A program made the position numbers and the translations under genes. The notes beneath the pieces are model-generated. The model worked only from the letters and a program-made list of their open reading frames with translations. It did no database searches and was not told the DNA's origin. Shown one piece after another: positions 1-64,000 of a DNA stretch of 64,000 nucleotides. How positions within the stretch are numbered: position 1 is the first letter of the stretch; the number at the start of each line of letters is the position of its first letter. This DNA is from Hyaloperonospora brassicae (Eukaryota; Oomycota; Peronosporomycetes; Peronosporales; Peronosporaceae), in NCBI GenBank assembly GCA_947650285.1, contig CANTFL010000225.1, positions 34,541 through 98,540 of the forward strand, given 5' to 3'.

Positions 1-158
1 TTTTTTGCGCCATTTTACTCCATTTTCAACTTGGCTCACCGCCGCGTCTCAGGCCACTTCTCTTACAGTTGAAGTAGTCCATTTTGCATATCCACTTCGC
101 TTAACGTTAATGAATGAATCTTTCCATGACCACTCCGCCGCCGCCCCTCGTGCTTCTT

Positions 159-176
159 TGTCATTTTCACTTCTGC
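159..176 (+). promoter_or_regulatory. Initiator-like core promoter candidate before the 251-aa ORF
   Basis: The string TCATTTTCACTTCT at 161-174 resembles the oomycete initiator (TCATT, two pyrimidines, then CA and T-rich bases) with the CA one base out of register. It lies about 16 bp upstream of the ATG at 190, closer than typical. The same string is present in copies 2 and 3. No transcript evidence is available. Confidence 0.3.
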
Positions 177-189
177 TCTCCAATTCGCA

Positions 190-945
190 ATGGACACCAC
201 GGCCACTTTTACGCAGAGCACTTACGATGCAATTTTGCATGCGTACAGTAAGCTCGTGCACGCGAACGACGTGCTACAGAAGCAAGCCGTTGCGCTGACG
301 CACCTCAGTGCGGTGCAAGCAAACCTGGTACGGGCAGCAAATAAAGAGCGCGACGCAGCCATCGAGTCGCGGCTCAAGATGGAGATCGAAGTACTGGCGC
401 TCCGACAGCGCGCCGAAATGGCCGAAGCCACAAGTGCAAGACCGGAGCAGCAGCTTGAGGAGGCCGCTCAAGATCAGCTCAAAGTCCAGCGCGAGCCCGA
501 GTTGCAGCTGGTGCTACAGGAGAAGGACTCTCAAGACAGCAGTGCGGAGGCGACGGGCGAGAACAAGGCACGAATGCAGCCGAAGCAGCGTGAGAAGACA
601 GTCGCAGCGCCCTCCAAGACAAGCACGACACCTCGCAAGAAACCCACAACCGGCCAAGATGAACGCGCTCGTGTGCTTGCAAGTGTCAAGGACGTTGCTA
701 TCAGGATGGGCGCTGGACCTACTGCTGGTTCTCGCGCGCGTGTTCGTCCAACGGCTACTGCTCGAGCGCGTGTTGGTGCGACTGCGAGCACGGCGTCCAC
801 CCGCGCGCGTGTGGAAGCCACTGCTGCTTTCCGAGCGGCTCTTGCTTCGACTGCCGGACTTGGTGCTTCAAAGATGCTGTCAGCAAAAGAACTGGCGCGC
901 GTGGAGATTGGAGGAAGTCGCGCCGCGCTGGGCAACGGGTGTTAA
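190..945 (+). CDS. Hypothetical coiled-coil, Ala/Arg-rich protein (RU-A copy 1)
   Basis: This 251-aa open frame is not one I recognise. Residues about 15-110 are rich in Ala, Glu, Gln, Leu and Arg with charged heptad-like spacing, consistent with a coiled coil. Residues about 110-155 are polar and Lys/Thr/Pro-rich, probably disordered. Residues about 165-240 contain a loose repeat built on Arg-Ala-Arg-Val followed by Ala/Thr-rich stretches, seen three times. There is no signal peptide or membrane segment. The ATG at 190 is the first in frame, and the copy at 19909 starts at the same place. The two copies differ by four replacements and two silent changes, which argues for recent duplication rather than strong purifying selection. 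A 295-aa frame overlapping it (308-1195) looks like a shadow. Confidence 0.55.
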   Translation: MDTTATFTQSTYDAILHAYSKLVHANDVLQKQAVALTHLSAVQANLVRAANKERDAAIESRLKMEIEVLALRQRAEMAEATSARPEQQLEEAAQDQLKVQREPELQLVLQEKDSQDSSAEATGENKARMQPKQREKTVAAPSKTSTTPRKKPTTGQDERARVLASVKDVAIRMGAGPTAGSRARVRPTATARARVGATASTASTRARVEATAAFRAALASTAGLGASKMLSAKELARVEIGGSRAALGNGC

Positions 946-1820
946 ACCACACACGTTGCCAGGAGAGGGCAACAAGCTTCCGGGATTGGCGCTCCAGAGA
1001 CCCATTGCTCTCTGTTGCGTCTACCGGAGCTCATCGCTCACCGAAGGCTCCGGATCGTGGTGCGGCCAAGCGTGGCAGCAGACTTTGTTCGAGAACGCGT
1101 TTGCGATCTGCTATTCTTCGGGGCTCATTGCCCCCGTTGAAGATGCGGAACGTGGCTTGTTTTTGGACGAAGTTGAGCGTGGTGTGCATTCGTAGTGACT
1201 GATGAAGACTCATCACTCTTCGTCGTCATTGCGATCGCTTCCTGCGCGTGCTGTTGATGCGCTTGGCGCCTACGTTCTAGAGCGTATAGGTGTCGATAAC
1301 CCCATGAAAGACAAGCGAAAACGTAGTTTTTATTGAAGTGAGTAACAAAACAAGTGTATGATTACGATTGCGGTTGGCTTGTTAACGTTCGCCTACTCTT
1401 GAGCAAACGTAGCTCCTTCCGTGCTCGTCGATTGCCGTACAGTGTAGTAGCCCATGCTTGAACAAACAAGCAAGCAAAAAACAAATGAGCGCTGTGCTGC
1501 GGTATTCGTACTGCTTGCAAGACGTCATAGCAAGGCACGTGCTAGAAGATATGCTTTCTGACAGGTCATCGAAGTTCCAGTGTTCAACTGCAAGACCTGT
1601 TACAGGTACGTCGCGATCTCACCTGATTGGCTAATAAGCTGACAGGTAGGACGAAGATGTGACCAGTTAACATATGGTACGAGAAAAAAGGGTCGTCATG
1701 TCGGACTATCAGGAGGAGATGATGAGTGAGACAGCGATATCCGGACGACATTGTTTAAGACCAGCAGCACATGGTGATGGGTATGCTAAACGTGTACCAG
1801 GTGTAACTTGACTTGATCAA
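946..1820 (+). other. 3' part of RU-A copy 1, no recognised gene
   Basis: This stretch is conserved with copy 2 (20665-21543), with small indels near 1460. It holds only short overlapping frames and AT-rich spacer from about 1300. No RNA gene or known motif was recognised. Confidence 0.5.
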
Positions 1821-1975
1821 GTGCAAAAGGTATGGTTAACAACCGAGCGTAATTTACTCTCCGTAAATATTACTTTCACTTCCTACGTACTCAGCACAAG
1901 TGCGGACATCAAACGTAACGATTCACTGCACGTCATACCGAAAACGGTCGATCAGAGGCGGCCAACGTCGCGTAT
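1821..1975 (+). pseudogene. Small RU-A ORF cut off by the LINE
   Basis: The frame starting at 1821 is shared with copy 2 (21544-21852, 102 aa). In copy 1 it runs into LINE-derived sequence after 1975 and would end at 2087 with a foreign tail. The N-terminal 30 residues match copy 2 except for one replacement, then the frames diverge through an indel near 1910. The product is not recognised and coding status is uncertain. Confidence 0.3.
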
Positions 1976-4650
1976 TGTTGTTGAAGGTGAGGTATATCGA
2001 GGAACGTTATCGACTAACAATACCCTCCCAGAGAGATTAAACTATCTGGTGTTGCTATCTATGATGAGTGGAGTCGCTACCGCGTGAGGAGCAGTTCTCC
2101 TGGCCACCATTAGCTGTGCTGGCAATGCCCTCTCGCGGGTAGTTTGCATGTTGCGATTATTCGATCCGCGGTCGAGTTCGACTGATGTCTCGAGCCAGTG
2201 GTTGACGTCGTGCTGTATGTGATGCGTGATGTCCGTATAGATGTTCCTATCTGTCAGATCGTGAACTTGAAGAGTTGTCTTGGTATTCATCGCAGGGTTC
2301 GCTGCGACTTCTGCCATCATATTATATTCCCGGATGTGGTGAGCCCAGCTGGCGACTGATACATCGTCAGCCAATGCTCGCGCTTGTCGGTACAGTGCGG
2401 CCAGGTGCGGCTTGCGAGGTGAGCGATACCCCCGGAATTGATTAATTACCATTACATTGTCCCCAATGACATGCAACGGTAGTAATTCGCTGTGTTTTGC
2501 CTGCCGTAGGCCTTGAATGAGACCATTATATCCAGCCGAATTGTTTGTAGTCGTCCCCACTCGAAGTGATATACTAGCCATCCAGACGATTGTAGCGGCA
2601 TGTGTCTGTGGGTGAACACAGACAATGACGCAGCCTGAGCCTCCTGGTCCGGGGTTTACCCGTGAACCACCATTGAAGAATAGCAAATACAGGTTCGTTG
2701 CAAAGGCTGGTTGAGCGTTTAGCAGCAGTATTGGGGTCCCAGTGTGTTGTAAAAGGTCATCTGCCAAAGCTGAGCGCATTCTCGCCAGCACTTGTTCAGA
2801 TGTACCACCGCCAGGTTGGTAGGTGGAGTTCCTGAAGCATGAGAGCGCTCTACGTAGCCTGGATTGGGCTACCGCATGATGGGTCTCCACTGACAGTGTA
2901 GGATCCTCGATGCGTCTGAGCCGCTCCAACCATATTGTGTGAAAAGTAATCGACACTACAAAGCGCCATAGTTCGGTTGAAGCTTCATAGCAGGCTTCTC
3001 GAGCGTACAGTGTCCTGTCGCACGCATTTAATGAGGCTTGATCGAAAACCCACGCACGTTCTGGAGTACGGGAAAGTTCTAGTGAAAAAATGTTTACCGG
3101 TAATTCAGCCTCAGTAAAACGACCAATTCGGCTCCAGACCTCGCAAACGCATCTCCAGCGTCTCTCGGCTACGGCGCATTCCCAGAAAATATGAACAACC
3201 GGGGCGTAGTCTGGTGAAGAGCATTCGGGGGCTGGACACGACAGGTTGTTTGCAGATCGGTTCCAGAGTGGAAAACGGTTACACTTGAGTCGGTACAGCG
3301 TTTGCGAGACATACGAAGATGTGGCACGGATACGGCGTATATCGCGCCAAAGCACCAGTTCGAGACTGTATGTTACAAGTGCGTAGTTACGGCTTTGAGA
3401 TCGTTGATCACGCTTGATGATGCCTGCCGTGCGTCGCAACTCAATCAACGCAATTTTCTTAAGTGCCTGAGCACGGGGTTTCCAGCGCCATGTGCCTGTC
3501 CATATTTGCGTGATCCGTGTCATAGTCGGGTGGGCTGCACAGTGTACCTGCGCGAAAAGCGCGCGAGAAGCCACCTGGTCACAGTCCACCATGGTATTTA
3601 CCGGTGTAATTGATTGAGATTTGTTCTTAGTACAGACCGTAAGGTTCTTGCCACTGTCGTTCAAGACACATCTAGTATGGTGGGGTGGTCTCTCCATGTA
3701 CGATGTAAGTGTACCCGTTGGAACCGAAAGAACTAGTAGCTCAGGAAAATTGTACAACAATGCGTGGCAGAATCCCGCGAATTGGCGAGTCTTAGCGGTA
3801 TGAATCGTTGTAGTGATCTCCGTTCTTGGTGTGAAGCGCACTTTTCCCGGACATATCCATGTCCGTGTAAGCGCATCTCCGAGTGTGTATTTTCCTGTCG
3901 CAAAACTTGCACTCTTGAGGTCGTATTGCACTCCATCTCGGGACAATAGCCAAGAAAGATTTTTGAGCGAGGCATGCTGTAACCATCGCAGGTCTTCTCG
4001 ACCGAGGTGAGCCACTTCTGTCGCTCTATCTGTGAAAGTGTGAAGGTTCAAGACTTTCGTGGCATCCACTACAACGCTTCCATCGCTGTGAAATGTGTCA
4101 TGAAATTTGGGTAGAAAGCATTTTGCCCTCCCACTCACACGCTCAGCGATTCCGCCTCGAGCATGTTCAGCCACCGATACACCAACAACGGCCGCTCCAG
4201 TTTCCCACAATGTGGGCTTGATGCGGATTGATACTGTTCCAGACCAATTTGGGGTAATGTAAATGGATCGGGTCTTGCCTCCCCCCCATAAGGCCTCTTC
4301 AATAAGGCGATCAAGGTATCCGGATGAAGCTGCCCATTTCCCAACAGTTTTTGCAGCCATCGTGATCAGCTCAGTCGTAATACATGGTGCCGCAAGCCCC
4401 CCCTGCGCGATCGGTAGTTCTGTTTGTTCAGCAGGGACTCATGGTCTGTTCCTTTTTCCGTCTTGGGTGCCCCAGATAAAATCTTTAATTAGCTTGAGCT
4501 GTCGGTATAGTGGAGACTTACAGCAATCCACGTCTTTCTTTATCAGGCCGAAACGATGAACATACCACTTGCCTTTCACTAGGTGTACCTCCATTGTCCG
4601 TACACATGGTGCTTGTAGAAATTCTAGATCCATGACTCAGCTTCGTTTGT
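1976..4650 (-). mobile_element. 5'-truncated LINE (non-LTR retrotransposon) with RNase H domain
   Basis: The element reads on the minus strand, so its 3' end is at 1976, exactly where RU-A copy 1 breaks off. The 3' terminus on the minus strand is a short CAA-repeat tail (complement of TTGTTGTTG at 1975-1983), a simple-repeat tail as found in some LINEs. Only the C-terminal part of the polymerase ORF remains: the region after reverse transcriptase, a zinc-binding zf-RVT segment and RNase H. The 5' boundary is unclear; LINE-like sequence fades near 4650. Endonuclease and RT core are absent, as expected after 5' truncation. Confidence 0.8.
2042..4633 (-). pseudogene. LINE ORF2 C-terminal part (zf-RVT and RNase H), inactivated
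   Basis: A 772-aa frame (4360 to 2042) continues upstream in the same frame to 4633 through one in-frame TGA at 4441-4439; another TGA lies at 4639-4637. The first part (FIWG motif, then Gly-Gly-Leu and Pro) is typical of the region after a LINE reverse transcriptase. Around 3250-3160 a Cys-x4-Cys followed by His-x3/4-Cys and Trp marks the zf-RVT zinc-binding segment. RNase H lies at about residues 550-700 (2710-2260). Its signature FFNGGS has Asn where the first catalytic Asp belongs, the usual AEY is AGY, GDN keeps the third acid, and the final Asp is replaced by Glu in MAEVAAN. Two acids are therefore lost and one substituted, in a frame that is otherwise long and open. Confidence 0.8.
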
Positions 4651-4784
4651 CATGTTGCTGAATATCGAGTCTCTTCTATCTTGTATCCTACAACATTGTC
4701 TATCGCCAACCTTTGCAGAGTTCGTCTATGCACGTGTCGTAGCGAGCAAAATCCAAGCACCCGGACATCTACTTGTTCTTGGCC
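4651..4784. other. Short unassigned spacer between LINE and EF-G fragment
   Basis: There is no recognisable coding or RNA feature. It could be the extreme eroded 5' end of the LINE or filler at a rearrangement junction. Confidence 0.4.
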
Positions 4785-5067
4785 GCTTGCGCCTTTTGTG
4801 CTCGCTCATCAGCTTCTCCTGCATGTCACGCATGACAATGCCATGTGTCTTGCACTCCATCGTGAACTTGCCCTTGCCCTGAGTGGATGACCGCAAATCC
4901 GTCGAGAAACCAAACATGTTTTGCAGGGGTACGTCGCACTTAATGACCGTGTGCATGTCATCGGCATCGCTGCTGTTAATGAGACCGCGACGACGGTTCA
5001 CCTCGGCAATGGCCGTACCTTGGAACTCTCTAATTACTTCCACCTCCACCGCAATGACGGGCTCGAC
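4785..5067 (-). pseudogene. C-terminal fragment of mitochondrial elongation factor G
   Basis: Minus-strand translation gives the end of domain IV and domain V of EF-G: EPVIAVEVEV, then FQGTAIAEVNRRRG, then VPLQNMFGFSTDLRS and TQGKGKFTMECKTH, then a short helix ending in a lysine/arginine-rich tail. EF-G is the translocation GTPase of organelle ribosomes, and the TQGKG-F and MFG-ST-LRS signatures are characteristic of mitochondrial EF-G1. Only about 95 residues of a ~750-residue protein are present; GTPase domains are missing. The fragment is open and well conserved, suggesting recent capture. It abuts the CesA pseudogene at 5068 in the same orientation. Confidence 0.85.
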
Positions 5068-7290
5068 CCCAGATAACCCACACCACCGCTTCTCGTCACC
5101 TGCACTCGACATGCATCGCATCCTGTGTCTCCTTCTGCTCCTCGTCAGCCAAACACCATCCGCGTCTTCGCGACACAATCCGGTTCGTCCGGTTTGTCGC
5201 CGCCGCCGGGTCATTCGTGCCTGCTACGATGCCTTGGGCCACCTGGAGCTTGCCCGCGTAGTAGACTTGCCATAGCCGCACGAAGACCACACTGTCAACC
5301 ACGAGCAAAAGAGCCAAACGCGTTCGCCGTAAGGTGGCAGCAGTATGGTCCCAGCCGCTATACTCGGGGACACTCATCTTGACCATGACGTACAACTGGA
5401 TCATGACGAAAAATCCAAACAATATGGCAGACACGTAGTTCCACGTATTCGTCGCGTTCTCGTGCTCTAGACACGAACGAGTGCCACGAGCTGACTGACC
5501 AGCAGCGTAGAGAAGAAAAGCACACTCGCGTTTTCGTCCACGACGTCTTCTGACCTGCACCCGTGTTTTCCCTTGACTTGTACTTCCCCGTCACGCGCGC
5601 CTGGACGGCCTCAAAACTGCCATTATCGAAATGAACGACAACGAAGACCATGCCTGCCTGCGCACGCTTCTTGCAGTTGTTGCCGACTGCGCGGTTGGCC
5701 AGCAGAATCAGCACCCAACGGCAGAACGCCACGGGCCAGAGAGTGTACACGGCAGGTTCAGCACTCAACGGCAGAACGGCACGGGCAAGAAAGAGTACAG
5801 GATATTCGTTACACGAACGTAGATCGGCGCGTTTCCCATGCAAGAATAGAAAATAGCGATTGCCACGTAGCACAGGGCAGGCACACCGTACCATACGGGT
5901 GCATAACCAAATCGTGAGATTAAGCTTGCGCTGGGAACGTAACATGCGGCTTCGGGTCCGGGTACGGGCAGGCACACGCGGTGGACGCTAGTCCGAGTCG
6001 ACTTCGCTCTCATTTTGCATCAGCAGAATCTACACAGCTCCCTTTGTCCTACGCTTCTTCCAGTCGATAGCAGTAGTCATTGTCTCAGAAAAAGCACCTT
6101 CGCACAATCAAAATACGGTCATTGGCATCTCCCTCGAAATCCGTGCTTAGGCATACCGGGTCCCAACCAGAAGTGTGGACCACATTACTCGTGAACGCAT
6201 CATTAGTCTGAGTACCGCACCGTACTGACTGCCACCAATCGAGTCAAAGGCTCGGCGATAGAACACAGCATTTGACCAACAAAAGCTGCCGGGTCGAAAC
6301 CATCGCGACCAGCTGCACACAGCGTCGAAGACAATGGCGTTTTTTTGCCCGCACGGATCACCCATGATCGTACACTGGGGCATGCTCTCAAAGTACTGAA
6401 TAGTCTGCACGAAAGCCACTTGGGTCCGCGAAATATCGTTTCTGTACTGGCGTCGTCCACCGTCGATGGCCTCGCCTTCCAAGAAGACCAACGACAGCAC
6501 CGCAAGCAAAAACTTCGGATGCGGCTTCATGTCGTTGTCCAGACTTAGCGCATACGTGCCGTCAGCACCTTCGTTGAGCAAACGATTGTTCATGTTGTCT
6601 GCCTTCGAGTGGTGCGTCTCGAGTTCATTCATCCATTCAAGTCACACGCGGATATCCCCGCTCACAGAAGTCGAAGTCATCCGAAAGCAACGACAGCACA
6701 ACCACCACGCTGCACACTCTTACCATCCTCTTTGCGAAGTCCACATACGGAGCTGTGCTGCCGACGCCTCTTCTTCAAGCTTTGGTCGTCTTGATCAGGC
6801 CCACCACACGCTCGTGCGTGAGTCGCGCAAGATTGCCGCGCAAGTCACCACATATCTCAATCACATTGCTGTTCATCGTCACCTTCAAGTGGTCGTTCGC
6901 GTCCCACGCAGACCCAGTGTTGCCGTCATTCAGCACAAACACGTGGACGAGCTCGGGTGCATACTGCAGCGAAAGACAGATCTTCACTGTCTGCATCAAA
7001 CCCGCGACCGGTTCCACGTAGTGATACAAAAAGATGCCGACCGTCGGCCGCTGTTCCTTGAGAATAGGCGGCTTGAAGTCGTACATGCACCGCGCACCAC
7101 CACGAGTCGGACGCCACATACTGAAGTCGGACAGCAGTCCCAAAAACAAAGTGAGACACTCGCTGAAAACCATCATGGTGTACATGACCCACGATATAAA
7201 CGGCACGTTCCGGATACAGTATCCATAGCCCGAGTCTGCGTCAAAATGGACCCTTCGAGCTAAAACGCCCGTCCGTCTCACTAGCTGGCA
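5068..7290 (-). pseudogene. Cellulose synthase (CesA) pseudogene, copy 1
   Basis: Minus-strand frames, N to C from high to low coordinates, give an oomycete-type membrane GT2 cellulose synthase. 7230-6790: membrane segment (ISWVMYTMMVFSE), then RPTVGIFLYHYVEPV and LSLQYAPELVHVFVLNDG, where Asn replaces the first Asp of the usual DDG. 6620-6150: HSKADNMN, the intact DND metal/UDP motif at 6531-6539, TIMGDPCG, then a frameshift just before the TED-like motif. 6064-6046: the QxxRW motif is degenerate (WKKRR). A CAG-to-TAG type stop lies at 6032-6030. 5900-5096: C-terminal membrane helices including GWDHTAAT and LWQVYY, ending at the stop at 5096. Several frameshifts and catalytic losses show it is dead. 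CesA would make cell-wall cellulose at the plasma membrane. The duplicated part ends at 5068, 28 bp past the stop. Confidence 0.9.
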
Positions 7291-8275
7291 CCGTTTGTGT
7301 CACACGGTAGCGTCGGCCGCGCCTGGTCACAAAAGTACGCAATCGAGTACGTCAACGTGGCGACCAACCGAAACGACGGCTCGTGGTAGTTGCGGACCCC
7401 TGCAATCGAGTCGCAGTATTCCCCATCTTGCCGTCCAGGCCGTGCACGCCACAGTCCATCAAGCGGACACGGCTGCCACTGCCCTTCATGCTCGCACCGC
7501 CTTCTTCGCGTGCTTCGGGTCCACAAACGCCATTGTGCTGAGGCACGTGCGACGTACCACTTGCTGCCACTGCTCCGACGATTGGATCTTGCTGTTCATC
7601 GCACCTGACAGTATCTTCTCCTGCGACATGCGCACGTCCGTGTTCGCGTCTCGTGACGGCGTCGCTTCGCCGCATTCCGTGCAAACGCAGTGCCACTGTC
7701 CACCGTCTCAATGCACTTCTCGCACACACGAACGTCTGCGCGCCCGCGTCCATCCCCCGAAGCGCCGCCGGGCCGTCGTGAGGGATCCACTGGTAGGCCG
7801 CGTCCGACCGAACAGCGCTCGAGGCCGTGCGCCGCGCAACGCGGTAGGCCGCCAGTGAGCCGCCGCAAGTGGCCGAGAGGACGACGCACTGCATGCGGTG
7901 AACGGCTCTCGAGCAGACGGCAGTGGGGCGGGAGAGACCCCACGAGGAGCGCCCGCAGAGCGCCCGCGCCGCCGTCTGCTGCGAAGGCGACCGACCGCTC
8001 GTTCGCGTCGGTCGGCCGCGTGAAAACGCGCGCGAACGAGCGCAGCGACACATCCCGTCCTGTGATTCGACGAAAACAAGCACACAAACGCACCAATCAC
8101 AACGCTTCGAAACAAAAGCGCGCTCTTCGTACCACTGTCCGCCGTCTTTGTTCACGTGGCTGTGTCGACTTTGCAAACATAAAACGAGTCGATCGTCTGC
8201 GATGATCATGAACAAACACTTGTGCGACTTCAAAGCTTTGGTAGATCGTTCCCAGTCAACGATCAAAGGGCTCAA
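7291..8275 (-). other. GC-rich coding-like remnant, unrecognised
   Basis: The minus strand has three overlapping open frames in this very GC-rich stretch. Joined across apparent frameshifts they give a Cys pair (VCEKC), a second pair (CTECGE), and SEQWQQVVRRTCLSTMAF, then NYHEPSFRLVATLTYSIAY. The paired cysteines suggest a zinc-binding fold, and the position upstream of CesA means it could be the diverged CesA N-terminal region or an independent gene fragment. The 307-aa frame (7352-8275) on this strand is open by virtue of high GC. I cannot name a family. Confidence 0.35.
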
Positions 8276-10289
8276 ACTGCACGTCGGTCCATTAAGACAC
8301 TGCGTCCTATCCAGCTCTTTACTATCCGCAAGTGGCGCTCCGACACGTTCGCTTCAGCATTCCTTGACCTTTTCTCGTTCGAGTTCGTCTGCATGTCGTC
8401 TGCTTGACGACCCCGGAGTTGTTGGAGCTGCTGCAATGCTGCGTACGCTGCTAGACAATAACGCAACTGTTCTTGTCGCTCCACAACAAGTCGACTCGAG
8501 CATCAATGCTCGTTCGCAGATCGCTGGACGGATGCTCGAAAGATGAAATGGCACGCCCGAGCGCGAACAGATTCACAGCGGTCGGTTCGAAGAACAACTT
8601 GCAGCATGTAAAACAGGTCATCAACGGCGTCACACGCGACTTCTATTCACACGCCGCTATGGACACTGCTTTGTGCCTCGCACGTATCTCCATGCATCAA
8701 ATGCAGCTCAAACATCGCCACTGTCCTTTCAAACAGCCCTCAGCCACAGCAAACTCGTGTGGCAATCGCAGCCTGAACAATTGGCCAGCACGTATCACGT
8801 GGTTGTCCTCCCGTATGCTATCCAACGTCTATTGTTTCTCCATGAGGATCGATGCCCTCGATCATGCCACTGCTTTCATCCTAGTGACCTTCATCGTCGT
8901 CGTCTACGTCTCCATATTCGTCGACGTTTGATCCTCCCGCAATCGCTGGCCACTTGTTTGTAGCACTGTCTGCGCCACCTCGTCGAACTTGCACTCAGAA
9001 GCGTCTGGTCGCATCCGAGCTGCCTCATTCGTCCTGCACCTTGCACCAACTTGTCCTTCGTGAGGTTTTGGTGCAAGTGTTATACCAGCGGATGCATCTT
9101 GTAGTAGCTTCATGTCTGACCCTCGCGAGCGCGCTTCGTCAAAACTGGCATACGTCTCCTTCTCCAGCAGCGAAGACTTTTCCACGGACAACGTCATCCT
9201 CCAAGCCTCCTCGACGATCATCCAGCAGCTGCGCCCTTTTCGGCCATCAAAGTACATCGCGCCAGCAACTACAAAGCCGGGCTGCTTATGAACACGATCC
9301 GCTGCTCCGTTATTTGTCGCACCGCTAGAAACGCACCAGTGTCGACCAGACTCTGTGCTTTCTTGTCCAAGGCGAACAAAACCGGCTTCTGCCATGGCGT
9401 CGGTTCGCGGATCGATCGGACCAGGAACAATCACCTCCTAGCAGTGCGTCACTTGCAAGATCTAGTCAACCGCTTTTCCGTTTTTGCTTCGTAGTGACGG
9501 CTCCTTCGGCTCTTGTTGCGCCACTGACAGCGGAAGCAAACGATGATTGTCGTTCGTTCCTGAAAATCCGATCGTATTGCCTCCTCCAGCAAGATTCCAC
9601 GCTGTCCGGGGACAATTGTTGCGGATACTGCTGTGTATAGGTTGGAAACACGCAGGTGTTCGGGTAAACGTTTATTGATTCCATGCAGTAGTGGTAGACT
9701 CGACACAACGTCTCGAACTGTCGAATGTCGGTAAGACAGATGTGCCACACATTGCACAGAGCCATTCGGTCATTGCCATCCGGTCATTGCCATTTAATCC
9801 TTGCTCGATACTAGTAAAAAGAGCCATCCATCGTACTGATGTTCCTGCTCCGAGATGTCCAAGCTGATGAGCACAGGGAGAGGTATGCGTTGGACACAGG
9901 CACTTACTTCGGTTGACTGTACTGCGTCGCTCGCACATTGTACAAAGTCAGCTGGAAGTATCACACGTTATGCTTCCTACAACACATGCGACACAGAGTG
10001 TCACGTAACTTTGTTTGGAATACAGTGCTCGACTCGAGTCTAGAAACGCTAACGCGAATGCTTCACTGCAGATGCGGGATCTCCGAATACAACTTCTGCG
10101 TCTACGGTCGTCTATCAGCACCTTGTAGTATGTAGATGGCAGCGTGAGAACGTACATTGGAATCAACCACTAGCAGCCAGACTCGACTAATGCAGTCATC
10201 ACGCCGTTTTCTTGATCAAGTGTTTGCTGACTCGCGCAACAGTGTGCGTTGACTATCATGATATAATGATCACTTTTATCGAGAAGCAA
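8276..10289. other. Unrecognised degenerate region left of the Gypsy element
   Basis: Both strands have frames of 60-176 aa (longest 8904-9434 minus, 8473-8931 plus, 9449-9757 minus). Minus-strand pieces such as FVAGAMYFDG suggest a START-like lipid-binding domain of the kind common in oomycetes, but the match is too weak to assert. Frequent stops and frame switches indicate decayed coding DNA. From about 9840 the sequence becomes AT-richer and holds nothing I recognise. Confidence 0.3.
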
Positions 10290-10294
10290 GTGCT
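10290..10294 (+). repeat. Target-site duplication GTGCT (left)
   Basis: The five bases GTGCT immediately precede the 5' LTR and are repeated immediately after the 3' LTR (18235-18239). A 5-bp duplication is usual for Ty3/Gypsy integrase, so both ends belong to one insertion event. Confidence 0.9.
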
Positions 10295-10688
10295 TGTAAC
10301 GGGGCAGCCCGTTACATGAAAATGTCACTTTAAAGGAAAGTGACAACAAAGAATATTAAGTGAATATTCCTTGAACAATATCACCGATAATGGTGATATT
10401 GGTGAAGCGACCAAAGGGTCTGCTCATTGGTTGATATCGTGATGATATCAACCCACCCTTTGCCGCAGAACGCGCGCAATGAGTGGTGACGAGACGTCAC
10501 CATACACTCAGTTATATTAACATAATTAAGTCAGGTTAAACAGAGAGACAGTAGCAAAAAGACTTAATTATATTAATACAACAGTTTTAATTTCTCCTTA
10601 TCCTACGCTTCCTCATTCGCCTCGTGTACGTCTGTCGGGGCACCCGAAACCCTTGCTTTAAGTTCACGCAAGAATGTGCCCCGTTACA
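10295..10688 (+). repeat. 5' LTR (394 bp)
   Basis: It begins TGTAACGGGG and ends CCGTTACA (TG...CA). The first ~210 bp are a chain of stem-loops: GTAACGGG/CCCGTTAC (10296-10315), GTCACTTT/AAAGTGAC, GAATATT/AATATTC, AATATCACC/GGTGATATT (10377-10400), GGTTGATATC/GATATCAACC (10429-10453) and GGTGACG/CGTCACC (10485-10501). A longer pair, ATAATTAAGTC/GACTTAATTAT, follows. The last ~110 bp are pyrimidine-rich and probably hold the start of transcription. Confidence 0.95.
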
Positions 10689-10690
10689 CC

Positions 10691-10700
10691 TGGTAGCACT
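10691..10700 (+). other. Primer-binding site
   Basis: TGGTAGCA starts two bases after the 5' LTR and complements the 3' end of initiator methionine tRNA (…TGCTACCA). The match ends after about 8-9 bases, shorter than usual, which may reflect mutation. Confidence 0.6.
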
Positions 10701-10732
10701 TTGTAGTCCTTCAAAGGACCACAACATCCAAT

Positions 10733-11887
10733 ATGAGCATGTTGGATGATGAAGAGACCTTTCACGCCACGCGTGAAGGGTTTACCCATTTGAGTGACAT
10801 CGAATGGGGTGCGGTAGAACGAATGAGCTCTACCGTAGACGAGTTCGCCATTAGCGCCATGTTAAGGTCTCTAGATAGAGACCAACAACATGCCGCTATA
10901 GCCAAGTTCATCCAAAGTGAATTTGTCGCCGAAAGGGAGAAAGTAGCATTGCTTCACCAGCAAGGCTCTCAACAGGCCAAGCACTTGAGAGAACTTGGAG
11001 CTCAACAGACAGAGCTGTTGAGACAGCAGCAATTCCATGCTGCTGTGGGCGGGACGGCACATGCGCATCGTCCCGAGGTCATGAAGGTTGACATCTCCAA
11101 GTACAGTGAAGTCCCGGAGGACTCCCTGTTACTATGGTTTGTCGAACTCGACAGAGCCTTAAGGGCTCGTCGCGTCGAAGATGAGCAAATGAAACTCACA
11201 TTTGCTCAGACCCACTTGGCAGGGCGTGCCAAAACTTGGTCTCTGGGGCTCGAGAGTAGCGACCCAAATGTGTTTAGGTCGCTAGATGACTTCAAGTCCC
11301 GGCTCAGACAAACGTTTGAGCCGCCACGAGATGAGTTCAGGGCTCCTTCTGAGCTCCTGAAACTCAAGCAGGGTAAGCGTGATGTGCACGCTTACGCACA
11401 ACATATACGACTCCTAGCGAGTAGTATAACGGCTAACCCAGTTCATGAACACACGTTGATTACGGTGTTCATGCAAGGGCTCTCAGAAGGGCCCGTCAGG
11501 AGCCACCTGTTGCGCCTTGAGCTGAATACGCTTGAAGAAGCGATATCAGCCGCGGAACAGGAAGACTTTAGCATGAGACAGGCTCATGCTAGCTCAAACT
11601 CTTACCGTCCACCGAGACGACAAGAGATCGGAGGTCCAGAACCAATGAACCTCTGCTATGTTGAGAGCGATAGATCTCGCTCTTCGAACAACAAGCGATT
11701 GTAGAGGTGCAATCGCCGTCAGAAGTTAGGGCACTACGCATACGAGTGTAGTGCTCCGCGCCCAGTACCAAACAGTACTGAGCGAAATGGACAACCATTT
11801 GCCAGAAAGGCCAATGGGCGTGGATCCAGCGCTGTTGCGAAGCCGCAACAGCGAGACGGACCATCAAAAAATGGTCGGGGTTTGTAG
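10733..11887 (+). pseudogene. gag: gag (capsid/nucleocapsid), interrupted before the zinc knuckle
   Basis: The 323-aa frame 10733-11704 carries a retrotransposon gag region: a central Trp-containing segment (LLLWFVELDRALRA, then AGRAKTWSLGL) and a capsid-like SELLKLKQGKRDVHAYAQHIR, typical of Ty3/Gypsy gag. It ends at a TAG (11702-11704). In the same frame the next residues form a CCHC zinc knuckle, Cys-x2-[Arg]-x4-His-x4-Cys (11708-11749), in which the second Cys (expected TGT) is CGT. A further in-frame TAG lies near 11885. Both the stop and the Cys loss would abolish a normal nucleocapsid. The eroded relative at 50.7 kb still has an intact knuckle. Confidence 0.85.
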
Positions 11888-11954
11888 GGGCGGAGCGCCC
11901 TAATGATCCAGCAACCTCAAGAGAATTCGCAAATCTCTCTCGAAAAAAGTTGGT

Positions 11955-12986
11955 CCAGATACACAATCATTGTGTGTCTCTGCACCTGGTGATGACGTTT
12001 CGCTCATCATCTTGAAGTTGAAAGCGAAAAATGATTTGTCGCTTCGTGCCCTAGTAGACTGTGGGACGTCGAACAACTTTGTTCGACGCCAGTCACTAGA
12101 GGGTCGTAGGCTCAAGTTCGATGAGCGCGACTTTCTTATCACGAGGATGACGGTGCGCCTTGCAACAGGCGCATCAATTTCCGGTAAGAAACGTGTAGTA
12201 TGAATCCACTACACGTTGGAGGGCGAACAGTACGATGATGACTTCCTCGTACTGGATCTGGATGACAAATTTGATAATATCCTGGGATTAACATGGCTCA
12301 GAAAGTACGATCCAAGGGTGAGCTGGCAGCATCGATCCGTGAGGATGCCTGCCACTTGTTCATCAGATTGCCATCTGATGAACATCTTGGAGCGTCCACA
12401 AGCGTGTGGATGTTCTGCGGGTGAGTGAGATGGCCTCACTTGCGGTTCGGCCGTTAGCACGACTGCACAAGATCACAGTGTAGTTGATTACTACACTGTG
12501 GAGCAAGCTCCCGGTGGCTGTACAGAAGCACAGGCTGCGCCGAAGGTCCACCACTCGAATACGTCTAGTGGACCGGGACATGGATGCATGCCTAGCGGGC
12601 AGCATATTAGACAGAAGAAATCTGTTTCCCCCAAAGGTCAACATGGAAATCCTAGGTCGACTGGAGGGTCGACCGTAGAGGATCGGTCCCTGACTGTGGT
12701 TGCACAGCCAAAGTCAGAAGACGTCGAGGAAATAAGTCCCCACGTACTTGAGGAAGGAATTCCTCAAGAGTCACTTGCTGAAGGATTAGGCCTTCAGCAA
12801 TATGTGAAAAGAAGTTCCCAGGAAGTAACCGAGACGTTGAACGTCTTGGTCAATGACGGATCAAGTATGGGCGCTTATACGCTTGATCTGATTGTGCCTC
12901 CGAAGTTAACTTCGGAGATAATTCAACTGCCAACGCTACAACCGAAACGGTTGTTGCGTGATCTGCGTAGTGGCAAAGTCAAGTAG
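11955..12986 (+). pseudogene. pol: pol: aspartic protease and linker
   Basis: From about 11955 pol runs in a frame different from gag (shifted by one), with a run of six A at 11943-11948 near the change. The protease active site reads ALVDCGTSNNF (Asp-Cys/Ser-Gly-Thr), followed by the flap and ILGLTWLRKY, all in one frame but interrupted by TGA at 12201 and TGA at 12426. The linker then runs open from 12429 to a TAG at 12984. The frame is continuous with reverse transcriptase downstream. The active-site codons lie inside a hairpin (arms CGTCGAACA and TGTTCGACG). Confidence 0.8.
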
Positions 12987-13955
12987 ATCTGCATACTCGT
13001 CACAGAGGATGAGTATGTGGCCGATATTCGGTCGGCCACAGTATTTGCTGAGAACGAACGGGTTCTCAGCAGCTCATCGATGGACGAAAGTGTCCTCGAT
13101 GAGAAGACTCGGATTAAGCGATACACGTCTCAATCCTGGGAGTCACTTCAGGCAAATCCTTTGTACAAGGATTTGATCGAATTTAGGGATGTGTTCCCTG
13201 AATCCGTACCGTGCGAGTTGCCTAAAGACAAAGGCACTCGACACGAGATAGAGCTCAGACCGGGCTCGAAGTACTGTGTCATGAAGCAGTGGCCACTGCC
13301 TCGTGAACAAGTACTAGCGATCGACAAGTTCTTTGCCGATCGCTTAGCAGCGGGCCATGTGAGGAAATCAACATCCCCTCACAGCTCTCCGACCTTCTGT
13401 GTGCGAAAGGCCACAGGAGTGTGGAGGATAGTGCACGCATTCAACAAATTGAACGCTGCAACGGTACCGGCTCAGACGCCGATACCGAGGAAGGACGTAA
13501 TCATAGATGGTATGTCAAAGAGAACCATCTTTTCGTCCATGGATCTGATGGATGGATTCTATCAGATCCTCATGCGTGAACGGTACATCCCGTTCACAGC
13601 AGTGAGTACCCCCAGCGGGATGCTGTGGGAGTGGCTAGTTATGCCTCAGGGGCTGAGCAATGCCCCTGCAACATTCAGCAGATGTGTCACAAATCTGTTG
13701 AGACCGGTGCGAGACTTCGCACCGAGTTACTTCGACGATGTGTTCGTCCATAGCCGGGATATGGACGAAAAGACGGACGTTGAAGTTCACAGAACTCACG
13801 TTCGTCAGGTTCTTCAAATTATGCGCAAACATAAGTTGTACGCCAACCTTAAGAAGTGTATATTCGTGGCTAACGAAATACCACTTCTTGGGTGCATCGT
13901 GGGTAAACACGGCGTACGCCCTGATCCCGCAAAGATCACGGCGATCACCGACTGA
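12987..13955 (+). pseudogene. pol: pol: reverse transcriptase
   Basis: This frame continues the protease frame after the TAG at 12984. It shows the RT fingers/palm order: RHEIELRPGSKYCVMKQWPL, SPHSSPTFCVRKATGVWRI, then SSMDLMDGFYQI (first catalytic Asp), MPQGLSNAPATFSRCV, and YFDDVFVHS (catalytic Asp pair intact). It ends with LLGCIVGKHGVRPDPAKI before a TGA at 13953, where related elements have Trp. Apart from flanking stops the RT core looks complete. Confidence 0.9.
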
Positions 13956-14640
13956 ACCGTGCCGTTCGATGTCAAGGGACTAAGGAAGTTCCTTGGTCTT
14001 GCGACGTACTTGCACAAGTACTCGCGCAACTACGCCGAGATGACTGTTCATCTTTCTTGCTTGCTCAAGAAAAATGTCAAGTGGCCTTAGAACGCTGAGT
14101 GCCAGCGTTCCTTTGAAGGTATCAAGCGGAGCTTGATGCAATCGCCGATCTTGGCGATTGCAGATCAGGACAGACCATTTCATGTGGTCTGTGACGCCAG
14201 CGATTTTGCAATCGGCTGTGCGTTAATGCAGTTCGATGCAGATGGCGCGGAGCGCGTCATCTGTTATCAGTCGCGTCAGCTGCAAGCAGCTGAGCGTAAT
14301 TACCCAGTGCATAACAAGGAACTCCTTGCCATGGAATACGCACTGGCTAAGTTTCGCGTCTATCTCTTGGGAGATAGACCGTTTGTTGTCTACACGGACC
14401 ATGCGTCATTACGCACGGCCGTAAACAGCCCACACCTCTCGCAGAAAATGGCGAGGTGGCTGTCTTTCTACGCGGAGTACAACTTCTCCGTGGAGTATAA
14501 CACTAGAACGACTCAATGTCGTCGCTGATGCGCTATCGCGACGGCCCGATTTCGAGCTGGACGCACAAATCAATAGTGAGGATAAGCCCACTATTGCGAC
14601 ACTGTCAGTCAGTGTCCCGTCGTCAAGTTTACTTGACGAC
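13956..14640 (+). pseudogene. pol: pol: RNase H
   Basis: This continues the RT frame through LRKFLGLATYLHKYSRNYAE, then a TAG near 14087 replacing a Trp in the WP-W-NAEC context. RNase H residues follow: VVCDASDFAIG, NKELLAMEYAL and VYTDHASLRT give the first three acids, and after a frameshift near 14505 LNVVADALSRRP gives the last. Except for the stop and the frameshift, all catalytic positions are retained. Confidence 0.88.
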
Positions 14641-15935
14641 GTACGAAAGGCATACGCGGAAGATCAGGATCTTCTGCGATTGATGGATCATCTGGTGAAT
14701 CCATCCAGTAAATCCATGAGGGATTTACCAGCTTTGTACTGATCCTCATTGGATCGGTATAGTACACGCAACGGATTGCTGTACTATACAGCTGTTGCCG
14801 GCGACACGCCTCGTGTCGTCGTACCTGCTCATCATGATTTGCGCTTACGCATCATGTATGAGTGTCACGATGCCCCAACAGGTGGCCATCGTGGTATAGA
14901 AAAGACTTACCTCACGGTAAGTCGTGACTTTTACTGGCCACGCCAGTATCAGCTTGTCCGCAAGTACATACGTGCTTGCGAGGTTTGTCAACGGGTGAAG
15001 CCTAGTCCTTCATCCCGTGCGCCATTGCAGCCTCTGCCTGTTCCGACAGAGTGCTGCCAGTCCGTGCCAATGGACTTCGTCTTCGGTTTTAGAGAAAACG
15101 CTCACAAGAATACTGGTATTCTTGTCTTTATTGACAGGTTCAGCAAGATGGTGCATCTTGCTGCTGTCCCTGAGTCGATCAAGGCTCAAGGTTGTGCTCG
15201 TGTCTTTCTAGACACGGTCTTTAGACTCCACGGGTTACCCCGTGAACTCGTATCCGACTGTGACCCTCGGTTCACGGCGGCATTCTGGCAAACCGTGTTC
15301 CGCACATTGGGAACACAATTAAAGATGTCTACTTCTGACCATCTCGAAACAGATGATCAAACGGACGTGCGAACGGTGTCCTCGAAGAGATCCTTCGAGG
15401 ATATGTCCACTCGGTTTCGAGTTGGAGCGAATTCCTACCCATGATGGAATTTGCCATCAATAATTCGGTGCATGCTTCCACACATCACAAACCGTTTTAC
15501 GTGAATGGCCTACGCCATCCACGTGTGCCCACCCTTCTAGAGTGTGACTCTTGGATAAGGGGGGAGGGACTCGCTCGAGCAAAAACAGCTTTGGCTCTTG
15601 CTCATCACGTGTCGACGCTAACGTCGTCACGTATGATGCTGATATCGATCAAGTCGACATCGATGATGACGACGATGCTGGTATATTCAGCATCGTCAAC
15701 GATTATACCAGCGAGGAAGAAGACAACCTCGCTGAAGAAGAGAGCAATCTCTTAGCAGTGCGCACGAAGCGCACTGAAAGACAAAACCTAGAGTCAGCAG
15801 AGAACTTCCTGCTTACTCAAGAGGCGGTAGTCCATTTCGTTCAGGACTCCATCGCAAATGCGGTAGACCGTCAGAAACGGAACGCAGACAAGAATGGAAG
15901 AGCAAATGTTCTTTCATTTAAGTTAACGACCTAGT
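14641..15935 (+). pseudogene. pol: pol: integrase
   Basis: The N-terminal zinc domain is at 14836-14990 (two His, then CEVC). The catalytic core shows MDFVFGF (first Asp, about 15069) and LVSDCDPRF (second Asp, about 15251). The third residue, Glu in the usual DGQTERVN context, is hit by a single-base deletion near 15365: reading changes frame exactly at that codon. A TGA lies near 14740. Downstream the frame moves twice more (EFAINNSVHAST from 15441; a strongly acidic Asp/Glu stretch at 15640-15740; then DRQKRNADKNGR). The integrase could not act. Confidence 0.9.
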
Positions 15936-16735
15936 ACTACTGTCTTCGGTAAATTACCTGGACATGAAGTCACTAGTGTCGGCAGTAGTAAGCTACTGCC
16001 GAAGTACATTGGGCCATTTCGAGTATTGCATCGCAAGGGCAATGCATACACACTCGAATTGCCACGTAAGATTCGCACGCATCCTACGTTTTACGTGGGG
16101 AGGCTCAGGCCGTACTGTCAGTACGAGCCTTCTTCTTCCGATGAAGATAGCCCCCACGTTCAAGAACATCCATCAAGTTCTTGCGTTCGCGCTTCAGACG
16201 ATCCGTCTGGTCGCGCAGATATGATACCTCGGAACTTAACCGAGATATCTCCCCGCGAGCTGTCGCCAGCACGCCGAATATGGAGTGGACATCCCGTTCG
16301 ACCTGAAGCTGCGCTGTGGCGTAATCGGCGCGATCCCTCGACCGATCAGCCTCGTGATCCTTGCGTTTCTTCCGCACGGTATCAGTCAAAGCGTAGCGCC
16401 GGTCGCGCTCGTGCTTCAAGTCATCGCGCAATTCATCGATTGCGCGATCCATCTCGTAAGGGTCGAGATGGTGAACCGAATTATCTGGAGGATGTCTTTC
16501 CTCCTACACCTCATCCTTTGGTGGATGCTCACGGTGATCAACGCTTTCTAGTGGAGCGTATCTTGAACAACCGTGACGATTCAGGATCAAGGACGAGCTA
16601 CCTCGTCCAGTGGCGGGGGTATCCACCCTCTTGAAACAGCTGGGAGCCCCGCTCTCAGCTGTTGATGGACGTTGAAGGTCTTGTCCGCCAGTATAACGAG
16701 ACTCATCCGATTGGTCCTCGGGTTCATCGTTAAAC
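15936..16735 (+). pseudogene. pol: pol C-terminus: integrase tail and chromodomain
   Basis: KGNAYTLELPRKIRTHPTFYVGRLRPY (split here across its middle) is the typical integrase C-terminal barrel before a chromodomain. The chromodomain lies at about 16530-16730: FLVERILNNRDD, SYLVQWRGYPPS, then a TGA replacing the expected Trp, then NSWEPRSQLL and LVRQYNETHP. Chromodomains of chromoviruses bind modified histones and steer insertion into heterochromatin. Between them is a 330-bp Arg/Ser/Pro-rich spacer that is better coding on the other strand (16105-16452). Confidence 0.88.
16105..16452 (-). CDS. Antisense coiled-coil ORF inside the pol spacer
   Basis: The minus-strand frame of 115 aa is strikingly coiled-coil-like: regular Leu/Ile/Val spacing amid Glu, Asp, Lys and Arg (for example EISRLSSEVSYLRDQTDRL). 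The plus-strand frame is compositionally poor. The central part (about 16260-16420) has fewer short inverted repeats than the rest of the element, which fits an acquired insert. No start context or transcript can be judged; it could still be a chance frame in Arg-rich DNA. Confidence 0.3.
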   Translation of the reverse strand: MDRAIDELRDDLKHERDRRYALTDTVRKKRKDHEADRSRDRADYATAQLQVERDVHSIFGVLATARGEISRLSSEVSYLRDQTDRLKRERKNLMDVLERGGYLHRKKKARTDSTA

Positions 16736-16743
16736 ACGCGCTT

Positions 16744-17666
16744 TTAAGGCTTGTAGACGGATTGCAAGTTTGCAATCGCGTCACGCATCTCAGCCGAGAT
16801 GTGTGCCCTTCCCCAGGGCGAATTTAGGGAGTACACATCCCTATGTGCACGCTGCGAGTTGTCGATACAACTCGCACAAGGGTCTCCCCATGTGAGGCAA
16901 GGAATGTCTGCCTCACTCGACAAACAGTGCAACCGGTACCTGGCACCGGTTGGCGTTCGCTTTTCGAACCTGAGGCGTGTCGCCTCAGGTTTCTTGAGCC
17001 ACCCTTCTCGTCCAAAATTCTTTAGGTTTTGGACGAACGCGTTCCACGCAGCCAAAAGCGAGGCTTTGTCACGTTATTGGTTGCTGTTGTACCATCGATG
17101 TCTAAGGAAGACATCGAGATAAAGTCTTCTTCAGCGCGAAAGTTGCTCGCGCTGGGACTCAAGCCGTGAAGCTCAGTCGCATCGAATAAGGGCATTCGAT
17201 GGTGTTGGCTTGTCTCGTGAGACAAGCCATTGATGAGCCGTTCGGGCAAACGCCACGGCTTCAGCTCATCACGCTTCACGGTGGTACCTTTGTCGGTACC
17301 ACGGTTGTCAGTATGACGATGGGTTGAACCATCGTCAGGTCGCTCGTGCGAAGGAGCACGAGCTAATTTCGGTGATGAGCAAACATACTCATCATCAGAT
17401 TCGTCATCACTGCCGAACAGACTGTGTTGCAACTCACTAGTCCGTTCGTTCGGCAGTGGCCTTGGCAAACACTGAGGCGTCGTCGGTGAACGAGACGCCT
17501 CTGCAGCATTGCCCGAGTCAGACACGTCTGACTCGCCAGAGTAGATGACCTCAATGTCGGGGTCATCATGCGCACGCGGTGCTGTACCGCTTGCACCTGA
17601 AGCACCTCTTGCTGCAGACGAAGAACGAGCAGCAGACGACGAATCGTCTGCCGCAGAAGCTGGCAC
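16744..17666 (-). pseudogene. Antisense ORF between chromodomain and 3' LTR
   Basis: A minus-strand frame starts at ATG 17666 and runs to 17022; homologous-looking sequence continues after one frameshift (near 17050) from 17055 to 16744, for about 300 aa in total. The N-terminal half is Ser/Ala/Asp-rich and acidic, probably disordered. The C-terminal ~100 residues look folded: AWNAFVQNLKNFG, GWLKKPEA, YRLHCLSSE, then a Cys cluster C-x8-C-x6-C-x2-C followed by His, ending HISAEMRDAIANLQ. I do not recognise the family; a zinc-binding protein is an inference. It starts 175 bp from the 3' LTR and would need an antisense promoter there. Confidence 0.5.
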
Positions 17667-17803
17667 AGGAACAGACTCTGTGTGCCTTGAGTCACCCGCA
17701 TAGACATGTTAACTATGCGAGGACAGGTTGAGTTATGAACGGAACTGACCCAACAAGTGCTCCCTGTCCCAATGGCGCATAACGGGTGGCCGCCATAATT
17801 TTC

Positions 17804-17840
17804 GATAGTCACACAGTGACTATCAGTTAAGGGGGAGTGA
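17804..17840 (+). other. Polypurine tract preceded by a hairpin
   Basis: AAGGGGGAG at 17829-17837 lies three bases before the 3' LTR and is the likely plus-strand primer. Immediately upstream is a perfect hairpin, GATAGTCAC/GTGACTATC with a 3-nt loop (17804-17824). Confidence 0.8.
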
Positions 17841-18234
17841 TGTGACGGGGCAGCCCGTTACATGGAAGTGTCACTTTAAAAGAAAGTGACAACAAAGAAT
17901 ATTAAGTGAATATTCTTTGAACAATATCACCAATAGTGGTGATATTGGTGAAGCGACCAAAGGGTCTGCTCATTGGTTGATATCTTGATGATATCAACCC
18001 ACCCTTTGCCGCAGAACGCGCGCAATGAGTGGTGACGAGACGTCACTATACACTCAGTTATATTAACATAATTAATTCAGGTTAAACAGAGAGACAGTAG
18101 CAAAAAGACTCAATTATATTAATACAACAGTTTTAATTTCTCCTTATCCTACGCTTCCTCATTCGCCTCGTGTACGTCTGTCGGGGCACCCGAAACCCTT
18201 GCTTTAAGTTCACGCAAGGGTGTGCCCCGTTACA
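17841..18234 (+). repeat. 3' LTR (394 bp)
   Basis: It has the same length as the 5' LTR with about 13 substitutions, mostly transitions. The stem-loop chain is preserved; several differences fall in loops. Confidence 0.95.
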
Positions 18235-18239
18235 GTGCT
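18235..18239 (+). repeat. Target-site duplication GTGCT (right)
   Basis: This is identical to 10290-10294. Confidence 0.9.
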
Positions 18240-18329
18240 AGCCAACGTTGGCGACTCGTAACTACCGCGATTGCTCACTAAATAATCGACATTGGACTGG
18301 CACGACCAGACTTCCACGGCAAGCATGTT

Positions 18330-18514
18330 GGTCGGCGCTCTTTTTGCCGACGGCCCATGAGATCGCCTGCTGCGAGTCGCAGCCATACTGTTTGGTGGCA
18401 GAACAGGACGAAATCTGCGGAGCATGGTGCACATTATGGACAATAGTGAGCAAAAGGTGACGGCCAACGTGCGACAACCGACAGGTGAGCTGACGTTTCT
18501 GCTGCGATTGATCA

Positions 18515-18545
<31 letters not shown>

Positions 18546-18800
18546 GCTTATGTAGACGACTGTAGCTACAAGACGGTACAAACTGATGGAAAAGCTTCTT
18601 GCGCTCGCACAACCGTAGCGCCATCGCTGTCGGCGACAACATCGTTTACTTTGGAGGCAATAGCTTTTCCAAAAGCTTTAACGAGGTGCACGTGTTGCAA
18701 AGAAAAGTAGAAGAGACTTCAAGTGATTTAGTGTGGACGTGCTTTCAGCCCCCTATGGTTGGTACGCCTTTACAAGAGTTCACAGGTCACTCAACGACGC
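18330..18800 (+). pseudogene. Kelch-repeat protein fragment
   Basis: Two kelch blades are readable. The first (about 18385-18490) gives AAILFGGRTGRN, MVHIMDN and RQPTGE; the second (about 18615-18800) gives AIAVGDNIVYFGGNS, FNEVHVLQ, VWTCFQ and TGHSTTLLND. Each has the Gly-Gly doublet and the later aromatic or acidic positions of the kelch beta-propeller motif. Between them lie stops and a (TTG)10 microsatellite. Only about two of the usual five to seven blades remain. The Gypsy element ends just upstream. Confidence 0.65.
18517..18546 (+). repeat. (TTG)10 microsatellite
   Basis: Ten uninterrupted TTG units lie between the two kelch blades. Read on the minus strand this gives an Asn/Gln/Thr-type homopolymer that creates spurious open frames. 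Confidence 0.95.
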
Positions 18801-19368
18801 TTTTAAATGACGGCTGCCACGACACCAACTCCAACACCAAAAGTAACATTATCACCAACACCATTAGCATCAACAACTTTGGACCACCATTACCACCACA
18901 AACAACAATTACAACTAGATCAACAACATTACAGCGAACTCAAACAACAGCTGCATTAACAATACAGCCATCTAATATAATATCTAGTTTAAATGCCTGA
19001 TATCGGCACTTAAAGACAAGATCATCGACAACTTATTCGTCGGCATCGATTATCGCGCAAAGACTGACACCTCCACTGTTCGTCCTTCTAGGTTCCTCCT
19101 CGACTATACACTATCAGCTCATAAGCAACGGGCTACCGGCCATTATTTTCGATTAAGTTCGATGAGGTATAACGCAGACGATGCAGTCATGCCAGTAAAC
19201 AGAAAGCCTCGAGACATGTAGGTATCCGCAAACACCAGCGGCACTGCTTCGAGCATCTACATGGCAACTTTGGCGGCAAAACAAATCGTAGTCGCAGACT
19301 GGTGTCAGCCACCTCGTAGATGCGACAGAGTTTTTCAGTGAGCTCGAACTTATAGAGGACAGGGGTCA
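18801..19368. other. No recognised gene
   Basis: The first 200 bp are rich in ACA/CAA trinucleotides (degenerate simple repeat). The remainder has short frames only, with nothing recognised. Confidence 0.5.
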
Positions 19369-19659
19369 AGCATTGTGACGACGCCTTCTTGAGGCATAAC
19401 GCCGACGAGAGCGTTAGTGCAAAGGCAGCCACGCAGCTCTAGCATCATGTCAAGCATGTGCTTTGTAAAGTAGCGAAACATGCTCAACTGCCTTTCGACG
19501 CAGTGAAATATACAGCGGAACGATAGCTGGCAGCATGAATCTGTCTGCCGAGCCGTCCAGAAGTACCTCTAATCAGTACACATCGCCACTCTCTTACCTC
19601 TAACACGAATAAAACCTACTTACACGGATCAACCCATCACATCTTTTGGTCTCGTCGAC

Positions 19660-19684
19660 TTGATCGTCTCATTTACAACAAAGA
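19660..19684 (+). promoter_or_regulatory. Second initiator-like site in RU-A
   Basis: CTCATTTACAACAAAG at about 19668-19683 resembles the oomycete initiator plus flanking A-rich element better than the site next to the ATG, and would give a ~230-nt leader. Copy 3 has CTCATTTACATCAAAT at the same place. This is sequence resemblance only. Confidence 0.3.
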
Positions 19685-19908
19685 ATGCCTTGTCGCACTT
19701 GCCGTCACTCGTGCGCCCGTTTTTTGCGCCATTTTACTCCATTTTCAACTTGGCTCACCGCCGCTTCTCAGGCCACTTCTCTTACATTTGAAGTAGTCCA
19801 TTTTGCATATCCACTTCGCTTAACGTTAATGAATGAATCTTTCCATGACCACTCCGCCGCCGCCCCTCGTGCTTCTTTGTCATTTTCACTTCTGCTCTCC
19901 AATTCGCA

Positions 19909-20664
19909 ATGGACACCACGGCCACTTTTACGCAGAGCACTTACGATGCAATTTTGCATGCGTACAGTAAGCTCGTGCACGCGAACGACGTGCTACAGAA
20001 GCAAGCCGTTGCGCTGACGCACCTCAGTGCGGTGCAAGCAAACCTGGTACGGGCAGCAAATAAAGAGCGCGACGCAGCCATCGAGTCGCGGCTCAAGATG
20101 GAGATCGAAGTACTGGCGCTCCGACAGCGCGCCGAAATGGCCGAAGCCACAAGTGCAAGACCGGAGCAGCAGCTTGAGGAGGCCGCTCAAGATCAGCTCA
20201 AAGTCCAGCGCGAGTCCGAGTTGCAGCTGGTGCTACAGGAGAAGGACTCTCAAGACAGCGGTGCGGAGGCGACGGGCGAGAACAAGGCACGAATGCAGCA
20301 GAAGCAGCGTGAGAAGACAGTCGCAGCGCCCTCCAAGACAAGCACGACACCTCGCAAGAAACCCACAACCGGCCAAGATGAACGCGCTCGTGTGCTTGCA
20401 AGTGTCAAGGACGTTGCTATCAGGATGGGAGCTGGACCTACTGCTGGTTCTCGCGCGCGTGTTCGTCCAACGGCTACTGCTCGAGCGCGTGTTGGTGCGA
20501 CTGCGAGCACGGCGTCCACCCGCGCGCGTGTGGAAGCCACTGCTGCTTTCCGAGCGGCTCTTGCTTCGACTGCCGGACTTGGTGCTTCAAAGATGCTGTC
20601 AGCAAAAGAACTGGCGCGCGTGGAGATTGGAGGAAGTCGCGCTGCGCTGGGCAGCGGGTGTTAA
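19909..20664 (+). CDS. Hypothetical coiled-coil, Ala/Arg-rich protein (RU-A copy 2)
   Basis: This 251-aa frame has the same start and stop as copy 1, with Pro-to-Ser, Ser-to-Gly, Pro-to-Gln and Asn-to-Ser replacements and two silent changes. The domain picture is the same: coiled coil at about 15-110, polar linker, and Ala/Thr/Arg-rich tail with Arg-Ala-Arg-Val repeats. Retention of an open frame in both complete copies is compatible with a real gene but the copies are too young to prove it. Confidence 0.55.
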   Translation: MDTTATFTQSTYDAILHAYSKLVHANDVLQKQAVALTHLSAVQANLVRAANKERDAAIESRLKMEIEVLALRQRAEMAEATSARPEQQLEEAAQDQLKVQRESELQLVLQEKDSQDSGAEATGENKARMQQKQREKTVAAPSKTSTTPRKKPTTGQDERARVLASVKDVAIRMGAGPTAGSRARVRPTATARARVGATASTASTRARVEATAAFRAALASTAGLGASKMLSAKELARVEIGGSRAALGSGC

Positions 20665-21543
20665 ACCACACACGTTGCCAGGAGAGGGCAACAAGCTTCC
20701 GGGATTGGCGCTCCAGAGACCCATTGCTCTCTGTTGCGTCTACCGGAGCTCATCGCTCACCGAAGGCTCCGGAACGTGGTGCGGTCAAGGCGTGGCAGCA
20801 GACTTTGTTCGAGAACGCGTTTGCGATCTGCAATTTTTCGGAGCTCATTACCCCCGTTGAAGATGCGGAACGTGGCGTGTTTTTGGACGAAGTTGAGCGT
20901 GGTGTGCATTCGCAGTGACTGATGAAGACTCATCACTCTTCGTCGTCATTGCGATTGCTTCCTGCGCGTGCTGTTGATGTGCTTGGCGCCTACGTTCTAG
21001 AGCGTATAGGTGTCGATAGTCCCAGGAAAGACAAGCGAAAACGTAGTTTTTATTGAAGTGAGTAACAAAACAAGTGTATGATTACGATTGCGGTTGGCTT
21101 GTTAACGTTCGCCTACTCTTGAGCGAACGTTGCTCCTTCCGTGCTCGTCGATTGCCGTACAGTGTAGTAGCCCATGCTCGAACACAAAACAAGCAAGCAA
21201 TAAACAAATGAGCGCTGTGATGCGGTATTCGTACTGCTTGCAAGACGTCATAGAAAGGCACGTGCTAGAAGATATGCTTTCTGACAGGTCATCGAAGTTC
21301 CAGTGTTCAACTGCAAGACCTGTTACAGGTACGTCGCGATCTCACCTGATTGGCTAATAAGCTGACAGGTAGGACGAAGATGTGACCAGTTAACATATGG
21401 TACGAGAAAAAAGGGTCGTCATGTCGGACTATCAGGAGGAGATGATGAGTGGGAAAGCGATATCCGGACGACATTGTTTAAGACCAGCAGCACATGGTGA
21501 TGGGTATGCTAAACGCGTACCAGGTGTAACTTGACTTGATCAA

Positions 21544-21852
21544 GTGCAAAAGGTATGGTTAAAAACCGAGCGTAATTTACTCTCCGTAAATATTACTTTC
21601 ACTTCCTACGTACTCAGCACAAGTGCCGACATCAACACGCAACGATTCACTGAACGTCATACCGAAGACGGTCGAGCAGAGGAGGCCAACGTCGCGTATG
21701 CTCAAGTGCATATACCGTTTGACGCCATTACTCGCGCGGACACGACACAAGTGCTCGAGAGCATAGACAGCAGTGTACAAATCTCGAGGATCGTCAACTC
21801 GGTATCGGCGGCAACTGCAATGACATCTCAAGGCCGTTACGACTCATTGTAG
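21544..21852 (+). CDS. Small hypothetical ORF at the RU-A 3' end
   Basis: This 102-aa frame is interrupted by the LINE in copy 1. Its second half (VHIPFDAITRADTTQVLESI onwards) has a natural-looking composition with alternating hydrophobics but no family I recognise. It could be an exon or a fragment of a larger gene. Confidence 0.3.
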   Translation: MQKVWLKTERNLLSVNITFTSYVLSTSADINTQRFTERHTEDGRAEEANVAYAQVHIPFDAITRADTTQVLESIDSSVQISRIVNSVSAATAMTSQGRYDSL

Positions 21853-22157
21853 CATCACGACGTACATCTACTTGGCGACTCCAACAAAGCTGAGCAAGCA
21901 GGAGACCCTCTCGGCAGCCGATGCTACAGATAACGACGGAAAAGAAGCTCGTCACACAATTTCACTGACGTGCTATCGATCGCATGGTAGCTATTAGCCT
22001 TCCGATGCGCTTCCTGACATGCGCATCGGACACCACTACGAGTCGACCCAACAAGACACTTCAACCGACTCTGGCAAAGAATTTTACGTATGTTAATGTC
22101 CAGTCACTAGAGGGAAAGCGTCGACGGCAGCGCGCACTTGCTAGCGCGTCTCCGGCT
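21853..22157. other. Spacer between RU-A copy 2 and CesA copy 2
   Basis: No feature was recognised. In copy 1 the LINE and the EF-G fragment occupy this position instead. Confidence 0.5.
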
Positions 22158-23395
22158 CCCCAGATAACCCACACCACCGCTTCTCGTCACCTGCACTCGG
22201 CATGCATCGCATCCTGTGTCTCCTTCTGCTCATCGTCATCAAAACACCATCCGCGTCTTTGAGACACAATCCGGTTCGTCCGGTTGTCGCCGCCGCCGGG
22301 TCATTCGTGCCTGATACGATGCCTTGGGCCACCTGGCGGTTGCTCGCGTAGTAGACTTGCCATAGCCGCACGAAGACCACACTGTCAACCACGAGCAAAA
22401 GAGCCAAACGCGTTCGCTGTTAAGGTGGCAGCAGTATGGTTCCAGCCGCTATACTCGGGGACACTCATCTTGACCATGAGAAACAACTGGCTCAAGACGA
22501 AAAGGCCAAACAATATGGTAGACACTTAGTTCCACGTATTCGTCGCGTTCTCGTGCTCTAGACACGAACGAGTGCCACGAGCTGACTGACTAGCAGCGTG
22601 AAGAAGAAAAGCACGCTCGCGATTTTTTCCACGACGTCTTCTGACCTGCACCCGTTTTTGCTCATGACTTGTGCTTCCCCGTCACGCGCGCCTGAATGGC
22701 CTCAAAACTGCCAGCATCGGGATGAATGACAACGAAGACCATGCCTGCCTGCACGCGCTTCTTGTATTTGTTGTCTTCTGAGCGGTTGGCCAGCAGATTA
22801 TCACCCAAGGGTAAAAAGGCACGTGCAAGAAAGAGTACAGTATATTTTTTAGACGAGCGTAGATCGGCGCGTCTTCCGTGCAAAAGTAGTAGGCGGCGAT
22901 CGCCTCGTAGCACATGGAAAGAACCGAACGCTTTGGGCTGAGCAATGGGTCGTAAAAAACATCTTTCCGGGAGCGTAATGGCTGGCTTCGGGTCCGGATA
23001 CGGGCAGGTACTTGCGGTAGACGCCAGTCCAGGTCAAATTCGCGCTCAATTAGCAATAGAACAATACCCAGTCACCCTTTAGCAAACGCTTCTTCCAGTA
23101 CATAGTAGCAGCCACTGTTCGAGGAACAGCACCTCCGTACACTTAAATACGTCCCATGTAATTGTCCTCGAAAATCCTTGCTGAAGTACATTAAGTCCAA
23201 ACCAGAAGAGCTGACCACGTTACTAGTAAATGCTCTATCAGTATGAGTAACGTATTGTATTGAATACTACCAACCCAATCCTATAATTTGCAACGGATTA
23301 CTACATATAAATGTGCAGAAACTGCCGAGTCGAAGCCATCACAGCCACGCTATATACAACGTCTAATCGAATATTATTCCTAGTTAGGCCTATGA
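22158..23395 (-). pseudogene. Cellulose synthase (CesA) pseudogene, copy 2, C-terminal part
   Basis: Aligned by eye with 5068-6350. Close to 22158 it is about 95% identical (LLLVVDSVVFVRLWQVYYA is still readable). Around 22.7-22.9 kb it is nearer 88%, with membrane segments CYEAIAAYYFC and NILYSF. By 23.2-23.35 kb it is only about 65-70% and much more AT-rich, and beyond about 23395 I cannot follow it. It begins at the same CCCCAGATAACCC point as copy 1. Frameshifts and stops are frequent. There is no catalytic domain left. Confidence 0.85.
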
Positions 23396-26300
23396 ATTGA
23401 TATGAAGCGCTTGAGGGATGCATATGAGGTAAAAAGATCGCACACATGGAGCATGTATAAGAAAGTTGAAAGGTGTTATATGTCGTGAGTATGGGTATTG
23501 AAAATTTGCAGACCCGATCGCGCGTAAAAGTTATAAGATATCTTGATAACCGGTGATCAAGATCGGTGGAACGTACATCGCAGGCGATCGGGGTCCAGGA
23601 TGACCTGATAGAAGATAGAGAGCAAAAGAAAAAAATATTATTATAATAAAAGAAACGGATTATAAAATAGGGAACTGATTAGGAATAAATTACATGGCAA
23701 CTCTGGGGACGATCACGAAGGAATTAATCTGCTGAAGATGCGGGTAATCGAGGAGCTAGGGTTTTTGTAATCGCAGACCGATACTTGTTACGCCAAGGCT
23801 TGGATAATTTATTCAGATACAAGGCAGAGATTCAAGATCTGAATCTTGGTCGTTTTGCATCTTTATCTAGGAAATCACAACCGTTATTTGGACTGGGCCG
23901 AAAAATGCAAAGTTAAGGAGTACGACAGTTAATGTATGTCACAATTTACGTCGATCTTGTCATGAAGAATATAGCGGAGGGCTGTCTTTCATCGCGTTCC
24001 ATATCGCGACCAGCTTAGCTGACGCGATTGGCAAAATGGGGTCAGCTTCGGATACGCTTGGTGCTGCCGATTAGAAATGAAAAAATGGGTCGATTTCCAC
24101 GACGCCTGTCGATGACGATTCTCAAATGCGGGATATACGATTACTAAAGTCTTTGACCACCCAGTAGCTCCGAAAGAGACATCTTTGATCTGTCAAGCGA
24201 TACTTTTTCAGGATGTTGGCTGTATAGCGAAGTAATTTGCGCCGAAGAAACCAATTGGGGACCCCTACAATCAGACACGAGTAAGGACGACTACGGAACC
24301 TTGTATGATGGAAACGGAAAGGACTTCGGACTGGGGAGATGCTTTGACGGATATTCGCTTTTAGATCAGCGACGATGATTTAGCTGACTTGAATCTCTGA
24401 CCGGAGATATACTTAAAAAGACGATCGGGAACAGCTGGATCTATACGCAAAAATCTACAGATCGCTAGGTACACTAGTGTCTGGCAACGCGGCATAATGA
24501 TCGGGATCCAACAAGATGTTCACCTCCTCGACATCATTATTGGTTACACTGATGCTGCTGGATGAGTCGCTTGACGGGTCTTCAAGTAGTTCGACCTTGG
24601 AATTCTTAGTTGAAGTCTTGAGATATGTCAAAGGAGTCAAAGAAATCGCTCGTGAGTTGGAGATGAAATCGTCAATGACGGTTGTGGGAAAGAGTGGATG
24701 TTGTTTAGCTGGCGTAGTAGTGGACGAAGCGCGTTGAAGGGAGGCAGATCGTGATCCCAAAAGCTCTGCGCGGGTATCAATATTAAAAAAAACAGATGAA
24801 TCATTCACTGTAGAGGACGAAGAGAACCAACTCACCAGATTCGCATTTTTATCTAACGATCCTGGTTATGTCTTCACGTAGAAAACTGGAATATAATGAA
24901 TAGAACGGTGATTAACAGAACCTAATAAACCAACCCCAGATGAACACCTGGAGGAGTTCGACCGAGATGGTTCGGATGAACGTCTTTATTTACCGGACGC
25001 TCGGACGTAGCTGATCATACTTGCTCAGCTGATCGCACCGGAGATGGCGATCACGCTGTTGTTGCCGTCCGTGCGTATATAGTTGGTCGGTAACGCTTGT
25101 CGATTTGCATTATCTCGGCTATACGTGTGGTTTCATCCATCGATGTCAACTTACCCGATCAAGTGGGCGAAGATAATCGTGAATGCAGAGTGGACTTCGT
25201 CGACATTTATGCGACGGTGGCTTGTTCGATTGCGAGATCTCGACATGCGGCTTTATTCATTTTCTGCGTCGAATCGGCTAATTGCGCGATCGGAAATGAA
25301 TGGTACTACTGAAAGACGTTTTTGAACCGTCAGATCGCTTCAAGATTTGTGACGGTGTCATTGAATAGTAGATTATTGAATATGAAGGAGTTTTCGAGTT
25401 ACGATATAGCTTGTATAAAAGACCAGATCTACTGTCCTTTCGGGGCCGTTTGCTGGCCAAAGACACTGGAAGTATACCTATATAAAACAGAATGTTGAGA
25501 GCTAGCTTGGCTATATCAGCTCAAAGCCTATCGCACGATCGTTGACCGCGAGGTCGCTATAAACGATAGTGAGACCAAAATCGATTTCCTGGTATTAAGA
25601 TACCTATTGAAGAAGCCTTTGGTTCGAGTGGTGAAACGTGATCACTATTCGCAACCAATCTGGTTCGCGGTCCAGGTCGTTTAACTCCGCGCGTTTAAAA
25701 TAATGAAATGAGGGGAGAGAGAAGATCCGTTTCTCGAGTTCGTCGACATTTCGCTGATCGCTAACATAAATAGCCTGTTACACCTTAACGCCGGCGTCCT
25801 AGAGAGCGTATATTGACCCCATCAGCGATACCTAACACTTAAACTTTTGACAATGGAGGTAATGTCTTGTCATTTTAAATCTTCAGAGAAGCGCAAACAG
25901 CATCAATGTCACGACGAACATTCTCTGGGTCAGCAGAGGTGGCTCTAGACAATAATACTTTAATGCACTTGTTATCCTAATCCAATTCTTGAATGCTTGC
26001 CATTCGATCGTCCTGCTTATTCGAACCAATTCGCTTTCGTCGCCGCGTAAGCGGACATTCGGAAAGGCGGAAAACAGAAGGCTAAAGCGCTGCTTGACGT
26101 ACCTGCGCTTCAGGATTTTGATGTAACGCAAGATCTTTTCTCCCTTCTCCAGCCGATCATTACGGTGCTTCTCTTTCATCAGTGCCTCTTCAAGTATCCG
26201 TACCATCTCGCGACCTCCTCGCAGGTCTCTAAGCGATCGCAAAGAACGTCCATCATGCCGGTCATTTTTGAAACATCTACACATTAAGCAGTCGTTACTC

Positions 26301-26632
26301 GGGTGCTGGAAAGAAGCGGGAACGATACGACAAGAGGACTACTGAGATCAGTAACGAGAGGCAACTCTCCCTGCTCGGGGAAAGGGTGGTGCCAGAAGGT
26401 TTTGGCGTCGACATGGCTAAGGCTCAAATGTGGGACTGATTTTGTGAAAGAACAAGCGCGTAGTCAGATCGACACTATGTAGCAAATAACGGCGCAGAAT
26501 ACTACTGTGATGTAGCAATCAGTGAAATACGCTATACGAAAATATATCGTGCTTCTAATATGTCGAAATCGTTCTACTATTGGCAGCGCCGATCCCAAAA
26601 CCGCTTGAATAACGTTCACTTAAACTATTAAA
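23396..26632. other. AT-rich, purine-rich gene-less stretch
   Basis: The plus strand is rich in A and G. The longest frames (24455-24835 minus, 126 aa, Ser-rich; 25883-26284 minus, 133 aa, basic with a possible coiled coil) do not resemble a family I know. It may be the eroded internal region of an LTR element ending in the repeat at 26633. No RNA gene was seen. Confidence 0.4.
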
Positions 26633-27700
26633 CAGAACCAGATATCAGATCAGAACAGATGATGACCTGCGATACCAGGTTAGATTATGACGGGCGAAGG
26701 GTGTGAGTCATTAAAATGGCTAGCTGTCAAAGAGTCGATTACGTTCGCGATCAAGAACGAAATTACGATCGAGAAGGCAATGGAGATCATAATCGGCAAC
26801 CATGAAAAAGGCCACGATCAGGTCGGTGTGGACCACAACAAGCGGTCGCGATCAAAGAAGTGTGTGTCTCAACATGTGGCCCGCGATCAGCAAGTCGATC
26901 GCGATCAAGGAAGCGATCGAGATCTTGATCGAGGATCAGGTGCGTGATCGCGATCAAGCTAGTGTGGATTACACCTCACGATCGACGACCATGATGGCGC
27001 CTGCGATCGGACAAGTATATTGTGTGTGTGCTACGGAAGTACAAGGGTGCGGTCTTCTATAGAGATCGACACGTGGCATGCGGCTTCTATAGAGAGCGAC
27101 ACGTCTCATGCAAGTTTTATGATATGGTGATAGGGACAGGGTTGTTGAGTTCGATTGGTTGTCATTAAACATATTACAAGTCACTTCGAAGGACGAACGT
27201 CGTTTCTTTCAAACTGAAGTGTTTGGCCACTTGACTTCACAAACTACGCTACATCTGCACAAGTTTCGCGCCCAAATTGTTTGGCCAGCTGCATTTGGTA
27301 CTTGCACCCCCGCCACTGCGATCGGAGGTAAGGGAAATCTGCGGTTAAAGACCCAAGACCAAGAAACGGCTCAAGTGATCATGGGTGTAGCGAATCATCG
27401 GTCTACATTTTGCATAAGCCAGTCTGTTACATATTAGGGTAACTCATCTCGAGCACCCTACAAGTATACAAGAGATCCCGTGGCAATTTTCACTAGAATA
27501 CGCGAACCCGAGATCGCGGTGTGAAATTTTCCACACCGATATCGATCCTCGACCCCATCGAAAATACAGCCAATTGTTTTATAGAGACCTGTACATCTGA
27601 AAGGGTGCACCCGCCAAGACGTCGATTAAATCAAGGTCATCAAAGTGTACAGCATGAAACTAATGTGCCCCGTCTGTTAGTAGGTCATTCGAAGCGTCCG
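26633..27700 (+). repeat. LTR-like GATC-rich repeat, direct copy D1
   Basis: Nearly identical to 42954-44000, in the same orientation. From 26749 to 27008 I count 16 GATC sites by eye, many as CGATCG or GCGATCGC-like palindromes. The second half (ATTGGTTGTCATTAAACA, then CACTTGACTTCACAAAC, then CACCCTACAAGTATAC) has diverged counterparts in the repeats at 38.9, 44.2 and 55.5 kb, which suggests LTRs of one family. Compared with D2, D1 has about 31 extra bp in the GATC tract near 26890. The exact LTR ends are not clear. Confidence 0.7.
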
Positions 27701-30700
27701 TGAACAATTGAGGTTGACTTTATAACAATAGCGAAAACCTATCCGCCACACATCTATGGTCAAAGTAGCATGAATGGAATTAACCCGACGGACAACGACC
27801 TGTATTTGCGCTTGTTCCGTCTTCTCGCCACGCAGTTTATGGACGTTTTTTTGGCGAACCGTCGGAGTTACAAAACATAGCTCACGGTTCGAGTCTACCG
27901 CGTCTTAGTCTCGACATATCACGTCTGCATTGATCTAGCTGAAATGATATTATCAACCTGTCCAGTCGCTATATTGACATCATCCACTTAATGAGTTTTC
28001 GCTGGTAAATTCGTCACCTTTGTCGGCTTTTCTGGATTTAGATTATGCGGGTATAATTCTGAGGCTTCAACTTCGGCCTCATCTGCCCAAAACAATTCAA
28101 CGGCGACTATGCTCTTGAAACCGTCAGCCGTTACTACGGTCGTCTACCCAGTATTTTTAATATGAACATCATATAACACTTTAACGATATGTAATTGCAT
28201 GAGCTGCTTGGATTCTACGATTTAAACAGCACGTACAGATCGGTCGTTAGTTACATGTCACTGGTTTCGTGAGTGTTCATTACTTCCTCACAGAAAATTA
28301 ACAGCTGTGCTCGGTTAAATGTTGGTGACTTCAACCGGATCTACAAATTCACTTCCCGCTTTTTCATCATCGATAATCTTGTCGCCACCTTCTCTCGCGG
28401 CGTCATCTGCGATGCCTGCAGCAGATACCGGACGCCATCCTCGACACGTTCGCCTTATCATTATAATTTAGTCTCGGCGAGCGTTCATCCGATGCATCTT
28501 CTATTTACATTCGCGTAAAATTAAAATGCTATACCACCATTTGATTTGCCACATAAATTACGTCGCAAGTCGCCGGTCGCAACTGTACTAGCAGGGTGTC
28601 TGCCGCACTATGGCCAAATTTTAAATAACTTCATTTGAGAGATGTCGTACAAAAAAGTATTCAGACTCATCTAGATCTTTTTTCGTTAACAAGGGTGATT
28701 ACTCATCAATCTTCACGTTCCGCGCCTACATCGAAGTCCGTGGCAACTCTAACCTTGTCAAGATCAATGTAGTCGTCGATAATAGTTCCTGTCTAGTCGC
28801 CACATGTAGCTGCATCCGAGAAGACAAGCGATGCTGAAGCATAGACGTATAAACCGCCCGGTCGTCGCTACAGTTGCTTCCGTTTTTTTTGTGCGGTTCG
28901 ACTGATATATTCATTACGTTTTTTCGACAACAAGAAGTAGCACTTTAATGACTCCACACCGAGATTTTTTTGAAACAGTCTCTTATCGAGCGCCGAAATT
29001 GGCCTTGTCTTCTGAAAAATTCATTCATGTCTTGAGTACGTCGACATCACCGAATTTCGTACACCTCGCGGCCTTTATTGCTGTACCAGCGCAATCCTCT
29101 AGAGCTCATACACCAAATACGTCTTGTTTAATAAGGAATTTATCGGGCTCTGTAAAAAAACTCCGTAAGAAGTTAGTGTCCATCTCTTCTGCACCCACGT
29201 CGACTCTCTCTTCTCATTTGATAACACCAAATAATATACCAGTTGTTGCCTAAGACTTCTTCATGACAATACCAGTACCATCACTGGAGCCTACGGCGTT
29301 ACCACATTCCTGCTTCGGTCCGTGCGAATCAGGCATTCTTCGTTGAAATCGCTTTGCTCCCACCACGCGTGCAAGTTGATACGTCAAGTTCTACCACTTC
29401 GGTTTCGCCCACTATTGTTAACCTTTTTTGTCAGCTCAATCTCTTATCCAGCAATAAAAAATGATCATATATCGTCGCTTTCACTCCGGTCTCTCTTGCT
29501 AATTTTTAAGAGTTTACATACGCATTCAGCTCATCACCTCCTTGGTAACGCACGCTGGCCTTGAATCATCCGACTTCGTAGAAATGCTTGAAGACGATCT
29601 TAATGACGCATGTAATTAATTACAAACGTAGGAGCACTTGTCTTATTCAACTTCGTTGACATCTGAGGTGGATGATGCTTGGGTCAAGAAAAGAGACCTT
29701 AGAAAATGAGACAGTCGGTAAATTTAGCACTCGTTTGCGTTTCTTCCTTCATCATTAGAAGCGCACTCACTAGCTTCTGGACTCAAACGTTCTGATGAGC
29801 ATGCATCCCGATCAAAACTATTCTAGTTTGGCGACGAAATGATTTGCATTTATGCTGCGTAATTTGAGTGCAACAGTGCTCGAGAAAGCCGCAGAGGCCT
29901 CATGCGAGTTGTCTCAAAGGCGCTATAATGTGTCCTCCACGACGCTTCTGCTGTAGGAACTCTGATTGGTCCATCTCCTCGACTCGAGTCGGATCTTTAT
30001 TTTGAGCCGTTAAACCCCGTGCCTCCAATTATGTATCATGTCTTGGTACTCGCTCGCACATATAAAACATCTAATAATAAAATTTCTGACCAAGATAAAT
30101 CTTGGCCCGCCTGGTGGTTGACATAACGGTGTAAACCCGTATAACACCTATTTTTGGCGACGTAGCTAGAGGTTTTTGGTATTTGTGACTGTAGGCGCAT
30201 CAAAAGAGAGGTGGAGTATTGAGTTGTTGAGAAAATTGGCCTGGCAGAGGTATGAGATTAAGCTATCAGTACATCCCCGCGAACCGATAATATACATTGT
30301 ATGTAAATTTTGTGGCGATAAACCTCGTCGTGGCTCTATGTCGCCATCCTATTCCTCCATTACTTCCGTCGCCCTTAAAAATTGAGGGTCGCTAGCACAC
30401 GATGTCGTAACTAGTCAATTTTATTTTGTCTTTATTGTATCCATTAATGGATGACAGTGCATTATCGTCAAATTCTATTCCACTAGTAGCTTTATCGAAG
30501 GAGTGTACATGGTGTCGTTTACCTACCGCTCGTCGGCGAATACAACCTTTTTTCAGCCGTTTCTCTCGCTTTATTATCCTAGATTAATTACAGAGAAACA
30601 TTTCCTTTTTAAGAAAAAGTCACTACGGTGATGAAAAAATATAACCTTTGTAAAAATTATGGTCATTCGACATCAAATAAATCATTAAATAAGTCGAATT

Positions 30701-31182
30701 AGTGTTTTTTACCAATATTGGAACTTTGTCCACCGGAAAAAAATCATCGACAAACGATTGACGGTTGATCACTTATAAAAGTGTCGATTCGTCGGGTTGA
30801 CCTGTACTGAACATGCAATCCTCACTACGGCCGTGGACCATTCGTTGAGCTATGTTAGGGTCCCTGTTGATGTAGCAATCCGTTTTAAACTTATGATTGA
30901 TGTGTGTGAGTTGGACGAACGGTGGCAATCCTCATGATATTATTGATTGTTTGCTCTCTGATTCCTACTTTTCGTCTTGAACCTTCTCCTAAACTTAGAC
31001 TATCCTCATTTAGGTGGAATATAACCCACAGGACATTGTCAATTATTCGCTTATAGCTCATCGCAGATTTTTATAACCCAAATAGCATCCGCAAATATGT
31101 AAGATGCCTCATAGAGCACACGATAGCCGAAATGTATCTATCTCTTTCTGTCATCATTATTGTACAAAACCCGCTAGCAGCT
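27701..31182. other. AT-rich, pyrimidine-rich gene-less stretch
   Basis: The plus strand is rich in T and C, opposite to the region before D1, as if an eroded element lay on the minus strand. The longest frames are about 100 aa and unrecognised. Confidence 0.4.
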
Positions 31183-31450
31183 TCAAAAAAAAAATAATTT
31201 ATAGCCTTCATGTTCCAAAAGCAGATCGTCTACAAAAGACATTCCAAACTCCATGCCTACCGTCTCATCATTTTTCCTCTTGTAGTCAGTACACAAACGT
31301 ATGGTCACGTCATTTTTCTTAGTAACAACTACGATCGGTGAAGCCCACGTACTTTGTGAGAACGAAGTGAACCCTGCCGTCATCAAACCATTCAGTTTTT
31401 CGTACAGCTTAAACTAGGTGTCGTAGTGGGTAACGTTTATCCCGTTGCTA
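31183..31450 (-). pseudogene. Ty3/Gypsy reverse transcriptase fragment
   Basis: Minus-strand translation reads FKLYEKLNGLMTAGF, SQSTWASPIVVVTKKND, IRLCTDYKRKND and FVDDLL, which correspond in order to the start of a Ty3/Gypsy RT (primer-grip side, SP-ASPIV, RLC-DYR-LN, IDDLL). It belongs to a different lineage from the 10.3-kb element. About 85 residues are readable with one stop. Confidence 0.7.
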
Positions 31451-34400
31451 ATTAAGATCGTGTTCTGTACGTTTAAATCGCAAACAAAACTCAACAATAT
31501 GGATGTGTTAAGGCATTCGACTTTAATTCATCCTGTTTTCGTTATTTAAATTCAGGCAATCAAATTGGCTTGTTGGTTCTTATCATGAGACAATGATACA
31601 ATATTTCCTTCGCCGTACTCCAGCTTTGTTGGTTTTATCTCAGTAAAGTCCAGCAGAAAGGCAATCTCGCGAGCGTAATTAAAATGGTGTCTTTGCTAGG
31701 TTCATGCATAAAGATAGACCTTTTTAACGGAGCAGTCGATAAATTGTCCTTCATTCGATTCAAGCTGAAATCTTCCACGACATACAAGAAACTTTTTTTG
31801 AGGACGTCGACGAGGCTAATATCTTCTTTCCTTGACGCTATAATATGATTTTGATGACTCATTACCTTGACATCGTCTTGTACGTTACTCTCCTGATATC
31901 TTATTGGACCAGTGGGGCAGCTTCTTAAGCAATATAGTGTCTTCTATAACTTCGTGCACGCTGTCGTGGCCGCTACCGAGTGGCTCGATGTCCTGCTGAT
32001 GCCTCCGCCGTCATTCTCGACTTACGTGGCATGTTACGGATGATGATCAGCAAGCTGACCATCACACCGATTCGAAATACTCCCCGTCAGGTCTGTGTAA
32101 ATACCTTCATCTTGTCTTCTTACAACACTGGCTTGAATATTGATATTACACGCGTCCCTGTTGATCGGACATTGTGTACTCCTAGTCTCTTTATTTCGAC
32201 GAAGGATGTCAAGTGGGAGTGGAAAAATCGGTCGTTTTACAGCCGGTGTTAGTAAAAATAACTAGTTATCACTCAAATTCTTATCTTTCTGTAAAAATGC
32301 TTTGTCTAAGATATGATCTTATACCAGAACTGGCCAATCTGTGTACTTCAAAAATTGCACACACATACACTTCATCTCGTGGTAGCGTGTCGTGTGGCAT
32401 TCACACGAATACATATATGGCGGATATACTTAATCTTACCGTCGCAGCTTTTAATATCTTATGGTAAATAATTGTGTCAAGTAGGGTGGGTAAATGAAGA
32501 ACCCACATTTTGTACGTGGATCCAAGTGGAAGTCTACGCTGCACTGGGAGCACCATAGACACCTTTTGATCGATGATCATAGTGTCTCTAGATCCCCCTG
32601 TGAACTCTCTTCCCCACTCCTATTCGTCGACGTCTTTTGCCGACTTCAGCCTTAGTACAATCAATTCATCAGGTACTGTTTTTTTAAATTAAATGTTTAT
32701 AGACGGAATCCAGACAGTATCCTAATATCTGTTTCAAAATGCAGCATGATCAATTCTTGATATTTATAGACCACCCTTCACCCAAGGGTCATCTTGACTG
32801 TAACTCTTGACGTCGTTACCACATTTAACGTTTTGATTCCTTGTGCGTCAATATGCTTGTCCGTGATCATGTGATTCTTCAGCTTTTGTTTTTAGTGCGA
32901 ACTACTAAAAGATCGACGAGATATAAACTCCGATGTAAAGCCGTATGTTAGTCCGTTCATCATTCACTGCCTCCATTACAAATGCTCTAGTGCTCAGTAC
33001 CCGATCAAACTATTGGACGACCACCATCCTAGTTGCTTCTCTTGTAATAAGTCAGTGATTCATCCAATTTCATCTGTTATCGAGAGTTAGGTGATGCGTC
33101 CATCCGAGCCATCGTTATTCACCATTAACGCTACTGTCATGCGGGCGATTCCAGTTGATCTTTCATTCTTATCTTTTCAAACACGTCAACGCTGGGACTT
33201 CTTATGTGTACAGGAATATCGATCGTTAGTTCGTGTCGGCCTCTAGTCCCACTATATGTGGCAGCCCGTTGTTTCCCAACCCAGTACAAGTCGGCGAAAC
33301 TCCTAGTTCATATTGTCTGGCATGTATATGTGTTAAAGCTCATCAATAACAGATGTATGCTCAATGATTAGCTTGACGAACATAATAAGCCATATAGACT
33401 CTGTAAAACATTTACCCAGGCCTGCGTCTGCACTTGTTGGCAGAACTTATCTAGGCGTAAGAGATAATAATCGTCGTTGCTGCACCACACGCTCCATAAA
33501 ACCTTAAGATAGGCGTTTTCTGAAGTGGGCTTGTCGGTGAAGCTGGTAAAATTATCACACTAAATAGATCGTTAACTATGATATCATTGCACGCACGCCT
33601 GAATTATAGAGTCCAAACCAGATCGTGTTAGCTCGCCGCATTCCGTAAATGACGTCACCCTTTCTACCTACTTCCACACAATCGGTGGCAGGGTCCGACT
33701 CTAGTTTTTTGTCTAGTTGAAGTCGCTTTAATTTTCGCACGAATCGTAATGGTGAGCGTGTTGACTATATTTTATTCGTCGGACTGTAACTCGCAATTCG
33801 TTTGTAGCTACAGTTGCAAAAGTGGTACGGCGGCTATTAACGCACTCGTATCGTCATTTACTTCCGTTGCGCTGAAGTTGTTTGTATTCTGAAAAGTCAA
33901 TGTGCTTTACGTCTCAACCGGTGATTGAATTGGTGATCATTGTGTCTGTTTTCACGTCCATTCTCCGATTGACGCGTATGGTAATTTTAAATGTCTCTGC
34001 GACGACTGACGCGGGACTCGTGTATGTAAATTTGGACACTCGACTAATGCTCGTTCGATCCCGCTGTATTTTTTTTGCTTTTATCCTAGCAGTCGATGAT
34101 TAATGATCTGCTCCGAATAATGATAATTACCAACTTGTCGCGTGTAGGTGGATTTTATAAATGATTGTCTCCGCAATCAAGCAAGTAGTGCTCCACATGG
34201 TCTACAGAATGGGCTACAACTTGCTTGTAATAAACCTGCGCTGCGCTTGCATATCCATTTGGGCAGAGAAGGAATATGCACACATCTTCGGATTACTGAC
34301 GTTTTATATAGTAATATTATACCCTTGCCAGCCGACCGCACTGTGAACAGTAGTCCTCCTAATACGCCTTGCTGAGCAACATACATGTCCGTTGCGTTTT

Positions 34401-34600
34401 CTTCGACAACTGTCGGTAACAACTCTTGGCGGTCTTTTCCATCGAAAATGGCTCACACCGGTCGATCTGGAATTCGCCCATTCCTTTCATCTTGTAAGCG
34501 GACGTCTTGATTTATTTAAGGATCTCGTTGGACTTGTTTCTTCATCTTTCCAATTTGGCAATCTTATTTGGATGAACTTGCGAATGTATCTCGAGATCAG
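31451..34600. other. AT-rich, pyrimidine-rich stretch
   Basis: Probably further eroded remains of the minus-strand Gypsy element up to about 32.3 kb; beyond that no frame is recognisable. Confidence 0.35.
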
Positions 34601-37600
34601 CGCCGATAAACTGACGCAAAATATTGTTTTTTGCTATCAAATTGCATAGGCGAGTGCGTGTTGAATCGGAAAAATGATTGCAGAAATGAAGTGTAATGTG
34701 TATTGATACAAAATGGCGCAAGTGAAGAGATCGTCAGCAATGTTCCATGTTAAATTTGATCCCTCTTTTTTATACAATTGCATACCAGAGACAACAAAAA
34801 TTCACTGCTTACAGGACACAAGTCAACAGTACGGCCTTACCTATGGTCTAAATGTTGACTCAGGCGATTAAGATGTATGTATCTGATAAAAGTGAGTAAG
34901 CCAAATGGACGAATATGTCGAACTACTTACATCACGTGATTTAGACTGCACACGATCGAGTAACGGGAGACGCCTCGTTTCACTTCATTTACGGTAGGGG
35001 CTCACGACAAATTAGAGAGCAAACACCTCGTTTAGGACGTACCTCATCATAAAACAGTGATTTACGACGGTAAAGGTATGACAAAAATAATTTACAATGT
35101 TATGTTGCACGGGCTTTGGTGAACGATCGACTGGAAGTGTCGATTTTATGGTCACAAGGACCGGCATAATCTAGATCTCGGCATGGTGAATATTAGCAGC
35201 GAGTCGTAACTGTGGCTATAATATGATTTTGCTAATCAACAATACACCCGCTATAAGGCGCATGTAAAGCACAGACCTTGTTGGGTGGTCGATAAATGCG
35301 CTGATCACGCGATTAGGTTACGAGGAGTTGATTCATCGAAGCAGCAATTTCCAATGGTGCATCAGGTAAAGCTAAAACTGGGACATTGTTTCCAGATCGC
35401 TCAACGGAAATGCTGAGGGATGAGGATAGAAATCGTGGTAAATAAAAAAGTCAGATGACAAAAGACTGTAAGAAAGAAATCTACAAAATGAAATGTATAG
35501 AACTGAAGTTGTTACAGATGCGCGACGATCAAGTTATAATAACCATTACGGCAGGACGTATAAGTTGAGCTGGTGTATTAGAAAGGTTGTAGCGATTTAT
35601 CGTGGTTTGCCGAACAAATATAATTACATTGTGGCGCGCCGGTACAAGATTTTGATCGCGGTTGCCTGTAGAAATGTTGAACTTAAGTAATGCGTTGCAC
35701 GACGAAGATGTTTCGAATGAGCGCACACGAACGACAAATGTGGCAGTATACAAATGAGGTTTTGTAATATGGTGAAAGAAGACTTATGTAATGGGTGGGA
35801 CGATAGAAGTTTCTATAAAGTCTGGTTGCGACTGAAATATTTCGAAAGAAACAAAAGACGTCATTTTCATATTATTAATATACAAATGGTATAGATCATG
35901 TTTTTTATGTTTGGTTTTTACTAAAATTATAAGCTTAAACTTATATTTTTAAGAACCGCATAAACATAGTCATGAAAAGGGAAACGCTGGATGCATAATG
36001 ACGCCAAATCTAATCAACCAAAACAAATTGAATAATCCAGGTGTGCCGCCTTTGCCGGAGAGGCGGCAGACCGGCTAGCTGGGGTGTTTCTCGGTCAATG
36101 ACTTATACTAATTGCGCAATGGATCGGCAGAATCTTCGTACGTCCAAGTATTGATCAAGTTTGGGATGCTAGTGCTCACATTTCATGCTTGTTCACCGCA
36201 GTAGATGGCTCATTTGGGCCTAAATGTTTAAAAAAATGGGTCCAGCATAATGTACAAATCTCAATAGCCTTTGCTTATACCTTCAAGATCAAGGGATAAA
36301 AATATATTAATATAGAGTCTCGATCGCGATCGCGGTCTTTTTGTCTGCGCTATTGTCTGAGATAGGCTAACTTCGGTTCAGCTTGTATAGGTGGGGTGGA
36401 TGCAAAAAGCACATATGTTTATATTAATTTAGGTGAATATGGCAGATCATTAATACCATGGTTGAATCCGATAAAGCCTTGTACCGTCCGGTCTTTTTGG
36501 ACTAAAAGAGCTTAGCTTTGCAAATGAATATATTTCTACGCTTCTGGCTGATTGTAGTTGGAATACCGATGAAAATACATCTCGATATATGTACCAGCCT
36601 TCTTTTGCGACGTCATCTTAAGCCAACTGGATCAAGGGAAGAGAAACATTTCGTTTTTTGTAAACGCTTACAGAAGAAGCTTACGTCGTGTTCCACGACG
36701 CTGGTAAAGCTGATCCGATGCTACGATAACATATCAATTTAGACGGGAGATTGAAAAGGCGCGATTGGGCTCCGTTAATCCACAGGTCGCGTGGTATGCG
36801 GGTTTCAGGCAAGATGACGTACTAGCTTGGGGTTTAAAGACCGTTTCCACTCTCCCATTTATCCCCAATACGATTCTCTTTATCGACAAATTACTAGTCG
36901 ACTAACTTTAGCGATTGGTCTTGGAAGGTCTATAGAAAAAATCCGAGGAGGGGTCTAGGTGACCGAATTTAAGAGCAGGCAGATGATCTGGAAGTGTCGA
37001 TGATAATAGTAAACTAAGTGAGTACGGCCCAAAATGATGCAGCAGCAGAGGTACATCAACGAGTAGAGGAATGCGAGCTAAAATTACGCGAGCGTAATTT
37101 ATCCAAAAATGACATTCGATTCATGTGAAACAAAGTGAGACGAACAGAAAATACTTAATTCAGACATCGGCTGATCATGTCGCGGGTTCTAATGTATTTT
37201 TACATACTCGATGAGGATTGGCACAAGATGATCGAGGTTTACGCGGATCTTTGAAATTAGCGCCGATAATACGCTTCGAATTCGCCAAGGCGCTGCCGTA
37301 GGTGATACACTCGACTAATAGGACGAAGTCACTCTAGATGACCACTTTGACGTACGCGTTTGCATCGAATCAATATGTGGCGAAGAAGCGGCAGCCTGAA
37401 TTTAGTCAGCTTTTTGTTTCGCCAGAATCCGACCAGATGGCTGAAGAAATCCTGTGATCAAGAGATTGGGCGCAAAAAGGCGCTCCAGCAAGCCTTATCC
37501 CATTCAAGTCGTAGAGTATAAGCAACGCGAATCTCGTTAATAGGGCGAATAGCTTATGTTGCTAGGATTTCTTAGGCTCCGCGTACATCGAAGATTTGGC

Positions 37601-38890
37601 AGATCGCATTGAGTTTTGCCGACCGCGCAGAATCCCCAGACGTCGTTATTTTTGAAGTTGAAAGGATTTCGCAGAATGTGAGGTCAATAGGGATATATTT
37701 GGCTTGTCCAAAATATATCAAACGTTATGTTGAGGTTACAGAGACGTTTCATCATGAAAGGTACTGATCTGCGAACGTTTGAATTAAAGATCGAACTGAC
37801 TGTTTCTTGACGACGGTTACTTTTTTACCGCTAGTGCTGGGGTCGCGCAAGAGGAAGCGATGGGTAATGTGGTCGGCGGAGAACCAGAATGGGTTTAGCC
37901 AAATATTTATGAGGTTTACTCCAATAATACACAGCGAGGTCGCGAATAGCGGTTCGTTCTTTGTGCGGAAGCCGGAGACGCGTATATTCAACATCCTCGG
38001 TCGCGATCTCTCTTCTTTACGCATTGTGGTCAGCATCACGATCATCCATATCCGCGAGCTGAAGATTTTGCGTAATCACAACCGACGCAAGCCGCTTCTC
38101 GAGATCGTGGGTCGCCTGCTGATCTCTGAAACTGACACGTCAATGTCGGTTCGTGTCGGTCTCCCAGATGGCCCAAATTGATATCAGTTTAGCTATTTTG
38201 CATTATATTGTTTGGTGGATGGAGGCGACTTCATGATGATACTACTTATCATCGAAAATGGTAGTTGGTCTAATAATTCCTTCCCGGTTCGTATAGCTAT
38301 CGTTTCAGCATTACATAGAGAAGTCTTTTTTCACGCTTGACTACGTTGCAATAGGCTTGAACTTCAAGAATTCACTATCCTTTTCGACGTAGCTCATTCT
38401 CCAATTATTTCGTTTTGAGAGCACACCGAAAAGAAATGAATAGCCGATCGAACTTCTGCTGGATGTAGCGACGCAGCTCAGATTTAGCGTCGTTCGAGTT
38501 TAAAACCTATTAAGGCCTATAGCCCCGAAGGTTCCTTTAGCGCGAAGCCTCTTGAATAAATTACAGCTCTTACGATTGCGTATTAGACTTCCAGCCGGTC
38601 GAAGAGAAAATTAATCAGGTATGTGTTGAAGACGGGCCACACTTAAAGTGATCGCTACCTCAAAGCTGAAGGGCACCTGATGCGACATTTTTAAGTCGCT
38701 GCATGGAACATACTTCAAATCATACTTTATGCGCATTAGACGATTCTTAGTGAGGTTGAGTATCTAGATAATTCTGAAAAGTCAAACAAGACGCAGTGGT
38801 TATATAAATGGAGGGCCTCGATTCAGGTCTGTCCTAAATGACGAACATGAATACTTAGACGACTACAATACTATACATAAAACATTCCAA
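34601..38890. other. AT-rich, purine-rich stretch
   Basis: The plus strand turns A/G-rich from about 34.65 kb onward. The frame 37807-38181 (124 aa) and its minus-strand counterpart are unrecognised. No genes or RNAs were identified. Confidence 0.4.
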
Positions 38891-39963
38891 ACAAGAGTAC
38901 CGATAGAGGTTCGGTTAAGTGCGAGGGAGCATGTTTTTGATCGAATCGATTGCCTTTGCATCGTTACGTCAGGTCAACGGGCGCAGATATTTAAAAGACC
39001 AGGACCTTCGTAATGGGGTTAAAGAATGTAGAAGGGTAAGTAGGAGGATTATTCTGATCCATACGCCGCCACGGGGACGACCGCGATCAGGTATATGATC
39101 ATGATCATGGAAGCAATCACAAAAGAAAGTGCGATCGCAAGCATTCCAGTGCGCACCACAATAATGACCGGATCGAGATAAGAAATCGCGATCCCGTGCA
39201 CGATCACGATCAGAAAAGCAAGTGCGATCAGGTGATGTACAATACAATGCGCGACTGCGATATAGATAGATATCGCGATCGAGGACGTGATATGCAATCT
39301 GGAGATATGTGTACACGCCACGCGATCCTTAACCTGCTAGTGGACGAATACATGAAGTGGAAAACATGGCGCAAAGGGACCACAACAAGAACTGAGTCCT
39401 TGTCAGCACAGTGGTAGGTCCGGGTTGATTGGCTAAACAAAACACTGAGTTCAATTATCATAAAGGACACCTGTCGACTTCTCCTTCGGATTGGATAACT
39501 GGTCACCTGACTTCAGGAGAGCTTGAATACTCTATACAAGTGATATTCCTGAATTGTTTGGCCAGTGAACAAGGACTCTCAAGACAAATCCTCAACTTTT
39601 ATCGGACGCAGCGACGCTGCGAAGGATAAGGCACAAGATCGAAAGAAGGCTCAAGTGTTCAGAAGGTCAAGTGGATAAAATATCTACGTATTGAACAAGA
39701 CGACCTCGTTGCGATCAGGGTGACTCATATCGAGCACCCTACAAGCATACCCGTGGTTGTGTATGAACCTTCAAACGATCACCTCCCAAGCCCATAAGAA
39801 AAACAGTCAAGTTTTACCTTGACAAAAATCCACCTAGAAGAGTGCGGTCCACCCAAACGACAAGTACACAAGGTAAGAAAGGAAGTTTGATAAACGATAA
39901 CATAGTACGCTCTTCAATAGTCGATCGTCTGAGTCAGTCGGGGTCACAAGATTCTTGTGATCG
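38891..39963 (+). repeat. LTR-like GATC-rich repeat, inverted-pair arm 1
   Basis: This is the reverse complement of 44210-45281 with only scattered differences. From 39087 to 39290 I count about ten GATC sites. The second half (ATTGGCTAAACAAAACACTG, then TGTCGACTTCTCC, then CACCTGACTTCAGGAG and CACCCTACAAGCATAC) parallels D1 and the 55.5-kb repeat. Confidence 0.75.
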
Positions 39964-42953
39964 AGATTTTTTTACATGAAGCTCGTGCCCGGACCTATCG
40001 GCCACTCTTGAATTTTTGTGAGTCATTTAGTGAAAACGGATAAATAAAAACCGATTCTGAAATGAATGCGGGAGAGGCAGAGTGATTGCCGCAGACGCGT
40101 GAAGTTAGCAAATCATCGGTTCTACAGATTCTAAAGGGGCTTTGATGGCGTTTAAATGATAGAGGAAGATCGATCAGTCGCGCGATAAACGAAATATCAA
40201 CCCCCTGATGAAGTCGTTACCGTACCAAAGCGGTTTCGCATCAAAATATGCGGAGTAAAACCACATATCAAAACAAACAAGACCCATACATGAACTCTCT
40301 TGTACCGTAAAAAATAGGGGATTTAGTTGCAAGAAGTAAGAAAGTAGCGTTCTAGGTTTAGCGACGCGATAGCGTTACAAATGTAGCGGATTGGCCGATC
40401 TAGTTTGTGGACGGCGAAGTGACGATGAAAGGTTGGTAATTACAACTATTAGCAGAAGAATACAATGTATAGACACCTTAAGACGTTGCTATTAGACAAT
40501 TAGTAATATAAATTGGAGCGAAAGGCTGGTCGTGACAATTCAGTGCCAGATCATAGATCAAATAACAGCATCAAACAAGCTGGAAGGAGTTCGCCAAACT
40601 ATTAAACTGCTACAGGATGCAGGATTTGGCGAATGGTTGTTCGACGCGAAACAATTACTGGATTGTGAACCAGATCAGGTGATCAGAGAGTGTCAAACTT
40701 TGCATGGAATAATGATCCCGTTGGCGCGTCAATACAAAAATGAAGATCAAGCGCTTCCGGCGATCGCAGATGACCCAAGAGGATAAACAATATATCATTG
40801 CAGTACAGCTCAGCTGATTAAGAGATCGAAAAAGAAACATTAATCAGTACTTAGCGGATGTCGTTGGGCACAATCGGTCTACCGAAAACGCGCAATTGCG
40901 TTACAAGTTTTTTATAGGAAATATTAATTGAAGCACATATGCGCCAAAGCAATTGCAACATCGCCAAATTAGGTATAATTACAGGCTTATTTCATCGCCG
41001 CCATTAGATGGTATGAATATAAACAGAGAATCGAGCTAGGTGAGCGTTTGTAATGCCAAGTAGAAATAATATTTAGTTTAAAATTACTGTACCCATATTA
41101 TTGGATGGAATCGGCCGTAATACACCGTAATCGATGACACTGTCAAGACTTTGACAATCAGGATCCGGAGCTATTGGGGCAAAACAAAATGAATCGAATT
41201 TTGATGACGTCAACCTCATAGCGTACCAAATAAAACAACGCACATGTTTTTCAGCAATTGCAGATTTAAATAACATAATGGCACATACGGAGATAGATAT
41301 CAAGCCCAAATTTGGACGAGCAACGTCGAGTACGCAATCCTAAGTGATTCAGCTCCATACGGAGGAAAACGGCTGATGTTTGGCGTTTGTTTATTAAAAC
41401 CGACGCGAGATTGGCACAGTTGACTGAAACTGAGCCGATCTACACGGTGTACACATTAGTTTAGATTAACCGCATAATATAATATTTATGTGGGTATGGC
41501 GTATCAGTAAATCGATTGTATTACGACGCGCGTGATCGATCGGGCAAGACTCGATCATTGTTCTTTACCAAATTAAAGGTACTACCTATCTAGGCCTAAT
41601 ATGCTCTCCAAAAGGGAAAGCTGGCTGTCAGATGTGAACGTATGAGACTAGATAAACGCGATCTGGCAAATCACTTTGCTCTACTGCAAGTAACGATAGT
41701 TGAGGAATGAAAGAAAAAAAGCATCGATGGGAATACGAAATAAGTATCAGGATCATTCGTGAAATGAATTAAGTTACATTCCAAGTCGACTCGAGCCGTC
41801 CGAGCAAACCTGAAAGAAGGCGGAATGGCTTTTTCGAATTCAAAAATCAGTATTTCAAAAACCACGAATCATCGTTGCATTGGTGTTGTATTTATTCCAC
41901 TTGAAGCGAGGTTTTATCAAAAACGCCATATCGGGTTGAAAGAAATAAACGGTGAGAATTAAGGTTTGAGATTAGAGATTAAGCCAATTCATTCTTTGTG
42001 GATCGAACAAGCCTTATAGTTTAGGGTGTTGGAAAATACTGACCTGCAAGAAATGAAAGCGCGTAGTATTTTAACGCCACTTTGCTAATCGACAGGTGCA
42101 AAAAAATCGACCATTGACATTATATTTTCTCGTTAGTTAGGATGCATGATAATTGATAGCCGAACTCAGGAGTGCGTAAAAATTATTGAAAATTCCCACA
42201 TGATGGTAGGTCCAGCGAGTATGAAGATTGCAGTGAAAATCTCGCTTGTATATTGATTTTTATGTAAGGGATGGCTACCAGGCAAACCAATACCCAGGTT
42301 AGGTATGAATGAAATAATTCCGGAAATTGTATGGTTTGATTCGACCGACGAGAAAGTTTTATTAAATGAATTCCGTATTGGTTGGGCTGGTATAAGACCA
42401 CCAAACCAATCGACTACTCAAGCGATCTATTTACGATTATTTGTGGTTATCACTTTCGGCAGACGACCGAAGTGAGAATCGGAGCAAAAACCCTAAGTTA
42501 AAAGCTGTGGGTGAGATGAGATAACAAATTGTTGCTAGCCGTAATTTGTTAATTCGGCGTTATTAGTATTTTTAACTCAAAAAATTTAGCGATTAAGCTA
42601 TTTATCTAGGCATGGAGCCCCATGGGCTTGTTCATGGCAGCCGACATGACATTGCAATGGCAAAAAATATCTAAGTCAATTTGCGGCGGTACTACGAATA
42701 ACTCAAGTTAGCGTTCGACGCCACAGTGGAGAAGAATGAAAACGAATAGGAGGAAGACACAGTGCTGGTGATAGATCGTCTAATTAACAAGACAATCAAA
42801 ACAAAATTGATCTGACCGAAGTAGGAGGCAAAACAAGAAGTATCCAGAAACGACCAATGCCAATTTGCTACGCGAGGAAGTATCGCGGTCCATTTATATC
42901 CGAAGTAGTGAGAAGCGCCAGTTTCACAACTGGTCTGATCACGTCTACTGAAC
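39964..42953. other. Spacer enclosed by the inverted repeats, purine-rich
   Basis: AT-rich. One 84-aa frame (40532-40786) looks protein-like (QTIKLLQDAGFGEWLFDAKQ) but is not a family I recognise. Nothing else was supported. Confidence 0.4.
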
Positions 42954-44000
42954 TGTTCAACAGAACCGAATATCAGACCAGAACAGATGATACCTGCGAT
43001 ATCGGGTCATATTATGACAGGCGAAGGGTGCGAGTCATTGAAATGGCTAGCTGTCAAAGGGACGATTACGTTCTCCATCAAGAACGACATTACGATCGAG
43101 AAAGCAATGGAGATCATAATCGGCAATCAGGAAAATGGCCACGATCAGGTCGGTGTGGACCACAACAAGCGATCGCGATCGGATCAGTGTGTGTCTCAAC
43201 ATGTGGCCCGCGATCGAGATCTTAATCGAAGATCAGGTGCGTGATCGCGATCAAGCTAGTGTGGATTACACCTCACGATCGACGACCATGATGGCGCCTG
43301 CGATCGGGCAAGTATATTGTGTGTGTGCTACGGAAGTACAAGGGTGCGGTCTTCTATAGAGATCGACACGTGGCATGCGGCTTCTATAGAGAGCGACACG
43401 TCTCATGCAAGTTTTATGATATGGTGATAGGGATAGGGTTGTTGAGTTCGATTGGTTGTCATTAAACATATTACAAGTCACTTCGAAGGACGAACGTCGT
43501 TTCTTTCAAACTGAAGTGTTTGACCACTTGACTTCACAAACTACGCTACATCTGCACAAGTTTCGCGCCCAAATTGTTTGGCCAGCTGCATTTGGTACTT
43601 GCACCCCCGCCACTGCGATCGGAGGTAAGGGAAATCTGCGGTTAAAGACCCAAGACCAAGAAACGGCTCAAGTGATCATGGGTGTAGCGAATCATCGGTC
43701 TACATTTTGCATAAGCCAGTCTGTTACATATTAGGGTAACTCATCTCGATCACCCTACAAGTATACAAGAGATCCCGTGGCAATTTCCACTAGAATACGC
43801 GAACCCGAGATCGCGGTGTGAAATTTTCCACACCGATATCGATCCTCGACCCCATCGAAAATACAGCCAATTTTTTTATAGAGACCTGTACATCTGAAAG
43901 GGTGCACCCGCCAAGACGTCGATTAAATCAAGGTCATCAAAGTGTAGAGCATAAACTAATGTGCCCCGTCCGTTACTCGGTCGTCAAAGCGCTGGTGGAA
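42954..44000 (+). repeat. LTR-like GATC-rich repeat, direct copy D2
   Basis: Matches 26633-27700 over its whole length with a few percent substitutions and a ~31-bp deletion in the GATC tract. The flanking sequences of D1 and D2 are unrelated. Confidence 0.75.
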
Positions 44001-44209
44001 AGTCAAAAAATTTCACATAAGACGAGCAATACCAATTTCCCTACAAAATGTCGATCTTAAAATTGTTAAGCAAGTATAAACCTGCGTGATAACTCATTTA
44101 TAATTCAAAAGCTACATTTCAATACAAGTTTTCGTCAAGATCCTATATCAATACCTCCTATAGTTTTCTCCGTTGCTTTCGTTTTGGTTTTGTTGTGTCG
44201 CGAAGTGGC
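44001..44209. other. Junction between D2 and the inverted repeat
   Basis: AT-rich, nothing recognised. Confidence 0.4.
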
Positions 44210-45281
44210 GATCGCAAGACTCTTGTGACTCCGACTGACCCAGAAGATCGACTATTGAAGAGCGTACTATGTTATCGTTTATCAAACTTCCTTTCTTACC
44301 TTTTGTGCTTGTCGTTTGGGTGGACCGCACTCTTCTAGGTGGATTTTTGTCAAGGTAAAACTTGACTGTGTTTCTTATGGGCTTGGAAGGTGATCGTGTG
44401 TAAGTTCTTACACAACCACGGGTATGCTTGTAGGGTGCTCGATATGAGTCACCCTGACCGCAACGAGGTCGTCTTGTTCAATACGTAGATATTTTATCCA
44501 CTTGACCTTCTGAACACTTGAGCCTTCTTTCGATCTTGTGCCTTGTCCTTCGCAGCGTCGCTGCGTCCGATAAAAGTTGAGGATTTGTCTTGAGAGTCCT
44601 TGTTCACTGGCCAAACAATTCAGGAATATCACTTGTATAGAGTATTCAAGCTCTCCTGAAGTCAGGTGACCAGTTATCCAATCCGAAGGAGAAGTCGACA
44701 GGTGTCCTTTATGATAATTGAACTCAGTGTTTTGTTTAGCCAATCAACCCGGACCTACCACTGTGCTGACAAGGACTCAGTTCTTGTTGTGGTCCCTTTG
44801 CGCCATGTTTTCCACTTCATGTATTCGTCCACTAGCAGGTTAAGGATCGCGTGGCGTGTACACATATCTCCAGATTGCATATCACGTCCTCGATCGCGAT
44901 ATCTATCTATATCGCAGTCGCGCATTGTATTGTACATCACCTGATCACACTTGCTTTTCTGATCGTGATCGTGCACGGGATCGCGATTTCTTATCTCGAT
45001 CCGGTCATTATTGTGGTGCGCGCTGGAATTCTTGCGATCGCACTTTCTTTTGTGATTGCTTCCATGATCATGATCATATACCTGATCGCGGTCGTCCCCG
45101 TGGCGGCGTATGGATCAGAATAATCCTCCTACTTACCCTTCTACATTCTTTAACCCCATTACGAAGGTCCTGGTCTTTTAAATATCTGCGCCCGTTGACC
45201 TGACGTAACGATGCAAAGGCAATCGATTCGATCAAAAACATGCTCCCTCGCACTTAACCGAACCTCTATCGGTGCTCTTGT
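44210..45281 (-). repeat. LTR-like GATC-rich repeat, inverted-pair arm 2
   Basis: Inverted copy of 38891-39963. Arms are about 1.07 kb each, separated by about 4.2 kb that contains D2. High identity against a background of eroded DNA indicates recent movement or gene conversion. Confidence 0.75.
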
Positions 45282-45708
45282 CAGATATCGTCCAATACGA
45301 AGATCTCAAATCAGTAGCTTGCCGTACGAGAAAAACTTGCACCGCAAGATACTAAAATTCAATTTTAGTGACATATATAAGTTGCAAATTAACGCTACTG
45401 ATTTTTATACTCAGAAATTATTATGTGATGGTTTACTTTGTATGTATCAATTACATAAAATCTACAAAATATATGAAAACTGGCTTTTTGTGGCCTTTAA
45501 CGCGCTCGTCCAATATGTAACCAAATTTAGACCTAGATTGCGGCCCCGAAAAGCTAATGCGGTGCCCTTTAAGTTCTTATACGAACCATTACCGTTGCAA
45601 TGCGTTAGTTGCATCGAGCATCGCGTAAAAAGGCATTCTCTGTCTCATATGAGGTGCACCTTATGTATGTTGTGTCAAACTTTCGCAAAAAAACTTAAAG
45701 GGATTTGA
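45211..45708 (+). CDS. Unrecognised 165-aa frame with Cys pairs
   Basis: It is the longest open frame in the AT-rich block apart from Gypsy remains. The first ~24 residues lie in the inverted repeat. The C-terminal part has CVSC and CTLCMLC. The Lys/Tyr/Leu-rich composition follows the base composition, so chance is likely. Confidence 0.15.
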   Translation: MQRQSIRSKTCSLALNRTSIGALVRYRPIRRSQISSLPYEKNLHRKILKFNFSDIYKLQINATDFYTQKLLCDGLLCMYQLHKIYKIYENWLFVAFNALVQYVTKFRPRLRPRKANAVPFKFLYEPLPLQCVSCIEHRVKRHSLSHMRCTLCMLCQTFAKKLKGI

Positions 45709-47844
45709 TAAACCCTATATTACCCTGAGTTAGGGCTCACATCTTCACTAAAATTCGTGACGCGATTGCGAACTTGCCATTTGTCTACAAGCTTTAAAAT
45801 GCGGGATAAACGATAGGTCCGAGAGAGCATCGGATGTGTAAAAGCATACTAGTAAAAAGATCTGAAACATCAGCCATCAGCTAATACGAGGCTATCAGCT
45901 GGAAGTATAGTTAAATATTATCGCCAACGGACAATGATTCTTTTTCACATCCTCTCTTCCCCTGGTGTACTAAAACTTTTATTTAGGGCGTGCAGGCCAC
46001 CAAGCATGTCCACAATCGGCCTTGGCGACAAAGAAAAAGAGTCATTTCCGACTTGTTTGCTGGTATTGAAGTGTATCTTCGACTTCCACGACTGCATCAT
46101 ACAAGAGTTGTAAGAGGAAATGGAGCACTAGCACCTTCGTTACCATGATTTGTGAAGACCGCCCAAACGGTTATGTGCCGATCAGGAGAAAGACCTATGA
46201 GCTTAAATATATTTCAAGTAGAAATAACTTACACGAGTGTCCTGTCTGCTTGTCGAGCTAAAGGCGGTTTGTCGCAAAAGTGCGCCAGCGAATATAATAT
46301 TCGTAAGATTTATTAAAAAAATTGACTATTAATTACCAATTTTGAGCGTGCTGTTTGCCTCTGTTGCGGGAGAAACCTTGAATTAATTCGATGATCATAG
46401 TCAAGCAAAATAAAACGCAGGATGCTATCACATCATTAGCGGCATTGTGAACGTGTGTGAATTGCCTTGGCGGTTCAATGCACGATAGGACTGATGTATT
46501 TCGTCATTTATTACTTAAGATATAAGTGACTTCACATGTAAGTATATGTGCGTAGACAGTAGTAATAGGTCCTGTCGTTTATATATTAATTGCTTCTTTT
46601 TTTCTTTCGTTCCGTTTCTGGCGTGCCACCGCTATCGAGAATCAGTAATAAACAAAACAAATGACTTTTTCTCAATTTAGCCTGTTTTTCTCAACCATTT
46701 TGTTGTTCTGTCATTTAATTCGCCTTGTGCACACTGCTAAGAGGATCCTTTCGTTTGCTCAGTAAGATCAGTTTATTTATGTTGTCATGGTCGGTGACGA
46801 TGCCTTATATTTCCGTATCGTCGTCATCGTCCTACACAGCAGCAGCGTAGTTTCTACTGCTATACGCGTCCTCTTAAATTCGACTCAACTTAATCGTCAC
46901 TTAACGTATTGGCGTGATTGATGATACCTCATAGGCCAAAACCAAATTATTGCTCGCTCAATCGAGTCCCTCTCCCTTAATTCTATAGTCAATTTGTGTT
47001 AGGGAAAGATAATGTGGTTGTAAGCCACTGTCGAAGGATGGTGTATGCATTGTGGACGGATGAATGGATTGTAAACGGCGACAACGACCAACGGCAAGAA
47101 TGATTTCTAACTCGACCACATGTTAGCGTGTCATCAAATATTGATTGAAGAAAGCGATTGAAACGATGATTTTAACCATCCGTGTCAGGATGATTAGAAG
47201 ATAACTTCTCAACATAATTTTTTAATGTGCGGAACATGGATTTCTCATCGTCGCCGAAAATAAGGGATCTCGATTTGAGACCCGATTACGCCGTGAATTA
47301 TATAGTTAAGACTTTGTATCGATATAAACATGAGTACATCGGTGTACAGTGATGAACTCGTATACATTTGCGAGATAAACCATCTTGCGCACTGGTCGAC
47401 GAACACAAGATTGGTGCTATTCTTGACTTCTTCTTCTGAAAAAACCCGAAGAAAAAGTTCATTATAAAAACGGACTCACAACAATCTTCCAAAACTGGCA
47501 GAGTAGCAATGGCGAACGGAACAAGTTCAATCCTTTATCTGCTGACAGGCCGCGCATACGATATGTACTGCGTACTGTAACGTATAAGCGAAGTCAGTGA
47601 AACTCGCGACTTGCTGTTAATAAGTCTATTTTTGTCCACGTTACCCACCTTAGGTAAATTGTGGAACTTAAACATAATATGCATTCGCAAAGCATAATGA
47701 TCAAGTTCGGCGGCTCGAGACGTGTAGTCAACAACGGCTGTATATAAAAGCAACGGGTTTCGTATGGTGAAATGCTTGAATGACGAACAATATAGAGCCG
47801 TCAAATCTCTTAGGGTTTCCGAAATAAATTTGCAAGATGATGTA
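45709..47844. other. AT-rich stretch, no gene recognised
   Basis: T-rich on the plus strand to about 47 kb. It may be the internal part of a minus-strand LTR element belonging to the repeat at 44.2-45.3 kb. Confidence 0.35.
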
Positions 47845-50800
47845 TCAAGCGTAGGAGATCTCATCTTGCGGCCATGATTTCTGCACGTCGTCAAGTAATG
47901 TTACCAATGGGACACAAACTGTAAGTGTCGCAACAGTAGGCTTTTTATTGAAGGGTTGCGAGCCGGGCTTACACTTTGGCCAGCAGGAGAGAGAACCAGC
48001 GACGACGGTTGATTGTTCTAGCTTATACTTGACAAAATGGCTGTACTCCGCAAAGAAAAACAGCCACATCGACATTATTTTCGATAGGTGTGGACTGGTC
48101 ACGGCCGAGCGTAGTGATGCATGGTCCGCATTGACGATGAACGGTCCTAGTTCGTAATTTAACTACGAAACGTAGCCAGTGCATACATTTCATGGCAAGT
48201 TATCTCTTGTCATGTAATAAATAGATGGGCTCAGCTGCATGCAGCTGCGCGATTGAGAGCAGATGATGCACTCTGCGCCACCTGTATCAAATCGCGTCAA
48301 CGCACAGCCAATTAAAAAATTGCTGGCATCATGGACGATATGAAATGGAGTTTTTTCAGATATTTCCTGATCTTATATCGACAGTTTGAGCAATAGCAAT
48401 CTACATTTCTTGATATAATTAAATGACTCTGACGGCTAGCGTGCCATTACCACTTTACTTGTTATAAATATAAAGGAAAAGTGCTCAGCCATTTTGGCGT
48501 ACACGCGCGAGTACTGAAGCAAGTATGCCGATAGACTTATGCAATTACGAATTCCGATGACATCGACTGACAAGATCCAGGCGGTTATCGCCTTGATATA
48601 TTCAAGATCACGGCGTACACCGTGTTTAGCGCAAATGCATCCAAGTAGTGGTATTTTGCTAGCCGCGACTATACACTTCTTTAGGTCAGCGTACAATTTT
48701 TGCTTTGCATGAGTATAAGAAGCTGACGAACGTTTGTTTTTCGAACTTCCACGTCCGCCGTTTCGTCCACATCCCGCCTATGGATTAACATATCGTCAAA
48801 GTATCTCATTGCAAAATGACGTATCGAACTCAACAATTTTGTTACACATCTGTTATACATATCAGGGGCGTCACTCATACTCTATGGTTACACTTGACAG
48901 TCGAAGGGCATACCGCTGGGGCTGCTCACTGCTGTGTACCGGATAACCCATTCGTGCATGATGATCGGATAAAAGCGATCCATTAGATCCATGTACGAGA
49001 AGCCGGTACTTTAAGACATACCATCTGGTATTACGTCCATCCTCTTATTAACGTCTGAGCCAGTATTGTTGCAGCATCCAAGCTGCTCAATGCGTGCGCT
49101 ATCGGCCATCCTCCCGTGGCCTTAAGCATACACAAGATTGGAGAGCTGTGAGAAAAATATTATTTCCTCACATGGCCCGCTGCAAAGCGATCGGTTAAAA
49201 AACTTGTCGATCGCTAGTACTTGTTCATGAGGCATTTGCTACTATTTCATGGCACATGATTTCGAGCCCGATTTGAGCTCGATCTCGTGCCAAGTAATTT
49301 TGTCCTTCGCTATTTCCCAATTCACGTAAACAGCGAAAAAATAATTTAATTGATCAAATACATGTACATATAACAAACCTATATCGAACAATATACTAAG
49401 ACGTGTATCGCTTAAGTCAAGGGTTAATACTGAGGACACTTTCGTACACCGAAAACTGATGAGCACATATTTGTTCGTAGCACACCATTGCCGACCGTAT
49501 ATTGGCCACGCACTGATTCTCTGCGATAGGTATACCGATATGCTTGACTTTGCCGCAAAGCAGGTCAAGTATTATTTTTTTTGGTTTGATCGTTGTCATT
49601 TGTGCGATTCCCATAGTTAGCTTCGTAGGCGTAATGATGTCAAACGTCTAAGCGTCTACATATATACCTTCATTGACCGAGACATGTAATGTCTCAATCA
49701 CTTACTATAAAATCACATCCAGAAGCCTTTATATACTCTTTCTCACACTGGTTTTTATATTGGCTGAGCAACCACAGTCATACCATCGACCTCATCATTC
49801 GGCTATGGATTAGACCGAGAACCACCGTGTTGCCGTCTATTTGTATTGGATCTAATCTCTGTAGGATTTGGTTCTTCAAGCATTCGTCCATGTCCCGGTT
49901 TACTGGACTTCTTGGGGTGGTGGACGTTTCGGCGCAATCTGTGTACCTGCGCATTCGTTGTGATCTTTTTCTCAATGTAGTGATGAACTGCTTTGCGATC
50001 TTTAAGACTCGTTTAAACGAACGCGATTCCAGCGAGGCTTTCGCACTCACTTGCAGAATACACATACAGTTTTAACGATTTAAGAAGTTATTCAAATGAT
50101 ACCTGATGCACAAGTGGTAGAGAGTGTCACTTGTAGATGCTACCAGCTCATCCTTGGCTCGTAGACCCGGATCCAAAGCGATCCTTGGTTGACACTATTT
50201 TGTCATATAGATCCAGTAGGATAACTACAATATCGCAATGTTTGATTTTAGCCGTGTACTCGATTTTTCTACATATATCTTCATGAAAACCAATGCGCTT
50301 GTTGCTGACCGAACCGTCATTGTCGTCAAAAAGACCGCTCTCTTGATGAAGTTGAGCCTTTTAGCCCTCAATATTTGCCGACAAAAAATTCTTGATTTTG
50401 TACAGTCAACTTGGGCCCGAAGTGACCAATCATTGGACTAATCCAAAGGTCAACGTTATGATAAAAACCCCATTAACGAGTGACGACACACACAATAACT
50501 GTGTGTCGGGAACAACCTTCGTCATTAGATTTGTCGATATCTTTATGTTGCTGAATCAGGAAGGTGCATCGCCCGCTGTTGCGACATTGCAAAAAAGCGT
50601 CGGACCCTCGTCCACCACATTTACCAGCTGTTGGACAGTCAATTTGCCTAGTACCGCGAGGTTCTGAGCCTGAAATATCGCAATCATATGCGAAGTGTCC
50701 TAACTTGTGGCAGTGATGACAACTCTGCGATTGCTTAACAATCTGACGGCAAATTCTCTCCTGCTTGAAATTACGGAGGTTCATTCGCTCTGGACCTCCG

Positions 50801-50960
50801 ACCGCTGATCAATTTTGGAAAATGGTAGGGAATCAGCGTGGTGTGCGACTGTCTCACATCAAAATCTGCCCGCATCGTAGCTGAGATCGCTTCTGCAAAC
50901 GCCTATAGCTCTGCGCAGAGCAGATGGTCGCTCAAGAAGTCATCTGCGAACCGTTGAATG
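47845..50960 (-). mobile_element. Eroded Ty3/Gypsy copy related to the 10.3-kb element
   Basis: Minus-strand pieces follow gag-pol order from high to low coordinates. End of gag at about 50960-50790; intact CCHC knuckle (CHHCHKLGHFAYDC) at about 50720-50680; protease region at 50440-50240; linker with NRDMDECL at about 49900; RT N-terminal part at 49610-49240; YFDDMLIH at about 48830-48800; LLGCICAKHGVR at about 48630; RNase H tail (NSPHLS-like, FFAEYSHFV) at 48100-47850. Every domain is broken. LTRs were not located. Some hairpins survive, for example CAGCTGCA/TGCAGCTG at 48232-48247 and CGACACACA/TGTGTGTCG at 50484-50508. Confidence 0.88.
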
Positions 50961-53900
50961 AATATCGTAATTGACAATAGAAATTTACATATTTAGCAAC
51001 TACGATACTTGCTAGGTCGCGCACGTGTTGTGCTAAAATGTAAATATTGCGCTTAAGCTGCTTTATATGCACAAGATATGAGAGAGTCATGAACTCTGCC
51101 AAGGAGACTTATACATTTTGCTGAGCAGGGATATAGACATACTTTATGCCCTATCACATCTGGGCTGTGCAATGAGTTTAAGGTCCCATTTCTGGTATCA
51201 CGTTTAACAGTGTGACTAAGCAAACGCAACTTACATCTGATCACAGTCGAATAGACGAGCCTTGATGAACCTGTTTAACTCGACAAACCATCCAACATGG
51301 AGCCTTCATCTTCTTTTTAGTAGTTTAAGGTCTCTAGCTCAGAGTCTTTCGTTGACGCATGAACGTCAACTCTACGGACTGAGACAGGTGCTGTCTCAGC
51401 AATTCAGTTCGCTGATGATCTTGTTGTCGCATCCATTTTACCTCCGCCTGCGACTCACTAATGGATCAATTCCAAGCTTTGTTCATGAGGAATGCTGTTC
51501 TTTCCTATACCCTTTAACGACGACACAATGGTCTAGACATCTTCTCCGCCAACGGCCGAGCTAATTTGTCCGACCACAATCCATTTGACCTTGCTCAAAA
51601 AGGACGATCCTTTACTAGTTTCCGTGAAAATTTATCCCTTCTTTATCGTCTAACCTGTTCAATTATGGCGATGCATTGTGGTCCTTGGACAGACTGCAAA
51701 GTGCTATCAGGTGTAATTGTACACTGGCAGATTCGTATTGGCATTCCTGTATGGATCCAACGCTTACTAACAAAAGTGAGTGTCGATGCCTTATTACTTC
51801 TATGCACTGCGCAGAAGAAGAGCAAACGACAAAAAGAAATACTCAGTCATGTTGAAAAAGTAAATCATATATTCATATAAAAACAAACGCGAAAATCTCC
51901 CACATAGTCTTGAATATGTTTAAACTAGTTTAGAAAAAAATATAGATTACCTTAGATGGCAACAAAAAAATTGTTTAAAAGCTTCACGTTTAAGTATGTC
52001 TGATTGATGTGGCACAAACGAACCCCATGATCTTGGTCGATTATGATTCTTAAATTATGGCCGTGGTCAACCTCCACCTTGTTAGGAATGCATGTAAAAG
52101 GGTCCTGCCGCGTTTGTGCTGCGCTTGCAGCCACCAGTTGCGCCGCAGACGCCAGGTATGAGGTTGTTAAAGTATTGTTTACATTGACCGCGGCCTTTGA
52201 CACATTCCGTCTATGCTAACGTACTTGATATCTTGGTATTATTGTTTATGTAGTTATTTCGATGGTGTATTCGAAATTGCTCGCTTCATTGTTGTTGCTA
52301 CAACTGTTGCTGTATCTGTTGCTAATGTCATTGCTCTGTTGCTACTCTTGATGTTGCTGCTCTAATTATTGTTACTGGTGCTGAGTCTGCTGTTGTTGTT
52401 GCTCTTTTGCTATTGTGGATGTTGCTAAGATGTTTCTGCAGTTCATGCCACGCAAATCTAGCAAAAATATACAGTCATTTTTTGCGCACTTGGGTTTGAA
52501 AGTCGTTTTTCAATTTTAACAACGCGATATAGACGGCTAAAATTCCCTATTTGCATAAATTGACGGCTCCACCCACGTAACTCTCACAGTAAATTCAGCG
52601 TCGATGATCGTAACACTTCGAATACGCTTAACCGCGCTGTTATATGTTTGATGTAGTTGAATGAAAAAGTTTTAGTATCTTGGAGACGGGGAGTGCGCTT
52701 TTGACGATTTTAAGGACAAACATCTTTAAATTAGACAAACGCACTTTTATAAATCTGGAGATGTACGCTTCTGCCTTTTTTAAAAAACCTTAGTATGTGA
52801 TCGAGCCAATATCAACACTAAATTCCTCGACCTTTCGAACTTTTGTTTCATATTAGATATATATTAAATGCCTAAAGCAAACTATTAATAATGTCTGATA
52901 CAGTTGTCTACATTGCATTCATACGTCTTTTTTCATTATCCAATATACGAATGGTGAAGCGGTTGGAGGTAAGAGAGTAGGACATATATAAACGCAGAAC
53001 AATTATCTTTATTCTTCACCAAGCCAATACCCAGTCAATACAATTTTTATGATCTCTTTGTTACGATTGCAAAATCAAGTCACCAGGAGAACCTCGCCGA
53101 TGGAAGTCTATAAAAAGGTGTTTTCCATGACGAGTTATCATACTGTGTAAGGCTTTTTGATAATAGTCCTTTCCGGAATGTTCCGCACAATCGCACAACC
53201 TTATCATACACAAATTCGAGCTTCGTTTCTTGACCTTGGTCATTCGGTACAACCTTGAAGGATATGATTGAGGTTGTGTTGCTCAATATAATTGCCGAAT
53301 GACTCGAGCTTTGATCTTTTCCGCGCATGGACACAGTTCATATAGAAGGCGGAAATGCCTACACTTTACAACTTCATTTAAGTGATCTTTTCGAGTTTTC
53401 ATTCCTGGTATAGTTCATGGCCATATCTCAGTGCAAGCTTTACCGCAATTTGTTTCGAAGTTGCATATCTACATGACGCTGTAGGGTGATTCCACGATTT
53501 GAAAAGAGTGCAAATCTGGATTAGTTGGAGGGCTAAATATGTGCAAAAAGGCAGGCTGAACCAAGATTAAACAGTCCTCTTGTGTGCAACTAGCTCTGTA
53601 ACGTTGCTTATTACTTAAGACAACGCGATACGACAGTTCCACAGTCGGTTGTACTTTATTACAACAAAAATTGTCGCTTTTGCTACTGTAATACCGTTGT
53701 TATCGAAGAAGCTGCCAATTTGCTGCTTCTCGTCGTCGCTTTCCATCTGATGTGCGCAAAATAACAAGTGCTAGTGTGTGGCCAGCAAAAGGTAGAGAAG
53801 GTGGCACATCAATCGTTCGCCACATGTCAGTATAGTCCATAATGCCAATATATGGCTAGGTCGCATATTTTACAAAGGGGACGTGAAACCTTTGCGTTCA

Positions 53901-55510
53901 GTAAACACTCTCGGTACATTATTTGTACATTTCGACCTTGTAGTATCCTCTTGATATTTTTAATTATCCTGGTACATGGTAAGTTATCTTTTTTGTATTC
54001 TATTTGTAAGATAAGGTATCAATGCCTATTGTTTTGCAATTAGTCCTAACATAAATGTAGCCGATTAAATATAAACATATGATCACGTATACTCACCACT
54101 CGTTGCGCACGATTAGAAGTGATTGGTAAAAATTGATGTAAGCACAACATTAAACAAATGAGTAGAAGTTAAGGTCACATCATCTTCTTTACTGTAATTG
54201 AGTAATAATATTTACATGAAATATTTATCCTTTTACTCTATATTGCCAATTTCTCATTGTATAAATAACATGCTGAAGGGCTACCTCGTTACGACATGTA
54301 GCCAATCTAATATATGCCGACAGCAATATTCATGGTTCTTTCGACTCAATTCACCGGGTTGCCGATAATCATGCCGCATGATACCTCTCCTTTATGTTCA
54401 ATGTCTAGTTGCTTAATACTTTATATCAAGTGCCGTCTACGTGTCTACCATCTCGTGCAATACTGATCATTACGCTTGTTGGTATCGATTAATCACACCA
54501 GTTTGACCACAAATTGTGCTACTACGAGACAAAAGAGTCTACAATATTAGGTCGATCCGGTAGCTCGATGGGCATAACATTGCATACATAGAAACTTGAA
54601 AATTGTACGCGCATCTTCGACTTTAAACACTAAACTTTTAGTGTTTTTGTACGTAAGCTTTATCGCTGGGCCACAACGACCTTCTACATTTAATCCATTT
54701 ATTATTATAAAAAAGCACTGAATACATTGCAGAACATTTTTTAAGATGCCACATGTGATACTTGCTCAGAATTTATGATTCATAGACGGAAGCAACCGAC
54801 CGAAACATGTGCTATACAGGCATCGCCGATTCTGACATTTGCTCATAAGAGCATCCGTCAACTAAAGCTTTCGTCTGCCTCAATAATGCCTATCAAAGCT
54901 TTCGAAGACCGAAAACATTGGTCGACAAACATTTTTAATGGCCATAACCTTGGCCGACAGAGACACGTCGACCGAGATATTTGCCGAATTTTTCTATTGA
55001 TGCTGTCATCGACTCCAGATTTTGGCTTGCCTTGTGTATCATTGAAAGATTTAAATTTGCAAAAGCTTCTCATTGTGTTAACATCACTATATGGAATCAG
55101 AGAATATGAACGCTGGGGTCAGACTTTGTAAAATATTCTGCTAGACAAAGCGTCTCGAATCATGATCGCACGAGTTGAACGCAAAATTGACGACGGCACC
55201 TGAAAGTTTGTGAAGGCGGTAAAATCGGAATGTAACATGTATCGATGCGGACCGTCATTTATACTGTTTCACGGTCTTTGCAGAGTGTCACATCGACACT
55301 AAATAAATATGTGTGTCTATCCGGCGGTGCTAGCTATTTTTCTACGACCAATTTGAGGCAGACACGAACTTAGATAGGATTTGTTAGCCTCTGTTGTGTT
55401 TATTGTACTGATTTATTGAATGTCAGAAATCATCCTAGTAATAATTTAAGTTATAGGATATATTTAATATTTTAATATGTGGTAAAGCGCTCATCGAGAT
55501 TTTACTGCTA
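50961..55510. other. AT-rich stretch without recognised genes
   Basis: Frames reach 118 aa (54775-55131) but none is recognised. The 51262-51880 frames have a protein-like composition but no clear family. Confidence 0.4.
52289..52430 (+). repeat. Degenerate TTG/GCT trinucleotide repeat
   Basis: About 140 bp dominated by GTTGTTGCT-like units with substitutions; an old microsatellite similar in kind to the TTG tract at 18517. Confidence 0.75.
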
Positions 55511-56358
55511 AGTAAAGATTTGAGAGCTCTTAGATCGCAAGCTCCAGTTAAGTCCAAAAGGGTATCTAATTGGAGAAACAATTATCTGAAATGGGTGGCC
55601 CACCCTCTGAATCTGAGCTCTCGATCTCAATTTGATCTCTCATCTGAGGCTCTCGATCTCTATATCTATGGTATACCGGTTGGGTGTGAGTCACGCTTAA
55701 GTCCCAGAGAGATCGCATTTGTTGTAAGCCACATAGGTACAATGGGGAAGATCTTTGGGAGAGGGAGACACGTGGCTTCGAAATTAAGGATACAGATAGG
55801 GATAGCGATGTGCTAGTGATTTTGGGTTCGATGGGCTAGCATTTAACAGCGTTCACTTTGATTCTAAGCACACGTTTCGACTTCTCTTCCGGGTTGGATT
55901 ATTGGCCACCCGACGTCATAGGAAGTTGCATACTTAAATCAAGTGATGGCCTGTATTGTATGGCCAGGAATTAGAGGACTCTCGACGAGAGCTTCAACTG
56001 CGATCGGACGCAGCGGACAAGTAATGGAGAAGAGTGCAAGATCGCGAGACGGCTCAAGTGGTCAGAACGCTCGCTGATCAAGCACGTACTTTGGACAAGG
56101 CAATCTCGTAGAGATCAAGAAGGCTTATATCCAGCGCCTTACAAGTACACCCGCTATCGTTGTGAAGGTTTCCACGCGACAACATCAATCCCAACCACGG
56201 TCAAGCGTGGCATCGACTCGAGTTCATCAGGAAGAGTGCAACCCGCCCCACCGACGGGTACACAAGGTGAGCAAAGTATTCAGCACGGAATCGGAATACC
56301 CTCTCCGTTCGGCGTTTGTCCAGGCTCCAGTAGAGAGTCAAGATCGACTCCTTAAATG
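55511..56358 (+). repeat. Diverged LTR-like repeat of the same family
   Basis: The region CGACTTCTCTTCCGGGTTGG, GGCCACCCGACGTCATAGGA, CGGACGCAGCGGACAAG and GCGCCTTACAAGTACACCC (55880-56150) follows the same order as 39470-39750 but is clearly diverged. The first half holds GATCTC-rich rather than CGATCG-rich sequence (about 55580-55710). Confidence 0.55.
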
Positions 56359-57508
56359 AGCGATCACCACTCCACCAGAAATATATAATAGGGGCTGTGT
56401 GAGCATTCACGGCAAAACAGGCATTGTATAGTATAATTTGAAGCAGGTGTGTGCTCGCGCGGATAGGAAACAACATTGATATATTTAGATGTGATTCATA
56501 TGCGCATATTGTTTTCTTTTCAATATTGTCATATTTGTTACTTTTTGTAGTTTGCGTTATCGTTCAGGCACTAAATATCTAGATTAGATTGTCGAATTTG
56601 ATTGCGTTTTCGCGCATGTAGGCTTCGTTTGTTGCGTCAGAGAAAATATTTTGTGATGTGGCAATAAGGCACGAACTTGTAACGGTAGTCCATTTGTCTT
56701 GTGTGAATGTAAAGCAAGCAAGGATCAAATGTTTTTACTCTTTTCTTACTGATTGTGTACTTTTTATTTGTTTCATAATAGCGCGAAAGCATTTTAATTC
56801 TATGATTCAGTAATTGGTGACCGATCTGAGAAGCCGAGTAGAAAAACACTAGCGCTGGGACCGGAAGATCCGTGATCTGTACTTGGACACTAATATCATA
56901 TAACGTCGAGGAGTGTTGATTGCATGAAAGCTTCCATCATGTCGGGATACAGCGGGTCGTTTGCGTACGTGGATGAACCTCAACGTATATTTCTAATTTG
57001 TTTATCGAAGGAATATATAAGTCGTTCGCGCTTCGTAGGCTCGCCAAATGCTCCACGGAGAAGCTGTATACCTATCTCGAGTACATCATCTGATGAGGTG
57101 GCAAAAGAAACCCCAGTTCCGGATGGTTCATCGGGCCTCTTACCAAGTTCAACTCAACGGCCAGTGTCAAACACTAATTCCACAGAATGTTGATCACAAG
57201 CGAAACATGCCTCATGGCTCAACGTAAAATTGAGCATGGAACCGGCGGCAACGGACCATTGGCCGGGCGTACTATCTATTTAAACAGCTGCTGGACAAAA
57301 GATTACAATCATCGCTTCATGGACGAACAAACGTCATTTCGGAAGATGAATTACTTACATAAGGGTAAATGCAATAAAAATCGCCCGAGCGGCAAATCTA
57401 CCCCCTCCCCCGTGTTTAGAGTATCCGTTGTTCTTGTTTTTCTACCAGACGTGAACGGGGTTCAACGTCGACGGGTCGTCGGCAATAGGTGTGGTACACA
57501 CAAGGGGT
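56359..57508. other. AT-rich end of the block
   Basis: Short frames only, nothing recognised. Confidence 0.4.
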
Positions 57509-57620
57509 GGGATCCCTTTAAAAAATATTTTAAAAAAAAAATTAATTTTTTTGGGGGGGGGTTTTTTTTAATTATTTTTTGAGATTTTTTTTTATTTGTT
57601 TTTTTTTATAAAAGGGGGGG

Positions 57621-57672
<52 letters not shown>

Positions 57673-57739
57673 TTTTTTTTTTTTTTTTAACAAAAAAAAA
57701 ACCCGGCCTTTTTGGGGTGTGTTGGTTTTGGAGGTAAGT

Positions 57740-57801
<62 letters not shown>

Positions 57802-57939
57802 TTTGGTTCTTTTTCTTTGGGAACGTTTTTTTTTTTTTTTTTTTTTTTTTTTTTGTTTGTTTTTTTTTTTTTCTCTTTTTTTTTGGGGGGGGGGTGGTGG
57901 TGGGGTGGGTGTGGGTTTAAAGATTGTTAGTAGAGTTGT

Positions 57940-57971
<32 letters not shown>
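57509..57971. repeat. Poly-T / poly-G low-complexity block, probable assembly artefact
   Basis: It consists almost only of T runs (one of 60 bases, 57741-57800) mixed with A and G runs. Such a mixture of homopolymers is typical of low-quality consensus. The poly-Phe and poly-Lys frames here (such as 57592-58272 minus) are meaningless. Confidence 0.85.
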
Positions 57972-59112
57972 GGTAAAAGACGGCTATCGTCATCGACGCT
58001 AGAAGTCGCGTATGAAGTGATGAGCTAGGAGACACCCTGCGTATAGTGTTGGAAAACGTGCGCAGCCTACCACGCAGCACCATGGTGTATGCGATGGTGC
58101 TGCGTGATCTGATATTCTCGGGCAACCGTTTACTGCTGCCCGGGCATGTCACTTGCCAAGGTCCGAATCCCAGCTTTCCTGGCATGCCCTGATCGGATAT
58201 ACACGCCACAACTACGATTCGGTGCCCACTTGACCACATGATGACGGCTGAGACTTGCAACACAACACACATGAAATAAATACTGCTGAGCCCAGCTCAG
58301 TACATATCGTACGTGGCAAGCCAAGCAATTCACCGTTGTGGAAAATGGCGACGAGAAGTAGGATAGGCTGTAGCTTACGCTCTGTCGTGCCTCTCGCGCA
58401 CTTGTGTGACAGCAGCTCCATCTCATTGGAAATTATCGAAGTGCAGCACATACTTTGCCGATTTTTTCCGAACATCGTATACCGAAGGAAATGTGTTCAT
58501 CACTCGACCGAAGGATCGTGGCGAGCACCGCGCAACCTATTCTACAAATTGGACGTGTTTTTAGGACCGCATTGATGACGGCAATCCGTAGAAGTCGAGA
58601 AACATCGACGGGTTTACCACCGATCAACTCAAGTACACGATCGTGGAACACCATTGCGCTCGTCAATACAAGGCCAGGTCCGAGGCGGGCGCCTGTACTA
58701 GTGCTTTCTACGATGCTTTATGGGTGTAAATGAAGAAAGGGGTAAGAAACTAAGCTCTTCTACATCGACCAATCGACAACTATCAGCAATTTGGGCCATC
58801 GATAAGACCGGCGCTTGCAGTATGGAGCGCTCCTGCATCACAACTGCTTCGAGATTTTGCATGGACATTATTGACAACAAACAGGTCATCAGCAACAGGT
58901 GCGTTTGTATGGGCTGTGCCGGTCATGTCACAAAGTCGAAGCGTTTGTCGGACGCAGATACGATACCACTTACCGTCTTACGCGGACAGAACGTACTAAC
59001 ACACAAAAACGATCGACATGTGTTGCGAATTCGGACCGACAAACGCGCGTCAATGCTTCGCATCCGTCACGTGGTTCGATCTGGTGTGGCGCACGCCATC
59101 GACATCTCCCTC
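57972..59112. other. Moderately GC-rich region upstream of eEFSec remnant, unrecognised
   Basis: Both strands have frames of 77-217 aa. Minus-strand 58433-58666 (VFHDRVLELIGGKPVDVSRL) and plus-strand 58899-59100 look natural but match no family I know. Base composition resembles the eEFSec remnant and RU-A rather than the AT-rich block. Confidence 0.35.
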
Positions 59113-61240
59113 TCAATAGTGACCGTAGTCAATGGAGATGCTAAGAGGGTCTTCGGCCGCGTTGACAGCGGCTCGAGGAGTCTCGTGCGGGCGCTGAGCA
59201 CGCGGCGTCCACTGCAGCAATGGACAAGAGCCGCACGGTCAACGCCGTGGCATCACGTCGGACTTGAGCTTCTCGAGCGTCCGTTTACTTCGACGCTAAG
59301 GGACAAGAGCCCCCACTTCGATTGGCGCTCGTCGACTGTCCCGGCCATGCGCTGTCGGTCCGATCGGGTTTGACAGGTGTAGCCATCATGGACACCGTCG
59401 TGCGGGTAGTTGACTGCGTCCGGCAAAGGGCTCGAGCTCCAGACGCTCGAGCGCCTGTTGCGCGTGTGGCTCGTGACGCAGCGGAACGTAATTGCTGTGC
59501 GGAACAAGTCGGATCTGCTGTCTCCGATCGATGCGGAAAGAACGACTGCGATTGACGCTGTGACGCGCGAGACACAGACCTTCATCGCTGCAGACTTTGT
59601 GGCGCTCAAATGACGCGACGGTTCCAGTCCTGCCTGTGGCCGTGGGGCCTGGACACAGCGTGCATGACCATTCACATCTCGTGGACGTGCTGCGTACCAA
59701 TTAAGAGGTGCCAGAACGTGATGCTCGTGGAGGGTTTCGTCTTGCAGTAGACCACTGCTTTGCTGTACGAGGACAGAGCACAGTGCTCATTGGAACAGTG
59801 GTATCTCGCGCGCTGTCGAAAGAAAGTGAGTTGGAGCTGCTGCCCATTGTAGTCAAGACTCGAGTGAGGACGCTGCAGATGTCCCGACAAGACGTCGAGA
59901 GGTGCATACAGGGGACGGAGGTGTTGGGCTAAGCGTGAACGGACTAGATCGCGCACTGGTAGGACGAGCAGAGACAGTGTCACCGCCGTGGAGATTGAGT
60001 GCCGTGGTGCATGTGATCGTTGGGGTGGCACGTGTACCGCTCTCACGAGGCAGAGCGTGTAACTGTGGAGCCTAGTGTCATACTTCGGTGGGACACACGA
60101 CTGTGATAGCGACTGCGACATTTGTCACCAACAAAGAAGAACAGAAGACGATGCTGGACATATGTTGAAGAGCAATTTGAGATGTTGGTGCTGTACGAGT
60201 ACGTGCCAGATCTTCATTTTGAACACAGCGATCGTGACGGCAAGGAAAACACTGACGCAGCTGTACTGTTTGCGCTGCTTCAATCTGAATTGGCTGTCTT
60301 TTGCCTGCCCGCGGCGCTTGTCGTGTGCTCGAGTCTCGTCTGGACGCAAAACTCGTTTCGTGTCGTCTGGCTTTCTATGGCACTGTCGACATGGTTGTGG
60401 GGTCAAGTAGTGAGGAGCTGAAGACGCTGTCATCCATTCACCGCAGAGCTGTGAGCCTAGCTGATATGCAAATTGGTCGAATGAAGATCAGAGATGGCTT
60501 GTGGACAAAGCGGTCGTGTCAAGAAGCGGTGGCGATGCAGACGAAAGTGAAACAATTGGTCGTGACATGTTCTCGAAAGATGATAAGTGGAGCGTTTACC
60601 AGGGCTTGGCGGTGTTGTTCGAGAAAGTGCGCATAGTGGGGGTTATGCTCGGGCCTTTTGGTGATACCGGCAAGTTTCGCATCGCGTTGGTGCCAAGTAA
60701 CAAGACGTCGAATGTGCACCAACATGTGGTCCCGGCTCCAGGAGAGAAGCTCGTGTTGCGCTTCTTATAGCTAATCACGTTGAAGGCACCAAAGCAACAT
60801 AGAAAGCTACTTAGGGCTGCAGCCCGTGCTTGTGAACAAGCATTTAGTCTGACGAATAACCTTCTTCAATGTCAAGATACTTCTTCGCTTTATCCGGAAG
60901 CTGTCCAGGTACCGATATCACTTTCAGATAATAAACAAGTGTCAGTCGAAACGGATGGGCTTACTACCTACAATGTGCTCGCTGTCGACGCAGAAAATAC
61001 TGCGCTGGCGCCAAGTGCTGCTCAAAGTGGATCAATCGAGCGTCCAAACGGCGAGACAAGTGCGGCTGGAAGGAAACCGTTTGCCATTGTTTCGGGGCTG
61101 TTCGGTGATGAGCGAGAAGCACGTGATGCTGTAGGCTGCCACGTGCGATGTATCGCTTGTGATAAGGAGAATGTGGATGAAGGCGAAATTGAAAGACCGT
61201 TCGGCAAGGCTGGCAAGGTTCGCGTCGGCTCTCACGGATG
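59113..61240 (+). pseudogene. Selenocysteine-specific elongation factor (eEFSec) pseudogene
   Basis: eEFSec delivers Sec-tRNA to UGA codons at the ribosome. Motifs appear in order across changing frames. G1 at 59149-59202 reads GRVDSGSRSLVRALS (expected GHVDSGKTSL, so the Lys is lost). ASTAAMDKS follows in another frame. G3 LVDCPGHA is at 59331-59354. KGLELQTLERLL then leads to G4 NKSD at 59503-59514. Domain 2 gives LAVDHCFAVRGQSTVLIGT (about 59750-59810) and VRTLQMSRQDVE. Next come CHTSVGHTTV, ESRLDAKLVSCRLAFYGT (about 60320-60385), IGRDMFSKDDKW (about 60555) and FGDTGKFRIA (about 60658). After a TAG at 60768 the same frame continues to FGKAGKVRV near 61200. The GTPase motifs with the AVDHCF and CRLAF signatures identify eEFSec rather than other EF-Tu-like factors. 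There are at least three frameshifts and several stops. Confidence 0.9.
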
Positions 61241-63422
61241 TGGAGGCACGAGTGCGAATGTGGCAGACCATGTTGAGTTGTATTGATACGCGTCGGGCAC
61301 TTTTGCTACAACATCAAGCTGTCGAGGTTGATCGATGGGGCATCATCACAGCAAAAACAGCTTTTCGGTGCTGACAATACGCGCAGCTACTGGTGCCGAC
61401 ATCGCGACCGGCATGATGATGGTCGTGCGTACTAATCCGCTACGGCTGAACATGTGATCGTTGTACAACGCGTGTGCACCTTTGAACATTGCCACCGCGT
61501 GAGATTGAGAGCAACAACGATGCAGCCAGACCTATGATATGGTGGGGGGGGTTACTACTGCCACCTGATCGCTGCATGACGACTATGCTTTAGTCCGATG
61601 TTTCTACAGCATGTGTCAATTGATCAATGGAGATAGATTGGGTCTGTCTCGCTGGAATGTACGAGGCTGAAGATAAAGTTTTGTCTACACGATGTTATGT
61701 AGTAAACATTGAAGGCTTCGAATGATGAAATGGCATTCTCACGCCGATCATGATTGAAAGCCCAGCTCATAGCGCTTAGCACGTTTGGCACTCGTGGTAC
61801 CAGAACTCGGCAAGGCTGACACGTTGAGCAAAGAATTGGTATACGAGCGTCACTATGTATACAGTAAATGCATTCCAGTCTTGTTCACGTCGTGGGTACT
61901 GTACGAAGGTCCAAAATATGGCACATCTCGAGAAGGACGCAGAGTCAGTGGTCGTGCTCAGGTCAGCACTGACCCTGGACAAGCATTTTCAGCGGTACCA
62001 AACCGTGCGGATACGTATGAAGTAACAGCAAGACATGCGAACAAGATTTGCGTGGTTATTGTTCGATCGGGCGCAAGTCACAAAGGATGCACATATTGGC
62101 TTCAAGCTGGCTATGCAGGTTCTGAAGACCGATTGATTGTCAGCGCACGTGAACGCGTTAACTTGCACACATCTTTTTGAGAAACGCACGTAGCTGAGTC
62201 GTTGGCTACAACGGTCAAGCTTGCACACTGAACTTCATTAGTCCCGATGAGTCTCAGCAAAAGTCAACTATTACGGAGTCGAACGTTTGACAACTGAAAG
62301 GTAAGCATGTCAAGGACTTCGTAAACCAGGACGATACTGTTCCAGAGGCAGCACGAGCGACACCAGGGTGGGTATGGAAGCTAAACGCTGCTTTTTCCAC
62401 CCCATTTTGCTGTGCCCGCTGAAGTGGCATCATGATATCTCAGCATCGATCGCATGGTGATGGTATTGGGCTTGCTGACAGCGACGAAACTGACGACTGA
62501 ACGGCATGGTGATTGAATTGCTCGCGTTGTTCATCGTAGATGCAGACTGAGTTTCTGCCTGTATGGACTGGAAGCGCCAGGTATGTGTTGCTACGGGCTT
62601 TCGACAACGAGGCAGTGTTGACAATGTGGATCAAAGTGCCCTTAGCCTGTGGGCTTCCGTTTGCGCATTCAGTCTGCATGTGGCTCAAAATCTACAACTT
62701 GTTGCCCAGAACGCTTTGTAGTGTCATGTTAACATGCAATGGAGACCGTGCTGCATTGGAAGAGGGTGCTGCAAGATACATCCAAAATGTTGCGTCGCAG
62801 GCATTGCGAGGGTGGTTGTCTGATAGCATAGCAGCTATGTGTGAGGGTCAGACATCACATTTCGAAAAGGATGGAGATCGGCTGAACGTCGTTGAGTGTT
62901 CTGTTGTTGGATGGCATTTCTGGCCGAAAAATGATCTCATCCGTGCTCGGTTGCGTACTCCTGTGCAGCGGTCCCGTAGCAATTTTAGGCTACGATGGAA
63001 ACCTGGCCACTCACTCTCGTATCGCTTGTCGAGTTTGCCTATCTTTCGCGGACTAGTGTAGCATGGCACGTGATCTTGCGACGACGCTGCAGTTTGTTTC
63101 GCTAGCTCGGAATGTCGTGTCTTTTTCCCACAGCATGTAAGGAGGATGGCAACATTTTGCGATTGGAATCGAGCACACTGACTAACATTGTAAGCTTGTG
63201 GATGGTTCAGAGGCTCCTAGGTTATGGCACTGCGTGGCGGTGGTTGCTGGCACGTCACGAGGTGCATGGGGTGACGTGGGACGAGCTTGTGACCTGACGA
63301 GCGATGGGGCAATACCGGCCAGGGGATCAAAGGAAGCTGATAGTCCGTGCGATAAAGATAAGAAAGACAAAACATCAAGCAGATACGATTATGTCAGCGT
63401 CAACTATAAGGGTAGCGATAAT
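61241..63422. other. Unrecognised coding-like region between eEFSec and RU-A copy 3
   Basis: Two plus-strand frames have a natural composition: 61785-62180 (131 aa) and 62540-63061 (173 aa, with ARYIQNVASQALRGWLSD). Neither matches a family I recognise. A glycine-rich stretch at about 63230-63290 faintly resembles the start of a short-chain dehydrogenase. Likely decayed gene fragments. Confidence 0.35.
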
Positions 63423-64000
63423 AGCATTGTGACGACGCCTCCTAGAGGCATAACGCCGAAGAGAGCGTTAGTGCAAAGGTAGTCACGTAGCTCTAGCATC
63501 ATGTCAAGCATGTGCTTTGTAAAGTAGCGAAACATGCTCAACTGCCTTTCGACGCAGTGAAATATACAGCGGAACGATAGCTGGCAGCATGAATCTGTCT
63601 GCCGAGCCGTCCAGAAGTACCTCTAATCAGTGCACATCGCCACTCTCTTACCTCTAACACGAATAAAACCTACTTACACGGATCAACCCATCACATCTTT
63701 TGGTCTCGTCGACTTGATCGTCTCATTTACATCAAATAATGCCTTGTCGCAATTGCCGCCACTCGTGCGCCCGTTTTTTGCGCCATTTTACTCCATTTTC
63801 AACTTGGCTCACCGCCGCGTCTCAGGCCACTTCTCTTACAGTTGAAGCAGTCCATTTTGCATATCCACTTCGCTTAACGTTAATGAATGAATCTTTCCAT
63901 GACCACTCCGCCGCCGCCCCTCGTGCTTCTTTGTCATTTTCACTTCTGCTCTCCAATTCGCAATGGACACCACGGCCACTTTTACGCAGAGCACTTACGA
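63423..64000 (+). repeat. RU-A repeat, copy 3 (right end outside the window)
   Basis: Matches 19369-19950 and, from 63774, position 1 onward of copy 1, with only a few substitutions. Sequence left of 63423 differs from that left of 19369, which fixes the left boundary of RU-A. Confidence 0.85.
63963..64000 (+). CDS. Start of the RU-A 251-aa ORF, copy 3 (partial)
   Basis: ATG at 63963 in the same context as 190 and 19909; the window ends after 12 codons, which match the other copies. Confidence 0.6.
   Translation, partial: MDTTATFTQSTY

Follow-up and report, generated by a model that had tools for sequence, protein, structure and literature searches.

The window, a 64,000-nucleotide stretch of an oomycete (water-mould) genome, contains at positions 10295..18234 one retrotransposon, which is a decayed Ty3/Gypsy LTR copy of a family hereafter called family A. 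Its two 394-bp LTRs (5′ LTR, 10295..10688; 3′ LTR, 17841..18234; both on the plus strand) are 96.7% identical across 394 bp, and the element is bordered by the target-site duplication GTGCT on both sides (10290..10294 on the left, 18235..18239 on the right). Pfam matches on the plus strand follow one another in the order gag, then reverse transcriptase (RT), RNase H and integrase: a gag open frame (10733..11704; Retrotrans_gag PF03732 and Ty3_capsid PF19259), an RT frame (13017..13955; RVT_1 PF00078), an RNase H frame (14133..14528; PF17917 and PF17919), an integrase frame (14749..15444; PF17921 and PF00665) and the C-terminal end of the integrase (16026..16634) with a partial chromodomain PF00385. 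The latter match, with 26.9 bits, barely above the cut-off of 25.1, and 29 of 53 positions matched, points to the chromovirus branch. The original prediction of a single retrotransposon at this location was right.

The minus strand carries an antisense gene (16564..17812) that is broken in the window copy and open over 415 codons in another copy, L007, from which its coordinates were mapped by offset, the low end being approximate. Between this gene and the 3′ LTR, there is a purine-rich tract on the plus strand (17829..17840), which, judging by its sequence, is probably the polypurine tract.

Hairpin arrays in family A and its sister families

Inverted repeats in the element were counted as non-overlapping pairs of perfect arms with a loop of at most 15 nt, 20 dinucleotide shuffles serving as a control. 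With arms of at least 7 bp, the whole of 10295..18234 forms an array of 108 such hairpins (shuffle mean 6.5, maximum 12). The counts were 141 for arms of at least 6 bp (24.4, maximum 33), 73 for at least 8 bp (1.45, maximum 4), 44 for at least 9 bp (0.3, maximum 1) and 28 for at least 10 bp (0.1, maximum 1). The nine hairpins quoted in the original prediction were all found, correctly placed and with exactly complementary arms. Hairpins with arms of at least 8 bp number 6 to 16 in each of the eight 1-kb bins of 10001-18000 and 0 to 2 in each of the remaining 56 bins. The flank 18235-64000 has 1.3 hairpins per kb compared to 13.6 per kb within the element; as predicted, the LINE and the flanks are without hairpins at the element's density, the flank still being slightly above its shuffles (59 inverted repeats vs 36.6 over 5 shuffles, maximum 45). 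Part of this excess is homopolymer sequence at 57.5-58.0 kb, for which reason the signal in bin 57001-58000 was rejected as an array. The counts in the element thus exceed those of both shuffles and flanks, equality with either of which had been named in advance as evidence against the array. Four bins outside the element (42001, 43001, 48001 and 50001) are enriched in short hairpins with 5-bp arms and a span of 12-18, at 12-14 per kb compared to about 6.

The hairpins traverse the LTR, gag, pol and the 3′ antisense region, as had been claimed, with one part of the LTR left out: the 5′ LTR has six hairpins in 10295-10513 and none with arms of at least 7 bp in 10514-10694. The first 219 bp, where the LTR hairpins crowd, are the putative U3, and the hairpin-free part is the putative R-U5. 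The predicted spacing of 25-40 bp is too narrow for the decayed window copy, whose mean is wider (141 hairpins with arms of at least 6 bp over 7,940 bp); in a young family A copy, 30-40 bp between neighbouring hairpins is common. Regular periodicity was considered and rejected, as the gaps between hairpins varied no less than expected by chance in each of the five stretches analysed. In RT-centred copies, 28 of the 29 others have 70-75 hairpins (the remaining one has 60) vs 54 in the window copy, so that younger copies hold more hairpins than the decayed one, the loss being seen in one copy only.

Two sister Gypsy families of the same genome, B and C, also hold hairpin arrays, of sizes different from that of family A, an addition to what had been predicted; one of them has much smaller hairpins. 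The outer span peaks at 13-14 nt in family B and at 23-24 nt in family A (window) and is broader in family C, of which 1 kb was read; stems are mostly 7-11 bp in family A and about 5 bp in family B. Family B contains 81 short hairpins vs 19.9 in codon-preserving shuffles (maximum 33) and family C 14 vs 3.6 (maximum 10), with 300 shuffles each. A scan with arms of at least 7 bp made family B appear hairpin-free, which was ruled out when shorter arms revealed its own array. Within family A, the median span of 23-24 nt is identical in pol, the antisense-gene region and U3. Position counts over 41 family B hairpins gave no strong sequence motif; in family A, motif inspection covered 19 tetraloops only. 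No array was found in one distant Gypsy element, one Copia element and the LINE, the few other elements sampled in this genome. No relative was detected with the RT protein among phages and viral_contigs or with a 12-sequence RT alignment in genome_contigs and viral_contigs, and among the papers listed for the open PMC set, none described an element of this kind.

Pairing of both strands and its possible origin

In codon-preserving shuffles (200 per coding part, arms of at least 7 bp counted), the hairpins of every coding part are exceeded by none: gag has 14 vs a mean of 1.23 (maximum 4), RT 13 vs 0.98 (maximum 5), RNase H 4 vs 0.39 (maximum 2), integrase 10 vs 0.86 (maximum 4) and the chromo region 5 vs 0.98 (maximum 4), the excess being about tenfold in the first four. 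The proposal that synonymous sites carry the hairpins is upheld. The folding energy of the sense strand is likewise far under that of codon-preserving shuffles in the five coding parts (z from -5.3 to -11.0).

If selection acted on the fold of the sense RNA alone, in the manner of genome-scale ordered RNA structure or of dispersed packaging hairpins bound by Gag, it would account for this energy, for compensatory changes and for the scarcity of hairpins in the putative R-U5, the would-be mRNA leader. However, the antisense strand folds equally well (z from -7 to -12), 58 hairpins are more stable in sense and 51 in antisense (p=0.17), and pairing at loops of at least 30 nt is at the background level, leaving short-range hairpins only. 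Furthermore, mismatches in the stems of the family A and B sets show no consistent excess of G.T over A.C, although some sets lean to G.T (18 vs 12 in copy L003, 14 vs 10 in L007, 10 vs 6 in the window copy, 10 vs 5 in two family B copies), and in family B perfect short hairpins number 45 vs 6.0 while those with one G.T number only 11 vs 9.4. Since G.T is not consistently above A.C and both strands fold alike, the pattern does not resemble that of ordinary selection for a sense-RNA fold, an explanation we consider improbable, and the structured genomic RNA originally suggested is not supported in its usual sense.

Fixed differences between subfamilies were compared with those at slid partners. 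Among them, there are nine Watson-Crick double changes vs 0-1 and 16 one-sided changes vs 29-41; starting from the hairpins of the other subfamily, the numbers are 6 vs 0-1 and 14 vs 25-42, respectively. Most of this compensation affected single pairs in succession, and sister copies show the intermediate states. Variants that break hairpins make up 24/183 of shared, 36/138 of two-copy and 80/371 of single variants compared to 976/3000 random changes. At third positions, shared and single variants differ modestly in how they fall on arms and loops (odds ratio 1.97, p=0.03), and calling the hairpins on the very copies compared favours apparent conservation.

The main rival explanation is a mutational one, in which the growing strand often snaps back during synthesis by the element's own RT, one arm then serving as template for the other (template switching with quasi-palindrome correction). 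The hairpin size of a family would reflect the reach of its RT, and protein selection would do no more than remove harmful events. This mutational origin agrees with the strict Watson-Crick pairing, the strand symmetry, the lack of an obvious motif in family B hairpins, the presence of hairpins in pol, the antisense-gene region and U3 alike, the hairpin-free state of the other kinds of element sampled in this host and the over-representation of gains among shared variants (16/183 vs 106/3000 random changes); according to PMC8794818, hairpins in rRNA genes can be both generated and preserved by template switching. Under such copying, though, compensated pairs should equal restored ones, yet across 53 copies a compensated state segregates at only 1 of 670 pairs while breaking variants are depleted. 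Further points against it are the mostly single-pair compensation between subfamilies with its intermediates, the absence of any double change between two family B copies 97.4% identical, and the over-representation of spacers of 6-16 nt between hairpins, significant in four of the five stretches, which copying does not predict. Template-switch correction, one of the original suggestions, thus stands as a possibility and not as the best fit, and we regard it as rather unlikely.

Under a third explanation, evasion of small RNAs, any stretch as long as an siRNA would pair with itself, and hairpin size would follow the small-RNA length of the host. Its logic is strand-symmetric, and the family A span mode of 23-24 nt is near the 25/26 nt given for Phytophthora transposon small RNAs in PMC3804510. 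But family B has hairpins of 13-14 nt, and such a difference between two families of the same genome speaks against a size set by the host. Moreover, 25-mers folding at -3 kcal/mol or below make up 59% of family A, 64% of family B, 42% of codon-shuffled A and 37% of the LINE, and these values argue against special tuning to 25 nt in family A. This explanation is highly improbable.

We lean, by a little, towards selection for strict Watson-Crick pairing of both strands as what maintains the hairpin arrays across the clade, each at the size of its family. Genomic RNA and complement would each fold locally, the complement being minus-strand cDNA or antisense RNA, the latter counted because the element carries an antisense gene, and hairpin size may be fitted to one of the element's own proteins, for example Gag nucleocapsid or RT. 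This selected pairing is supported by the excess over dinucleotide and codon-preserving shuffles, the double changes and stepwise compensation between subfamilies, the fewer pair-breaking changes among shared variants, the arrays in families B and C, the equal folding of the strands, the richer arrays of other copies and the constant span along the element. Against it weigh the excess of hairpin gains among shared variants, which also fits copying bias, the modest arm/loop contrast, the mismatch sets leaning to G.T and the hairpin-free putative R-U5, as well as the fact that, to our knowledge, no known selected function requires both strands in this way. The likeliest benefit, as a weak and rather doubtful suggestion, would be that complementary strands are slower to anneal and so to form the long duplexes usable by host RNA silencing. 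It is an even call whether the entire genome of every family, from its sense genes to the antisense gene and U3, consists of serial, strictly Watson-Crick hairpins whose size is particular to that family (about 23 nt in A, 13-14 nt in B), a second, sequence-independent information layer on both strands with a ruler set by the element's machinery.

Significance and comparison with known systems

If selected pairing is the case, the coding sequence of an autonomous retroelement can be subject throughout to a nucleic-acid constraint of fixed size, visible on both strands and surviving protein evolution, which differs in size between sister families. A genome-wide constraint on sequence of this kind would be new. 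Within a single genome, families A, B and C can be set directly against hairpin-free Gypsy and Copia elements as regards the effects of RT, Gag and RNA silencing on retroelement sequence. Compensatory substitution alone is no proof of RNA-level structure, and comparing G.T with A.C helps to distinguish such cases.

Genome-scale ordered RNA structure of RNA viruses is a genome-wide excess of folding over shuffles, coding sequence included, and the window element likewise folds below its shuffles in coding sequence. It differs in having short-range hairpins only, in the likeness of both strands, in a hairpin size that varies by family and in that G.T is not consistently tolerated, as G.U is in RNA-strand stems of those viruses, three sets leaning to G.T. 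With the dispersed packaging-signal stem-loops of single-stranded RNA viruses (PMC6281560), it has in common many stem-loops along the genome; here they are far denser, and position counts in family B gave no recognition motif. The rRNA-gene template-switch hairpins (PMC8794818) share strict Watson-Crick arms and compensatory changes, whereas the present hairpins are pervasive in coding sequence, have a family-specific size and include few segregating compensated pairs. The plant Retand Gypsy elements share an antisense ORF with the window element and are described in the abstract of PMC11963269 as a non-chromovirus plant lineage, unlike it. There are also the chromovirus-like Ty3/Gypsy elements, with which the LTRs, the 5-bp target duplication, gag, RT, RNase H, integrase and the partial chromodomain are in common, the window element differing from them in its serial hairpins throughout and in the antisense gene ahead of the 3′ LTR.

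The element and its hairpins in the window

Judged by its LTRs, target duplication and gene order, the element at 10295-18234 on contig 91 of the 100.6-Mb genome is a Ty3/Gypsy LTR retrotransposon. It has two LTRs of 394 bp each, 96.7% identical to one another, is flanked on both sides by the target duplication GTGCT and contains gag, RT, RNase H, integrase and a partial chromodomain in this order; as the reading frames are broken, it is a decayed copy. Among the 120 listed of 1405 RT relatives, those with an organism name are oomycetes, namely Peronospora matthiolae (85% identity), Pythium oligandrum (82%) and many Phytophthora, with the only exception of a Nitrospira MAG fragment (68%), which is probably eukaryotic contamination. 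The high identity of the P. oligandrum protein, found though this genus is distant from the downy mildews, possibly reflects horizontal transfer or contamination. In its gene content, it does not stand out from ordinary Gypsy elements.

The original prediction described the element as consisting almost wholly of short hairpins (perfect inverted repeats), coding sequence included. All nine hairpins quoted there are present, and the excess itself was borne out by two kinds of shuffles, with inverted repeats from ~6-fold (arms of at least 6 bp) to more than 200-fold (at least 10 bp) above dinucleotide shuffles, and hairpins about tenfold above codon-preserving shuffles in gag, RT, RNase H and integrase, with a smaller, fivefold excess in the chromo region. 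The excess tracks the borders of the element. The flank at 18235-64000 is slightly above its own shuffles (59 vs. 36.6 inverted repeats), partly because of homopolymers. Long homopolymer runs at 57510-57970, mostly of T, mimic inverted repeats in simple scans and are possibly an assembly fault. Within the LTR, the first 219 bp contain 6 hairpins with arms of at least 7 bp and the 5′ half is full of them, while none with such arms were found in the 3′ half (10514-10688, putative R-U5).

Hairpin size in family A and its sister families

The window copy belongs to family A and has 54 hairpins (arms of at least 7 bp) per 3.9 kb centred on the RT, with 70-75 in 28 of the 29 other RT-centred loci and 60 in the remaining one. 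About half of the sequence of young copies lies inside hairpins (47-52% in five stretches, arms of 6 bp counted). Loops are enriched up to ~24 nt with a peak at 4-5 nt (22 vs. 0.5), and pairing at loops of at least 30 nt is at the background level only. The stems exploit synonymous freedom, with 55 of 66 coding hairpins in the two phases which pair third positions with first or second ones. In copy L003 (5′ part of the element), the gag start codon lies within a hairpin with a 10-bp stem. The median outer span is 23-24 nt alike in pol, the antisense-gene region and U3, where the mean arms are 8.6, 8.3 and 9.5 bp, respectively.

All family comparisons were drawn from one genome. Family B, represented by two copies, L069 (G000:C12:47000-50000) and L070 (G000:C787:125800-127800), shares 56% protein identity with family A over 890 residues. 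It appeared to be a clean negative control at arms of at least 7 bp, which was ruled out by short-window folding. The outer span of its inverted repeats in the pol frame has a sharp maximum at 13-14 nt (42 and 39 vs. 8.5 and 10.3 with arms of at least 4 bp, 20 and 21 vs. 1.8 and 2.2 with at least 5 bp). The 1000-codon open frame contains 81 short hairpins (arms of at least 5 bp, span 12-18 nt) vs. 19.9 expected (maximum 33 in 300 codon-preserving shuffles) and no excess of long ones (1 vs. 2.0 in codon-preserving shuffles). Unlike in family A, the coding phases are used evenly in family B (26, 24 and 25). Family C, 67% identical to A and 63% to B at the protein level, is represented by one 1-kb piece of one copy, L079 (G000:C14:91500-92500), with 14 hairpins of mixed size (arms of at least 6 bp, span 15-30 nt) vs. 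3.6 (maximum 10 of 300). No hairpin arrays were found in a distant Gypsy element (1 kb; 25-27% protein identity), a Copia element (1 kb) or the LINE. Because the spans of A and B differ and that of A is uniform across regions, the size of the hairpins seems to be characteristic of each family rather than a by-product of coding limits.

Evolution of the hairpins and the strands that fold

Two family A subfamilies (45 vs. 4 copies) are fixed for different states at 230 of 1296 gag sites. Hairpin pairs of the first group show 9 double changes from Watson-Crick to Watson-Crick, where slid partners give 0-1, and changes on one side only number 16 vs. 29-41; the second group gives 6 vs. 0-1 and 14 vs. 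25-42. Examples are TAGCATGAG/CTCATGCTA vs. TAGTGTGAG/CTCACACTA, which when read in frame replaces M by V and A by T, and CACAGTGTAGT/ACTACACTGTG vs. CACAATGTAGA/ACTACATTGTG, with intermediates visible in sister copies. In 53 young copies, hairpin-breaking variants make up 24/183 of those in at least three copies, 36/138 of those in two and 80/371 singletons, with 976/3000 among random changes. Variants making or extending hairpins amount to 16/183, 4/138, 15/371 and 106/3000, respectively, some of which may be retained ancestral states since alleles were polarised by frequency. Shared third-position variants occupy 20/412 sites in arms, 22/120 in loops and 78/691 elsewhere, a count biased towards conservation of arms as these same copies served to call the hairpins; the contrast between shared and singleton variants is modest (odds ratio 1.97, p = 0.03).

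Were selection for folding acting on the sense RNA alone, one would expect far greater tolerance of G.T than of A.C mismatches. At the stricter setting, 14 young copies have 6-8 A.C and 6-7 G.T interior mismatches each, at sites largely common between copies. A.C vs. G.T counts are 17 vs. 11, 11 vs. 10 and 16 vs. 10 in the subfamily comparison, 11 vs. 7 among fixed one-sided changes, 65 vs. 42 among all non-pairing states (13 vs. 10 in at least three copies) and 35 vs. 30 in one-mismatch windows of copy L022. Sets leaning to G.T are the one-mismatch sets of L003 (12 vs. 18) and L007 (10 vs. 14), the two family B copies (5 vs. 10) and the window copy (6 vs. 10; 6 vs. 7 at the stricter setting). 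G.T accounts for 14 of 33 pooled sites, which are few; against a 75% share, itself our assumption, this gives p = 7e-5. Perfect short hairpins of family B number 45 vs. 6.0, those with one G.T 11 vs. 9.4 and with one A.C 7 vs. 7.6. Both strands fold alike (z from -5.3 to -11.0 for sense, -7.0 to -12.3 for antisense), with 58 hairpins more stable in sense and 51 in antisense (p = 0.17). We somewhat favor the reading that strict Watson-Crick self-complementarity of both strands is kept by selection. Its strongest rival, template switching by a clade-specific RT, seems rather unlikely to us: it would account together for the strictness, the strand symmetry and the family-specific reach, and template-switch hairpins have been described for rRNA genes (PMC8794818), but frequent unbiased copying from arm to arm predicts many compensated pairs, and only 1 of 670 segregates in the 53 copies.

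The antisense gene and known systems

Between pol and the 3′ LTR there is a 415-codon gene antisense to the element (L007:1924-3171), broken in the window copy (~16564-17812, minus strand). The 415-aa protein from L007 has no Pfam match and 25 database relatives with 29-86% identity, the closest named one from Hyaloperonospora brassicae (86% identity, with 60% of the query covered); others include an entry of H. arabidopsidis with the label Core-binding domain protein (48%) and one of P. matthiolae (38%). As the element carries this gene, its RNAs of both senses may come into contact, and their annealing would be slowed by local hairpins. Phytophthora 25/26-nt small RNAs are described in PMC3804510 as made mainly from transposons, so that avoiding duplex RNA could pay. 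If selection keeps both strands folding, its purpose might thus be to hinder the sense-antisense duplex, which we suggest only tentatively. The idea that hairpins are sized to match siRNAs is not supported, as the sizes of A and B differ within one host.

No account of such a hairpin-array element was found in the open literature, and we rate the architecture as categorically new. Genome-scale ordered RNA structure is among the nearest known ideas, and the hairpin arrays differ from it in how far wobble pairs are tolerated, in the range of pairing and in a size specific to each family. Dispersed packaging signals, as outlined in PMC6281560, are likewise among the nearest, and differ from the arrays in the same three respects.
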